The notes under the pieces are model-generated. The model ran no database searches and had not been told where the DNA came from. It was given only the letters and a program-made list of their open reading frames with translations. Positions 1 to 40,017 of a stretch of DNA of 40,017 nucleotides are shown here, in pieces (position 1 is the first letter of the stretch; every line of letters begins with the position of its first letter). This DNA comes from Acidimicrobiaceae bacterium. Its GTDB lineage: Bacteria > Actinomycetota > Acidimicrobiia > Acidimicrobiales > Aldehydirespiratoraceae. The position numbers and the translations under genes are program-made. The stretch covers positions 1 through 40,017 of the forward strand of contig PABW01000011.1 of NCBI GenBank assembly GCA_002699625.1. The letters are read 5' to 3'.

Positions 1-1
1 G

Positions 2-406
2 GCACTCGCAGAGCGACCTGACGCTGTCATCACCGACATCGAGCGGGCGTTGCGGCGACAGCTCGCCATCACGGCCCGCCTGTTGCGTCGGGCGAAGTCG
101 TATCGCTTCCAGCGCACCGCTGCGGCACGCCTCGTCGAGCCGGCGGTGATCGTCGACAACGAGGTGTCGTCGTCGGCCACCGTGCTGGAGGTGCGGGGCC
201 CTGACTCGATCGGGTTCCTCTACCGGGTCACCCGTGCGTTCGTCGAGCTCGATCTCGACATCGCCCGGGCGAAGGTGCACACGCTCGGCGACGATGTGAT
301 CGATACGTTCTATGTTCTCGGTCCGGACGGCGCGAAGGTCACCGATCCGGAATACCTTGCCGAGATCGAGATCGCAGTGCTTTCTGCGATCGGTGCCGAC
401 GCCTAG
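2..406 (+). CDS. glnD: [Protein-PII] uridylyltransferase, C-terminal ACT region (partial)
   Basis: This is the 3' end of a gene that runs in from outside the window; the frame is open from base 2. About 134 residues are visible. The last part (roughly residues 60-120 of the visible piece) reads as an ACT domain, with 'ATVLEVRGPDSIGFLYRVTR' followed by 'DIARAKVHTLGDDVIDTFYV'. This is the signature of the C-terminal ACT repeat of GlnD, which senses glutamine and sets uridylylation or adenylylation of PII proteins. The catalytic nucleotidyltransferase and HD domains lie upstream and are not seen. The gene is followed six bases later by a NUDIX gene on the same strand. Other ACT proteins are possible, but the glycine-rich linker and the terminal position of the domain fit GlnD well. 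Confidence 0.8.
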   Translation, partial: ALAERPDAVITDIERALRRQLAITARLLRRAKSYRFQRTAAARLVEPAVIVDNEVSSSATVLEVRGPDSIGFLYRVTRAFVELDLDIARAKVHTLGDDVIDTFYVLGPDGAKVTDPEYLAEIEIAVLSAIGADA

Positions 407-412
407 GACTTC

Positions 413-1114
413 ATGAGCGACCGTCCCGCAACCGAACGAGAACTTCTGCGCTGGGCGGAGGCGCTCTCGTCCACCGCCATGACCGGTCTCGGTTTCACCG
501 ACAACCTCTACGAGCGTGAACGGTTCGAGGAGGTCCTGGAGATCGCCGCCGACATCCGCAGCCATGTGGTGGGTGGCCTCGACCCGCAGCGCCAGGTGCA
601 GGAGTGGGTCGACCGTATCGGTGTGGGCGTCGCCGGGTATGTCACGCCCAAGATTACGGTCGGCGCGGTCGTCGGCAACGAGCACGGCGAGCTGCTGATG
701 GTGCAGCGGGCCGACAGCGGCGTGTGGCTGTATCCCACCGGGTGGGCCGATGTCGGCTACTCGCCGGCCGAGGTTGTCGTGAAGGAAGTGAAGGAGGAGG
801 CCGGGATCGACTGCGACGTCGTGCGGCCGATTGCGGTGCTTGATGGGCAGCGTCGGGGCTTCACCCGCATTCCGCTCGTCTCGCTCGTGTTCCACTGCCG
901 GGCCACCGGCGGCGAACTCACCCCCCATCCACTCGAGTGCACCGACGTCGGCTGGTTTGCCGAGGACGCCCTGCCCGACCCCACGGCCGGGGCTGATCTC
1001 TGGGCCGCCCACGCGTTTGCGGCGATCCGGGGCGAAGATGTCCCGGTGCTGTTCGATCTGCCTCGCACACCGCCGTGGAAGGGCGCTCCCGATCATCTTG
1101 AGGGGTTGTCGTGA
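413..1114 (+). CDS. NUDIX hydrolase with N-terminal NUDIX-associated domain
   Basis: A 233-residue protein. The first ~65 residues form a helical N-terminal domain of the type found on ADP-ribose/CDP-choline-class NUDIX enzymes. The NUDIX fold follows from about residue 75, and the box reads 'GWADVGYSPAEVV' then 'VKEVKEEAGID'. The metal-binding core REUXEE is present as KEVKEE. The glutamate usually found six residues after the box glycine is tyrosine here, as in some members of this subgroup. The likely reaction is hydrolysis of a nucleoside diphosphate linked to another moiety; the substrate is not readable. The gene starts six bases after glnD, and its stop overlaps the GTG of the next gene (GTGA), so the three genes probably form one transcript. 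Confidence 0.85.
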   Translation: MSDRPATERELLRWAEALSSTAMTGLGFTDNLYERERFEEVLEIAADIRSHVVGGLDPQRQVQEWVDRIGVGVAGYVTPKITVGAVVGNEHGELLMVQRADSGVWLYPTGWADVGYSPAEVVVKEVKEEAGIDCDVVRPIAVLDGQRRGFTRIPLVSLVFHCRATGGELTPHPLECTDVGWFAEDALPDPTAGADLWAAHAFAAIRGEDVPVLFDLPRTPPWKGAPDHLEGLS

Positions 1115-1935
1115 CCGCAGTCGTCGATCACGGCACCACCCGAGACGGTCTCATCCAGCTCCGTCGTCGCTGGCGGCCTGCCGGTGACGCCAAGGCTGCG
1201 ATGCTCATGGTGCACGGCCTCGGTGAGCACTCTGGCCGGTACGAGCACGTCGGCGCCCACTTCGCTGAACGAGGGTACGACGTCGTGATGCTCGACAATC
1301 GCGGCTTCGGCGCGTCCGGCGGCCGGCGCGCCTATGTCGACTCCTTCTCGCAGTTCCACGACGATGTCGAGGATCAACTCGCCGTGATCCGCCAGCTCGG
1401 TCTCCCGACGGTCCTGCTCGGGCACTCGCTCGGTGGGCTGATCTCGGCGGGGTACTGCACGGGCGGTCGTCCGCTCCCTGATGCCCTCGTGCTGTCGGGT
1501 CCTCCGCTCGGCTACGAGCTGGAGGGTTCGGAGAAGATCCTCAAGGTGGCGGGTCCGTTGATTCGTCGTTTCCGTCCCGGGTTCGAAGTTCGCGACGAAT
1601 TTGATCCGGCCAACTACGCCACGGACATCACGGTCGGTGAGCGGTTCTTCGAGGATCCCTTGCGGGTCGATTTTATGACGATCTCGCTCGCCCTCGAGAT
1701 GGTCGGTGAGATCGACCGGGTAAGGGACGCAGTCGCCGGGCTTGACCTGCCGACGTGGGTTGGCCATGGCGACGTCGACCGACTCGTGCCCGTCTGGGCC
1801 TCAGAGCCGCTGGAATCGGTCGCGGCCGTCCGCAGGGTCTACGACGGCCTCGGTCATGAGATCCTCAACGAGCCGGTTGGCCTCGATATTGCCGACGAGA
1901 TGGCTGCCTGGATCGAGCAGACCCTGGGGCTCTAA
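1111..1935 (+). CDS. Alpha/beta hydrolase, monoacylglycerol-lipase-like
   Basis: A 274-residue serine hydrolase of the S33/monoacylglycerol lipase type. It has the oxyanion-hole segment 'MLMVHGLGEHSGRYEH' (about residues 31-46), the typical 'LDNRGFGASGG', and the nucleophile elbow 'GHSLGG' with Ser106. Asp223 in 'DVDRLVP' and His249 in 'GLGHEILNE' complete the triad. The length is normal for the family, and no signal peptide or membrane segment is visible, so it should be cytosolic. Monoacylglycerols or related esters are the expected substrates from the family; this is not shown by the sequence. The GTG start overlaps the stop of the NUDIX gene by four bases. It is the last gene of the housekeeping block before the gene-free stretch at 1936. 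Confidence 0.85.
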   Translation: MTAVVDHGTTRDGLIQLRRRWRPAGDAKAAMLMVHGLGEHSGRYEHVGAHFAERGYDVVMLDNRGFGASGGRRAYVDSFSQFHDDVEDQLAVIRQLGLPTVLLGHSLGGLISAGYCTGGRPLPDALVLSGPPLGYELEGSEKILKVAGPLIRRFRPGFEVRDEFDPANYATDITVGERFFEDPLRVDFMTISLALEMVGEIDRVRDAVAGLDLPTWVGHGDVDRLVPVWASEPLESVAAVRRVYDGLGHEILNEPVGLDIADEMAAWIEQTLGL

Positions 1936-2423
1936 GGTCGTTTGCCTAGCCACGGATTAGGCCTGGGAAGCGCTGGTTTCTCTGAATTTCTCGAGTTTCG
2001 CTGTCACCGTCTTAGCCCGTCAGGTCGCGTGGTTTGCTGCTGCTCGGATTCATGGCAGGTACATGCTCAAGCGACCTGGACAGCGTCCTCGCAGTTGGCG
2101 GGAAACTTTCTCGGGAACGAAAGGACGAGGTGTCGATCGAGCGCGGTGGCGCCCAGGAAACGGCTTGTCGGACTCCAGATTCGCCTTGACCGGTTGCTTT
2201 TTCATCGCAGATGAACCGGAGCCGCCCAACGTCTTCTTCGTCGTGCTTTGGGTGCGCGCCGTCGGTCCTGGCAGGCTTGTTGCGGAGACCTTCGTCGAAT
2301 AGGGGCCGACGTGATCGGACCGGTACTGACCAAGATCAGTGGATGCTCGTGCGACGATTGCGGAGGCAGTGGCTGCTTGCGAACGCAGCGGGTGATCCGA
2401 GGCCGTCGACGGTAAACCGTTTC
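1936..2423. other. Gene-free stretch at the left edge of the catabolic locus
   Basis: About 490 bases lie between the convergent ends of the alpha/beta hydrolase and the acyltransferase gene. The short open frames here have no family signature and no sensible ribosome-binding site, and I take them as non-coding. The only recognisable content is a 36-bp imperfect copy of the 3' end of the neighbouring acyltransferase gene (2161-2196). The stretch may be a scar of insertion or gene decay. Confidence 0.5.
2161..2196 (-). repeat. Direct repeat copy 1: truncated copy of the end of the E2 gene
   Basis: This block differs from 2433-2468 at only 3 of 36 positions and lies in the same orientation 272 bp away. 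Read on the minus strand it encodes 'QPVKANLESDKP', against 'QSIKANLESDKP' at the true C-terminus of the acyltransferase. One of the three changes is silent and two are conservative or single-base substitutions. It looks like the remnant of a second or replaced acyltransferase 3' end rather than a regulatory repeat. Confidence 0.7.
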
Positions 2424-3797
2424 CTAAAAAAACGGCTTGTCGGACTCAAGATTCGCCTTGATCGATTGTGCGAAGCGGGCGGCGGGGGCGCCGTCGAATG
2501 CACGATGATCCCAGGTGAGGCTCAGGGTCAGCCGCGACACCTTGATTGGTGAACCGTCATCGGCCCAGTCGACGTCGTCGCGGAGCCGCCCGACGCCGAG
2601 AATCGCAGTGTTGGGTGGGTTGACGACCGGTGTGAAACCGTCGACTCCGAACATTCCGAGCGCGGTCACCGAAAATGTCGAACCGTCTATGTCCGCTAGA
2701 CTCAGGGAGCCCTCGCGCGCGGCAGTCGTCAACCGGGTCGTATCCGAGGCGATCTCAACCAAGCTCTGCTGGTCAGTGTGTCGCACCGCCGGAACCACCA
2801 AGCCATCATCGAGCGCCACCGCCAGCCCGACATGCACATCGGGCAGGTAGGCGATGCCCTCGTCGCTGACCTGGCTGTTGACGTGGGGATGCTCCCGAAG
2901 AGCTGCTGCGACCGCCATCACGACATAGTCGGTGTAGCCGGGCACGACGTCATCGCCGCGGCGCCGAGTGCGGTCCGCCACGACCCGGTCCATGTCGACG
3001 TCGACCATCAACGTGAGCTGCGCCATGGTGTTGAGCGACTCGCTCATGCGGCGAGCAATCGTGCCACGCATACCCGTGAGCGGGATCACGTGGTCAGGCG
3101 TTTGGATCGGAGCGGGCGACGACGTGCCGGTGGTTCGGGTTGATGGAACCTGCTGTGCAAGTAGGTTACGGACATGCGCAAGGACATCGGCGCGGGTCAC
3201 CCGAGGGTCCGTGCCCGATGCCGCCACCGTGCTGACGTCGATGCCGATGTCATCGGCAAGGGAGCGGGCCGCAAGCGTCGCCAGCGCGGAGCTGGCTGTG
3301 CCCTGAGCCGGCGGCTGTGGGCGGGTGACCGCAAGTTCGACGTCCTGGGAGACGATGCGTCCGCCGGGTCCGGTCCCGAGGACCGACGCCAAGTCGACTC
3401 CGAGCCGAGCTGCGACGCGGCGGGCGTTCGGCGAGGCAAAGAGGCGGCCACCGGTCCGCGGAGCGACCGTGACGGGCGCCGGCGCAGTCGTTGCGGGTGG
3501 GGTGTTCGTCACCGCCGGGGCGTCGCGCTCAGGAGCGGTCCGTGCCGCCGGCGGCTCTTCTCCCGGCTCGAGGAACCATCCGATTTCGGCCCCGCAGTCG
3601 TAGCTCTCGCCGACGACGCCGACCTGGTGCAGGCGACCGGCGCCACTCGATTCGATGTCGGTCTCGACCTTGTCGGTCTCGACGCGAAGTAAGACTTCGC
3701 CGACACCTACCTCTGCACCGTCGTCCACGACCCATTTGATGATCGTGCCCGCCTCCATCGTGAGGCCGAGTTTTGGCATCGGGAAGGCCGTCGCCAT
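2424..3797 (-). CDS. acoC: Dihydrolipoamide acyltransferase (E2) of an acetoin-type 2-oxo-acid dehydrogenase complex
   Basis: A 457-residue E2. Residues 1-80 are a lipoyl domain with the modified lysine in 'ETDKVETDI' (Lys43). A Pro/Ala/Thr-rich linker follows. There are two peripheral-subunit-binding segments in tandem: about 120-155 ('ASPNARRVAARLGVDL' ... 'GTGPGGRI') and about 175-210 ('ARSLADDIGIDVS' ... 'GTDPRVTRADV'). The catalytic domain runs from about 236 to the end and carries the active-site 'DHRAFDG' near the C-terminus. The enzyme transfers the acyl group from lipoamide to CoA in the cytosol. The second binding segment is unusual, since one is the norm. The gene starts four bases after acoX and is the last of a minus-strand operon. 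No E3 (dihydrolipoamide dehydrogenase) gene is in the window. The assignment to acetoin rather than pyruvate or branched-chain acids rests on the acoX neighbour. Confidence 0.85.
   Translation of the reverse strand: MATAFPMPKLGLTMEAGTIIKWVVDDGAEVGVGEVLLRVETDKVETDIESSGAGRLHQVGVVGESYDCGAEIGWFLEPGEEPPAARTAPERDAPAVTNTPPATTAPAPVTVAPRTGGRLFASPNARRVAARLGVDLASVLGTGPGGRIVSQDVELAVTRPQPPAQGTASSALATLAARSLADDIGIDVSTVAASGTDPRVTRADVLAHVRNLLAQQVPSTRTTGTSSPAPIQTPDHVIPLTGMRGTIARRMSESLNTMAQLTLMVDVDMDRVVADRTRRRGDDVVPGYTDYVVMAVAAALREHPHVNSQVSDEGIAYLPDVHVGLAVALDDGLVVPAVRHTDQQSLVEIASDTTRLTTAAREGSLSLADIDGSTFSVTALGMFGVDGFTPVVNPPNTAILGVGRLRDDVDWADDGSPIKVSRLTLSLTWDHRAFDGAPAARFAQSIKANLESDKPFF
2433..2468 (-). repeat. Direct repeat copy 2: 3' end of the E2 gene
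   Basis: This is the intact partner of the repeat at 2161-2196. It lies inside the acyltransferase coding region and encodes its last residues before 'FF' and the stop codon. Confidence 0.7.
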
Positions 3798-3801
3798 GTC
3801 G

Positions 3802-4770
3802 TTACTCCCGTCCGCTGGCCCAGGCCAGCGCGCGTCCTACGTCAATCACCCGTGGACCGTCTACTCTAATCGTCGCTGTCGCGGTTCGATCTGCCCCAAG
3901 CGTGCGGTCCCTTTCCCCGTCAAAACTCAACACACCCGGACCCTTCAACGTCACCGAGTCCCCGGCTTCAAGGTGGCGGTGGCTCATTAGGCCGATGGAC
4001 GCATACAGACCGGGCGCAATCGGCGCTCGCACCCGGCTGGCCGCATTTGGATCACAGCGGACATGCACGGCGCCCGGCGCCCGCCGGTCTTGGTGTGCCA
4101 CTGCCGCAGCGATCGCTGACAGCCCCACGCTGCCTGGTTCGGCGATAGTCGCCACGATCTCGCGGACCCCATCGGGGCTCCACACCGCCCTTGCTGCAGT
4201 GAATCGGTCGTTGGTAAGCACTACGTCCACCAGGCCGAGGTCGTTTTCGCCGTCGTCGAGTTGAACGTCGATCGTTTTGGCTCGGTGGGTGACCGCTGCC
4301 AACGGAACCTTCTCGGTGGCAACGAGGGCGGCGGCCTCACCGGCGACGGTGGCTTCGTGGGGCCGAGGGAAGACATTGTTCGTGCCGGTCGATAACGCCA
4401 CGATCGGGGCATCACGCCAGCCCTTGGCGACATCGCGATGGGTGCCATCTCCCCCGAGTACCACCACAGCGCCGACCCCGCGGGACCGGCAGAGTGCAGC
4501 GGCCTCTCGCGTGCTGTGGGCTGAATCCGCCGCCGGGGCATCCATGATCTCGATCTCTGCACTCGCTTCGAGTCGGTCGATGGCGCGTTCGGCCAGACCG
4601 CGGCGGTCGCCGGACATGATCACCCTGGTGGCGCCGCCCTCCATCGCCCCGATCACCGCTCGTCGCAGGGTCCCTACCTTTGAGGCGTCCGACACGGGTG
4701 AGGCTTCGGCGACGAGGCGGCGGATGTCCTTGCCCGCCGCGGGGTTGACGATAATCGCGACCGTGCCCAT
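3802..4770 (-). CDS. acoX: AcoX-type ATP-NAD kinase-like protein
   Basis: A 322-residue protein of the NAD-kinase/diacylglycerol-kinase fold. It begins 'MGTVAIIVNPAAGKDIRRLV', carries the nucleotide-binding 'VVLGGDGTHRDVAKGW' near residue 105 and 'LSTGTNNVFP' shortly after, and has a late 'LSFDGERDR'. This pattern is that of AcoX, encoded in acetoin-dehydrogenase operons; its biochemical role there is not firmly known. The ATG is fixed by the TGATG overlap with the stop of acoB. A longer open frame upstream is only the antisense-like shadow of acoB. Its position between the E1 beta and E2 genes is the main reason to call this complex an acetoin dehydrogenase. Confidence 0.8.
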   Translation of the reverse strand: MGTVAIIVNPAAGKDIRRLVAEASPVSDASKVGTLRRAVIGAMEGGATRVIMSGDRRGLAERAIDRLEASAEIEIMDAPAADSAHSTREAAALCRSRGVGAVVVLGGDGTHRDVAKGWRDAPIVALSTGTNNVFPRPHEATVAGEAAALVATEKVPLAAVTHRAKTIDVQLDDGENDLGLVDVVLTNDRFTAARAVWSPDGVREIVATIAEPGSVGLSAIAAAVAHQDRRAPGAVHVRCDPNAASRVRAPIAPGLYASIGLMSHRHLEAGDSVTLKGPGVLSFDGERDRTLGADRTATATIRVDGPRVIDVGRALAWASGRE

Positions 4771-5786
4771 CAGCTTCCCGGAACGGGGCGTCCAATCGTC
4801 TCGCGAAGCTCCCGGCCGATTCGTTCTGCGTTGGGGACGTAGTCGGCTTCGAGGCTTGGGCTGAACGGCACGGGCGAGAACGGCGCGCCGACGCGGCCAA
4901 TCGGGGCGTCGAGGTAGTCGAAGGCGTGCTCTTGCACCTGCGCTGCGATCTCGGCGCCGAGCCCACCGAAGCGCACAGCTTCGTGCACGATGGCGATGCG
5001 GTTCGTCTTTTTTGCCGACTCGATGACCGTGTCGATGTCGAGTGGCTGCACCGTCCGCAGATCGATGACCTCGCAATCAATGCCGTCGGCAGCCAACTGT
5101 TCCGCAGCGACGAGTGACTCTTGTGCCATCCGGCCGTAGGAGACGACGGTGAGGTCCTCGCCGGGGCGCAAGATACTCGCCTTGCCAAGCGGAATCTCGT
5201 ACATATCTTCGGGCACCGGCCCCGAGACGCCCAAGAGCATCTTGCTCTTGACCACGATGGTTGGGTTGTCATCGCGGATCGACGAGATCATCAGACCCTT
5301 CATGTCGTATGGCGTCGACGGCATGACGACCTTCAACCCAGGCGTGTGGCAGAGGAAGGCCTCCAGACTCTGACTGTGCTGGGCCGCCGCCGAGAGTCCG
5401 GCGCCACCGTTGGTGGTGATCGTCAGCGGGAGCCTGGCCTTACCGCCGAACATGTACTTGAGCTTTGCCGCCTGGTTGGCGATCTGGTCCATCGCGACCA
5501 TCACGAAGTCGAAGAACATGAGGTCGACTACCGGACGTAGACCAGCCACGCCAGCACCAATCCCGAGGCCGACGATGGCTTGCTCGGCGATCGGCGTATC
5601 GACAACTCGCCGTTCACCGAATGCCGCTGTGAGGCCGGCGAAGCTCCCGAACACTCCACCGATGCCCACGTCCTCGCCAGCAACGAAGATGTCTTCGTCC
5701 TCCGCCATTAACTGGTGCAGCGCCTCGTTGAACGCAGCGGTGTACTTGAGTTCTCGAGTCCCGGCGGCCGGTTCGGTGATGGTCAT
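4770..5786 (-). CDS. acoB: 2-oxo-acid/acetoin dehydrogenase E1 beta subunit
   Basis: A 338-residue transketolase-type beta subunit. The N-terminus holds 'FVAGEDVGIGGVFG' and 'RVVDTPIAEQAIVGLGIGAG', the pyrophosphate-domain signatures. The C-terminal half carries 'EVIDLRTVQPLDIDTVIES' and 'IVHEAVRFGGLGAEIAAQV', the transketolase C-terminal domain. It pairs with the alpha subunit to decarboxylate or cleave the substrate with thiamine diphosphate. The ATG is set by the ATGA overlap with the stop of acoA, and its own stop overlaps acoX by one base, so the genes are translationally coupled. Length and motifs are complete. Pyruvate or branched-chain 2-oxo acid substrates cannot be excluded. Confidence 0.88.
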   Translation of the reverse strand: MTITEPAAGTRELKYTAAFNEALHQLMAEDEDIFVAGEDVGIGGVFGSFAGLTAAFGERRVVDTPIAEQAIVGLGIGAGVAGLRPVVDLMFFDFVMVAMDQIANQAAKLKYMFGGKARLPLTITTNGGAGLSAAAQHSQSLEAFLCHTPGLKVVMPSTPYDMKGLMISSIRDDNPTIVVKSKMLLGVSGPVPEDMYEIPLGKASILRPGEDLTVVSYGRMAQESLVAAEQLAADGIDCEVIDLRTVQPLDIDTVIESAKKTNRIAIVHEAVRFGGLGAEIAAQVQEHAFDYLDAPIGRVGAPFSPVPFSPSLEADYVPNAERIGRELRETIGRPVPGS

Positions 5787-6760
5787 TGGGCAGCCTCGGT
5801 GTAGACGTCGTCGAGCAATCTGGCAGGGTTGGGCATCGGGCTTGACTCGCCGAACTCGACCGCCTCGTCTACAGCGGCCTGGACCTCGGCGCGGACCGCT
5901 GCAGCCTGGTCGGCGGTCATGATCCCCGCCTCGGCCATACGAGCCTCGATGCCGTCGATCGGGTCGCGGGCCTGCCACGACGCGACCTCGTCGTCGGGCC
6001 GATACGGCAGACCGAGCGTCTGCACCCCGTGGTGGTTGTAGAAACGGTAGGTCTTGGCCTCGATGAAGCTCGGGCCGGCGCCGGAGCGACAATGCTCCAG
6101 GGCTTCGAGCGCGGTCTCGTACACGGCCGCCGCGTCCATGCCATCGACGATCGTCCCGGGAATCCCGTATCCGGAGGCCCGTTCGACAACATCGGCGATG
6201 GCCATGGATCGGTCGCGGGAGGTGAACTCGCCATATTCGTTGTTCTCGCAGACGAACAGCACCGGCAGTTTGAGAGCGGCAGCCATGTTCGCGGCCTCGT
6301 GAAAGGCGCCGATGTTGCTGGCGCCGTCGCCGAAGAAGACCACCGACACCGCGCCGTCGTTGCGGTACTTGTTGGCGAAGCCGGCGCCGACGGCGATGGG
6401 TACGCCGCCTCCGACGATCCCGTTGGCGCCGAGCATGTTCAGGTCAAGGTCGCAGATGTGCATCGACCCGCCCTTACCGTTGCAGTAGCCGGTCTCCTTG
6501 CCCATGAGTTCGGCCATCATCTTGTTGAGATCGCCACCTTTGGCTACGAGATGGCCGTGGCCGCGATGCGTCGAGCTGATCTGGTCCTCGGGTCGCAGGG
6601 CCGCGCACACACCAGCGGCAACGGCCTCTTGGCCGACGTAAAGGTGGATGAAGCCCGGCATTCTGGCTCCTTCGAAAAGTCGTCCGGCAGCCTCCTCGAA
6701 GAGGCGAATGCGCAGCATCCGTCGGTGCATGTCAAAAAGGATGTCGTCGTCTAGCGCCAC
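5783..6760 (-). CDS. acoA: 2-oxo-acid/acetoin dehydrogenase E1 alpha subunit
   Basis: A 325-residue alpha subunit. It shows 'GFIHLYVGQEAVAAGV' and 'STHRGHGHLVAKGG', and the thiamine-diphosphate/Mg motif is complete: 'FFGDGASNIGAFHEAANMA' ... 'FVCENN' (about residues 140-175). The GTG start has a good Shine-Dalgarno, GAGGAG, six to seven bases upstream. The family takes the 2-oxo acid or acetoin, forms the hydroxyalkyl-thiamine intermediate and hands it to the E2 lipoyl arm. The gene is 28 bp downstream of the ThuA-domain gene in the same operon and overlaps acoB by four bases. The substrate assignment is by context (acoX). Confidence 0.87.
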   Translation of the reverse strand: MALDDDILFDMHRRMLRIRLFEEAAGRLFEGARMPGFIHLYVGQEAVAAGVCAALRPEDQISSTHRGHGHLVAKGGDLNKMMAELMGKETGYCNGKGGSMHICDLDLNMLGANGIVGGGVPIAVGAGFANKYRNDGAVSVVFFGDGASNIGAFHEAANMAAALKLPVLFVCENNEYGEFTSRDRSMAIADVVERASGYGIPGTIVDGMDAAAVYETALEALEHCRSGAGPSFIEAKTYRFYNHHGVQTLGLPYRPDDEVASWQARDPIDGIEARMAEAGIMTADQAAAVRAEVQAAVDEAVEFGESSPMPNPARLLDDVYTEAAQ

Positions 6761-6788
6761 GGGGTTCTCCTCACAGTCGAATTGGCCA

Positions 6789-7556
6789 TCACGCGTCCAT
6801 CCCCAGTCCCCACCGGAGAGCCCGGCGCAGCAGTTCGTAGTACTGCGGCGCTTCCCAGGAGCAACGCTCGATGCGCGGGTAGTAGTCGGTCATGGGCGCC
6901 ATGTCCCAATGGCTGCGGCAGTGACCAAGCGTGTTGTATAAAACGGCGCCGTCGCCCAAGGGCCGGACGTATTGGACAAGTCGTTGACCGTCGCCGTCGG
7001 TCCAGTCGCTCTCGTCGAAACCGGCTGCGGTTCCGGTCCAATTGGTGGCGAGGTGGACGTCGAATGATTCACGGTCGTGGTAGTCGCACAGGTACAGCTC
7101 GTCGTCGGTCTCGAATGGCTCGATTCCGTCGACCAACCAATGGTCGCTAACCGCTGCCACAGTGTACGGCGCTATCGGTGGGTGGGCGATGAATTGGCTA
7201 CCCAGGGTCTCAGCCCAGGTGGGGAAACAGCGCGGTGTCGAGACGCCGGCCGCTCCGAGGTCGAGCGCGGCGTTCGTGCCGTGCAGCGCGATCCATCGAC
7301 CACCGGCCTCTACCCACGAAGCGATAGCGTCTTGGGCGTCGGTTGAAGGCCGCACGTCGCAGGTGTAGGACACGAGTAGATCCGAGCCGACGATGGCGTC
7401 GGTGGCCTCGTAGTCGCTGTGTACCGACACACGTACGTGCGGGTGCTCGACCATGAGCTTGAGGAGCTCGAGACGGGCGAAGTCGATGTCGTGGAATCGC
7501 CCGCCCGCAACGAGTGCGGCCGAGACTCGCGACGGCGGGTCGTGCTCGGAAGTCAT
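6789..7556 (-). CDS. ThuA-domain protein
   Basis: A 255-residue protein built from one ThuA-like domain (class I glutamine-amidotransferase-like fold). Visible family features are 'RWIALHGTNAALDLG' near residue 92, the 'DELYLCDY' stretch near residue 155 and 'VLYNTLGHCRSHWDM' near residue 210. ThuA proteins are linked to sugar utilisation in rhizobia, and some relatives act on oxidised sugars; the exact chemistry of most is unknown. Here the gene begins five bases after an SDR and precedes the E1 alpha gene, so it probably serves the same pathway, for instance in handling a keto intermediate. That role is inference. Confidence 0.8.
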   Translation of the reverse strand: MTSEHDPPSRVSAALVAGGRFHDIDFARLELLKLMVEHPHVRVSVHSDYEATDAIVGSDLLVSYTCDVRPSTDAQDAIASWVEAGGRWIALHGTNAALDLGAAGVSTPRCFPTWAETLGSQFIAHPPIAPYTVAAVSDHWLVDGIEPFETDDELYLCDYHDRESFDVHLATNWTGTAAGFDESDWTDGDGQRLVQYVRPLGDGAVLYNTLGHCRSHWDMAPMTDYYPRIERCSWEAPQYYELLRRALRWGLGMDA

Positions 7557-7561
7557 CGAAC

Positions 7562-8317
7562 TCAGTAGTCGACGCGCTTGACGAAGCCGCCGTCGACGGT
7601 GACGTTGGTCCCGTTGATGTGTTTAGCTATATCTCCTGCCAGGAATGCAACGGCGTTGGCAACGTCTTGGGGCTCACCAATCTCGCCACCGGGGTGGGCC
7701 GCCTCGGTGGCGCCGAAGAAGTCTGGCATGTGGTTCTTGATCATGTCCCAGTCCCCACCGTTGACCATGATCGGGCCGGGCGAGACGACGTTGCACCGGA
7801 TTCCCACCGCGCCCAGAACCTGGGCTTGGCCGAGCGTCCAGTTGGTGGCGGCGGCCTTAAGCGCGCTGTAGCTGCCGGCGCCTGTGGAGAAGTGCTCCGT
7901 TGCAGCGGTCGTGCCGATGCTGATCAGCGACCCGCCTCCGTCGGCGAGGGCTTCTTGGGCCGCGCCCACGCCGCCGACGAGCGCCATCAGATCGACGTGG
8001 AAGTTGGTCGCCCAGTCTTCGAGAGAGGCCTGCGGCTTGCCCGAAGTGTTGTGGACGTAGATGTCGACTCCACCGAGGGCTTCGGCGGCGGAGTTGACCC
8101 AGCTCACCAGCGACGACATGTCGCTGGCGTCCGCCGCGCTGCCCCACGCAGTTCCGGACGCGGCGAGTTCCGCAACCGCGGCGTCGACGTCATCGGCGTT
8201 TCGAGCGCAGACGGCCACGCTCGCGCCTTCGTCGAGCAACGTCTCGGCTATGGCGCGGCCGATACCTCTGGTAGCGCCGGTGACCAGTGCTCGCTTGCCC
8301 GAAAGACCGAGATCCAT
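7562..8317 (-). CDS. Short-chain dehydrogenase/reductase (first gene of the aco operon)
   Basis: A 251-residue classical SDR. It opens 'MDLGLSGKRALVTGATRGIG' (NAD(P)-binding TGxxxGIG) and has the 'YVHNTSG' strand in place of the usual NNAG. The active site has serine in 'SLISIGTTAA' and Tyr-x-x-x-Lys in 'SYSALKAAATN'. The ATG at 8317 has a clear GAGGGAAG ribosome-binding site, and I prefer it to the longer open frame that begins at 8437. It heads a minus-strand operon SDR-thuA-acoA-acoB-acoX-acoC. The 22-bp operator at 8340-8361 lies 22 bp upstream of the start. It is expected to oxidise or reduce an alcohol/ketone of the pathway with NAD(P). Confidence 0.85.
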   Translation of the reverse strand: MDLGLSGKRALVTGATRGIGRAIAETLLDEGASVAVCARNADDVDAAVAELAASGTAWGSAADASDMSSLVSWVNSAAEALGGVDIYVHNTSGKPQASLEDWATNFHVDLMALVGGVGAAQEALADGGGSLISIGTTAATEHFSTGAGSYSALKAAATNWTLGQAQVLGAVGIRCNVVSPGPIMVNGGDWDMIKNHMPDFFGATEAAHPGGEIGEPQDVANAVAFLAGDIAKHINGTNVTVDGGFVKRVDY

Positions 8318-8339
8318 GACTTCTTCCCTCACATTACAG

Positions 8340-8361
8340 AAATGTATTGAGCACAATAATA
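8340..8361. promoter_or_regulatory. Operator-like dyad element, site E (SDR-thuA-aco operon)
   Basis: One of five related 22-bp elements, with halves AAATGTATTGA and GCACAATAATA. It is the most divergent copy but still matches site B and site C at 15 of 22 positions each. On the minus strand it contains TACATT, a plausible -10 hexamer that would start transcription about 17 bases before the SDR start codon. A repressor bound here would block the whole aco operon. Lowest confidence of the five. Confidence 0.55.
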
Positions 8362-8411
8362 CGCGAAAGCGGGCCGCGGCGAATGGCTGCGCCCCCACTT
8401 CGGCAGCGGCA

Positions 8412-9830
8412 CTATGGCTGCTCGGCTGAACGGGCATCTTGCATTGCTCGCATCCATTTGGGCCCGGGGAGCCACTGTGCGATCACCAAGACCAGCGCCA
8501 TGACAAACGCACACGTCGCGAACACCGCGTTGAAAGGGTCAATCGCTGCCTGAGTCACCGGGTCGCCGGACTCGAACGGCGTGTCTTCCACCGCCGCTGA
8601 GACCGCAACCAAGCCCGTCACGCCGACCGCCACCGCGATCTGACGCGCCACCGATGTGAGCCCAGCGCCCTGGTTCACCTCATCGAAGCGCAACGCGGTC
8701 ATGGCGACGATGTTGGGTGACATCATGCCGATGCCTGCGCCGATGCCCCCGATGGTGAGTGCCAGCGCTATGAACCAGAGGTCGGTCTCGGGGCCGAGCC
8801 GCGACAACAGGGCGAACCCCAACCCCATCAAGAGAGCACCGACGGTCACGGGCCCGCGTGAACCGAACCTATCCGTGAGGCGACCGCCGAATGGCATGAA
8901 CGCGCCGAGACCGATGCCGGCGGGCAGCAACACGAATCCGACCGTGATGTCGGCGATGCCCCGCGTCGAGCTGAGTTCGAGCGGGATGAACAGGCCGCGG
9001 CCCATCTGTGTGACCATGATGAGCGCGGAAGTGACGACACCGAGTGCGTAGGTTCGGTTGGCGAAGAGTGCGACATTCACGAGCGGATGCGAGCGACGCA
9101 GCATCCGAATGACGAACCAGGCCACGCCGCCCAGGCCTATCGCCAGCGATGCCACGGTCGGTAACGAGAGCCATCCCCACGACTCCGCCTCCGACAGTCC
9201 GATCGTGAGGGCGCTAGTGCTGACCGATGCGACGGCGAGACCGATGACGTCGAGACTGCGGTGTCCGCCAGGCCGAGAGGCCGTCATGATCCGCCATGCG
9301 AAGAGCGCCCCCACCCCGCCGATAGGGACGTTCACCGCGAAGACCCATCGCCACCCGACCGTCTCGACGATCGCGCCGCCGACGAGCGGCCCGACTGCGG
9401 GCGCCACGGTGAGGGCGATGCCCCAAAGGCCCATCGCCTTCCCGCGCTCATAGGGCCCGAACGTCTCGAAGATCGTCGCCGTCGTGACCGGGATCAGGAG
9501 ACCTCCGCCCAGTCCTTGGAGCACACGAAACGCCACGAGCACGGGCAGCGATGGGGCCATGGCGCAAAGCCCGGATCCGACGGTGAAGACCGTAAGCGTA
9601 GCAATGAAGGCGTTCTTGCGTCCGAAACTGTCACTGATCCAGCCGCTGGCGAGTTGGGTCACGCCCAGCGCGACTATGTAGGCCGTGAAGACCCATTCGA
9701 TCCCGCTGTCGGTGCCGAAGTCTCGCTCTATGTCGGCCAGGGCGAGGGTGACGGCCGTCGAGTCGAGCACCACGAGGAACGTGCCGACCGTCATCACCCA
9801 CAGAGCGACCCACTTGGCCTCGAGCTTCAC
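8412..9830 (-). CDS. MFS transporter, DHA2 (EmrB/QacA-like) family
   Basis: A 472-residue membrane protein with about 14 hydrophobic segments. It has the DHA2-type opening 'VMTVGTFLVVLDSTAVTLAL' with the conserved Asp in helix 1, and motif A-like 'GWISDSFGRKNAF'. Motif C of drug:H+ antiporters reads 'GIALTVAPAVGPLVGG' near residue 150. Proteins of this family export drugs, acids or toxic intermediates using the proton gradient. It is 106 bp downstream of the amidohydrolase on the same strand and probably shares its promoter. The likely role is export of a toxic pathway intermediate or of the substrate, but uptake cannot be excluded. Confidence 0.83.
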   Translation of the reverse strand: MKLEAKWVALWVMTVGTFLVVLDSTAVTLALADIERDFGTDSGIEWVFTAYIVALGVTQLASGWISDSFGRKNAFIATLTVFTVGSGLCAMAPSLPVLVAFRVLQGLGGGLLIPVTTATIFETFGPYERGKAMGLWGIALTVAPAVGPLVGGAIVETVGWRWVFAVNVPIGGVGALFAWRIMTASRPGGHRSLDVIGLAVASVSTSALTIGLSEAESWGWLSLPTVASLAIGLGGVAWFVIRMLRRSHPLVNVALFANRTYALGVVTSALIMVTQMGRGLFIPLELSSTRGIADITVGFVLLPAGIGLGAFMPFGGRLTDRFGSRGPVTVGALLMGLGFALLSRLGPETDLWFIALALTIGGIGAGIGMMSPNIVAMTALRFDEVNQGAGLTSVARQIAVAVGVTGLVAVSAAVEDTPFESGDPVTQAAIDPFNAVFATCAFVMALVLVIAQWLPGPKWMRAMQDARSAEQP

Positions 9831-9936
9831 GCCGGTTCCCGCTCAGTTCGGTGACCACACGAGCGGGAACACGTCGCCGAACTCGAGCGCATCTATAGGA
9901 GGTCTCTCCGCCCGCCCAGCCGCCGCTAGCTGGGTG

Positions 9937-11634
9937 CTAACCCGCTCGACCGTGGCGGAGGAGGTGTCCGGGCGTCGCACCGGTGCAGACACCGTTGGTG
10001 TGGGTGACCTCGCCGTTGACGAGAATGTGGCGGTAGCCGCGGGGCTTTTGCACCAGCCGCCACGCTCCAGCTGGGTAATCCCAGGCCCGCTCGGACTCTC
10101 CGACTGCAAGGGTCTCCATGTCATAGATCACGATGTCGGCTGGCGCGCCCTCGCGAATCCAACCACGGTCCTTGATCCCCGCAGCCATTGCTGGGTAGGC
10201 CGACAGGCGCCAATGCGCCTCCTCTAGCGACATCAGGCCGTCGTCGCGCACGTGCCGGGCCAAGTACTCGGTTGGGTACCGCGCATGGGTCAAGAACTTC
10301 GTGTGTGCGCCGCCGTCGGACACTCCGGGGAGACCGACAGGGCAGTGGAGCAGTTGGGACATGGTCTCGGGGTTTGCGGGTCGCGGCGGCGTTATGAACA
10401 GGGCGCGCAGGTCGTCCTCGAGCGCGACGTCCAACATTGCGTCGATTGGGTGGCATCGACGCTTCTCGGCGATCTCGCCGACGGTGAAGCCCTCGATGTC
10501 TGCGAGCGACTCCTTGTGAATGATGCCAACCCGAAGATCCTCAATCATGTCGTGGGGCAGCATCCGCTGGTCGTGTGAGTCGCGGATGCGCTGGCGCATT
10601 TCGGGGTCGCGCAGGTTGGCGGTCCGTTGCTCCACGTCACCCATCAGGGCATCGCGCCATGCGGGCACGATGTCGAAGAGATTCCAGTCCTCGAGGGTGA
10701 ACTGGTGGTCATTCTCGACCGTGAGCGACTGAGCGTAGATGCGCAGTCCCCGGGCGTTCGCGTCATCGAGCCACGCCAAGTTGTCCTCAAAACCTGCGCC
10801 TGCGGAGTTGCCGTGCTGGTCCGCGAAGATGGCCAGGACGTTCCACAGGATCGGTCGGCCGCTTTCGGCTGCGAGCATCTCGGTCAGTTCTTTGCCCGAT
10901 CCGATGCATTGGATCAAGCCGCGGCCGGCCTCGCGCAGGACACGAGCAAAAGAGCGCAGGTCCTTCTCGCTCATCAGGTTGGTTATCATCGGGGTACCGT
11001 CATGATCGAGTTGCACCTCCACGTCGACCGGCGTCAGCTGGGCGGACCAGCCGCAGGCGCCGGCGTCGAGGGCCTCGAACATCAGCCGCTTCATCTCGGC
11101 CATCTCCGCGTCGGTCGCCGAGCGACTCTTGGCGGCATCGAGCCCCATTACGTAAGCGAGCAACGGGTTCAAGGGCATGTAGGAGACGATGTTGACGCCC
11201 TTGTCGGTGCGCTCGACCGAATCGAGGAACTCCGGGAAGGTCTCCCAGTCCCATGGCATTCCCTCTTGCATCGATTCGAGTGGGACCGCCTCGTTGCGGG
11301 TCATCGTTAGCATCGAACGGTACTGGTCCTCGGGCTTGCACGGTGCGAAACCAAAGCCGCAGTTGCCGATGCCGACTGAGGTCACGCCATGCCAACCTGA
11401 GATCGTGCACCAGGGGTCCCAATAGAGCTGCGAGTCATAGTGGGTGTGAAGGTCAACGAACCCCGGCGCAACGTTCAGACCCGCCGCGTCAATGACCTGG
11501 GCGCCGTCGCTGGGCCGAATGCCGCCAATGGCGGCGACCCGCCCATCGCGGATGCCAACGTCACCGACATAGCGCGGTGTCCGCATTCCGTCGATGATGG
11601 TTCCGCCCTTGATCACCGTGTCGAACTCGGCCAT
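9937..11634 (-). CDS. Amidohydrolase, N-acyl-D-amino-acid deacylase-like (paralogue 1)
   Basis: A 565-residue metal-dependent amidohydrolase. The metal-binding 'GFVDLHTHYDSQ' (His63, His65) is followed by 'GIGNCGFGFAP' with the cysteine typical of D-aminoacylases. The late 'GVSDGGAHTKF' holds the catalytic aspartate, and 'GAPADIVIYD' ends the barrel. The family hydrolyses N-acyl amino acids and related amides. The ATG at 11634 has AGGAGG four bases upstream. It is closely related to the protein at 27387-29078 (47 of the first 60 residues identical), so the pathway has two versions of this enzyme in separate operons. The operator B region separates it from the divergent LLM oxidoreductase. The natural substrate is unknown. 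Confidence 0.82.
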   Translation of the reverse strand: MAEFDTVIKGGTIIDGMRTPRYVGDVGIRDGRVAAIGGIRPSDGAQVIDAAGLNVAPGFVDLHTHYDSQLYWDPWCTISGWHGVTSVGIGNCGFGFAPCKPEDQYRSMLTMTRNEAVPLESMQEGMPWDWETFPEFLDSVERTDKGVNIVSYMPLNPLLAYVMGLDAAKSRSATDAEMAEMKRLMFEALDAGACGWSAQLTPVDVEVQLDHDGTPMITNLMSEKDLRSFARVLREAGRGLIQCIGSGKELTEMLAAESGRPILWNVLAIFADQHGNSAGAGFEDNLAWLDDANARGLRIYAQSLTVENDHQFTLEDWNLFDIVPAWRDALMGDVEQRTANLRDPEMRQRIRDSHDQRMLPHDMIEDLRVGIIHKESLADIEGFTVGEIAEKRRCHPIDAMLDVALEDDLRALFITPPRPANPETMSQLLHCPVGLPGVSDGGAHTKFLTHARYPTEYLARHVRDDGLMSLEEAHWRLSAYPAMAAGIKDRGWIREGAPADIVIYDMETLAVGESERAWDYPAGAWRLVQKPRGYRHILVNGEVTHTNGVCTGATPGHLLRHGRAG

Positions 11635-11705
11635 GCGTCCTCCTTCTAAACATCTGCGCGCGATCCGCATTGGCCCATAGTGACCGATGTCGTCGCAGAT
11701 GCCAT

Positions 11706-11727
11706 TATTGTACTGATCAATCTATTA
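11706..11727. promoter_or_regulatory. Operator-like dyad element, site B (amidohydrolase 1 / LLM oxidoreductase)
   Basis: On the minus strand it reads TAATAGATTGA then TCAGTACAATA. It matches site C at 19 of 22 positions, although the two lie 15.6 kb apart. It sits between divergent genes, 72 bp from the amidohydrolase start and 48 bp from the LLM start. A -10-like TACAAT is contained on the minus strand. A second, weaker TATTATGTGCTCAA block follows at about 11722-11735 and resembles part of site E; it may be a secondary site. Confidence 0.75.
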
Positions 11728-11775
11728 TGTGCTCAAGTCCGGCAGTTTTTGAGTGCGAAGGGTGAGGGTGGCCCC

Positions 11776-12675
11776 ATGCAGTTCTGTCCGAATTTCACGA
11801 GCGTCGATCTCGACCCGACTAGCTGGGCGCGCGACCGCGAGGCCGAGGGCTTCCCCGTAGTCGCCGTTGCTGACCATATCTCAGCGCCTGCTCCGCACCC
11901 CCATGTGTGGGTGACCGCGACCGCCTTCGCGCTCGCAACCGAGACAACGCGAGTACTGACGGGTTACGGGAATAACCTGGTGCGCTCACCGGTGGAGTTC
12001 GCCCAGGCTGCGCTCATGCTCCAACAGGTGTCGGGGGGACGCGCCGAAGCCGGGCTTGGCGCTGGGTGGGCCGCCGACGAGATCACCGGGATCGGTCGGG
12101 ACTTCCCCAAGGCCCGCGACCGGGCCGGCAGCTACATCGAAGCCATCCAGGTCGTGCGGCAACTTTTCGACACGGGCGCCTGCCAGTTCGAGGGCGAGTA
12201 CTACTCGATCGATATTCCCGCCATTGGACCGATCCCGGCCGCGGCACCTCCGCTGGTTGCGTCCTGCGCGGGGCCGCGCACGACCCGAGGCGTCGCTCCC
12301 TACGTCGACCGAATCGAACTGATGGGCTTCTCGATGGCAGTTGGCGAGGGAGGCACCGAGGAGTTCATGCGACGCATGCTCTCGTACACCGAGGACCGCC
12401 TGAAGGCCCAGATCGACATCGCCCGCGAGGCTGCACCGGACGTACCGCTAGGTTTCTTGGCGCTCGTCACCGCCAGCGAAGACCCCGCCGTTGCGGCGCA
12501 GGCCGACATGATGGGCGACGGATTGTTCGCTAACTTCATCGGCTCACCCGACAAGGTGGCGGCATCGCTTCATCGGCTCGGCGAACTGGGAATCGAGCGG
12601 GTGCAGCTTGCCGCGCCGAATCCCGAAACGCTCACCCTGCTGGCACCCCTGCTCTGCGACGATTCCAGCTGCTGA
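11776..12675 (+). CDS. LLM-class F420-dependent oxidoreductase
   Basis: A 299-residue luciferase-like TIM-barrel protein. Its features are 'VVAVADHISAP' near the N-terminus, 'ATETTRVLTGYGNNLVRSPVEFAQAALMLQQVSGGRAEAGLGAG' in pieces (the conserved QVSGGR...GLGAGW segment) and 'FIGSPDKVAASLHRLGELGIERVQL' at the end. Actinobacterial members of this family usually use cofactor F420, but FMN cannot be ruled out by eye. The ATG at 11776 has GAGGGTGG just upstream; the longer frame starting at 11680 would run through the operator. It is a single-gene unit divergent from the amidohydrolase. It probably reduces or oxidises a pathway intermediate. Confidence 0.82.
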   Translation: MQFCPNFTSVDLDPTSWARDREAEGFPVVAVADHISAPAPHPHVWVTATAFALATETTRVLTGYGNNLVRSPVEFAQAALMLQQVSGGRAEAGLGAGWAADEITGIGRDFPKARDRAGSYIEAIQVVRQLFDTGACQFEGEYYSIDIPAIGPIPAAAPPLVASCAGPRTTRGVAPYVDRIELMGFSMAVGEGGTEEFMRRMLSYTEDRLKAQIDIAREAAPDVPLGFLALVTASEDPAVAAQADMMGDGLFANFIGSPDKVAASLHRLGELGIERVQLAAPNPETLTLLAPLLCDDSSC

Positions 12676-12729
12676 AGCAAAGCCGCGGCCATGGCGAGGT
12701 GACACGCCGGCAGGCAGGTATCCGAGTGC

Positions 12730-14337
12730 TCAGGGCGCGCTCAGGAAGTCGTCTAGCCGCTGATAGAAGTGGCGTAGCTTGGTCTCGTTGTAATCCGCTA
12801 GCTGCACCTGCCTGCTCGCGAGATTGTGGACTCCACGCTGAACGAAGGGCATGTTGCCGGAGTCCTGGTCAAGCACCTTTGACAAGAACCCGATCTCGGG
12901 TGCCGCAGTCCAACTCTCGTCGGGGCCGATGAAACGATCCGGTGGGGTCGGTGGGGGCGCCGAACCGTCGAGTGGGAGCGGGGCGATCGAGATCACGTCC
13001 ATGATGCACTCTTCGGGGTTCATGCCATTGGGACGGAACCGGAACCAGATCGCGTCGCCGAACGACGAGGTCGGCATCAGGTTGGGAAAAAGGTTGAAGT
13101 AGATGTTGCCGTTCAACTCAGTGTCGGAGACCTCGTCGATCACCTCACCGATCAGCGGCCGCAACCGCTCGCGCGTCGCTGCGGCACCGTCGGCGCGAAA
13201 ACCGGCCAGCAACTCGACCATTGCGGCCCGATCGAGGTCTGTCGGCAACGTCCTCTCGATCACCTGACCGCTGCTCTGGGGAAGCTTGATTTCGGGTACG
13301 CTGTCGTGCAACGCGGGCCCGCCCACCCACTTACACAAGTGTAGATCTGCGTGGCCAAGCTTGCCCTCGACCCACACCGCTTCCGGCGTGAAGACCCCGG
13401 CGCGGCCGTTGGGCATCGTGATGTCGATGTTGCCGTCGACGCGCAGTTCGTAGACTGCGCCACTGAATGGATGACGTTCGCGGGGTCGGTCGTGGTCAAC
13501 CGGCTCCAGCGGCCCCCAGTCTCTGACACCCTCCAGATGTGGGGACGGCGTGAACCCCGGGTTGTGCTGGCGCGAGAAATTCTCCCAGGCATCGAACTGA
13601 CCATTGGGATCACCGAAACACGAGAGCATCTGTGGGTGTGTGGAGAACACGTGCCACGACTCCGCAAACGCGTCCTGGGCAACCTTCCAGTTCGCTGCGA
13701 GCACCTTCGACACCTGGAAGCGCTTATAGCGCTTCTCGATCGGCAACAGCGGAAAGTGATCCGGCAGCTCGCCGATGAAGTCCTCGAACGGCTCACAGTC
13801 GGGGTCCGGGTTGATAAACACGAACCGACCCCAGCGACCCAGCGGCACCTCCGGGAGGTCTTGGTCGGCCGGGTCTAGATAGGGAAAGTCCCACTCACAG
13901 GGAATCTCCTTCAGGGTGCCATCGAGGTTCCAGCACCACGCGTGGAAGGCGCAACGGAGTTCGTGGGTCCGCTTTCCCTGCTTCTCCTTGATCAAGCGGC
14001 CGCGGTGGAGGCAGGCGTTGGGGAATGCCTTGATCTCGTCGGGCCCGCAGCGTACGACCAGGTAGGACCGGTTGCCGATCTCGTAGGGATAGTGGTCGCC
14101 GACGTCGGGGATGTCGTCCTCATGACAGGCCATCTGCCACACCCGGCTCCACAGCTTGTCCATCTCGCGCCCGTGATGGTCGGGCGACGTGTAGTACTCG
14201 GTCGGAACAAAGGTCGGGCCCGGTGGCATCGGGGACTCCTGGCGGAGGTACACCGGGACCTCCTTGGAGTCGTGCTCGATGAGTTCCTGCACCGAGATGC
14301 CAGCCGATCGATTCGTGCCTGTGGTTCGCTCAACCAT
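12730..14337 (-). CDS. Rieske non-haem iron oxygenase, alpha subunit
   Basis: A 535-residue ring-hydroxylating-type oxygenase. The Rieske [2Fe-2S] ligands are Cys109-x-His111 and Cys129-x-x-His132 ('CLHRG' and 'CAFHAW'). The mononuclear iron histidines are His227 and His232 in 'AESWHVFSTHPQ'. The C-terminal catalytic domain is long and complete. Such enzymes insert oxygen into aromatic, alicyclic or steroid substrates, or demethylate them. The ATG has GGAGG seven bases upstream. It lies 51 bp downstream of the acyl-CoA ligase in the same operon. No ferredoxin or reductase partner and no beta subunit are nearby, so electron donors must be encoded elsewhere. The substrate is unknown. Confidence 0.88.
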   Translation of the reverse strand: MVERTTGTNRSAGISVQELIEHDSKEVPVYLRQESPMPPGPTFVPTEYYTSPDHHGREMDKLWSRVWQMACHEDDIPDVGDHYPYEIGNRSYLVVRCGPDEIKAFPNACLHRGRLIKEKQGKRTHELRCAFHAWCWNLDGTLKEIPCEWDFPYLDPADQDLPEVPLGRWGRFVFINPDPDCEPFEDFIGELPDHFPLLPIEKRYKRFQVSKVLAANWKVAQDAFAESWHVFSTHPQMLSCFGDPNGQFDAWENFSRQHNPGFTPSPHLEGVRDWGPLEPVDHDRPRERHPFSGAVYELRVDGNIDITMPNGRAGVFTPEAVWVEGKLGHADLHLCKWVGGPALHDSVPEIKLPQSSGQVIERTLPTDLDRAAMVELLAGFRADGAAATRERLRPLIGEVIDEVSDTELNGNIYFNLFPNLMPTSSFGDAIWFRFRPNGMNPEECIMDVISIAPLPLDGSAPPPTPPDRFIGPDESWTAAPEIGFLSKVLDQDSGNMPFVQRGVHNLASRQVQLADYNETKLRHFYQRLDDFLSAP

Positions 14338-14388
14338 GAGGTTCCTCCTTGATGGGTGCGGGTGAGGTTGGTTTGGGCGCGGGTCGGC

Positions 14389-15933
14389 TCACCCGATCGT
14401 CCGATCCGTGGGCCAGTACGGCGCGCGCAGCCGACGCTTGTTGACCTTGCCCATTGCGTTGCGGCCGAGGTCGTCGACGAAGTCGACGCTCCGAGGGCAC
14501 TTGAGCCGGGCGAGAGACTCTCGGCAGAACGCGATCAGTTCGTCTTCGGTCGGCGGCTCGGTCGAGTCCGCGGCAACGACAAGCGCCTTGAGTTGCTCAC
14601 CGAGGTCGTCGTCGGGGACGCCGATCACCGCAACGTCGCGCACAGCCGGGTGGTCGGCCAGTACTTGTTCGGGCTCGGCCGGGTAGAGATTCACGCCGCC
14701 CGAGACGACCATATCCTTGGCGCGGTCGGTGATAAACACATACCCGTCGTCATCGGCGTAACCGATCTCGCCCATCGTGAACACGCCGGGCTCGAGGTGC
14801 GCCTCCGCGGTGGCATCGGCATCGTTGTGGTACACGATGCCGCGGCCAGTCTTGTCGCGGAAGTACAGGTGGCCGACTTCGCCGGGACCGAGCCTTTGGC
14901 CGTCATCGTTGACAACCAACAGCTCGAACGCAGGCAGGGTCTTGCCGACCGAGCCCGGTCGCTCCAGCCACTCGTCGGACATAATCATGTTGGTCGTGCC
15001 GGCCTCGGTCGCCCCGTAGGCCTCCATGAGTATCGGGCCGAACCAGTCGATCATCTCCCGCTTGACGTCGATCGGGCACGCCGAACCGGTGTGAGTCACC
15101 AGTGTCAGGCTCGAAACGTCATAGCGCTCGCGAACCTCCACCGGTAGCGCCAGCAGGCGTTGGAAGTGGGTCGGCACCATGAACACGCTGCCGATTCGGT
15201 ATTTGTCGATCGCCGCCAGGACTTCCTCAGCATCAAAGCGGCCGAGTATTACGGACCGGTTGCCGCCGAGCAGCCCGCGGGCTCCGCTGAGCGGACCGGT
15301 GTGATAGAGCGGCGCAATGACGAGGCCCAGTCGCCCTGACGACAGGATCGGGCTCTCCTTGATGAGTTCGTACTGCTCCGCAACCGTGGCGCCACCGATG
15401 TACATCGCCGGCGGCGTTTCAGTTCCCTTGGGGAACCCGGTGGTGCCCGACGTGTAGTGCAGATGCGGTCGCGCCACCAGGTCGGTGCGCGGCGGCGCCG
15501 ACGATGAGTCGGCGAGCCAGTCGTCCCACATAATCAGGCCGGCGGCCGGCTCGCAGCGCCAGCCGATCACTTGGTCGACGCCGGTTCGGGCGGCGGCCTC
15601 GAGTCCCCGCTCGACGGTCTCGGGACCGACGAAGATGACCCGGCTCGCCGAGTCGTCGAGGATGTACGAGAGTTCATCAGCCGTGAGGTGGAAGCTGATT
15701 GGCACGGTTGATCCACCCGCCAGGATGCTGCCGACGTGGGCGAGGATCACTTCGGTTGCGTTCTCCGCGAAGACAGCGACGCGGCGGTGTTCCCCGAGGT
15801 TCTGATCGGCAAGTGCGTTGGCGATGCGATTGAGCACGTCGTCCACGCCCGGCCACGTCAGATCCGTGCGGACGTCGGCCAGCGCGATCTCGTCGGGTTT
15901 GGTGCGAGCTAGTTCATCGGTGCCTACGGCCAT
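14389..15933 (-). CDS. AMP-dependent acyl-CoA synthetase/ligase
   Basis: A 514-residue ANL-superfamily ligase. The P-loop reads 'LHYTSGTTGFPKGTE', the adenine motif 'MEAYGATEAGTTN', the hinge 'ITDRAKDMVVSGGVNLYPAE', and the C-terminal lysine motif 'LGRNAMGKVNKRRL'. It activates a carboxylic acid to the acyl-AMP and then to the CoA thioester. The start at 15933 has GGGAGG four bases upstream; the longer frame to 15978 would overlap the operator. It heads the operon with the Rieske oxygenase and diverges from the phosphotransferase/acyl-CoA dehydrogenase operon across operator D. The acid could be fatty, alicyclic or aromatic. Confidence 0.88.
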   Translation of the reverse strand: MAVGTDELARTKPDEIALADVRTDLTWPGVDDVLNRIANALADQNLGEHRRVAVFAENATEVILAHVGSILAGGSTVPISFHLTADELSYILDDSASRVIFVGPETVERGLEAAARTGVDQVIGWRCEPAAGLIMWDDWLADSSSAPPRTDLVARPHLHYTSGTTGFPKGTETPPAMYIGGATVAEQYELIKESPILSSGRLGLVIAPLYHTGPLSGARGLLGGNRSVILGRFDAEEVLAAIDKYRIGSVFMVPTHFQRLLALPVEVRERYDVSSLTLVTHTGSACPIDVKREMIDWFGPILMEAYGATEAGTTNMIMSDEWLERPGSVGKTLPAFELLVVNDDGQRLGPGEVGHLYFRDKTGRGIVYHNDADATAEAHLEPGVFTMGEIGYADDDGYVFITDRAKDMVVSGGVNLYPAEPEQVLADHPAVRDVAVIGVPDDDLGEQLKALVVAADSTEPPTEDELIAFCRESLARLKCPRSVDFVDDLGRNAMGKVNKRRLRAPYWPTDRTIG

Positions 15934-15958
15934 CGGGCCTCCCGGGACGCCATGGACA

Positions 15959-15980
15959 GAATGTACTACTTGATACATAC
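15959..15980. promoter_or_regulatory. Operator-like dyad element, site D (ligase-Rieske / phosphotransferase-ACAD)
   Basis: The halves read GAATGTACTAC and TTGATACATAC. It matches site A at 14 of 22 positions and is itself an inverted repeat (ATGTA ... TACAT). It lies between divergent starts at 15933 and 16033. A minus-strand TACATT within it would place the transcription start about 20 bases before the ligase start codon. Confidence 0.6.
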
Positions 15981-16032
15981 TTCAACCCAGTCGATGCGGA
16001 ACCCGCCGGACAGAAAGAGGAATCCCGCCGTT

Positions 16033-17103
16033 ATGGACATCCCTGCGCTGTTGAACGAGGTCACGCCGCAATGGCTGACCGACGCCCTCGGACACACGGT
16101 CACCTCTGTCGCAGTCGACCAGATCGGAAAGGGTGAAGGCTTTACCGGCCAGGTCGCTCGCCTCGACCTCACCTACGACGGAGCCACCGAGTTGCCGTCG
16201 TCGATGATCGTCAAGTTGCCGACCGCCGATCAGGACCAAATCTGGATCGGGCAGTCGCTGGGCGTTTGGGAAAAGGAGCACCAGTTCTATATCCACGCCG
16301 CGTCGCATATCAGCGAACGAATCCCGAGGTGCTACCTCAACTGGGCTGATGGGGAGGCCACCCGCTACGTCCTCTTGTTGGAGGATCTCGCCCCGATGGC
16401 CACGGCCAATCAGGTCGAAGGGGCAACTCCGGACCAGGCCCGCGCCTGTGTCGACGCCCTCGGGAAGCTCCACGGTCACTGGTATGGCGACGACCGGCTA
16501 ACGGAATGGACCTGGCTCGGCCCGCCTTACAATCCGGCACTCGACCTGTTGCCCGACCTCTTCGAGATGTCCTGGGCCATGGCGACCGAACGGTATGAGG
16601 GTCGGGTGTCAGCCGCAGCATTCGAGGCCACCCGCAAGTTCGCTCCGTTGTGCATCGATTGGCACAAAAACACATACTGCACGAGGCCGACCACCCTGAT
16701 CCACGGCGACTACCGGCTCGACAACCTCTTGTTCGGCGACGACGGCTCGATGGCCATCATCGACTGGCAGGCCGCAGCGCCGAACCCGGGGACGACAGAT
16801 CTGTTTTTCTTTATTCTGTTGAATCTCACCACCGACACGCGACGCGATGTCGAAGAGGACTTGTTCGACCTGTACCTCGAATCCCTTGGCGCCACGGCGC
16901 GCTCCGCGTCCGGGTTCGATGCTGACGAACTGCGTGGCCTCTACCGCGAAGCATTGCTCTTTTACACGGTCACCATGGCGTCGGGCGTCGTGCACCTTGA
17001 TCCCAGCAACGAGCGGGGCGCAGCGCTCATCGATCAGCTGGTCGAACGGACCATGGCCGCGGCGGACGACCACGCCGCCTGGACCGCGCACGAGCTGGGC
17101 TGA
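16033..17103 (+). CDS. Aminoglycoside-phosphotransferase-fold kinase-like protein
   Basis: A 356-residue protein with the APH/choline-kinase/ecdysteroid-kinase-like fold. The catalytic loop 'IHGDYRLDNLLFGD' contains His224 and Asp226. The metal-binding aspartate is Asp244 in 'AIIDWQ'. 'SSMIVKLPT' carries the nucleotide-contacting lysine in the N-lobe. Families of this kind phosphorylate small hydroxylated molecules; actinobacterial members sit beside acyl-CoA dehydrogenase genes, but their substrates are mostly unknown. The ATG at 16033 is preferred because the frame upstream of it runs into operator D. The stop is followed two bases later by the acyl-CoA dehydrogenase start. Confidence 0.75.
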   Translation: MDIPALLNEVTPQWLTDALGHTVTSVAVDQIGKGEGFTGQVARLDLTYDGATELPSSMIVKLPTADQDQIWIGQSLGVWEKEHQFYIHAASHISERIPRCYLNWADGEATRYVLLLEDLAPMATANQVEGATPDQARACVDALGKLHGHWYGDDRLTEWTWLGPPYNPALDLLPDLFEMSWAMATERYEGRVSAAAFEATRKFAPLCIDWHKNTYCTRPTTLIHGDYRLDNLLFGDDGSMAIIDWQAAAPNPGTTDLFFFILLNLTTDTRRDVEEDLFDLYLESLGATARSASGFDADELRGLYREALLFYTVTMASGVVHLDPSNERGAALIDQLVERTMAAADDHAAWTAHELG

Positions 17104-17104
17104 C

Positions 17105-18340
17105 ATGGCCGAGACCGCTGCGGACCAACTGGAGGCCTGGCTGGCCCATCGTCTACCGGCGGGCTGGGCTGATGCCGCTTCGTCGCAAGACGACGAGCGC
17201 CTCGACGAACTCCAAGCCGAAATGGACCTTGACGCGTTCTTGGATGCGCTCGGAGCGGCTGGCTGGCAAACGCCGATGTGGGACCCCGAACACGGCGGCC
17301 TGGGGCTGTCGCCAACCGAGGCGCGCGAGGTCGAAGCGACGATGATCCGCCAGCAGGTCCCCCGAGGATTCGATTTTGTGGGTCGGGCGCTCGTCGCCGC
17401 ATGCATCAAGAGCTTCGGATCCTCTGAACAGCTCACGATGCTCGACGACATTGCGAGGAGTCGCGTCCGATGGTGTCAACTCTTCTCGGAGCCCGGGTCG
17501 GGATCGGACCTTGCGGGGCTGTCGACGCGAGCCGTCAAAGACGGCGACGTCTGGGTAGTGAACGGGCAGAAGGTATGGAGTTCGTGGGCGCAGCGATCCG
17601 ACTGGGGAATCCTGCTGGCTCGCACCGATCCCGACCAGGCGAAGCATAAGGGGATCACGTGTTTCCTTCTCGACATGACGACGCCGGGAATCGACGTTCG
17701 CCCCCTGCGTCAGATGACTGGCGACGATGAATTCAACGAGGTCTTCTTCAACGACGTCGCGATCCCCGACTCGATGCGCCTCGGACCGGTCGACGAAGGC
17801 TGGATGGTCTCCACCACCGCGTTGATGAACGAGCGGGGCAGCCTGTCGGGCCGACCCAAAGTCGGCCGCGGAATCGTCGATCAGGTTATCGACGAGGCCA
17901 AAGAACGCGGCACCTGGAACGACCCTGTTGTGCGGGACCGGCTGATGACGCTCTGGTGCGCGGAACGAGCCAACCAGATGACTGCTCTTCGCAGTGCTGC
18001 CGGGGCTCAAGCGGGTCGCCCGCCGGGTCCGGAGGCCTCTACTGGAAAGCTCGCCGGGAGCGAACTCAACCAACGCATCGCTGCGGCTCGTATCGATCTG
18101 ATGGGACCGGCCGCCACGGCCTATGACGAGGTGCCCGAGCGCCCGGAGCCCAATGGGCGGGGCGAGCTCACGATGGCCAACCTTGATGCGCAATTCCTCT
18201 TCCTCTACTCGCCGGCGTCGACGATCCTCGGCGGTACGTCGAACATTCAACGCAACATCATCGGCGAGCGCGTCCTCGGGCTCCCGAGGGAACCGGATAC
18301 CTTCAAGGGCGCTCCGTGGAGTGAGGTCCCTCGCAACTGA
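17105..18340 (+). CDS. Acyl-CoA dehydrogenase
   Basis: A 411-residue flavoprotein dehydrogenase. The mid-domain motif reads 'CQLFSEPGSGSDLAGLSTRA' and 'VNGQKVWSSWAQRSDWGILLART', and the C-terminus 'STILGGTSNIQRNIIGERVLGLPRE'. The family takes two hydrogens from an acyl-CoA to form an enoyl-CoA. The residue at the medium-chain catalytic-glutamate position is glycine ('GGTS'), so the base must come from elsewhere, as in isovaleryl-type and many actinobacterial enzymes; the 'MNERG' segment is one candidate. The gene is coupled to the phosphotransferase gene and ends convergently with tetR, 11 bp away. It supplies the substrate for the enoyl-CoA hydratases of the neighbouring operon. Confidence 0.88.
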   Translation: MAETAADQLEAWLAHRLPAGWADAASSQDDERLDELQAEMDLDAFLDALGAAGWQTPMWDPEHGGLGLSPTEAREVEATMIRQQVPRGFDFVGRALVAACIKSFGSSEQLTMLDDIARSRVRWCQLFSEPGSGSDLAGLSTRAVKDGDVWVVNGQKVWSSWAQRSDWGILLARTDPDQAKHKGITCFLLDMTTPGIDVRPLRQMTGDDEFNEVFFNDVAIPDSMRLGPVDEGWMVSTTALMNERGSLSGRPKVGRGIVDQVIDEAKERGTWNDPVVRDRLMTLWCAERANQMTALRSAAGAQAGRPPGPEASTGKLAGSELNQRIAAARIDLMGPAATAYDEVPERPEPNGRGELTMANLDAQFLFLYSPASTILGGTSNIQRNIIGERVLGLPREPDTFKGAPWSEVPRN

Positions 18341-18351
18341 ACGGACGCGTC

Positions 18352-19053
18352 TCAGGCGAAGAGTTGGCCGCGTAGACCTTTGACGATGACCTCGACAACG
18401 TCGAACGGTCGAGCGTCGGCATCGACCACCGCGCAGTAATAGATCAACCCGAAGTACAACACCGTGATCAGGTCGTTTAAGGCCGCGTCGCTCGAGGTTG
18501 GGTCGACGTGTTGTGCGTCCCGAGCGTCCTCGATCAAAGCGTCGAAGAGAGCGCTGAGCCGGGCGCGTTGGGAGCGGTCGATGTGGTCGACCAACTCCGG
18601 GGTGCGCTTGAGTTCCAGCGGCCCGATGGCATCGAAGCGCGCCAGGTCCTCGTCTTCGATGTAGATCTCGGCGACCGCCTGGAGCATCGCGCCAAGCCGC
18701 GACACGACATCCTCGTCGGCGCGCGCCCCGACCACGTCCTCGAGTCGTCCAACCAGCACGGCGATCGAATCGTTGGCGACCGCGCCGTACAAACCGGCCT
18801 TGGAACCGAAGTGATGGTAAAGCGGTCCGGTCGTGACACCTGCCTTCTCTACGATGTCTGCGTTCGAGGTCTTGTCGAAGCCGAAGGAACCGAAGCAAGC
18901 TCGGGCCGCCTCGATCATCTCGCGACGAGTCGAAGCGCTGTTGGTGTCGGGTGGACGGCCCGGTGGTCGACGGCTGGTGCTCATGTCGGTCTTCGCCCTG
19001 ACCTTCCTCGTTGACTTCGGCGACGCGCTGGGTCTTGCCCGGGCGCCGACCAC
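18352..19053 (-). CDS. TetR-family transcriptional regulator, candidate controller of the locus
   Basis: A 233-residue regulator. The helix-turn-helix reads 'GFDKTSNADIVEKAGVTTGPLYHHFGSKAGLYGA', shown here as the recognisable 'AGVTTGPLYHHFGSK' core, followed by a ~140-residue all-helical ligand-binding domain. I chose GTG at 19053 because GGAGG lies six bases upstream. The ATG at 18984 is the alternative, giving 210 residues without a basic N-terminal tail. The gene diverges from the ECH/ABC-transporter operon, and operator A lies 52 bp upstream. TetR proteins usually repress in the absence of a ligand, often an acyl-CoA in catabolic clusters. Control of all five operator sites is inference from the shared motif and from this being the only intact regulator in the locus. 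Confidence 0.85.
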   Translation of the reverse strand: MVGARARPSASPKSTRKVRAKTDMSTSRRPPGRPPDTNSASTRREMIEAARACFGSFGFDKTSNADIVEKAGVTTGPLYHHFGSKAGLYGAVANDSIAVLVGRLEDVVGARADEDVVSRLGAMLQAVAEIYIEDEDLARFDAIGPLELKRTPELVDHIDRSQRARLSALFDALIEDARDAQHVDPTSSDAALNDLITVLYFGLIYYCAVVDADARPFDVVEVIVKGLRGQLFA

Positions 19054-19104
19054 ACTAGGCCTCCGGCACCGCAATCTCGGCCTCGGACACCGCAATCTCG
19101 ACAC

Positions 19105-19126
19105 GAATAGATTGGTCGATATATTC
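19105..19126. promoter_or_regulatory. Operator-like dyad element, site A (tetR / ECH-ABC operon)
   Basis: The element has arms GAATAGAT and ATATATTC, which are inverted copies at 7 of 8 positions around a 6-bp centre. It lies between the divergent tetR (start 19053) and enoyl-CoA hydratase (start 19193) genes, the usual place for a TetR autoregulatory site. A plus-strand TATATT at 19120-19125 could be the -10 of the transporter operon. This is the anchor for naming the other four sites. Confidence 0.75.
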
Positions 19127-19192
19127 TTTCCAGGCGGAGTCCGAGATGGGGCTTGCGATGGAAGGCTCAGCTGAGCGAGGGGGGAGTACGAA

Positions 19193-20005
19193 ATGCCCGA
19201 GCGCAAACTCGTTGAGCTCACCCACCCCAGCGACGGCGTCGCCGAGATCGCCTTTGCGGACCCCCAGATCGCTAACACCGTCTCGTGGGCGGGGGCTTGC
19301 GCGCTGGCCTGCGGCCTCGACGAAGCACATCAGGCCGGAGCCCGGATCGCGGTCGTGTCGTCATCGGTTGCCGGGCATTGGCTCGAGCACGCCTGGCTGG
19401 GCGACCTCCTCGCAACCTTCGCAGGTGAGCCGACCACCGGCGATCCGGACGGTTTCGGCCGCGTCCTCCGACAACTCGACCGACCCGACCTTCTCGTTAT
19501 CGCCGCCATCGACGGCTCGACCTCGGGCGGCGGCTGCGAGATCGGCTGGGCGTGCGACCTGCGCGTTGCTGGTGCCGACGCGACCTTTGCTCAACCCGAG
19601 GTCGCCATGGCCATCACTACCGGCATCGGCGGGACCTCCCGCCTGGTGCGCCTGATCGGACCGACGGTGGCCGCAGAGATGGTGCTGGACGGCCGGCCAG
19701 TCAGCGCCGAGCGGCTCTATAACCTGGGGGCCGTCAACCGACTCACCGCAGCCGGAGATGCCCGACGCGTTGCCCTTGAGTGGGCGACAGAGCTTGCGAC
19801 GCGACCGCATCAGTCCATCACCGCCATGAAGCAGTTGCTGAGGGACTCGATGAACCGCAGCCTCGATGATGCGCTCCTCGAGGAGCAGGCCGCCTTTCGA
19901 CGCCTCGCAGCGACACCGCTGGCGAGGCAGCGCATGCAGTTAGCCCAGTCGCTCTATGGCCGCGGTGAGCTCCCGAAGGAGCTGGTCGAGGCGGCAGCCG
20001 GCTGA
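19193..20005 (+). CDS. Enoyl-CoA hydratase/isomerase family protein 1
   Basis: A 270-residue crotonase. Both glutamates of canonical hydratases appear to be present: one in 'GGGCEIGWACDLRVAG', the other in 'FAQPEVAMAI', followed by 'GIGGTSRLVRLIG'. This favours true hydration of an enoyl-CoA. The usual N-terminal 'FSAGxDL' loop is replaced by 'SVAGHWLEHAWLGDL', so the acyl-binding side is atypical. The ATG has a strong GGGGGAG site six bases upstream. It is the first gene of the operon ECH - binding protein - fused permease - ATPase - crotonase - SDR, which ends at the terminator at 26611. Confidence 0.85.
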   Translation: MPERKLVELTHPSDGVAEIAFADPQIANTVSWAGACALACGLDEAHQAGARIAVVSSSVAGHWLEHAWLGDLLATFAGEPTTGDPDGFGRVLRQLDRPDLLVIAAIDGSTSGGGCEIGWACDLRVAGADATFAQPEVAMAITTGIGGTSRLVRLIGPTVAAEMVLDGRPVSAERLYNLGAVNRLTAAGDARRVALEWATELATRPHQSITAMKQLLRDSMNRSLDDALLEEQAAFRRLAATPLARQRMQLAQSLYGRGELPKELVEAAAG

Positions 20006-20041
20006 GCACCACGAATTGGACCCAAGGAGGGAATCCTGACC

Positions 20042-21355
20042 ATGAAGAGAATCCGTTACCTGATCGGTGTGCTCCTGGTGTTCGCGCTGGTTGCAGCCGC
20101 GTGCGGCGACGACGACGGGGCCGAAACCCCCGAGTCGGAGCCAGCCGCCGAAACGACATCCTCTGCGCTCGACGCGGAGGATGTCACTACGACGACGATT
20201 GCGCCCGATTCAACCGCACCTGAACCCGAACCCGAGCCAACGCCCGGTTGCATTACCGAGAGCCCCGGCGCGGTCAAAATTGGCTACCTGGGCCTCCCGC
20301 TGCCAGGCAATGACGAGCTCTTCGCAGCCGGAGTCGACTATGTGAACGACGAGCTCGGCGGATTCTGTGGCGGCAACACCTTTGAGGTGGTTACATGCAT
20401 GTCCCTGTTCACCCCCGAGTCCACCGTCGACTGTCTGAACCAGTTCATCGCCGAGGACGTGGTGGTGGCGACGGGCCTGACGCTGTTGTTCGTCAACCCC
20501 AACGACCTCACGAGCGCCCGCCTAGCTTCGTTCGGCGCTGCGCCGGGATCGGTACCCGAGGCTGAGAGTGTCGAGAGCTCGACCCACTTCTTCCCACCGT
20601 CCACTGCGTTCCTCGGTGCTCCGATAGCGGCGATGGGAGAACTCGGCTTCGAGAACGGTGGGGTGTTCTTCACCGATAACGCCAGCGGCCAGTCATCAGC
20701 TGAGACTGCGGCTGAATTGGCGGACGGGCTGGGTGTGTCGATCACCCCGACGTTCTTCGCGGCAGCGCCCGAAGTACCCGACTGGTCGGCCAAAATGTTG
20801 ACCGCGGTCGCCAGTGGCCCCGACTTTGTCGGCGCCCAGATCCTGTCAGCACCCGGCGATTGCCCCGGGTTCATCAGCGCTGCGATTAACACGCCAAACA
20901 CGCCGCCGTTCCTGGCAGCTAGCTGCGCGGCGGACGCGATCGCAAACGCTGCGGACATAGCGGGCAACTACATCTACTCGTTCACGATCCTGCCGGGTGA
21001 TGAGGCGAACGCGCCGACCGATCAGGTCGCTAATGAGGTCGGCATCTATCGCGACGCAGTCGCAGATCTGCCCAACGTCGCGATCGGCGGCGAGTTCGGC
21101 TACGCCCGCGATGTCTTTGGCACCGCCATCAACCTTGCCCGGGCAATCGAGTCGTTGCCGATCACCGAGATCACGGGCGACACGGTGTACGACAACCTGC
21201 CGTCCGCGGCGTTTGACGTGTTCATGGCTGGCCCCGTCGACTGCGCGGCGCGGCCCGACGCCGGCCAGACCGGTTGCGGCACGAACATGTGGCTGTACGA
21301 GATCGTTGCCGACGGCACGTTCGTCAACCTCGGCCTATTGCCGGTGCTCCAGTGA
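20042..21355 (+). CDS. ABC transporter substrate-binding lipoprotein (branched-chain-amino-acid type)
   Basis: A 437-residue exported lipoprotein. It has a signal peptide with lipobox 'LVAAAC' (Cys21), then a ~60-residue Asp/Glu/Pro/Thr-rich linker. The type-1 periplasmic-binding fold begins at 'VKIGYLGLPLPGNDELFAAGVDYVN'. It is anchored outside the membrane and delivers ligand to the permease encoded next. LivK-like proteins bind branched-chain amino acids, but members in catabolic clusters bind aromatic or alicyclic acids and amides; the ligand here is unknown. GGAGG lies 11 bases before the ATG. A strong hairpin seven bases after the stop may raise its level relative to the downstream genes. 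Confidence 0.88.
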   Translation: MKRIRYLIGVLLVFALVAAACGDDDGAETPESEPAAETTSSALDAEDVTTTTIAPDSTAPEPEPEPTPGCITESPGAVKIGYLGLPLPGNDELFAAGVDYVNDELGGFCGGNTFEVVTCMSLFTPESTVDCLNQFIAEDVVVATGLTLLFVNPNDLTSARLASFGAAPGSVPEAESVESSTHFFPPSTAFLGAPIAAMGELGFENGGVFFTDNASGQSSAETAAELADGLGVSITPTFFAAAPEVPDWSAKMLTAVASGPDFVGAQILSAPGDCPGFISAAINTPNTPPFLAASCAADAIANAADIAGNYIYSFTILPGDEANAPTDQVANEVGIYRDAVADLPNVAIGGEFGYARDVFGTAINLARAIESLPITEITGDTVYDNLPSAAFDVFMAGPVDCAARPDAGQTGCGTNMWLYEIVADGTFVNLGLLPVLQ

Positions 21356-21361
21356 AGTTTG

Positions 21362-21407
21362 CTCCCCTGGGGCCGCCTGGCCAGGTGGTTAGGTGGCCCC
21401 GGGGGAG
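21362..21407 (+). promoter_or_regulatory. Strong intercistronic hairpin after the binding-protein gene
   Basis: Arms 21362-21377 and 21392-21407 can pair over 16 bp (14 Watson-Crick, 2 G-U) around a 14-base loop. The hairpin begins seven bases after the stop codon of the binding-protein gene and has no T-run after it, so it is not a typical full terminator. Hairpins at this position are known in other ABC operons to stabilise the binding-protein mRNA or to cause partial termination. It also argues that the next gene starts at GTG 21438, since the upstream GTG at 21393 lies within the stem. Confidence 0.65.
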
Positions 21408-21437
21408 ACTCACCCACGACCGGTCCCGGGGGGTGCC

Positions 21438-24236
21438 GTGCTCGACACGTATCTGACCTTCGCGATCCTCGGCCTTGGCTTCGGCTCGATCTACGCGTCG
21501 TTGGGAATGGGTCTGGTCATCACCTACAAGGGCACGGGCATCATCAACTTCGCGTTGGCGGCCTTGGCCACCTGGGGCGCATTGGTGACCGACGAGCTAC
21601 GCAAGACAGGCGATTTCGTGCTCCCGGTCTTCATCATTCCTGACCGAGTGACGATCGACTCCGGAGGCCTCAACCTGTGGACCGCGCTCCCACTGGGCCT
21701 GTTGTCCACCGTGGTCCTCGCTTTATTCAGCTACCTTGCGATCTTCCGGCCCATGCGAGCGGCACCCGTGCTGGCCCGAATCGTCGCCTCGATCGGCCTC
21801 CTTACCACGTTGCAGACACTGATGCTCTTGCGATTCGGCGAGACGCCGCGCAACGTGGAGGGCATCCTGCCCAAGGAGTGGGTGAAGATCGCCGGCCTGG
21901 AAATCCCTCGCGACCGGCTCTTCGTTGCCGCCATCGCTGTTGGTGCTGCGCTCTTGGTCGGCGCCTGGTTCCGCAGGTCACGTACAGGCCTGGCAATCCG
22001 GGCAACAGCGGAGAACGAGGAGGCTGCATCGCTAGCACGGTTCTCTCCCACGTCGCTGGCGGGCGTGACATGGGTCGCCAGCGCCGCGCTGACCGGCCTC
22101 ATGCTCATCCTCGCCTCGAGCATCGTTCCGTTGGGCCCGACGACCTACTCGCTGTTCATCGTCCCGGCGCTGGCGGCCGCGCTGGTCGGCCGGCTCAGTT
22201 CGTTGACGGTGACTACCGCCGCCGGACTCGCCCTGGGGATGCTGCAATCGGAAGTCGGCTTTCTCCGGGGTCGTTCCTGGTGGCCTGATTTCGCTGACAC
22301 ATCTGGGGTTTTTGACGCCGTCCCGTTCGTGATCATCGTCATCGCTCTGTTCATCGCCGGGCGCAGACTTCCCGAACGTGGCGACACAGTGCAAGATCGG
22401 CTTCCCGACGTGATCCGGGTATCGCCGCGCTGGCCCCTGGTCGGCCTCTCTTTTGTGGCGGTCACTGCGCTGGCGTATCTGTTCTCCAACACATACCGCC
22501 TGGCGCTGACCAGCACCCTCATTGGCGTTCTGATGGCCCTGTCGATCGTGGTCCTGACGGGGCTGGTCGGTCAGATCACGCTTGCGCAGGCCGCCTTCGC
22601 CGGCGCATCGGCCTTCCTCGTCATGAAGCTCGGTGACGGCTGGCCATTCCCACTCAACATGATCGCCGCCGTGGCGCTCGCCACCGTGCTGGGAACGATT
22701 GTGGGGATCCCAGCGCTGCGAATCCGTGGCGCACAACTGGCCGTCGTAACCATGGCGGGTGCGGTAGCCATTGAACGTTTCGTGTTCGCCAACCCGAGAT
22801 TCGTGGATCCCAGTGAGAATCAGGTCCATGATCCCGAGATGTTCGGCCTAAATCTTAGCCGCCAGGTTGGTCGCGAGACGGCCCGCGTCCATTTCACCTT
22901 GCTGGTTCTGGTGCTGGTGGTCTTTGTGTTGCTTGTCGTCACCAACATCATCCGTAGCTCTACCGGCCGCCGGTTCCTCGCCGTTCGTTCCAACGAGCGC
23001 GCCGCCACCTCTGCGGGGGTCAATGTTGCCCAGACGAAACTCCTCGCCTTCGCAATCTCGTCAGCCATTGCCGGGCTCGCTGGCACGATGATGGCTTTCT
23101 TCCTTGGCCAGTTCGCCACCGACAGCAACCAGTTCGCAGTGTTCGCAAGTCTCAATTTCGTCGTGTTTGCGTACTTGGGCGGCATCAGCAGCATCAACGG
23201 AGCGCTCATTGCTGGCGTGATTGCTCCTTCGGGCATTGCCTTCGTCATCATAAACGACTACTTCGACTTCTTCGGAGGCCGAGAGTACGCCGCTCTGGCC
23301 GGCATCCTTCTCATCGTCACCATGGTCATCAACCCGATCGGCATCGCCGGTGCGACTGAGGAACGGCGCCTAGCGAAGTTGGCGGCCAAGGGCGAGGAGG
23401 ATCAGCTTCGCCTCGCCCCGCGCATGCCCGAAGCCGGAGCGCCTCCCGAGTTGGAGCCGTCACCCGACCGTCCGGCGCTCAGCGTTGATGGGTTGACCGT
23501 TCGCTACGGTGGGCTCCTCGCGGTCAACGGCGCATCCGTCGAGGTCGGTGCGGGCGAGATTGTCGGCCTTATCGGACCGAACGGTGCCGGCAAGACGACG
23601 TTCGTGGATGCCGTGACCGGATTCACGCCGGCTACCGGTGCTGTGACGCTCGCAGGTCGCAGGCTCGACGACGGAAGCGCCCATCGCCGGGCGCGCGCTG
23701 GCCTAGGCCGCACGTGGCAGTCCGGAGAGTTCTTCGCGGACATGTCGGCTTACGAGAATGTCTTGGTGCCGACCACTGCGGGAACCGTCCGACAGGTAGT
23801 GCAAGATATCGTCAGACCCACGCGAGAAACTCCAGTGTCGACTGCGGTTTGGGCGATGGACCTGTTGGGGCTGCGTGACGACGCCACCTCGCGACCTCAG
23901 GATCTGTCACTCGGCAAGCGCAAGCTGCTTGGCGTGGCCCGCTGTCTGGCTGGCAATCCGCGGGTGGTGTGTCTCGACGAACCAGCCGCGGGACTCGACA
24001 GCGGTGAGAGCCGAGAACTGGGGACGCGGCTCCGCGACGTTGCAGGCACCGGCATCGGCGTGTTCTTGATCGATCACGATATGGGGCTAGTGCTTGATGT
24101 CTGCGACCGCATTTATGTTCTGAACTTCGGTGAGATCATCGCTGCCGGCACCCCTGAGGAGATCCGGTCCGACCCCGAGGTCATCAATGCGTACCTCGGC
24201 GCGGAGACCACCGACACCACCCCGGGGGGCTCATGA
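21438..24236 (+). CDS. Fused ABC transporter: LivH-like permease, LivM-like permease and LivG-like ATPase
   Basis: A single 932-residue protein that joins three normally separate subunits. About residues 1-300 are a LivH-type permease ('[16 protein letters not shown]'; '[20 protein letters not shown]'). About 330-650 are a LivM-type permease ('[22 protein letters not shown]'; '[19 protein letters not shown]'), together with about 15 membrane segments. About 690-925 are a LivG-type ATPase with Walker A 'GPNGAGKTT', signature 'LSLGKRK' (the usual glutamine is replaced by lysine) and Walker B 'VVCLDEP'. No frameshift is needed to read through. The start is GTG 21438 after a G-rich site. The last four bases overlap the second ATPase gene (ATGA). 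It forms the membrane core of the importer. Confidence 0.88.
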
Positions 24237-24952
24237 CCGCCATAGCGACCACCGAGTTGACAGCGGGCTACAACGGCGTGCCGGTCGTGCGAGGACTCGA
24301 CCTCGACGTCGCGGCCGGCGAGGTGGTCTCACTGTTGGGGCCCAACGGGGCCGGTAAGTCCACGACCCTGCGGACGATCTGCGGCCTTCAGCCGGCGATC
24401 GCCGGCCGCGTGACACTGCTGGGTGACGACGTGACCGGCCTACGCGCCCACTACGTATGTCGGAAGGGCCTTGCGGTCGTCCCGGAGAACCGAGGACTCT
24501 TCCACCAGTTGACCGTGGCGGAGAACCTTCGCCTCCGCAAGTGCAAGTCATCTACGGTCACCGTCGACGACGTGGTGGACAACTTCGCCACGCTCGGTTC
24601 TCTGATGAAACGTCGCGCGGGTCTGCTCTCGGGCGGCGAACAGCAGATGCTCGCCCTGGGCTGCGGCCTCATCGCCGACCCGCGTGTGTTAATGGTCGAC
24701 GAACTGAGCTTGGGCCTGGCTCCACTGATTGTGGCCGACATTTTGCAGGTCCTGCGCCGCATCGCAAACGACACCAAGCTCGCAGTCCTTTTGGTGGAAC
24801 AGCACGTCCACAGCGCGTTGGCGATCAGTGACCGGGCTTACGTACTCGATCACGGCGAACTCGTCGCGTCCGGCACAAACGCGGAGCTGTCAGAGGATGT
24901 AGCCACACTCCAGGCGAGCTACCTGGGGACCAAAGGAGAGGACCAGCGATGA
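24233..24952 (+). CDS. LivF-like ABC transporter ATPase
   Basis: A 239-residue ATPase subunit. It has Walker A 'GPNGAGKST' near residue 37, the LivF-typical '[21 protein letters not shown]', signature '[10 protein letters not shown]', Walker B '[13 protein letters not shown]' and the switch histidine in '[11 protein letters not shown]'. With the ATPase half of the preceding fusion it supplies the two nucleotide-binding domains of a high-affinity import system. It overlaps both neighbours by four bases (ATGA on each side), so translation of this part of the operon is tightly coupled. Confidence 0.9.
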
Positions 24953-25764
24953 GCGAAAAAGAGAATTTCGTGCGTTACGAGACTCGCGCAGAGGGAACGG
25001 TGGCGTTGATAACGCTCAGCCGCGCCCAGGCGCGCAACGCCCAGAACAAACAGATGACGTACCAGCTCAACGAAGCGTTCAGCCAGGCAGCCCACGACGA
25101 CGCAGTTCACTGCATCGTGCTGGCTGCCGAAGGCCCCGACTTTTCGTCCGGTCACGACCTGAAGGGCCCCGGCCAGTTCGATGCGGACCCCCATTGGGTC
25201 GGTGGGTCCTGGACACGTCCGGGCGCTGAGGGTTTGATGGCCATGGAGGAGGAGATGTACCTCCACATGTGCCGCCGCTGGCACGACCTGCCCAAGCCCA
25301 CCATCGCCGCAGTGCAGGGCAAGGTGATTGCCGGAGGGTTGATGCTCATGTGGGTGTGTGACTTGATTGTGTGCGCGGATGATGCTCAGTTCCGGGATAT
25401 GACAGTGGACTTCGGCGTGAACGGCGTCGAGTGGTTCTGCCACCCGTGGGAGATGGGCATCCGCAAGGCAAAGGAGTTCCTATTCACCGGGGATTGGTTC
25501 AGCGCTGAGGACGCCGCCGACATCGGCATGGTGAACCGGGTGGTCCCGGTTGCGGACCTTCTCGACGAGACGCTCGCTCTGGCCGAGCGGATCGCAGCCC
25601 GTCCCCAGTTCGCGCTGAAGCTGGCGAAGCTGTCGGTCAACCAGGCCCTCGACGCTCAGGGCTTCCAGATGGCCCAGCAGGCAGCGTTCAGCTTGCAGCA
25701 TCTAGGACACGAACATGTCCGCGCGGAGATGATCCGCCAGGGCCTGTCTTTCCCAGGTGAGTGA
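24949..25764 (+). CDS. Crotonase-fold protein 2, lacking the hydratase glutamates
   Basis: A 271-residue protein of the enoyl-CoA hydratase superfamily. The oxyanion-hole loop 'FSSGHDLKG' and the second loop '[16 protein letters not shown]' are intact. However, the two positions that hold catalytic glutamates in hydratases read Met ('AGGLMLM') and a Thr/Val/Asp stretch ('[15 protein letters not shown]'). Hydration by the standard mechanism is therefore unlikely. Isomerase, hydrolase, ring-opening or C-C lyase chemistry on a CoA thioester is more likely. It is coupled to the LivF gene by an ATGA overlap and is followed by an SDR. Confidence 0.82.
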
Positions 25765-25774
25765 GGAGCCAGCA

Positions 25775-26614
25775 ATGTCGGCACAAACCCGAGGACGTCT
25801 CGCCGGTAAGGTCGGCTTGGTGACGGGCGGAGCGAGTGGGATCGGAGAGGCCACCGCCCGTGCTTTCGTCGAGCAGGGGGCACGCGTCATCATCGCCGAC
25901 GTGCGCGCGGATGCCGCTCGCTCGGTGGCTAAGGAGCTCGGCGGCCCAGACGTCGCCCTCGGGGTGGGCATGGACGTGTCGGTCGAGAAGGACGTCGCCG
26001 CCGGCTTCGATGCCGGCACCGAGGCGTTCGGCTACGTCGATGTCGCGTTTCTCAACGCCGGCATCCTCGGGGCCTCGGGGCCAATATCGCAGACTCCAGT
26101 AGAGGACTGGGACCGAACGTTGGACATTCTTGTGAAAGGTCCTTTCCTGGGCATCAAGCATGCGGCGCGAGTCATGGAGCCACTCGGCCGCGGCGCGATC
26201 GTGTTGACGTCGAGCATCGCCGGCCTGGCCGGTGGTATCGGCTCGCATGCATACACAACGGCCAAGACCGCAGTGGTCGGGCTCACCCGATCCGCTGCGT
26301 CGGAGCTCTGCAATTTCGGGATTCGCGTCAACGCAGTAGCGCCTGGCACGGTGCCGACGAACATGACGATTCCCAGCGGCGACGAAGCCATGGGCCAGCG
26401 GGTGCGCGACATGATTGCGGCTTCATCGCCGCTGGGGATCGCAGGGAGCCCGCGTGATGTCGCTGATGCCGTCGTCTACCTGTCGAGCGACGAGAGCCGC
26501 TATGTATCGGGCGTCACCATTGCGGTTGACGCTGGACACCTGGCCGGCGGCACCATGGGCCAGTTCCACAAGGGTGAAGGCCACATGACGACCGGCATCG
26601 CAGGCGAGATCTGA
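25775..26614 (+). CDS. Short-chain dehydrogenase/reductase (end of the transporter operon)
   Basis: A 279-residue classical SDR. It has 'LVTGGASGIGEATARAF' (cofactor-binding glycines at about 18-24), 'LNAGILG', catalytic serine in 'VLTSSIAGLAG', and Tyr-x-x-x-Lys in 'HAYTTAKTAVVG'. The family oxidises a hydroxyl to a ketone or the reverse, for instance the 3-hydroxyacyl-CoA step of beta-oxidation. The ATG at 25775 has GAGGAG six bases upstream and is preferred to the in-frame GTG at 25757, which lies before that site. Its stop codon is part of the terminator hairpin. Confidence 0.85.
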   Translation: MSAQTRGRLAGKVGLVTGGASGIGEATARAFVEQGARVIIADVRADAARSVAKELGGPDVALGVGMDVSVEKDVAAGFDAGTEAFGYVDVAFLNAGILGASGPISQTPVEDWDRTLDILVKGPFLGIKHAARVMEPLGRGAIVLTSSIAGLAGGIGSHAYTTAKTAVVGLTRSAASELCNFGIRVNAVAPGTVPTNMTIPSGDEAMGQRVRDMIAASSPLGIAGSPRDVADAVVYLSSDESRYVSGVTIAVDAGHLAGGTMGQFHKGEGHMTTGIAGEI

Positions 26615-26642
26615 CCCGACTGACGGGGTCAGATAACTTTTT
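26611..26642 (+). terminator. Rho-independent terminator of the ECH-ABC-SDR operon
   Basis: Arms CTGACCC (26611-26617) and GGGTCAG (26626-26632) form a perfect 7-bp stem around an 8-base loop. The stem is followed by ATAAC and a run of five T. The hairpin includes the stop codon of the SDR gene. It separates this operon from the convergent histidine phosphatase gene. Confidence 0.7.
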
Positions 26643-26677
26643 GTTCGAGTGGTGAGCCTCGGTACCAGGAGTCTTTG

Positions 26678-27295
26678 CTACTGGACGTCGCGGGTGGCCA
26701 TGAGCCCCCGGACGTGGAGCGTCTCGTTGACGCTTTGCACGCTCCGAAATCCGCTTGATGCAGCCCGAACGCGGGTCAGCCCGCAGTAGTCGTTCTGGAG
26801 AGTGAACGGCCAGTCATAGCCGACTATCGACATGATGTAAGTGCCCATGACTCCGCCGTGACTGAAAACCGCCACGGTCTGACCTCGGTGCGAAGCGACT
26901 AGGTCGTCAAATGCCGAGACCACCCGGTCACGAAACACGTCGAAACCACCGTGCTGGCCGAACATGAACAGCGGGTTGGCATCGTACTCCGCCCACTTGT
27001 CGTCGCTCGCGACAGCTTGTTCGTTGGGTATGTAGGAGGCTCCACCGTGGCCGAGTTCCTCGAGTCGCGGATCGTAGCTGACGTCGATGCCGAGCCGAGC
27101 GGCCGACGGTGCCGCCGTCTCGCGAGCTCGGCGTAACGGGCTCGCCGCGATGTGGGTTACGTTCTCATCGGCCAGCAGATTGGCGACCGCCACTGCCTGT
27201 TGGCGTCCGAGGTCGGTCAACGGCGGGTCGGCGACATCGCCGTCGGCGAGTTCCTGGCGCTCGGGTTGGCCGTGGCGGATGAGAAGCAGATCCAT
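26678..27295 (-). CDS. Histidine phosphatase family protein
   Basis: A 205-residue phosphoglycerate-mutase-like protein. The phospho-histidine motif is 'LLIRHGQPE' (His8), with 'PLTDLGRQQA' and 'ASPLRRARETA'. The second active-site histidine is in 'VAVFSHGGVMGTYI'. It removes phosphate from a small molecule or protein; the substrate is unknown. The ATG at 27295 has GGAG seven bases upstream. It diverges from the second amidohydrolase across operator C, so it is probably co-regulated. A link with the phosphotransferase at 16033, as the reverse step on the same intermediate, is possible but speculative. Confidence 0.82.
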   Translation of the reverse strand: MDLLLIRHGQPERQELADGDVADPPLTDLGRQQAVAVANLLADENVTHIAASPLRRARETAAPSAARLGIDVSYDPRLEELGHGGASYIPNEQAVASDDKWAEYDANPLFMFGQHGGFDVFRDRVVSAFDDLVASHRGQTVAVFSHGGVMGTYIMSIVGYDWPFTLQNDYCGLTRVRAASSGFRSVQSVNETLHVRGLMATRDVQ

Positions 27296-27319
27296 GCGTG
27301 GTCTCCGATTTCGCGAAGG

Positions 27320-27341
27320 AAATAGATCGCTCAGTATAATA
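27320..27341. promoter_or_regulatory. Operator-like dyad element, site C (histidine phosphatase / amidohydrolase 2)
   Basis: The halves read AAATAGATCGC and TCAGTATAATA. It matches site B at 19 of 22 positions. It contains a perfect TATAAT (27335-27340) facing the amidohydrolase and a TCTATT facing the phosphatase. It lies 24 bp from one start codon and 45 bp from the other. Binding here would cover both -10 regions. Confidence 0.75.
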
Positions 27342-27386
27342 AGTTGCCAACGGCTAGTGCGTGAAGAGCGCACCTGGAGGTGCACG

Positions 27387-29078
27387 ATGGCAAGGTTCGA
27401 CACCGTAATCAAAGGCGGCACGATTTTCGACGGAATGCGCACACCGCGCTACGTCGGTGACATCGGGATCCGCGACGGGGTGATCGAGGCCATCGGTGGC
27501 ATCGATGCCGCCGATGCCGACCAGGTGATCGATGCCGATGGGCTGCACGTCGCGCCCGGTTTCGTTGACCTGCACACTCACTATGACTCGCAGGTCTATT
27601 GGGATCCGTGGTGCACGATCTCGGGTTACCACGGCGTCACCTCGGTTGCCATTGGCAACTGCGGCTTCGGATTTGCGCCGGTCAAGCCGGAGGACCGAGA
27701 GCGGTCCATGCAGACGATGACCCGCAACGAGGCCGTGCCGCTCGAATCGATGCAAGCCGGCATGCCATGGGACTGGGAGACGTTTCCTGAGTTCCTCGAC
27801 AGCATCGAGCGCACGCCGAAGGGCGTCAACATCATCAGCTACGTCCCTCTCAACCCGCTCATGGCCTACGTCATGGGGGTCGAGGCGGCGAAGGGCCGTC
27901 CCGCCAACGACGAGGAGCGCGCCGAATTGCATCGTCTCATGCGCGAAGCACTCGACGCTGGCGCTTGCGGATGGTCTGGGCAACTCACCGATGCCGAGAT
28001 GGAGGTGCAGCGGGACTTCGACGGTAGCCCGATGATCACGAACCTGATGACCGAGGACGATCTCATCGCGTTCGCCGAAGTCCTTCGCGATGCCGGGCGT
28101 GGACTCATCCAGTGCATCGGCGCAAGTCAAGAACTCACGGAGAAGCTTGCCGAAGCCTCAGGACGCCCCATCCTGTGGAACGTCCTCGCCCTGTTTGCCG
28201 ATCAGCACGGCAACCCACAGGTCCCCTACAAGGACACCATCGCCTGGCTCCATGATGCCAACGCCCGGGGTCTGCGCCTATACGCGCAGGCCCTCACCGT
28301 CGAGAACGACTTCCAATTCACACTGGAAGACTGGAACCTGTTCGACACCGTCGAGGTGTGGCGCGAGGTCCTGATGGGCGACGTCGAGCAGCGCCGCGCG
28401 AACCTGCTCAACGAAGACAACCGTCGCCGGATCCGAGATGCGTTCGACGCTGGCGCGCCGATGTTGGCACTCACCGACGACCTGTTGGTTGGTATCGTGC
28501 ACGAACCCGACCTCAAAGAAATCGAGGGCTACACGGTCGGCGAGATCGCGCAGATCCGCGACTGCCACGTCGTCGATGCGTTCATCGACGTAGCGCTCGA
28601 GGACAACATGCGGGCGCTATTCATCACCCCGCCGCGACCGGCGGACAACGAAGCGATGAGCCAAGTAATCCACTGCGACGTCTCCCTGCCAGGGGTCTCC
28701 GACGGGGGAGCCCACACGAAGTTCCTCACCCACGGCCGCTACCCCACCGAGTTCCTCGCACTGCTTTGCCGCGACAACGAACTGATGGACCTCGAACAGG
28801 CGCATTGGCGCCTCTCGGCCTATCCGGCACAGGCGGCGGGCATCACCGATCGCGGGTGGATCCGCGAGGGAGCGCCAGCTGACATCATCGTTTATGACCT
28901 CGATGAACTGCACGTGGGCGAGCCTGAGCGGGCATGGGACTTCCCGGCCGGCGCCTGGCGGCTGGTACAAAGGCCGCGCGGCTATCGTTACATCATGGTC
29001 AACGGTGAGGTGACGTTCCGCAACGGCGAGTGCACTGGGGCAACCCCGGGGTCACTGTTGCGCCACGGCAGCGCGTAG
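27387..29078 (+). CDS. Amidohydrolase, N-acyl-D-amino-acid deacylase-like (paralogue 2)
   Basis: A 563-residue close relative of the protein at 9937-11634. The same landmarks are present: 'FVDLHTHYDSQ' (His63, His65), 'AIGNCGFGFAP', 'GVSDGGAHTKF' and the terminal 'GAPADIIVYD'. The two share 47 of their first 60 residues, and the likeness continues to the end. The ATG at 27387 has GGAGG seven bases upstream; the open frame that extends up to 27087 runs antisense to the phosphatase and is not coding. It is followed 13 bases later by the flavin monooxygenase in the same operon. It may act on a different intermediate or stereoisomer than its paralogue. Confidence 0.82.
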   Translation: MARFDTVIKGGTIFDGMRTPRYVGDIGIRDGVIEAIGGIDAADADQVIDADGLHVAPGFVDLHTHYDSQVYWDPWCTISGYHGVTSVAIGNCGFGFAPVKPEDRERSMQTMTRNEAVPLESMQAGMPWDWETFPEFLDSIERTPKGVNIISYVPLNPLMAYVMGVEAAKGRPANDEERAELHRLMREALDAGACGWSGQLTDAEMEVQRDFDGSPMITNLMTEDDLIAFAEVLRDAGRGLIQCIGASQELTEKLAEASGRPILWNVLALFADQHGNPQVPYKDTIAWLHDANARGLRLYAQALTVENDFQFTLEDWNLFDTVEVWREVLMGDVEQRRANLLNEDNRRRIRDAFDAGAPMLALTDDLLVGIVHEPDLKEIEGYTVGEIAQIRDCHVVDAFIDVALEDNMRALFITPPRPADNEAMSQVIHCDVSLPGVSDGGAHTKFLTHGRYPTEFLALLCRDNELMDLEQAHWRLSAYPAQAAGITDRGWIREGAPADIIVYDLDELHVGEPERAWDFPAGAWRLVQRPRGYRYIMVNGEVTFRNGECTGATPGSLLRHGSA

Positions 29079-29091
29079 TGCGCCTCCGGAC

Positions 29092-30555
29092 ATGAACGAT
29101 CGCGGCGAGACCCAGTTCGCCATCATCGGTGCCGGCGCAGGCGGCATCTGCGCCGGGGTCCGCCTCTCTGAAACGGGTCGAGAGGACTTCCTCATCTTCG
29201 ACCGGGAGCCGTCGGTCGGCGGCACTTGGCTGCGCAACACTTACCCCGGCGCGTGTTGCGACATCGCCTCACACATGTACAGCTACTCGTTCGCTCCGAG
29301 TGCTGAATGGTCCAAGCCGTACGGCACCCAGCCCGAGATCCTCGAGTATCTCCAAAGGGTCGCTGCTGATCGGGGCCTCGAACCGCACCTGCGTCTCAAC
29401 ACCGGGGTCAAGGCAGCAGTGTGGGACCCCGCGGCAGCTCGGTGGACGTTGACGCTCGACGATGGCAACGAGGTTCGGGCGCAATTCCTCATCAGCGCCG
29501 TCGGCATGTTCGGTCGCCTCAACTTGCCCGACATCGACGGTCTGGATTCGTTCGACGGAGCGGTCTTCCACTCCGCCCAGTGGGACCATGACCACGACCT
29601 GACAGCTGAGCGCGTGGCGGTCATCGGCTCTGCGGCCTCTGCGGTGCAGTTCATTCCCGAGATTGCGTCAACAGTGGAGCAGCTCCACGTGTTTCAACGA
29701 ACGCCCAACTGGATTTTGCCCAAGGATGACGCCCCGTACACCGAGGAGCAGAAGCAGGCGTTCCGGGACCAGCCGGAGCTGATGCTCGAGTCACGCGATG
29801 CGCTGTTCGAAGTGATCGAACTCGGGCTCGACTACACGGCGAGCACGACGATGGAGGCAATCACGGCACGAGCGACCGAACAGCTCCTTCAGGTCGACGA
29901 CCCAGAGATTAGAGCACTGCTAACCCCAGACTACCCATGGGGCTGCAAGCGCCCGTTGCTTTCCAATGACTACCTACCGACCTTCAACAGGCCGAACGTC
30001 GAGCTCGTGGTCGACCCGGTGGAGAGAGTGACTGCGAACGGGATCTTGACCGCGGATGGGACCGAACGCCTCGTCGATGCGATCGTGCTCGCAACGGGTT
30101 TCGTCACCACCGACTACGTCAGTGCGATCGACGTCATCGGGGCAAACGGCGTTGCTCTGACCGATGCTTGGGCCGGTGACCCCGCGGCGTACCTCGGCGT
30201 TACGACCAGCGGGTTCCCGAACATGTTCATGCTTTATGGTCCCAACACCAACGGTGGCAACTCGATCATCTTGATGCTCGAGCACCAGGTCGAATACCTG
30301 CTGCGGCTCGTGGACGGGCTCGAGGCCGCAGGTGACGAGTGGATCGAAGTTCGTCGAGACGTGATGGATGATTTCAACACCACGCTTCAGGAGGAGATTG
30401 CTGGCGTCGACGTGTGGCAGGCGTCGTGCAACGGGTACTACCGATCGGCATCGGGCCGCATCGTTACCCAGTGGCCGTTCAACTTCAGCGAGTACCGCCG
30501 CCGCACCGAAGGCGACGACATGTCGTCTTTCACCACTTGCAAAACTGGGGTCTGA
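29092..30555 (+). CDS. Flavin-containing (Baeyer-Villiger-type) monooxygenase
   Basis: A 487-residue class B flavoprotein monooxygenase. The FAD-binding fingerprint is 'IIGAGAGGIC' (residues 13-18), followed by 'GGTWLRNTYPGACCD'. The Baeyer-Villiger signature F-x-G-x3-H-x3-W-D is complete at 154-165 ('FDGAVFHSAQWD'). The second nucleotide motif is 'VIGSAASA' (about 179-184), and 'VLATGF' is also present. With NADPH and oxygen such enzymes turn ketones into esters or lactones. In this locus, lactone formation from an SDR-made ketone and later hydrolysis would be a ring-opening route; that order is inference. It is the last gene of the operon and converges on the decayed LacI gene. Confidence 0.87.
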   Translation: MNDRGETQFAIIGAGAGGICAGVRLSETGREDFLIFDREPSVGGTWLRNTYPGACCDIASHMYSYSFAPSAEWSKPYGTQPEILEYLQRVAADRGLEPHLRLNTGVKAAVWDPAAARWTLTLDDGNEVRAQFLISAVGMFGRLNLPDIDGLDSFDGAVFHSAQWDHDHDLTAERVAVIGSAASAVQFIPEIASTVEQLHVFQRTPNWILPKDDAPYTEEQKQAFRDQPELMLESRDALFEVIELGLDYTASTTMEAITARATEQLLQVDDPEIRALLTPDYPWGCKRPLLSNDYLPTFNRPNVELVVDPVERVTANGILTADGTERLVDAIVLATGFVTTDYVSAIDVIGANGVALTDAWAGDPAAYLGVTTSGFPNMFMLYGPNTNGGNSIILMLEHQVEYLLRLVDGLEAAGDEWIEVRRDVMDDFNTTLQEEIAGVDVWQASCNGYYRSASGRIVTQWPFNFSEYRRRTEGDDMSSFTTCKTGV

Positions 30556-30574
30556 TCCCAAAGCGTCCCAGGTT

Positions 30575-30945
30575 GAGCCCGGGGACGGACCCGTGCTGTT
30601 CCGGACGATCAGCCGCACGGGCAGCGTTCTTGGCATCATCTCTCGCCAACATCGCAAGATCCTCCAAGGAAACAAGCGAGGGTGGTCAGCGGCGGCGTCG
30701 CCATGAGGCCACCGCCACGTCGTCGGGTCCGATCACGCTGAGTTCGCCAGGAACGAAAGGGCCCGGCGCGTCGACTCGACGAGAAGGTCAAGGGCCATTA
30801 GGTCGTTGAATGCGACGATGGAGGTGACCCCCGAATCCAGCAGCTAGGGCAGCGCCGTCTTCGAATGTTGGCGAGTAGCGCCCACAGCGACGACGCCATC
30901 CAGCTTCTTGACGGCATCGGATCGGCACCCAGTAAGCAGGCTCTT
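30575..30945 (-). pseudogene. Decayed LacI-family regulator, C-terminal ligand-binding domain
   Basis: Recognisable pieces of a LacI sensor domain appear in order on the minus strand but in changing frames. 'LLDSGVTSIVAFNDLMALDLL' follows an in-frame TAG at 30847-30845. Then come 'FVPGELSVIGPDDVAVAS' after a frameshift near 30765, 'PLTTLA', and finally 'LPVRLIVRNSTGP' near 30580-30625, the usual C-terminal motif. The helix-turn-helix half is missing; the start of the remnant abuts the end of the CocE gene. The gene cannot make a functional regulator. It occupies most of the 408-bp gap between the monooxygenase and CocE genes. Confidence 0.78.
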
Positions 30946-30963
30946 CGGATTCCAGCGACCGTT

Positions 30964-32691
30964 TCAGCCGAACGTCGGCAACACCAGGTGGCTCGGCTGG
31001 TCCGGACCGAACAGGACCGTGTTGGTGGCGACGACGAGGTCGTCGGGCTGCGCCTTCTCCGGTTGCACGGCGGCGTTTGCATTGCGACTCCAGCGGGGGA
31101 AGCTGCTCGATGAGATCTCGAGCCGGATGCGGTGACCGGCGGCGAATGTGTAGGCGGTGTCCCACAGGTCGATGGTTAGCTCCGTCGGCTCGTCGGGCGT
31201 GAGGAACTCCGGCGCCTCGACCGAGTTTCTGTAGCGGGCTCGCTGAATCCCGTCAGCCACCGGAACGCAGTACCCGCTGGGTTCGACATCGACGAGGTGG
31301 GCGGTGAAGTCGGTGTCTACAGCGGAACTCATCACCCACAACGGGGCCCGGACGTTACCCCCCACGCTGATCGGCTTGTCGAGCGGAGCGGATTCGAAGA
31401 CGAGGACATCGTCACGCCGGGCGACCTTCGCCCGATCCTGGACCCCGCCACCGCCGGCAGCCAGCGAGAAAGTCCGACCGCCCACGGTCGGCACTGGGTC
31501 GTTTGGGTCAAAGTCGAACGAGCGGGCGCCGGGCACAGTCGGCCGTTCGACGGTCAGTCCGATGCGGTCGCCGAGGTACCACGGCGCCGGCGTGGTCGGC
31601 GGCGGCCAATCGGGCGTAGTCCGCCATCCTTGGTCGGGTCCGGCCATGGAGAAGTAGCGCACCCGCGGCTCCGCGAACATTGGTCCCTCGACGTCGCACA
31701 GCCAACGGTCGAACCACTCGAGCACCAGGCCGGATACCGCTATCACGCCGCTAATCGCCGCCAGCCCGAACTCGCGTTCGCCAGCTGCCGAGAGGCGGTG
31801 GCCCTCGTAAGAATTGTGGTCCCACGGTCCGATGACGAACCGGTGGGTGTCGCGAACGTGGATGTTGGGATGCGCGTCGAGGGCCCGGTTGAGGTCCAGG
31901 TGCCCCTTGAGGAACTGGTCGTACCAGCCGGCGATGTGGAGGATCGGCGCCTGGATCTCGTCGGCTCGGCCGGCGACATCGAGGCGGCGCCAATAGTCGT
32001 CGTACGTCGGATGGTCGAGGAAGTCGTGCCAGTATGGTAGGACGTCGCGTTCTCGCAACACCGGCGCCTCGTCAAGCGGGAGGTGGCGACACAGCTCGAG
32101 CCGGTTGGCGCCCGACGTTCCTAGTTCGGCCATCAGCGCAGCCGCCCGATCGGCGTGAATGCTGCGTCGGGCGATCGCCTGGCGGGCCTTGACCTGGGTG
32201 TAACCCATGTTGAAGCCCAGTTCGAACGCTCCACCGGTGTACATCCAACCCTCGTGGAAGTTGCCGGTCGTCAGGTACGATGCGGCAGCCTTGAGGTGGG
32301 GAGGCGCAGCGACGGCGGCGAGAAGCGCAGTCACGCCCATGTACGACGATCCGTAGATGCCGACACGCCCGTTGCTCCACGGTTGGGTGGCCGCCCACTC
32401 AACACAGTCGTAGCCGTCGTCGAACTCCTGCGAGTACAGATCCATCACGCCTTCCGACGCGAAGCAGCCGCGGCAATCCTGCACAACGACGGTGTAGCCA
32501 TGCTCGGCGGCGACGATCGGGTTGAGCATCTGGCTGCCGACGTGCTGGGCGACCGACTTGTCGTAGGGGTTGCGGTGGACGAGCACCGGACCGGGCTCGG
32601 CGCTATCCAACCGGTAGATGTCGGTCGCGAGCCGGACGCCGTCGCGCATCGGCACCATCACGTCGCGTTCCACGACGACCGTTTTCGTCAC
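30964..32691 (-). CDS. CocE/NonD-family serine hydrolase
   Basis: A 575-residue hydrolase of the X-Pro dipeptidyl-peptidase/cocaine-esterase type. It starts 'VMVPMRDGVRLATDIYRL' and has 'YTVVVQDCRGCFASEG'. The nucleophile is Ser116 in 'IYGSSYMGVT', with the Asp in 'IAGWYDQFLKGH' and the His in 'VIGPWDHNSYEG'. The last ~200 residues form the jelly-roll domain ('AGHRIRLEISSSSFPRWSRN'). Family members cleave esters, amides or beta-lactam side chains. The GTG at 32691 has GGAGG six bases upstream and lies 13 bp after the SDR stop. It is the last gene of a three-gene operon that lacks the 22-bp operator. Confidence 0.85.
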   Translation of the reverse strand: MTKTVVVERDVMVPMRDGVRLATDIYRLDSAEPGPVLVHRNPYDKSVAQHVGSQMLNPIVAAEHGYTVVVQDCRGCFASEGVMDLYSQEFDDGYDCVEWAATQPWSNGRVGIYGSSYMGVTALLAAVAAPPHLKAAASYLTTGNFHEGWMYTGGAFELGFNMGYTQVKARQAIARRSIHADRAAALMAELGTSGANRLELCRHLPLDEAPVLRERDVLPYWHDFLDHPTYDDYWRRLDVAGRADEIQAPILHIAGWYDQFLKGHLDLNRALDAHPNIHVRDTHRFVIGPWDHNSYEGHRLSAAGEREFGLAAISGVIAVSGLVLEWFDRWLCDVEGPMFAEPRVRYFSMAGPDQGWRTTPDWPPPTTPAPWYLGDRIGLTVERPTVPGARSFDFDPNDPVPTVGGRTFSLAAGGGGVQDRAKVARRDDVLVFESAPLDKPISVGGNVRAPLWVMSSAVDTDFTAHLVDVEPSGYCVPVADGIQRARYRNSVEAPEFLTPDEPTELTIDLWDTAYTFAAGHRIRLEISSSSFPRWSRNANAAVQPEKAQPDDLVVATNTVLFGPDQPSHLVLPTFG

Positions 32692-32704
32692 GCCGGTCCT
32701 CCGA

Positions 32705-33454
32705 TCAGGCCCGGAGGCCGCCGTCGATGTTGAGCTGCGCGCCCGTGATCCAGGCTGCGTCGTCGGAGGCGAGGAACACCACCCCGTTTGCGATGTCAGC
32801 CGGTTGGCCGAGACGGCGAAGCGGGAGCAGGTCGGCCGCCTTGTCGGCGGCCTCACCCATGAAACCCCGAAGCATGGCGGTGTCAGTTGGTCCAGGAAGG
32901 ATCACGTTCGCGCGGATCCCGTCCGGCCCGTACTGGACGGCTGCCGACATCGTCAGGTTGATCACCGCCGCCTTTGACGCGCCGTAGGCCGGGGTGAGGT
33001 TGCTGCCGTGGAGGGCGTTGGTCGTGGCGATGTTAACGATCGAGCCGCCGCCCGAAGAGCGCATCGCGGGAACGCACGCGCGGATGCCGAAGAACGGGCC
33101 GGTCGAGTTGACGGCGAACATGCGGTGCCAGTCCTCGTCGGACACGGCATCGATCCGTCCCTCGCCGAGGAAGATGGCGGCGTTGTTGACGAGGATGTCG
33201 AGCTGCCCGAATCGGTCGACCGTCGCTTCGACTGCCGAGGCCCATTCGTCGGCATCGCTGATGTCTAGGTGCACGGCCATCGCCTGGCCGCCGGCCGCCC
33301 GCAGATCGGCGACGACCGCCGCAGCCGCCTCATCGTCGAGGTCGGCTACGACGACGGACGCTTCTTCCGCAACGAACAACCGGGCTTCGGCAGCACCCTG
33401 GCCGTTCCCGCCGCCCGTGATCAGCGCGACCTTCCCGCTCAAACGGCCGCGCAC
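32705..33454 (-). CDS. Short-chain dehydrogenase/reductase (CocE operon)
   Basis: A 249-residue SDR of the SDR-C type. The cofactor site reads 'ALITGGGNGQGAAEARLF', where the usual GxxxGIG is GNGQG, a variant also seen in actinobacterial F420/mycofactocin-linked and related SDRs. It also has 'LVNNAAIFLG', serine in 'SIVNIATTNAL' and Tyr-x-x-x-Lys in 'PAYGASKAAVINLT'. The GTG start follows the TAA of the upstream gene directly (TAAGTG). It probably interconverts an alcohol and a ketone near the CocE substrate. The precise cofactor is not certain. Confidence 0.85.
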   Translation of the reverse strand: MRGRLSGKVALITGGGNGQGAAEARLFVAEEASVVVADLDDEAAAAVVADLRAAGGQAMAVHLDISDADEWASAVEATVDRFGQLDILVNNAAIFLGEGRIDAVSDEDWHRMFAVNSTGPFFGIRACVPAMRSSGGGSIVNIATTNALHGSNLTPAYGASKAAVINLTMSAAVQYGPDGIRANVILPGPTDTAMLRGFMGEAADKAADLLPLRRLGQPADIANGVVFLASDDAAWITGAQLNIDGGLRA

Positions 33455-34141
33455 TTAGGCTCTTCCTTCGAGCGGGAAGACCCTTTCGGCGGTTAGCCAC
33501 CAAAGGACCTCGCGTACGTCGTCGGCCCCGTCGTCCGTGCCGAGCGCCGCAAGTGCAGCCTGATTCTCGGCTGCCGCAGCCGCAACGTCCTCCCGATCGG
33601 TCTCGAAGATAGCAAGATAGCTAGGTCCGGAGTCGTCGGAGGTCGCCGATCGGTAGCGGTAGGCACTCTGGAAGATTCCAGGACCGAGGACGGCAGGTAC
33701 GTGGGCGTCGTTGAACCACCGGTTGAAGTCGGCCGAGTCCACGCCGTCGACGGGCCTCGAAGCGCCCATCAGGACCCCTCGAACCGGAGCATTCTTGACG
33801 AACTGGAACTCGCCGCCTTCCCGTCGGTATGGCCCACCGCCCGGAGCGACCTCGGTGTAGGGCGACTGGCGGTCGTCGCTTCGGAACGGGGACCTCCGCC
33901 GCTTGAGTTCTTCGAGCGCCTCTACCGGGTCGTCGAAGTAAGTCTCGCTGAGATTGACGTACTCGCGGCCCTGATGATTCGGGTTGGTATTGCGGAACCG
34001 GATCATGTTGACGAACACCCCTGCAGAGGTGACGTCGGGTGTATGGATGTGGGCGTACCAGTGGAGCCACTCGTCGAGACGGGCGCGGTCGCTGCACGTG
34101 GCCAACGTCAGCATGATCCCGTTCGGGTACCGGCCCTCCAT
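33455..34141 (-). CDS. Two-domain dimeric alpha/beta-barrel (EthD-like) protein of unknown function
   Basis: A 228-residue protein with no confident family name. Two similar halves are visible. Residues ~8-75 ('LTLATCSDRARLDEWLHWY' ... 'HTPDVTSAGVFVNMIRFRN') and ~120-190 ('VLMGASRPVDGVDSADFNRW' ... 'HVPAVLGPGIFQSAYRYRS') share a strand, a W/H-containing helix, 'H-P-D/A-V' and a long strand. This is the plan of a duplicated EthD/DABB fold. Proteins of this kind act in polyketide, haem or alkane-ether degradation. The gene heads the operon with the SDR and CocE genes. Its ATG lies six bases after a -10-like TAGGTT, so it is probably leaderless. Function is unknown. Confidence 0.65.
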   Translation of the reverse strand: MEGRYPNGIMLTLATCSDRARLDEWLHWYAHIHTPDVTSAGVFVNMIRFRNTNPNHQGREYVNLSETYFDDPVEALEELKRRRSPFRSDDRQSPYTEVAPGGGPYRREGGEFQFVKNAPVRGVLMGASRPVDGVDSADFNRWFNDAHVPAVLGPGIFQSAYRYRSATSDDSGPSYLAIFETDREDVAAAAAENQAALAALGTDDGADDVREVLWWLTAERVFPLEGRA

Positions 34142-34147
34142 GTCGGC

Positions 34148-34153
34148 AACCTA
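34148..34153 (-). promoter_or_regulatory. Leaderless-type -10 hexamer TAGGTT before the DABB gene
   Basis: On the minus strand TAGGTT is followed by six bases and then the ATG at 34141, the spacing expected if transcription starts at the start codon. No Shine-Dalgarno is visible. The same arrangement occurs at three genes of the right-hand block. Confidence 0.45.
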
Positions 34154-34570
34154 GCAAACCCGGCGCCGCTGCTCGGCAGTCGACTCCAGGTCGAGAATCG
34201 TGCCGTGGGCAGGCAGGACCCTGCTGAACGAGCTCTCTCGATGCGTGAATGCCACTCCGGGCGGACGGGAAAGTAGGCCATCCTCGAGCGAGGGCTGCAG
34301 AAGGACGGGTCTGGCAATAGCAGCGACCTACACCACTGCCTGGCAGGGTTGTGGCCAACCAGGGGTTTTCGTTCTCGTGTTGATCGGACGGCGGGCCGAT
34401 CGCCGTGAGCTGCGACCAGGGCTCACGTTTCGCCTCTCTGACCATGAGCAAACCGACCTCAAACCCGCTGAAAACCGCATCCCCGGAAAGCGAATCGCAT
34501 GCGCCCTCTGTGAGATCAACCATTGCGGAGAAGGGCCGCACCAAGATGCAACCCTTCTAACCCTTCGTGA
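34154..34570. other. Gene-free stretch left of the half-tRNA remnant
   Basis: About 415 bases hold no open frame with a recognisable family, start site or codon pattern; the longest frames on both strands read as low-information sequence. Together with the adjoining half-tRNA it looks like the degraded edge of an inserted segment. Confidence 0.45.
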
Positions 34571-34615
34571 TGGTGGCGGGGGCTGGATTTGAGCCAACGA
34601 CCTTTGGCTTATGCG
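34571..34615 (-). other. 3' half of a tRNA(Met)-like sequence; candidate attachment-site remnant
   Basis: Read on the minus strand, this has a CAT-bearing loop (CGCATAA), a 3' anticodon-stem strand and a 5-base variable loop AGGTC. A T arm with stem GTTGG/CCAGC and loop CTCAAAT follows, then acceptor strand CCCCGCC, discriminator A and CCA. The tRNA-like match stops at the anticodon loop: the bases 5' of it do not pair, and there is no D arm or 5' acceptor strand. T33 and T54 are changed, so it is not a functional tRNA. Integrases of islands and phages often recombine in the anticodon-loop-to-3'-end part of tRNA genes and leave such a half copy. Confidence 0.6.
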
Positions 34616-34629
34616 CCTCCAGGCGGCGG

Positions 34630-35502
34630 TCAGTCGACGTCGCGAAGGAATTCCTCGACCTCGGCGACCAGCAACTCGGGGTCGTCCTCAAGGTCGTCGT
34701 CATCGGCCTCGTCCCACTCCGTTTCGAGGTCGCGCACGTACGCCGCCGTGTCATCGTCTTCCGCGACGAGTTCGTCGACCTGGCGCTCATAGCTGGCCGT
34801 GGCGATTTCGAGGTCGGTGACGAACACGGACGTGCCGAGGGTCTCGCACACGCGTTGGACGAGCGCGAGCGCCGCCTTCGGCGATGGGGCACCGGGCACG
34901 TAGGAAGGCACGGCCGCCCAGTAGGTCGTGGTGGGGTGGCCGGCGGCTGCGGACTCGGTGGTGAGCACCCCGACGATGCCGGTGGGCCCCTCGTAGGTCG
35001 GCGGGGACAGATCGAGACGTTCCATCAGGACCGGGTCATCCGTTGCGCCGTAGATGTCAACCGGACGGGTGTGGGGAACGTCGGCGAGCAGGGCGCCCAG
35101 GGTGATGACGGATGAAGCACCGAGGGCATCAGCGAGCGTGAGGACTTGACGGCAGTACCGACGCCACTGGAGTTGGGGCTCGAGCCCGACGACGAACACG
35201 ACGTCGCGGTCGGCGGTGGGTACTCGGGCGGCAAGCACCTCGGTGTTGGGCCAGGTGATGGTGCGGCGGCGGTCGTCATCGAGGTGGACGAGCGGTCGGG
35301 TCGTGCCGAAGTCGAAGTAGCGCTCAGGGTCGATCGATGCGAGTGGGGTTGCGTCAAAGCGCTCGGCGAGGTGACGGGCGGCGGAGGTGGCCGCGTCGCC
35401 GGCATCGTTCCAGCCCTCGAACGCTGCGATGATGACCGGCTCGCGGAGCTCGGGCAGGGCTCGATGCCAGTCGAGATCGTGGTCGCCGGGGAAGGTAGTC
35501 AC
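34630..35502 (-). CDS. PAC2-family protein
   Basis: A 290-residue protein of the PAC2 (proteasome assembly chaperone-like) family, common in actinobacteria. It has 'REPVIIAAFEGWNDAGDAAT', 'FDFGTTRPLV' and 'GALLADVPHTRPV'. The 'PTYEGPTGIVGVLTTESAAAG' stretch and 'VPSYVPGAPSPKAALAL' follow, and the C-terminus is very acidic ('DEADDDDLEDDPELLVAEVE'). No enzymatic role is established for the bacterial family; a chaperone or nucleotide-binding function has been proposed. The GTG start lies six bases after a -10-like TAACGT, so the mRNA is probably leaderless. The tRNA remnant begins close to its 3' end. Confidence 0.85.
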   Translation of the reverse strand: MTTFPGDHDLDWHRALPELREPVIIAAFEGWNDAGDAATSAARHLAERFDATPLASIDPERYFDFGTTRPLVHLDDDRRRTITWPNTEVLAARVPTADRDVVFVVGLEPQLQWRRYCRQVLTLADALGASSVITLGALLADVPHTRPVDIYGATDDPVLMERLDLSPPTYEGPTGIVGVLTTESAAAGHPTTTYWAAVPSYVPGAPSPKAALALVQRVCETLGTSVFVTDLEIATASYERQVDELVAEDDDTAAYVRDLETEWDEADDDDLEDDPELLVAEVEEFLRDVD

Positions 35503-35508
35503 CCCGAC

Positions 35509-35514
35509 ACGTTA
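35509..35514 (-). promoter_or_regulatory. Leaderless-type -10 hexamer TAACGT before the PAC2 gene
   Basis: Minus-strand TAACGT is followed by six bases and the GTG at 35502. There is no Shine-Dalgarno. This supports that start over downstream alternatives. Confidence 0.5.
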
Positions 35515-35530
35515 TCGGCGCTGCTGAGGC

Positions 35531-35977
35531 TCAGCTCTCGAGCTGGTCGGGCTTGCTGTAGCGGTAGACGTTGGTCTCGCGCTGCACGAAGCCGATGCGC
35601 TGGTACAGCCGGTTGGCGGCCTCGCGGGACGGGCGAGAGGTCAGGTCGACGGTGATCGCCCCCTCGTCGAATGCGTGGGCGATCGCCGCTTCGTTGAGGA
35701 GTCGCCCCACCCCTTTGCCGCGAGCGGCGTCGTCGACGATGACATCCTCGATCCACGCCCGGATACCGGTCGGGATGCGGAACATGGCGAGCGTGAGCGT
35801 GCCGAGGATGCCGGTCTCGTCGGTGGCGATGAACATGGTCGACGCCTCCGAGCGGCAGAGGGCGTCGAGCGCTTCCATCGAGGGCGGCGGGTTCGATTTC
35901 GACAGTTGGGGGACGAGTCGCTCCATCGCCGCGTGGAGTTCGGGTGTGGCTTCGGAGGCGATCGTGATCTCGACCAT
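35531..35977 (-). CDS. GNAT-family N-acetyltransferase
   Basis: A 148-residue GCN5-type acetyltransferase. Motif A reads 'IEDVIVDDAARGKGVGRLL', with the acetyl-CoA pyrophosphate loop R-G-x-G-x-G replaced by 'RGKGVG', and motif B 'NRLYQRIGFVQRETNVYRY'. It transfers acetyl from acetyl-CoA to an amine; the acceptor is unknown. I chose ATG 35977 rather than GTG 35986 because a -10-like TAGCGT ends seven bases before the ATG, as expected for a leaderless transcript. It is a single gene between the PAC2 and sugar dehydrogenase genes. Confidence 0.85.
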   Translation of the reverse strand: MVEITIASEATPELHAAMERLVPQLSKSNPPPSMEALDALCRSEASTMFIATDETGILGTLTLAMFRIPTGIRAWIEDVIVDDAARGKGVGRLLNEAAIAHAFDEGAITVDLTSRPSREAANRLYQRIGFVQRETNVYRYSKPDQLES

Positions 35978-35984
35978 GGCGACC

Positions 35985-35990
35985 ACGCTA
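35985..35990 (-). promoter_or_regulatory. Leaderless-type -10 hexamer TAGCGT before the GNAT gene
   Basis: Minus-strand TAGCGT is followed by seven bases and the ATG at 35977, with no ribosome-binding site between. It would make the alternative GTG at 35986 part of the promoter rather than the transcript. Confidence 0.45.
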
Positions 35991-36053
35991 GGGGTTCACG
36001 CCGTTGAGGCGGGGATCTCTCACTGGGGGGCGCCCGGGGGGCGCTCCCATGCG

Positions 36054-37295
36054 CTACGCGGGCAGGATACGGGCGACCTGCCCGCCAAGGCTCAGTGCGA
36101 CAAGCTCCCCATTGGGGTCGCGTGCGAAGTCGACCAGTTCGCCACCAGGCAGCAAGGCGTCGAGGTCGCGGAACACCACCTCACCGGAGCGAACCGAGAT
36201 GGCCCAGATCCGAGAGGTGCAGTAGTCGCCGAACACGTAGGCGCCGAAGAGGTCAGGGATCGCTGAGCCCCGGTAGACCTCGCCACCCGTGATCGAACAG
36301 CCGCTGGGGACTCCGTTTCCATGGGGGTACACGAAGACCGGGTCGATGTTGTTCTCGGGTCGGTCGCCAGCGAAGGTCGACGCCCCCTCTCGCAGTCGCC
36401 ACCCGAGGTTGTCGCCGCGTCCCCAGCCGTTGGTGCCGAGCAGAAGCGTGATTTCCTCCCAGCGGTTCTGACCGACGTCGGCGACCCACAGATCATTCGT
36501 CATTGGATCGAAGGCGATGCGCCACGGGTTACGGAGACCGATCGTGAAGATCTCTGGGACACCGTCGCCGTTCGCGTACGGGTTGTCGGCGGGGATCGCA
36601 TAGGGCTCACGCTCGGTCGGGGTCGGGTCGATCCGAACGATCGAGCCAAGGATCTGATCGGGGTCTTGACCGGCGTTGAGCGGATCGTCTGCCGCGCCTC
36701 CGTCGCCCACGCCGATGTAGAGGTTGCCGTCGGGGCCGATGGCGAGCGCGCCGCCGTTGTGGTTGCCGAAGGGCTGATCGATCTTCAGCAGCGGAATCCG
36801 GTTGCCGGGTCGACCTCTGGCATCGAAGACGAAGGCGTCGATCGTGGTCGTGCCGCTGAGGTCGGTGAAGTTGACGTAGAGGGCCTCGTCGTCGACGGCG
36901 AGACCGAGCAGGCCGCGCTCACCGCGGGCGGTGGTTTCATCGTTGATGTCGAGCACGACATCGCCGGCGATGCCGGTGTCGGGGTCGACGACGAGCACCT
37001 CACCCGTGCGCTGAGCGATCCACCACTCGCCGTTTGGGGCGACGACGGCATCGATCGGCTGGAAGAGCCGTACGAGCGGGTCGAGTTTGACTGCGGCCTG
37101 GTTGATGTCGCCGATCGACGGCGTTGTGGTCGTTGCCTCGTCGGGGTTGTTGGGAGCGGGGATCGTGGTCGTCGGTGAAGCCGTCGGTGGCATCGTGGTG
37201 ACGCTGTCGGCGGTTTCGATGGTGTCGTCGGTCCCGCATGCCGTAGCGAGCAGGGCAAGTGCGGTGACCGCAGTGACAAGGCGACGGCCGTTCAC
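36054..37295 (-). CDS. PQQ-dependent sugar dehydrogenase-like lipoprotein
   Basis: A 413-residue exported protein. The signal peptide ends in a lipobox 'LLATAC' (Cys20) and is followed by a Thr/Pro-rich linker. A six-bladed beta-propeller of the glucose/sorbosone dehydrogenase family follows, with 'ERGLLGLAVD', 'FGNHNGGALAIGPDGNLYIGVGDGG' (active-site histidine in 'NHNGG'), 'GLRNPWRIAFDP' and 'VADVGQNRWEEI'. The family oxidises aldose sugars with PQQ, but many actinobacterial relatives have unproven activity. The GTG at 37295 overlaps the tesB stop by four bases (GTGA), so it is the second gene of a tesB operon. It acts on the outer face of the membrane. Confidence 0.85.
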   Translation of the reverse strand: MNGRRLVTAVTALALLATACGTDDTIETADSVTTMPPTASPTTTIPAPNNPDEATTTTPSIGDINQAAVKLDPLVRLFQPIDAVVAPNGEWWIAQRTGEVLVVDPDTGIAGDVVLDINDETTARGERGLLGLAVDDEALYVNFTDLSGTTTIDAFVFDARGRPGNRIPLLKIDQPFGNHNGGALAIGPDGNLYIGVGDGGAADDPLNAGQDPDQILGSIVRIDPTPTEREPYAIPADNPYANGDGVPEIFTIGLRNPWRIAFDPMTNDLWVADVGQNRWEEITLLLGTNGWGRGDNLGWRLREGASTFAGDRPENNIDPVFVYPHGNGVPSGCSITGGEVYRGSAIPDLFGAYVFGDYCTSRIWAISVRSGEVVFRDLDALLPGGELVDFARDPNGELVALSLGGQVARILPA

Positions 37296-38137
37296 GGCTC
37301 GACCCGCCGGATCAGGCCCTCCTGCACGACATTGGCGACGAGGCGGCCGTGCTGGGTGAAGACTCGGCCGGTGGCGAGCCCGCGAGCGCCCGAGGCGGCT
37401 GGGGTGTGTTGGTCGTACAGCAGCCATTCGTCGGCCCGAAAGGGGCCGTGGAACCACATGGCGTGATCGAGACTCGTCATCATTACCGAGCGGTCGGTGG
37501 CACCCGAGCCGTGGGGGAGGAGCGTCGTGTCGAGCAGGGTCATGTCCGAGGCGTACGTGAGGAGGCAGGTGTGCAGGACCTGCCCGTCGGGGAGGTCGCC
37601 ATTCGCCCGGAACCAGACCCGTTGGGTTGGCGGGAGGGCCTCCCGTCGGTTGAACGGGTCGTTCGTGATGTAGCGGACGTCAAGTGCGCTCGGCCCGTAC
37701 GTGTCCTCAATGCCGGCGGCGGCGAAACGCTCCTGGCGGGTGGGCAGCCCGTCGGGTTTGGGGACGTCGGGCATCCTGTCGAGATGGTCGAAGCCGGGTT
37801 CGGCGATGTGGAACGACGCCGACATGTGGAAGATCGCCCGCCCGTGCTGGATGGCGGCCACGCGACGGGTCGTGAACGAGCGTCCGTCACGAATCCGGTC
37901 AACCTCGTACAGCACCGGCACGTTGGGGTCGCCCGGCCGCAGGAAGTAGGCGTGCAGCGAGTGCACGGCCCGGTCATCGTCGACGGTGCGCGCCGCGGCG
38001 ACGAGTGCCTGGCCGGCAACCTGGCCACCGAAGATCCGCTGTCGCTCCTCGTCGGGGTTCACCCCACGGAAGATGTTGACCTCGATGGGTTCAAGGTCAA
38101 GGAGATCGATGAGCGCGTTGACGTGGTGTTGGGACAT
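37292..38137 (-). CDS. tesB: Acyl-CoA thioesterase II
   Basis: A 281-residue double-hotdog thioesterase. It has 'RIFGGQVAGQALVAAARTV', 'VHSLHAYFLRPGD', 'RDGRSFTTRRVAAIQHGRAIFHMSASF' and the C-terminal half 'YASDMTLLDTTLLPHG'. 'SLDHAMWFHGPFRADEWLLY' and 'ANVVQEGLIR' supply the expected catalytic Asp, Ser/Thr and Gln. It hydrolyses acyl-CoA to free acid and CoA in the cytosol. Three in-frame starts are possible (38236, 38149, 38137). I prefer 38137, where homology to TesB begins ('MSQHHVNALIDLL'), with 38149 as a close alternative. Confidence 0.87.
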   Translation of the reverse strand: MSQHHVNALIDLLDLEPIEVNIFRGVNPDEERQRIFGGQVAGQALVAAARTVDDDRAVHSLHAYFLRPGDPNVPVLYEVDRIRDGRSFTTRRVAAIQHGRAIFHMSASFHIAEPGFDHLDRMPDVPKPDGLPTRQERFAAAGIEDTYGPSALDVRYITNDPFNRREALPPTQRVWFRANGDLPDGQVLHTCLLTYASDMTLLDTTLLPHGSGATDRSVMMTSLDHAMWFHGPFRADEWLLYDQHTPAASGARGLATGRVFTQHGRLVANVVQEGLIRRVEP

Positions 38138-38227
38138 CCCTACAAGCATGGCCGCTCGCGCGGCTCGGTTGGGGGCGGAGCGGGGTTGACGCAGCGCCCG
38201 TGGAGGGTTGACAGGGCGGGGTGCCAG

Positions 38228-38233
38228 TAGCCT
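38228..38233 (+). promoter_or_regulatory. Leaderless-type -10 hexamer TAGCCT before the GtrA gene
   Basis: TAGCCT lies eight bases before the GTG at 38242. A TTGACA at 38208-38213 is a possible -35, although the 14-base spacer is short. No Shine-Dalgarno is present before the GTG. Confidence 0.45.
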
Positions 38234-38241
38234 CAAGTCCC

Positions 38242-38685
38242 GTGACCTCGACTTTGCGGCGCCTGCGTTCTCTTCTCGCCGAACACGGCGAGAAGATCAT
38301 GCGCTATTGCGGCGTGTCGGTGATCAACGTCCTCGTCGGCCAGGGCGTCTTGGCTTTCTGCCTGATCGTCCTAGAGTTCGGCGGCGTCGTGTCGCAGATC
38401 ATTTCGGTCGTGATCTCGGCCATCCCGGCGTACTTCCTGAGCCGGCAATGGGTCTGGAAGCAGGACGGTGAGGTCTCGTTCCGCAACGAGGTCCTCCCAT
38501 TCTGGGGCATGGCGCTCCTTGGCCTCGCGCTCGCCGTGACGTGTATCGCGGCGATGGAACGGGTGACCGATCAGCCGCTCGTGTTGATGGCGACCAGCCT
38601 CGGAGCGTTCGGCGTCGTGTGGGTCGCAAAGTACGTCATCCTCGACAAGGTGATGTGGCGGACGGAGCCGTCGGCCACCACATGA
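38242..38685 (+). CDS. GtrA-family membrane protein
   Basis: A 147-residue protein with four membrane segments of the GtrA type. It begins 'IMRYCGVSVINVLVGQGVLAF', continues 'ISVVISAIPAYFLSRQWVWK', and has two more segments before 'AKYVILDKVMW'. GtrA proteins are thought to flip or help transfer polyprenyl-linked sugars in cell-surface polysaccharide assembly. I chose GTG 38242, placed like a leaderless start after TAGCCT, over GTG 38221. Its stop overlaps the methyltransferase start (ATGA), so the two genes are co-translated. Confidence 0.82.
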   Translation: MTSTLRRLRSLLAEHGEKIMRYCGVSVINVLVGQGVLAFCLIVLEFGGVVSQIISVVISAIPAYFLSRQWVWKQDGEVSFRNEVLPFWGMALLGLALAVTCIAAMERVTDQPLVLMATSLGAFGVVWVAKYVILDKVMWRTEPSATT

Positions 38686-39317
38686 GCCTCGACCCCAAAC
38701 TCCTCCGTCACGCCGAGGCAGCGCGTGGCTTCATGCCGCCGGATGAAGGCGTGGCCCTGTCGGAAGCCGCGGAGGCGGTGTCCGTGCCTGGCCCGTATCT
38801 CGAGGTCGGTAGCTACTGCGGAAAGTCGTCGGTTTACCTTGGCGGTATCGCCAAGCGTCAGGGCCGGGTTCTGTTCGCCCTCGACCACCATCGGGGGAGC
38901 GAGGAAAATCAGGCGGGCTGGGAACATCACGAGCCGGATCTCGTCGACGACGACATCGGCAAGATGGACACCCTGCCGATCTTCCGGCGCACCGTTCACG
39001 ATGCGGGCCTGGAGGGCACGGTCGTCGCGCTGGTCGGTGATTCACCGACGGTCGGCGCCGTGTGGGACATCCCCCTTGCCCTGCTCTTCATCGACGGTGG
39101 CCATGGCCACGAGCCCGCCCACCGCGACTACGAGACCTGGGTGCCGCACGTGAAGGTCGGCGGCACCTTGTTGATCCACGACGTCTTCCCGGATCCCGCC
39201 GACGGCGGTCGTCCCCCCTACGAGATCTACCTGCGGGCGATGGAGTCGGGGGCGTTCCGAGAAGTCGATGTCACCGGTTCGCTGCGTCGGCTCGAGCGCA
39301 TCGCCGACGGCATGTGA
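38682..39317 (+). CDS. Class I SAM-dependent methyltransferase-like protein
   Basis: A 211-residue Rossmann-fold protein of the Methyltransf_24 type. It has 'GPYLEVGSYCGKSSVYLGG' (SAM-binding glycine loop near residue 40), 'VLFALDHHRGSEENQ', and 'LALLFIDGGHGHEPAHRDYETW' with the conserved D-G-x-H. 'VKVGGTLLIHDVFPDP' completes the pattern. Enzymes of this group methylate sugars or secondary metabolites. Translational coupling to gtrA suggests a role in surface glycan or glycolipid modification. The acceptor is not readable. Confidence 0.82.
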   Translation: MSLDPKLLRHAEAARGFMPPDEGVALSEAAEAVSVPGPYLEVGSYCGKSSVYLGGIAKRQGRVLFALDHHRGSEENQAGWEHHEPDLVDDDIGKMDTLPIFRRTVHDAGLEGTVVALVGDSPTVGAVWDIPLALLFIDGGHGHEPAHRDYETWVPHVKVGGTLLIHDVFPDPADGGRPPYEIYLRAMESGAFREVDVTGSLRRLERIADGM

Positions 39318-39360
39318 TCGCACGCCGGCCGGCTCGTTTGAAGGTGCCCGGCTGCGTTGA

Positions 39361-40017
39361 TCAGTCGGCGACGGGAGCCTCGCTGTCAACCGGGTCGATG
39401 TCGATGATCGGCGGCAGGAACGAGTGATCGGAGAAGAGGCGAGCGGCTGGACTGGTGCCTTCGATCGCCTCGGCACAGAGCACGACGGCGGCAGCGCTGT
39501 AGGTCGATCGCTCGTCGGGCGGGAAGAGCACGAGGTCGGGGTGCACGATGCCGGTGATGTACTTGCCGTCGTCTTCACGCATCGCCTGCGCCCCTCGGAA
39601 GAGCTGCTCGGCGACCTCACGCTCGCCGACACCCAAGTGGGCCATGGCGCACTCGCACGTCTCCGCGGCGGTGACCCACGGACGATCGGAGACACAGCGG
39701 ATGCCCTTGTCGTCGAGCATGAAGGTGCCGCGTCGTTCGGCAAGGTGGACCCGCCCGGCCTCGCCGGAGATCACGCCGGACAACACCGGGTAGTACCAGT
39801 CCATTGCCCAGCGATGCTTTGGTGAGAACGCGTCGGCCCGCTCGTGACGGATGGCATGGGCGAGGCGTCCGAGCGAAAGCTCCCAGCCCGGACGCTCGTG
39901 TCCGAGTTCCTGGGCGATCGCAATGGCGCAGCGCAGCGAGTGGGCGATCGACGATGAACCGGTCAGCAGGGCGAACGACCAGGGTGTGCCGTCGGGATGC
40001 CGGGCCCAGAGGATCTC
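39361..40017 (-). CDS. Prenyltransferase-like alpha/alpha-toroid protein (partial)
   Basis: The C-terminal ~218 residues of a protein whose start lies beyond the window; the frame is open to base 40017. The visible part has 'PWSFALLTGSSSIAHSLRCA', 'KHRWAMDWYYPVLSGVISGE', 'GIRCVSDRPWVTAAETCECAMA' and 'DDGKYITGIVHPDLVLFPPDERSTYSAAAVVLCAEA'. This is the pattern of actinobacterial proteins annotated as prenyltransferase or squalene-cyclase-like, built from alpha-hairpin repeats. No catalytic residues can be assigned. They commonly sit beside methyltransferase and glycosyltransferase genes, as here. True prenyl transfer is unproven. Confidence 0.65.
   Translation of the reverse strand, partial: EILWARHPDGTPWSFALLTGSSSIAHSLRCAIAIAQELGHERPGWELSLGRLAHAIRHERADAFSPKHRWAMDWYYPVLSGVISGEAGRVHLAERRGTFMLDDKGIRCVSDRPWVTAAETCECAMAHLGVGEREVAEQLFRGAQAMREDDGKYITGIVHPDLVLFPPDERSTYSAAAVVLCAEAIEGTSPAARLFSDHSFLPPIIDIDPVDSEAPVAD

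Follow-up and report, generated by a model that had tools for sequence, protein, structure and literature searches.

The window, the whole 40,017-nucleotide stretch of Acidimicrobiaceae DNA analyzed here, carries at positions 21438-24236 of the plus strand one real coding frame. A LivH-like permease, a LivM-like permease and a LivG-type ATPase, shown in textbooks as separate proteins, follow one another in a single polypeptide. We are highly confident that, with a substrate-binding protein (SBP) and a separate LivF, it makes up an ordinary HAAT/Liv-type ABC importer. The triple fusion is a common architecture that is already in public annotation, an ordinary variant rather than a discovery, because it is common in relatives and in the well-studied Rhodococcus and has RefSeq annotation.

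The open frame and its integrity

Translation of 21438-24236 gives 932 residues followed by a single terminal stop, with no interruption. As originally predicted, the three domains lie in the order LivH, LivM, LivG in this one frame. Pfam identified two BPD_transp_2 domains (1.3e-48), an ABC_tran domain (5.8e-23) and a BCA_ABC_TP_C tail (1.5e-10). The gene and its operon have the following features.

19193..20005, plus: enoyl-CoA hydratase/isomerase (ECH_1), opening the conserved cluster; Pfam, also found upstream of the SBP in genome G006
20042..21355, plus: SBP, Peripla_BP_6, lipoprotein-like N-terminus; Pfam, syntenic SBP in G006 and G022
21362..21407, plus: hairpin in the SBP-fusion gap, 21-bp stem and 4-nt loop; folding z -3.6 and -5.3
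21438..22355, plus: LivH-like permease domain, residues 1-306; Pfam BPD_transp_2, own-genome match C6:21471-22346, AlphaFold model
22356..22433, plus: linker H-M, residues 307-332, lowest model confidence; predicted structure, coding conservation
22434..23414, plus: LivM-like permease domain, residues 333-659; Pfam, own-genome match C6:22506-23324, predicted structure
23415..23477, plus: linker M-G, residues about 660-680; predicted structure, coding conservation
23478..24236, plus: LivG-type ATPase domain with BCA_ABC_TP_C tail; Pfam, curated ATPase models, fold matches to MJ1267 and LptB
24233..24952, plus: separate LivF-type ATPase, signature LSGGE, start overlapping the fusion stop (ATGA); Pfam, best curated matches UrtE and LivF
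24949..25764, plus: enoyl-CoA hydratase, ATGA overlap with livF; Pfam, same order in G006
25757..26614, plus: short-chain dehydrogenase (SDR), overlapping the ECH stop; same order in G006

The AlphaFold model of the fusion (pLDDT 86.4, pTM 0.89, from an alignment of 22 rows) has soft linkers between the domains, and the junctions originally placed near 22440 and 23460 lie close to them. When the model was used in a fold search, the matches listed were all to the ATPase part: MJ1267 (1g6h, Z 26.5), LptB and similar ATPases. No solved structure was found that matches the permease half by sequence, and a construct of fixed stoichiometry could aid structural work.

The source genome is a draft of 122 contigs that is 86% complete, and a sequencing or assembly error that deleted the stop codons separating three genes was therefore considered. 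An independent genome of the same genus, G006, has a copy that is 94% identical and aligns over residues 1-932 without a gap. Comparison of the 932 codons showed 710 identical, 167 synonymous and 55 nonsynonymous. The 35 codons at the H-M junction divide into 25 identical, 6 synonymous and 4 nonsynonymous, and those of the M-G linker into 26, 4 and 5. Both junctions are open and in frame with no indel relative to G006; the stops or frameshifts that the original prediction had named as grounds against itself do not occur. Thus a gapless copy at this identity, differing mostly by synonymous changes, rules out a frameshift or assembly error. Fusions are also present in finished genomes and plasmids, leaving that explanation a negligible probability.

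The G006 copy also bears on the start codon. A GTG at 21393, upstream in the same frame, would give a protein of 947 aa. That codon is GCG in G006 while the GTG at 21438 is conserved, making 21438 the better start.

Operon, ATPases and likely substrate

The operon runs ECH, SBP, hairpin, fusion, LivF, ECH, SDR, with overlaps of 4-8 nt from the fusion on, and the order of its genes is retained in G006. The enzymes it encodes are acyl-CoA enzymes of a beta-oxidation-like kind. The second ATPase is separate, as predicted, and its gene overlaps the fusion by 4 nt.

The hairpin between the SBP gene and the fusion is conserved in G006, where four base pairs differ, one by a double and three by single changes, with all pairing kept. 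With no U-run after it, it probably does not act as an intrinsic terminator. The hairpin occurs once in the genome, which ruled out a dispersed repeat. It could plausibly have a role in differential mRNA stability; lying 3' of the SBP gene, it may let SBP message build up above permease message.

The assignment to the HAAT/Liv type is based on two BPD_transp_2 permease domains, a LivG-type ATPase with a BCA_ABC_TP_C tail and a LivF-type partner, and an operon-encoded binding protein of the Peripla_BP_6 type. Among the curated ATPase models LivG matches the fusion best, at a score below its equivalog cut-off (202.8 vs 362). The NCBIfam LivF cut-off was likewise not reached (163 vs 441), nor were those of the urea transporter UrtABCDE (UrtD 165.5 vs 304.1; UrtE 195.3 vs 285.8).

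The LivG-type domain has a Walker A motif GPNGAGKT, the signature LSLGK and an H-loop histidine, His880. The original prediction reported this signature correctly, but calling it altered did not hold up. LivG-type ATPases in a motif survey carry LSLGK, LSLGQ, LSTGT, LSQGQ, LAYGQ, LPYGQ and others, and it is the LivF-type ATPases that retain LSGGE/Q. The survey used regular expressions and missed many motifs, so its counts are partial; the range of motifs found nevertheless rules out LSLGK as an anomaly.

A real fusion could still be a decaying gene of a non-functional transporter. The departure of LSLGK from the textbook LSGGQ would fit this, as would the patchy occurrence of the orthologue within the genus, where it was found in only 2 of 9 genomes. 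Against it, LSLGK falls inside LivG variation, the Walker A, Walker B and H-loop residues are intact in both ATPases, the operon is conserved in G006, and the excess of synonymous over nonsynonymous changed codons (167 vs 55) indicates purifying selection. Decay is thus very improbable, and a working importer is the preferred reading.

In ABC importers of this kind the ATP sites are composite, shared between the two halves of a LivG-LivF heterodimer. The fusion would supply both membrane halves and one ATPase, with the three subunits locked at equal stoichiometry. The separate LivF would pair with the LivG domain to complete the ATPase heterodimer. The lipoprotein-like SBP would hand over the substrate, presumably in the import direction, and this substrate may be a carboxylic acid that feeds the adjacent acyl-CoA pathway.

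The family name would instead make this a true branched-chain amino acid importer. Pfam and NCBIfam names and the LivG model as best curated match favor that assignment, but the scores are far short of the cut-offs set for the LivG and LivF equivalogs. The neighbors, moreover, are ECH, SDR, acyl-CoA dehydrogenase, AMP-ligase and Rieske oxygenase genes rather than genes of amino acid metabolism, and amino acid import appears unlikely. The wider neighborhood also includes an EcKL/APH kinase-like protein and TetR, and related fusions in Rhodococcus sp. BH4 and in G022 adjoin acyl-CoA catabolic genes. The acyl-CoA neighborhoods of the window, BH4 and G022 hint that an acid is taken up to be degraded; judging from these gene neighbors, a carboxylic acid destined for degradation is a more likely substrate than leucine. 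The ABC importer CamABCD, which takes up cholate metabolites in R. jostii (PMC8399759), was weighed as a possible functional parallel. We tentatively propose, at somewhat less than even odds, that in this actinobacterial lineage acyl-CoA catabolic islands recruited Liv-type importers, whose parts were merged time and again into fewer polypeptides (HM, HMG, MFS-LivF, HMGF), and that the one in the window imports a fatty, aromatic or steroid-like carboxylic acid rather than an amino acid.

Positions 9937-30555 of the window form a dense catabolic island. It contains two amidohydrolases, a Rieske oxygenase alpha subunit, an AMP-ligase, the EcKL/APH-like kinase beside an acyl-CoA dehydrogenase, TetR and an FMO-like enzyme. 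It looks suited to breaking down a hydroxylated or cyclic acid.

Distribution and origin of the fusion

The triple fusion had been considered less usual than two-domain fusions, and this impression of rarity is corrected here: in Actinomycetota, importers with H, M and G in one polypeptide are common. Two others are encoded in the same genome, on contigs C4 and C46. All 8 other genomes of the genus sample carry an H-M-G fusion, and frame analysis of the relatives, these eight included, found at least one in 20 of 31 genomes. The phylum sample gave at least 14 of 296 genomes, a lower bound as only two candidates per genome were scored. Four candidates (G175:C3, G040:C60, G141:C9 and G287:C67) are split at stops and were left out of the count. 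Another family of the same order has a full-length fusion with 51% identity to that of the window. Fusions occur on both finished plasmids pRHL1 and pRHL2 of R. jostii RHA1; the pRHL2 protein (WP_011600149.1) is a single CDS of 909 aa flanked by an SBP upstream and an ATPase downstream. Betaproteobacterial MAGs (Dechloromonas and one other) also carry the fusion, on a distant branch.

In the subfamily of the window, H and M are fused in all members found; G is fused in some and separate in others. The H+M tree needs four changes of state, three of them forced by well-supported branches, and holding the fused rows as one clade cost 122 log-likelihood units (AU p 1.6e-36). Within the subfamily, the LivG join was thus gained or lost three times or more. 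Split relatives, with an HM gene and a nearby G, were compared at 12 distinct loci (L054 and L055 were left out as repeats of L013 and L012). Six of them have a 4-nt overlap between a G start and the HM stop, and at four others the overlap is 1-23 nt. With LivM stop and LivG start usually overlapping by a few bases, a single small indel could be enough to join or separate the genes, and the fusion probably arose through loss of such overlaps.

Two other architectures were observed. The LivF-type ATPase beside the other triple fusions has an N-terminal MFS domain, as at this locus:

L039 (G000:C4) 6946-9147, minus: MFS-LivF, 733 aa; MFS_1 2e-31 at 80-367, ABC_tran 1.2e-28 at 512-655

The same fusion is found at L040 (G000:C46) and in many relatives, and of 198 genomes sampled from the phylum, 13 have a near full-length homologue, as does Embleya sp. 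NBC_00888 (46.6%). Because it joins a secondary-transporter fold to an ABC ATPase, this architecture is more surprising than the fusion of the window. Plasmid unnamed2 of Rhodococcus sp. USK10 (L056, 6001-9441) has H, M, G and F in one frame of 1146 aa, a Liv-type importer core as a single polypeptide.

Comparison with known systems

In the literature searched, which covered LivH-LivM-LivG, MFS-LivF and HAAT fusions, no paper was found that describes the LivH-LivM-LivG triple fusion as such, nor any description of the MFS-LivF fusion. For the triple fusion, the missing paper points to incomplete description more than to a new kind of system. The fusion of the window alone changes no known principle; its recognition helps annotation, since public records name H-M-G fusions inconsistently. 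One of them, WP_081559128.1 of Rhodococcus sp. BH4, is named "branched-chain amino acid ABC transporter permease/ATP-binding protein" in RefSeq.

The HAAT/Liv importers (LivKHMGF; UrtABCDE for urea) share with the window two BPD_transp_2 permeases, LivG- and LivF-type ATPases and a Peripla_BP_6 binding protein. They are normally encoded by five separate genes, whereas the window has three subunits in one polypeptide, and its ATPases stay below the LivG/LivF equivalog cut-offs. The nearest literature concerns Brucella HAA system 27, whose IM-ABC entries are LivM-LivG two-domain fusions (PMC2821768). These, like Azospirillum WP_035681247.1, also join a permease to an ATPase of the same importer family, but the other permease remains separate. 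The fusions of R. jostii RHA1 (WP_011600149.1) and BH4 (WP_081559128.1) resemble the window in having H-M-G as a single CDS, an SBP upstream, a separate LivF-type ATPase downstream and acyl-CoA genes nearby; they differ in sequence, with 30-41% identity, and in their remaining neighbors.
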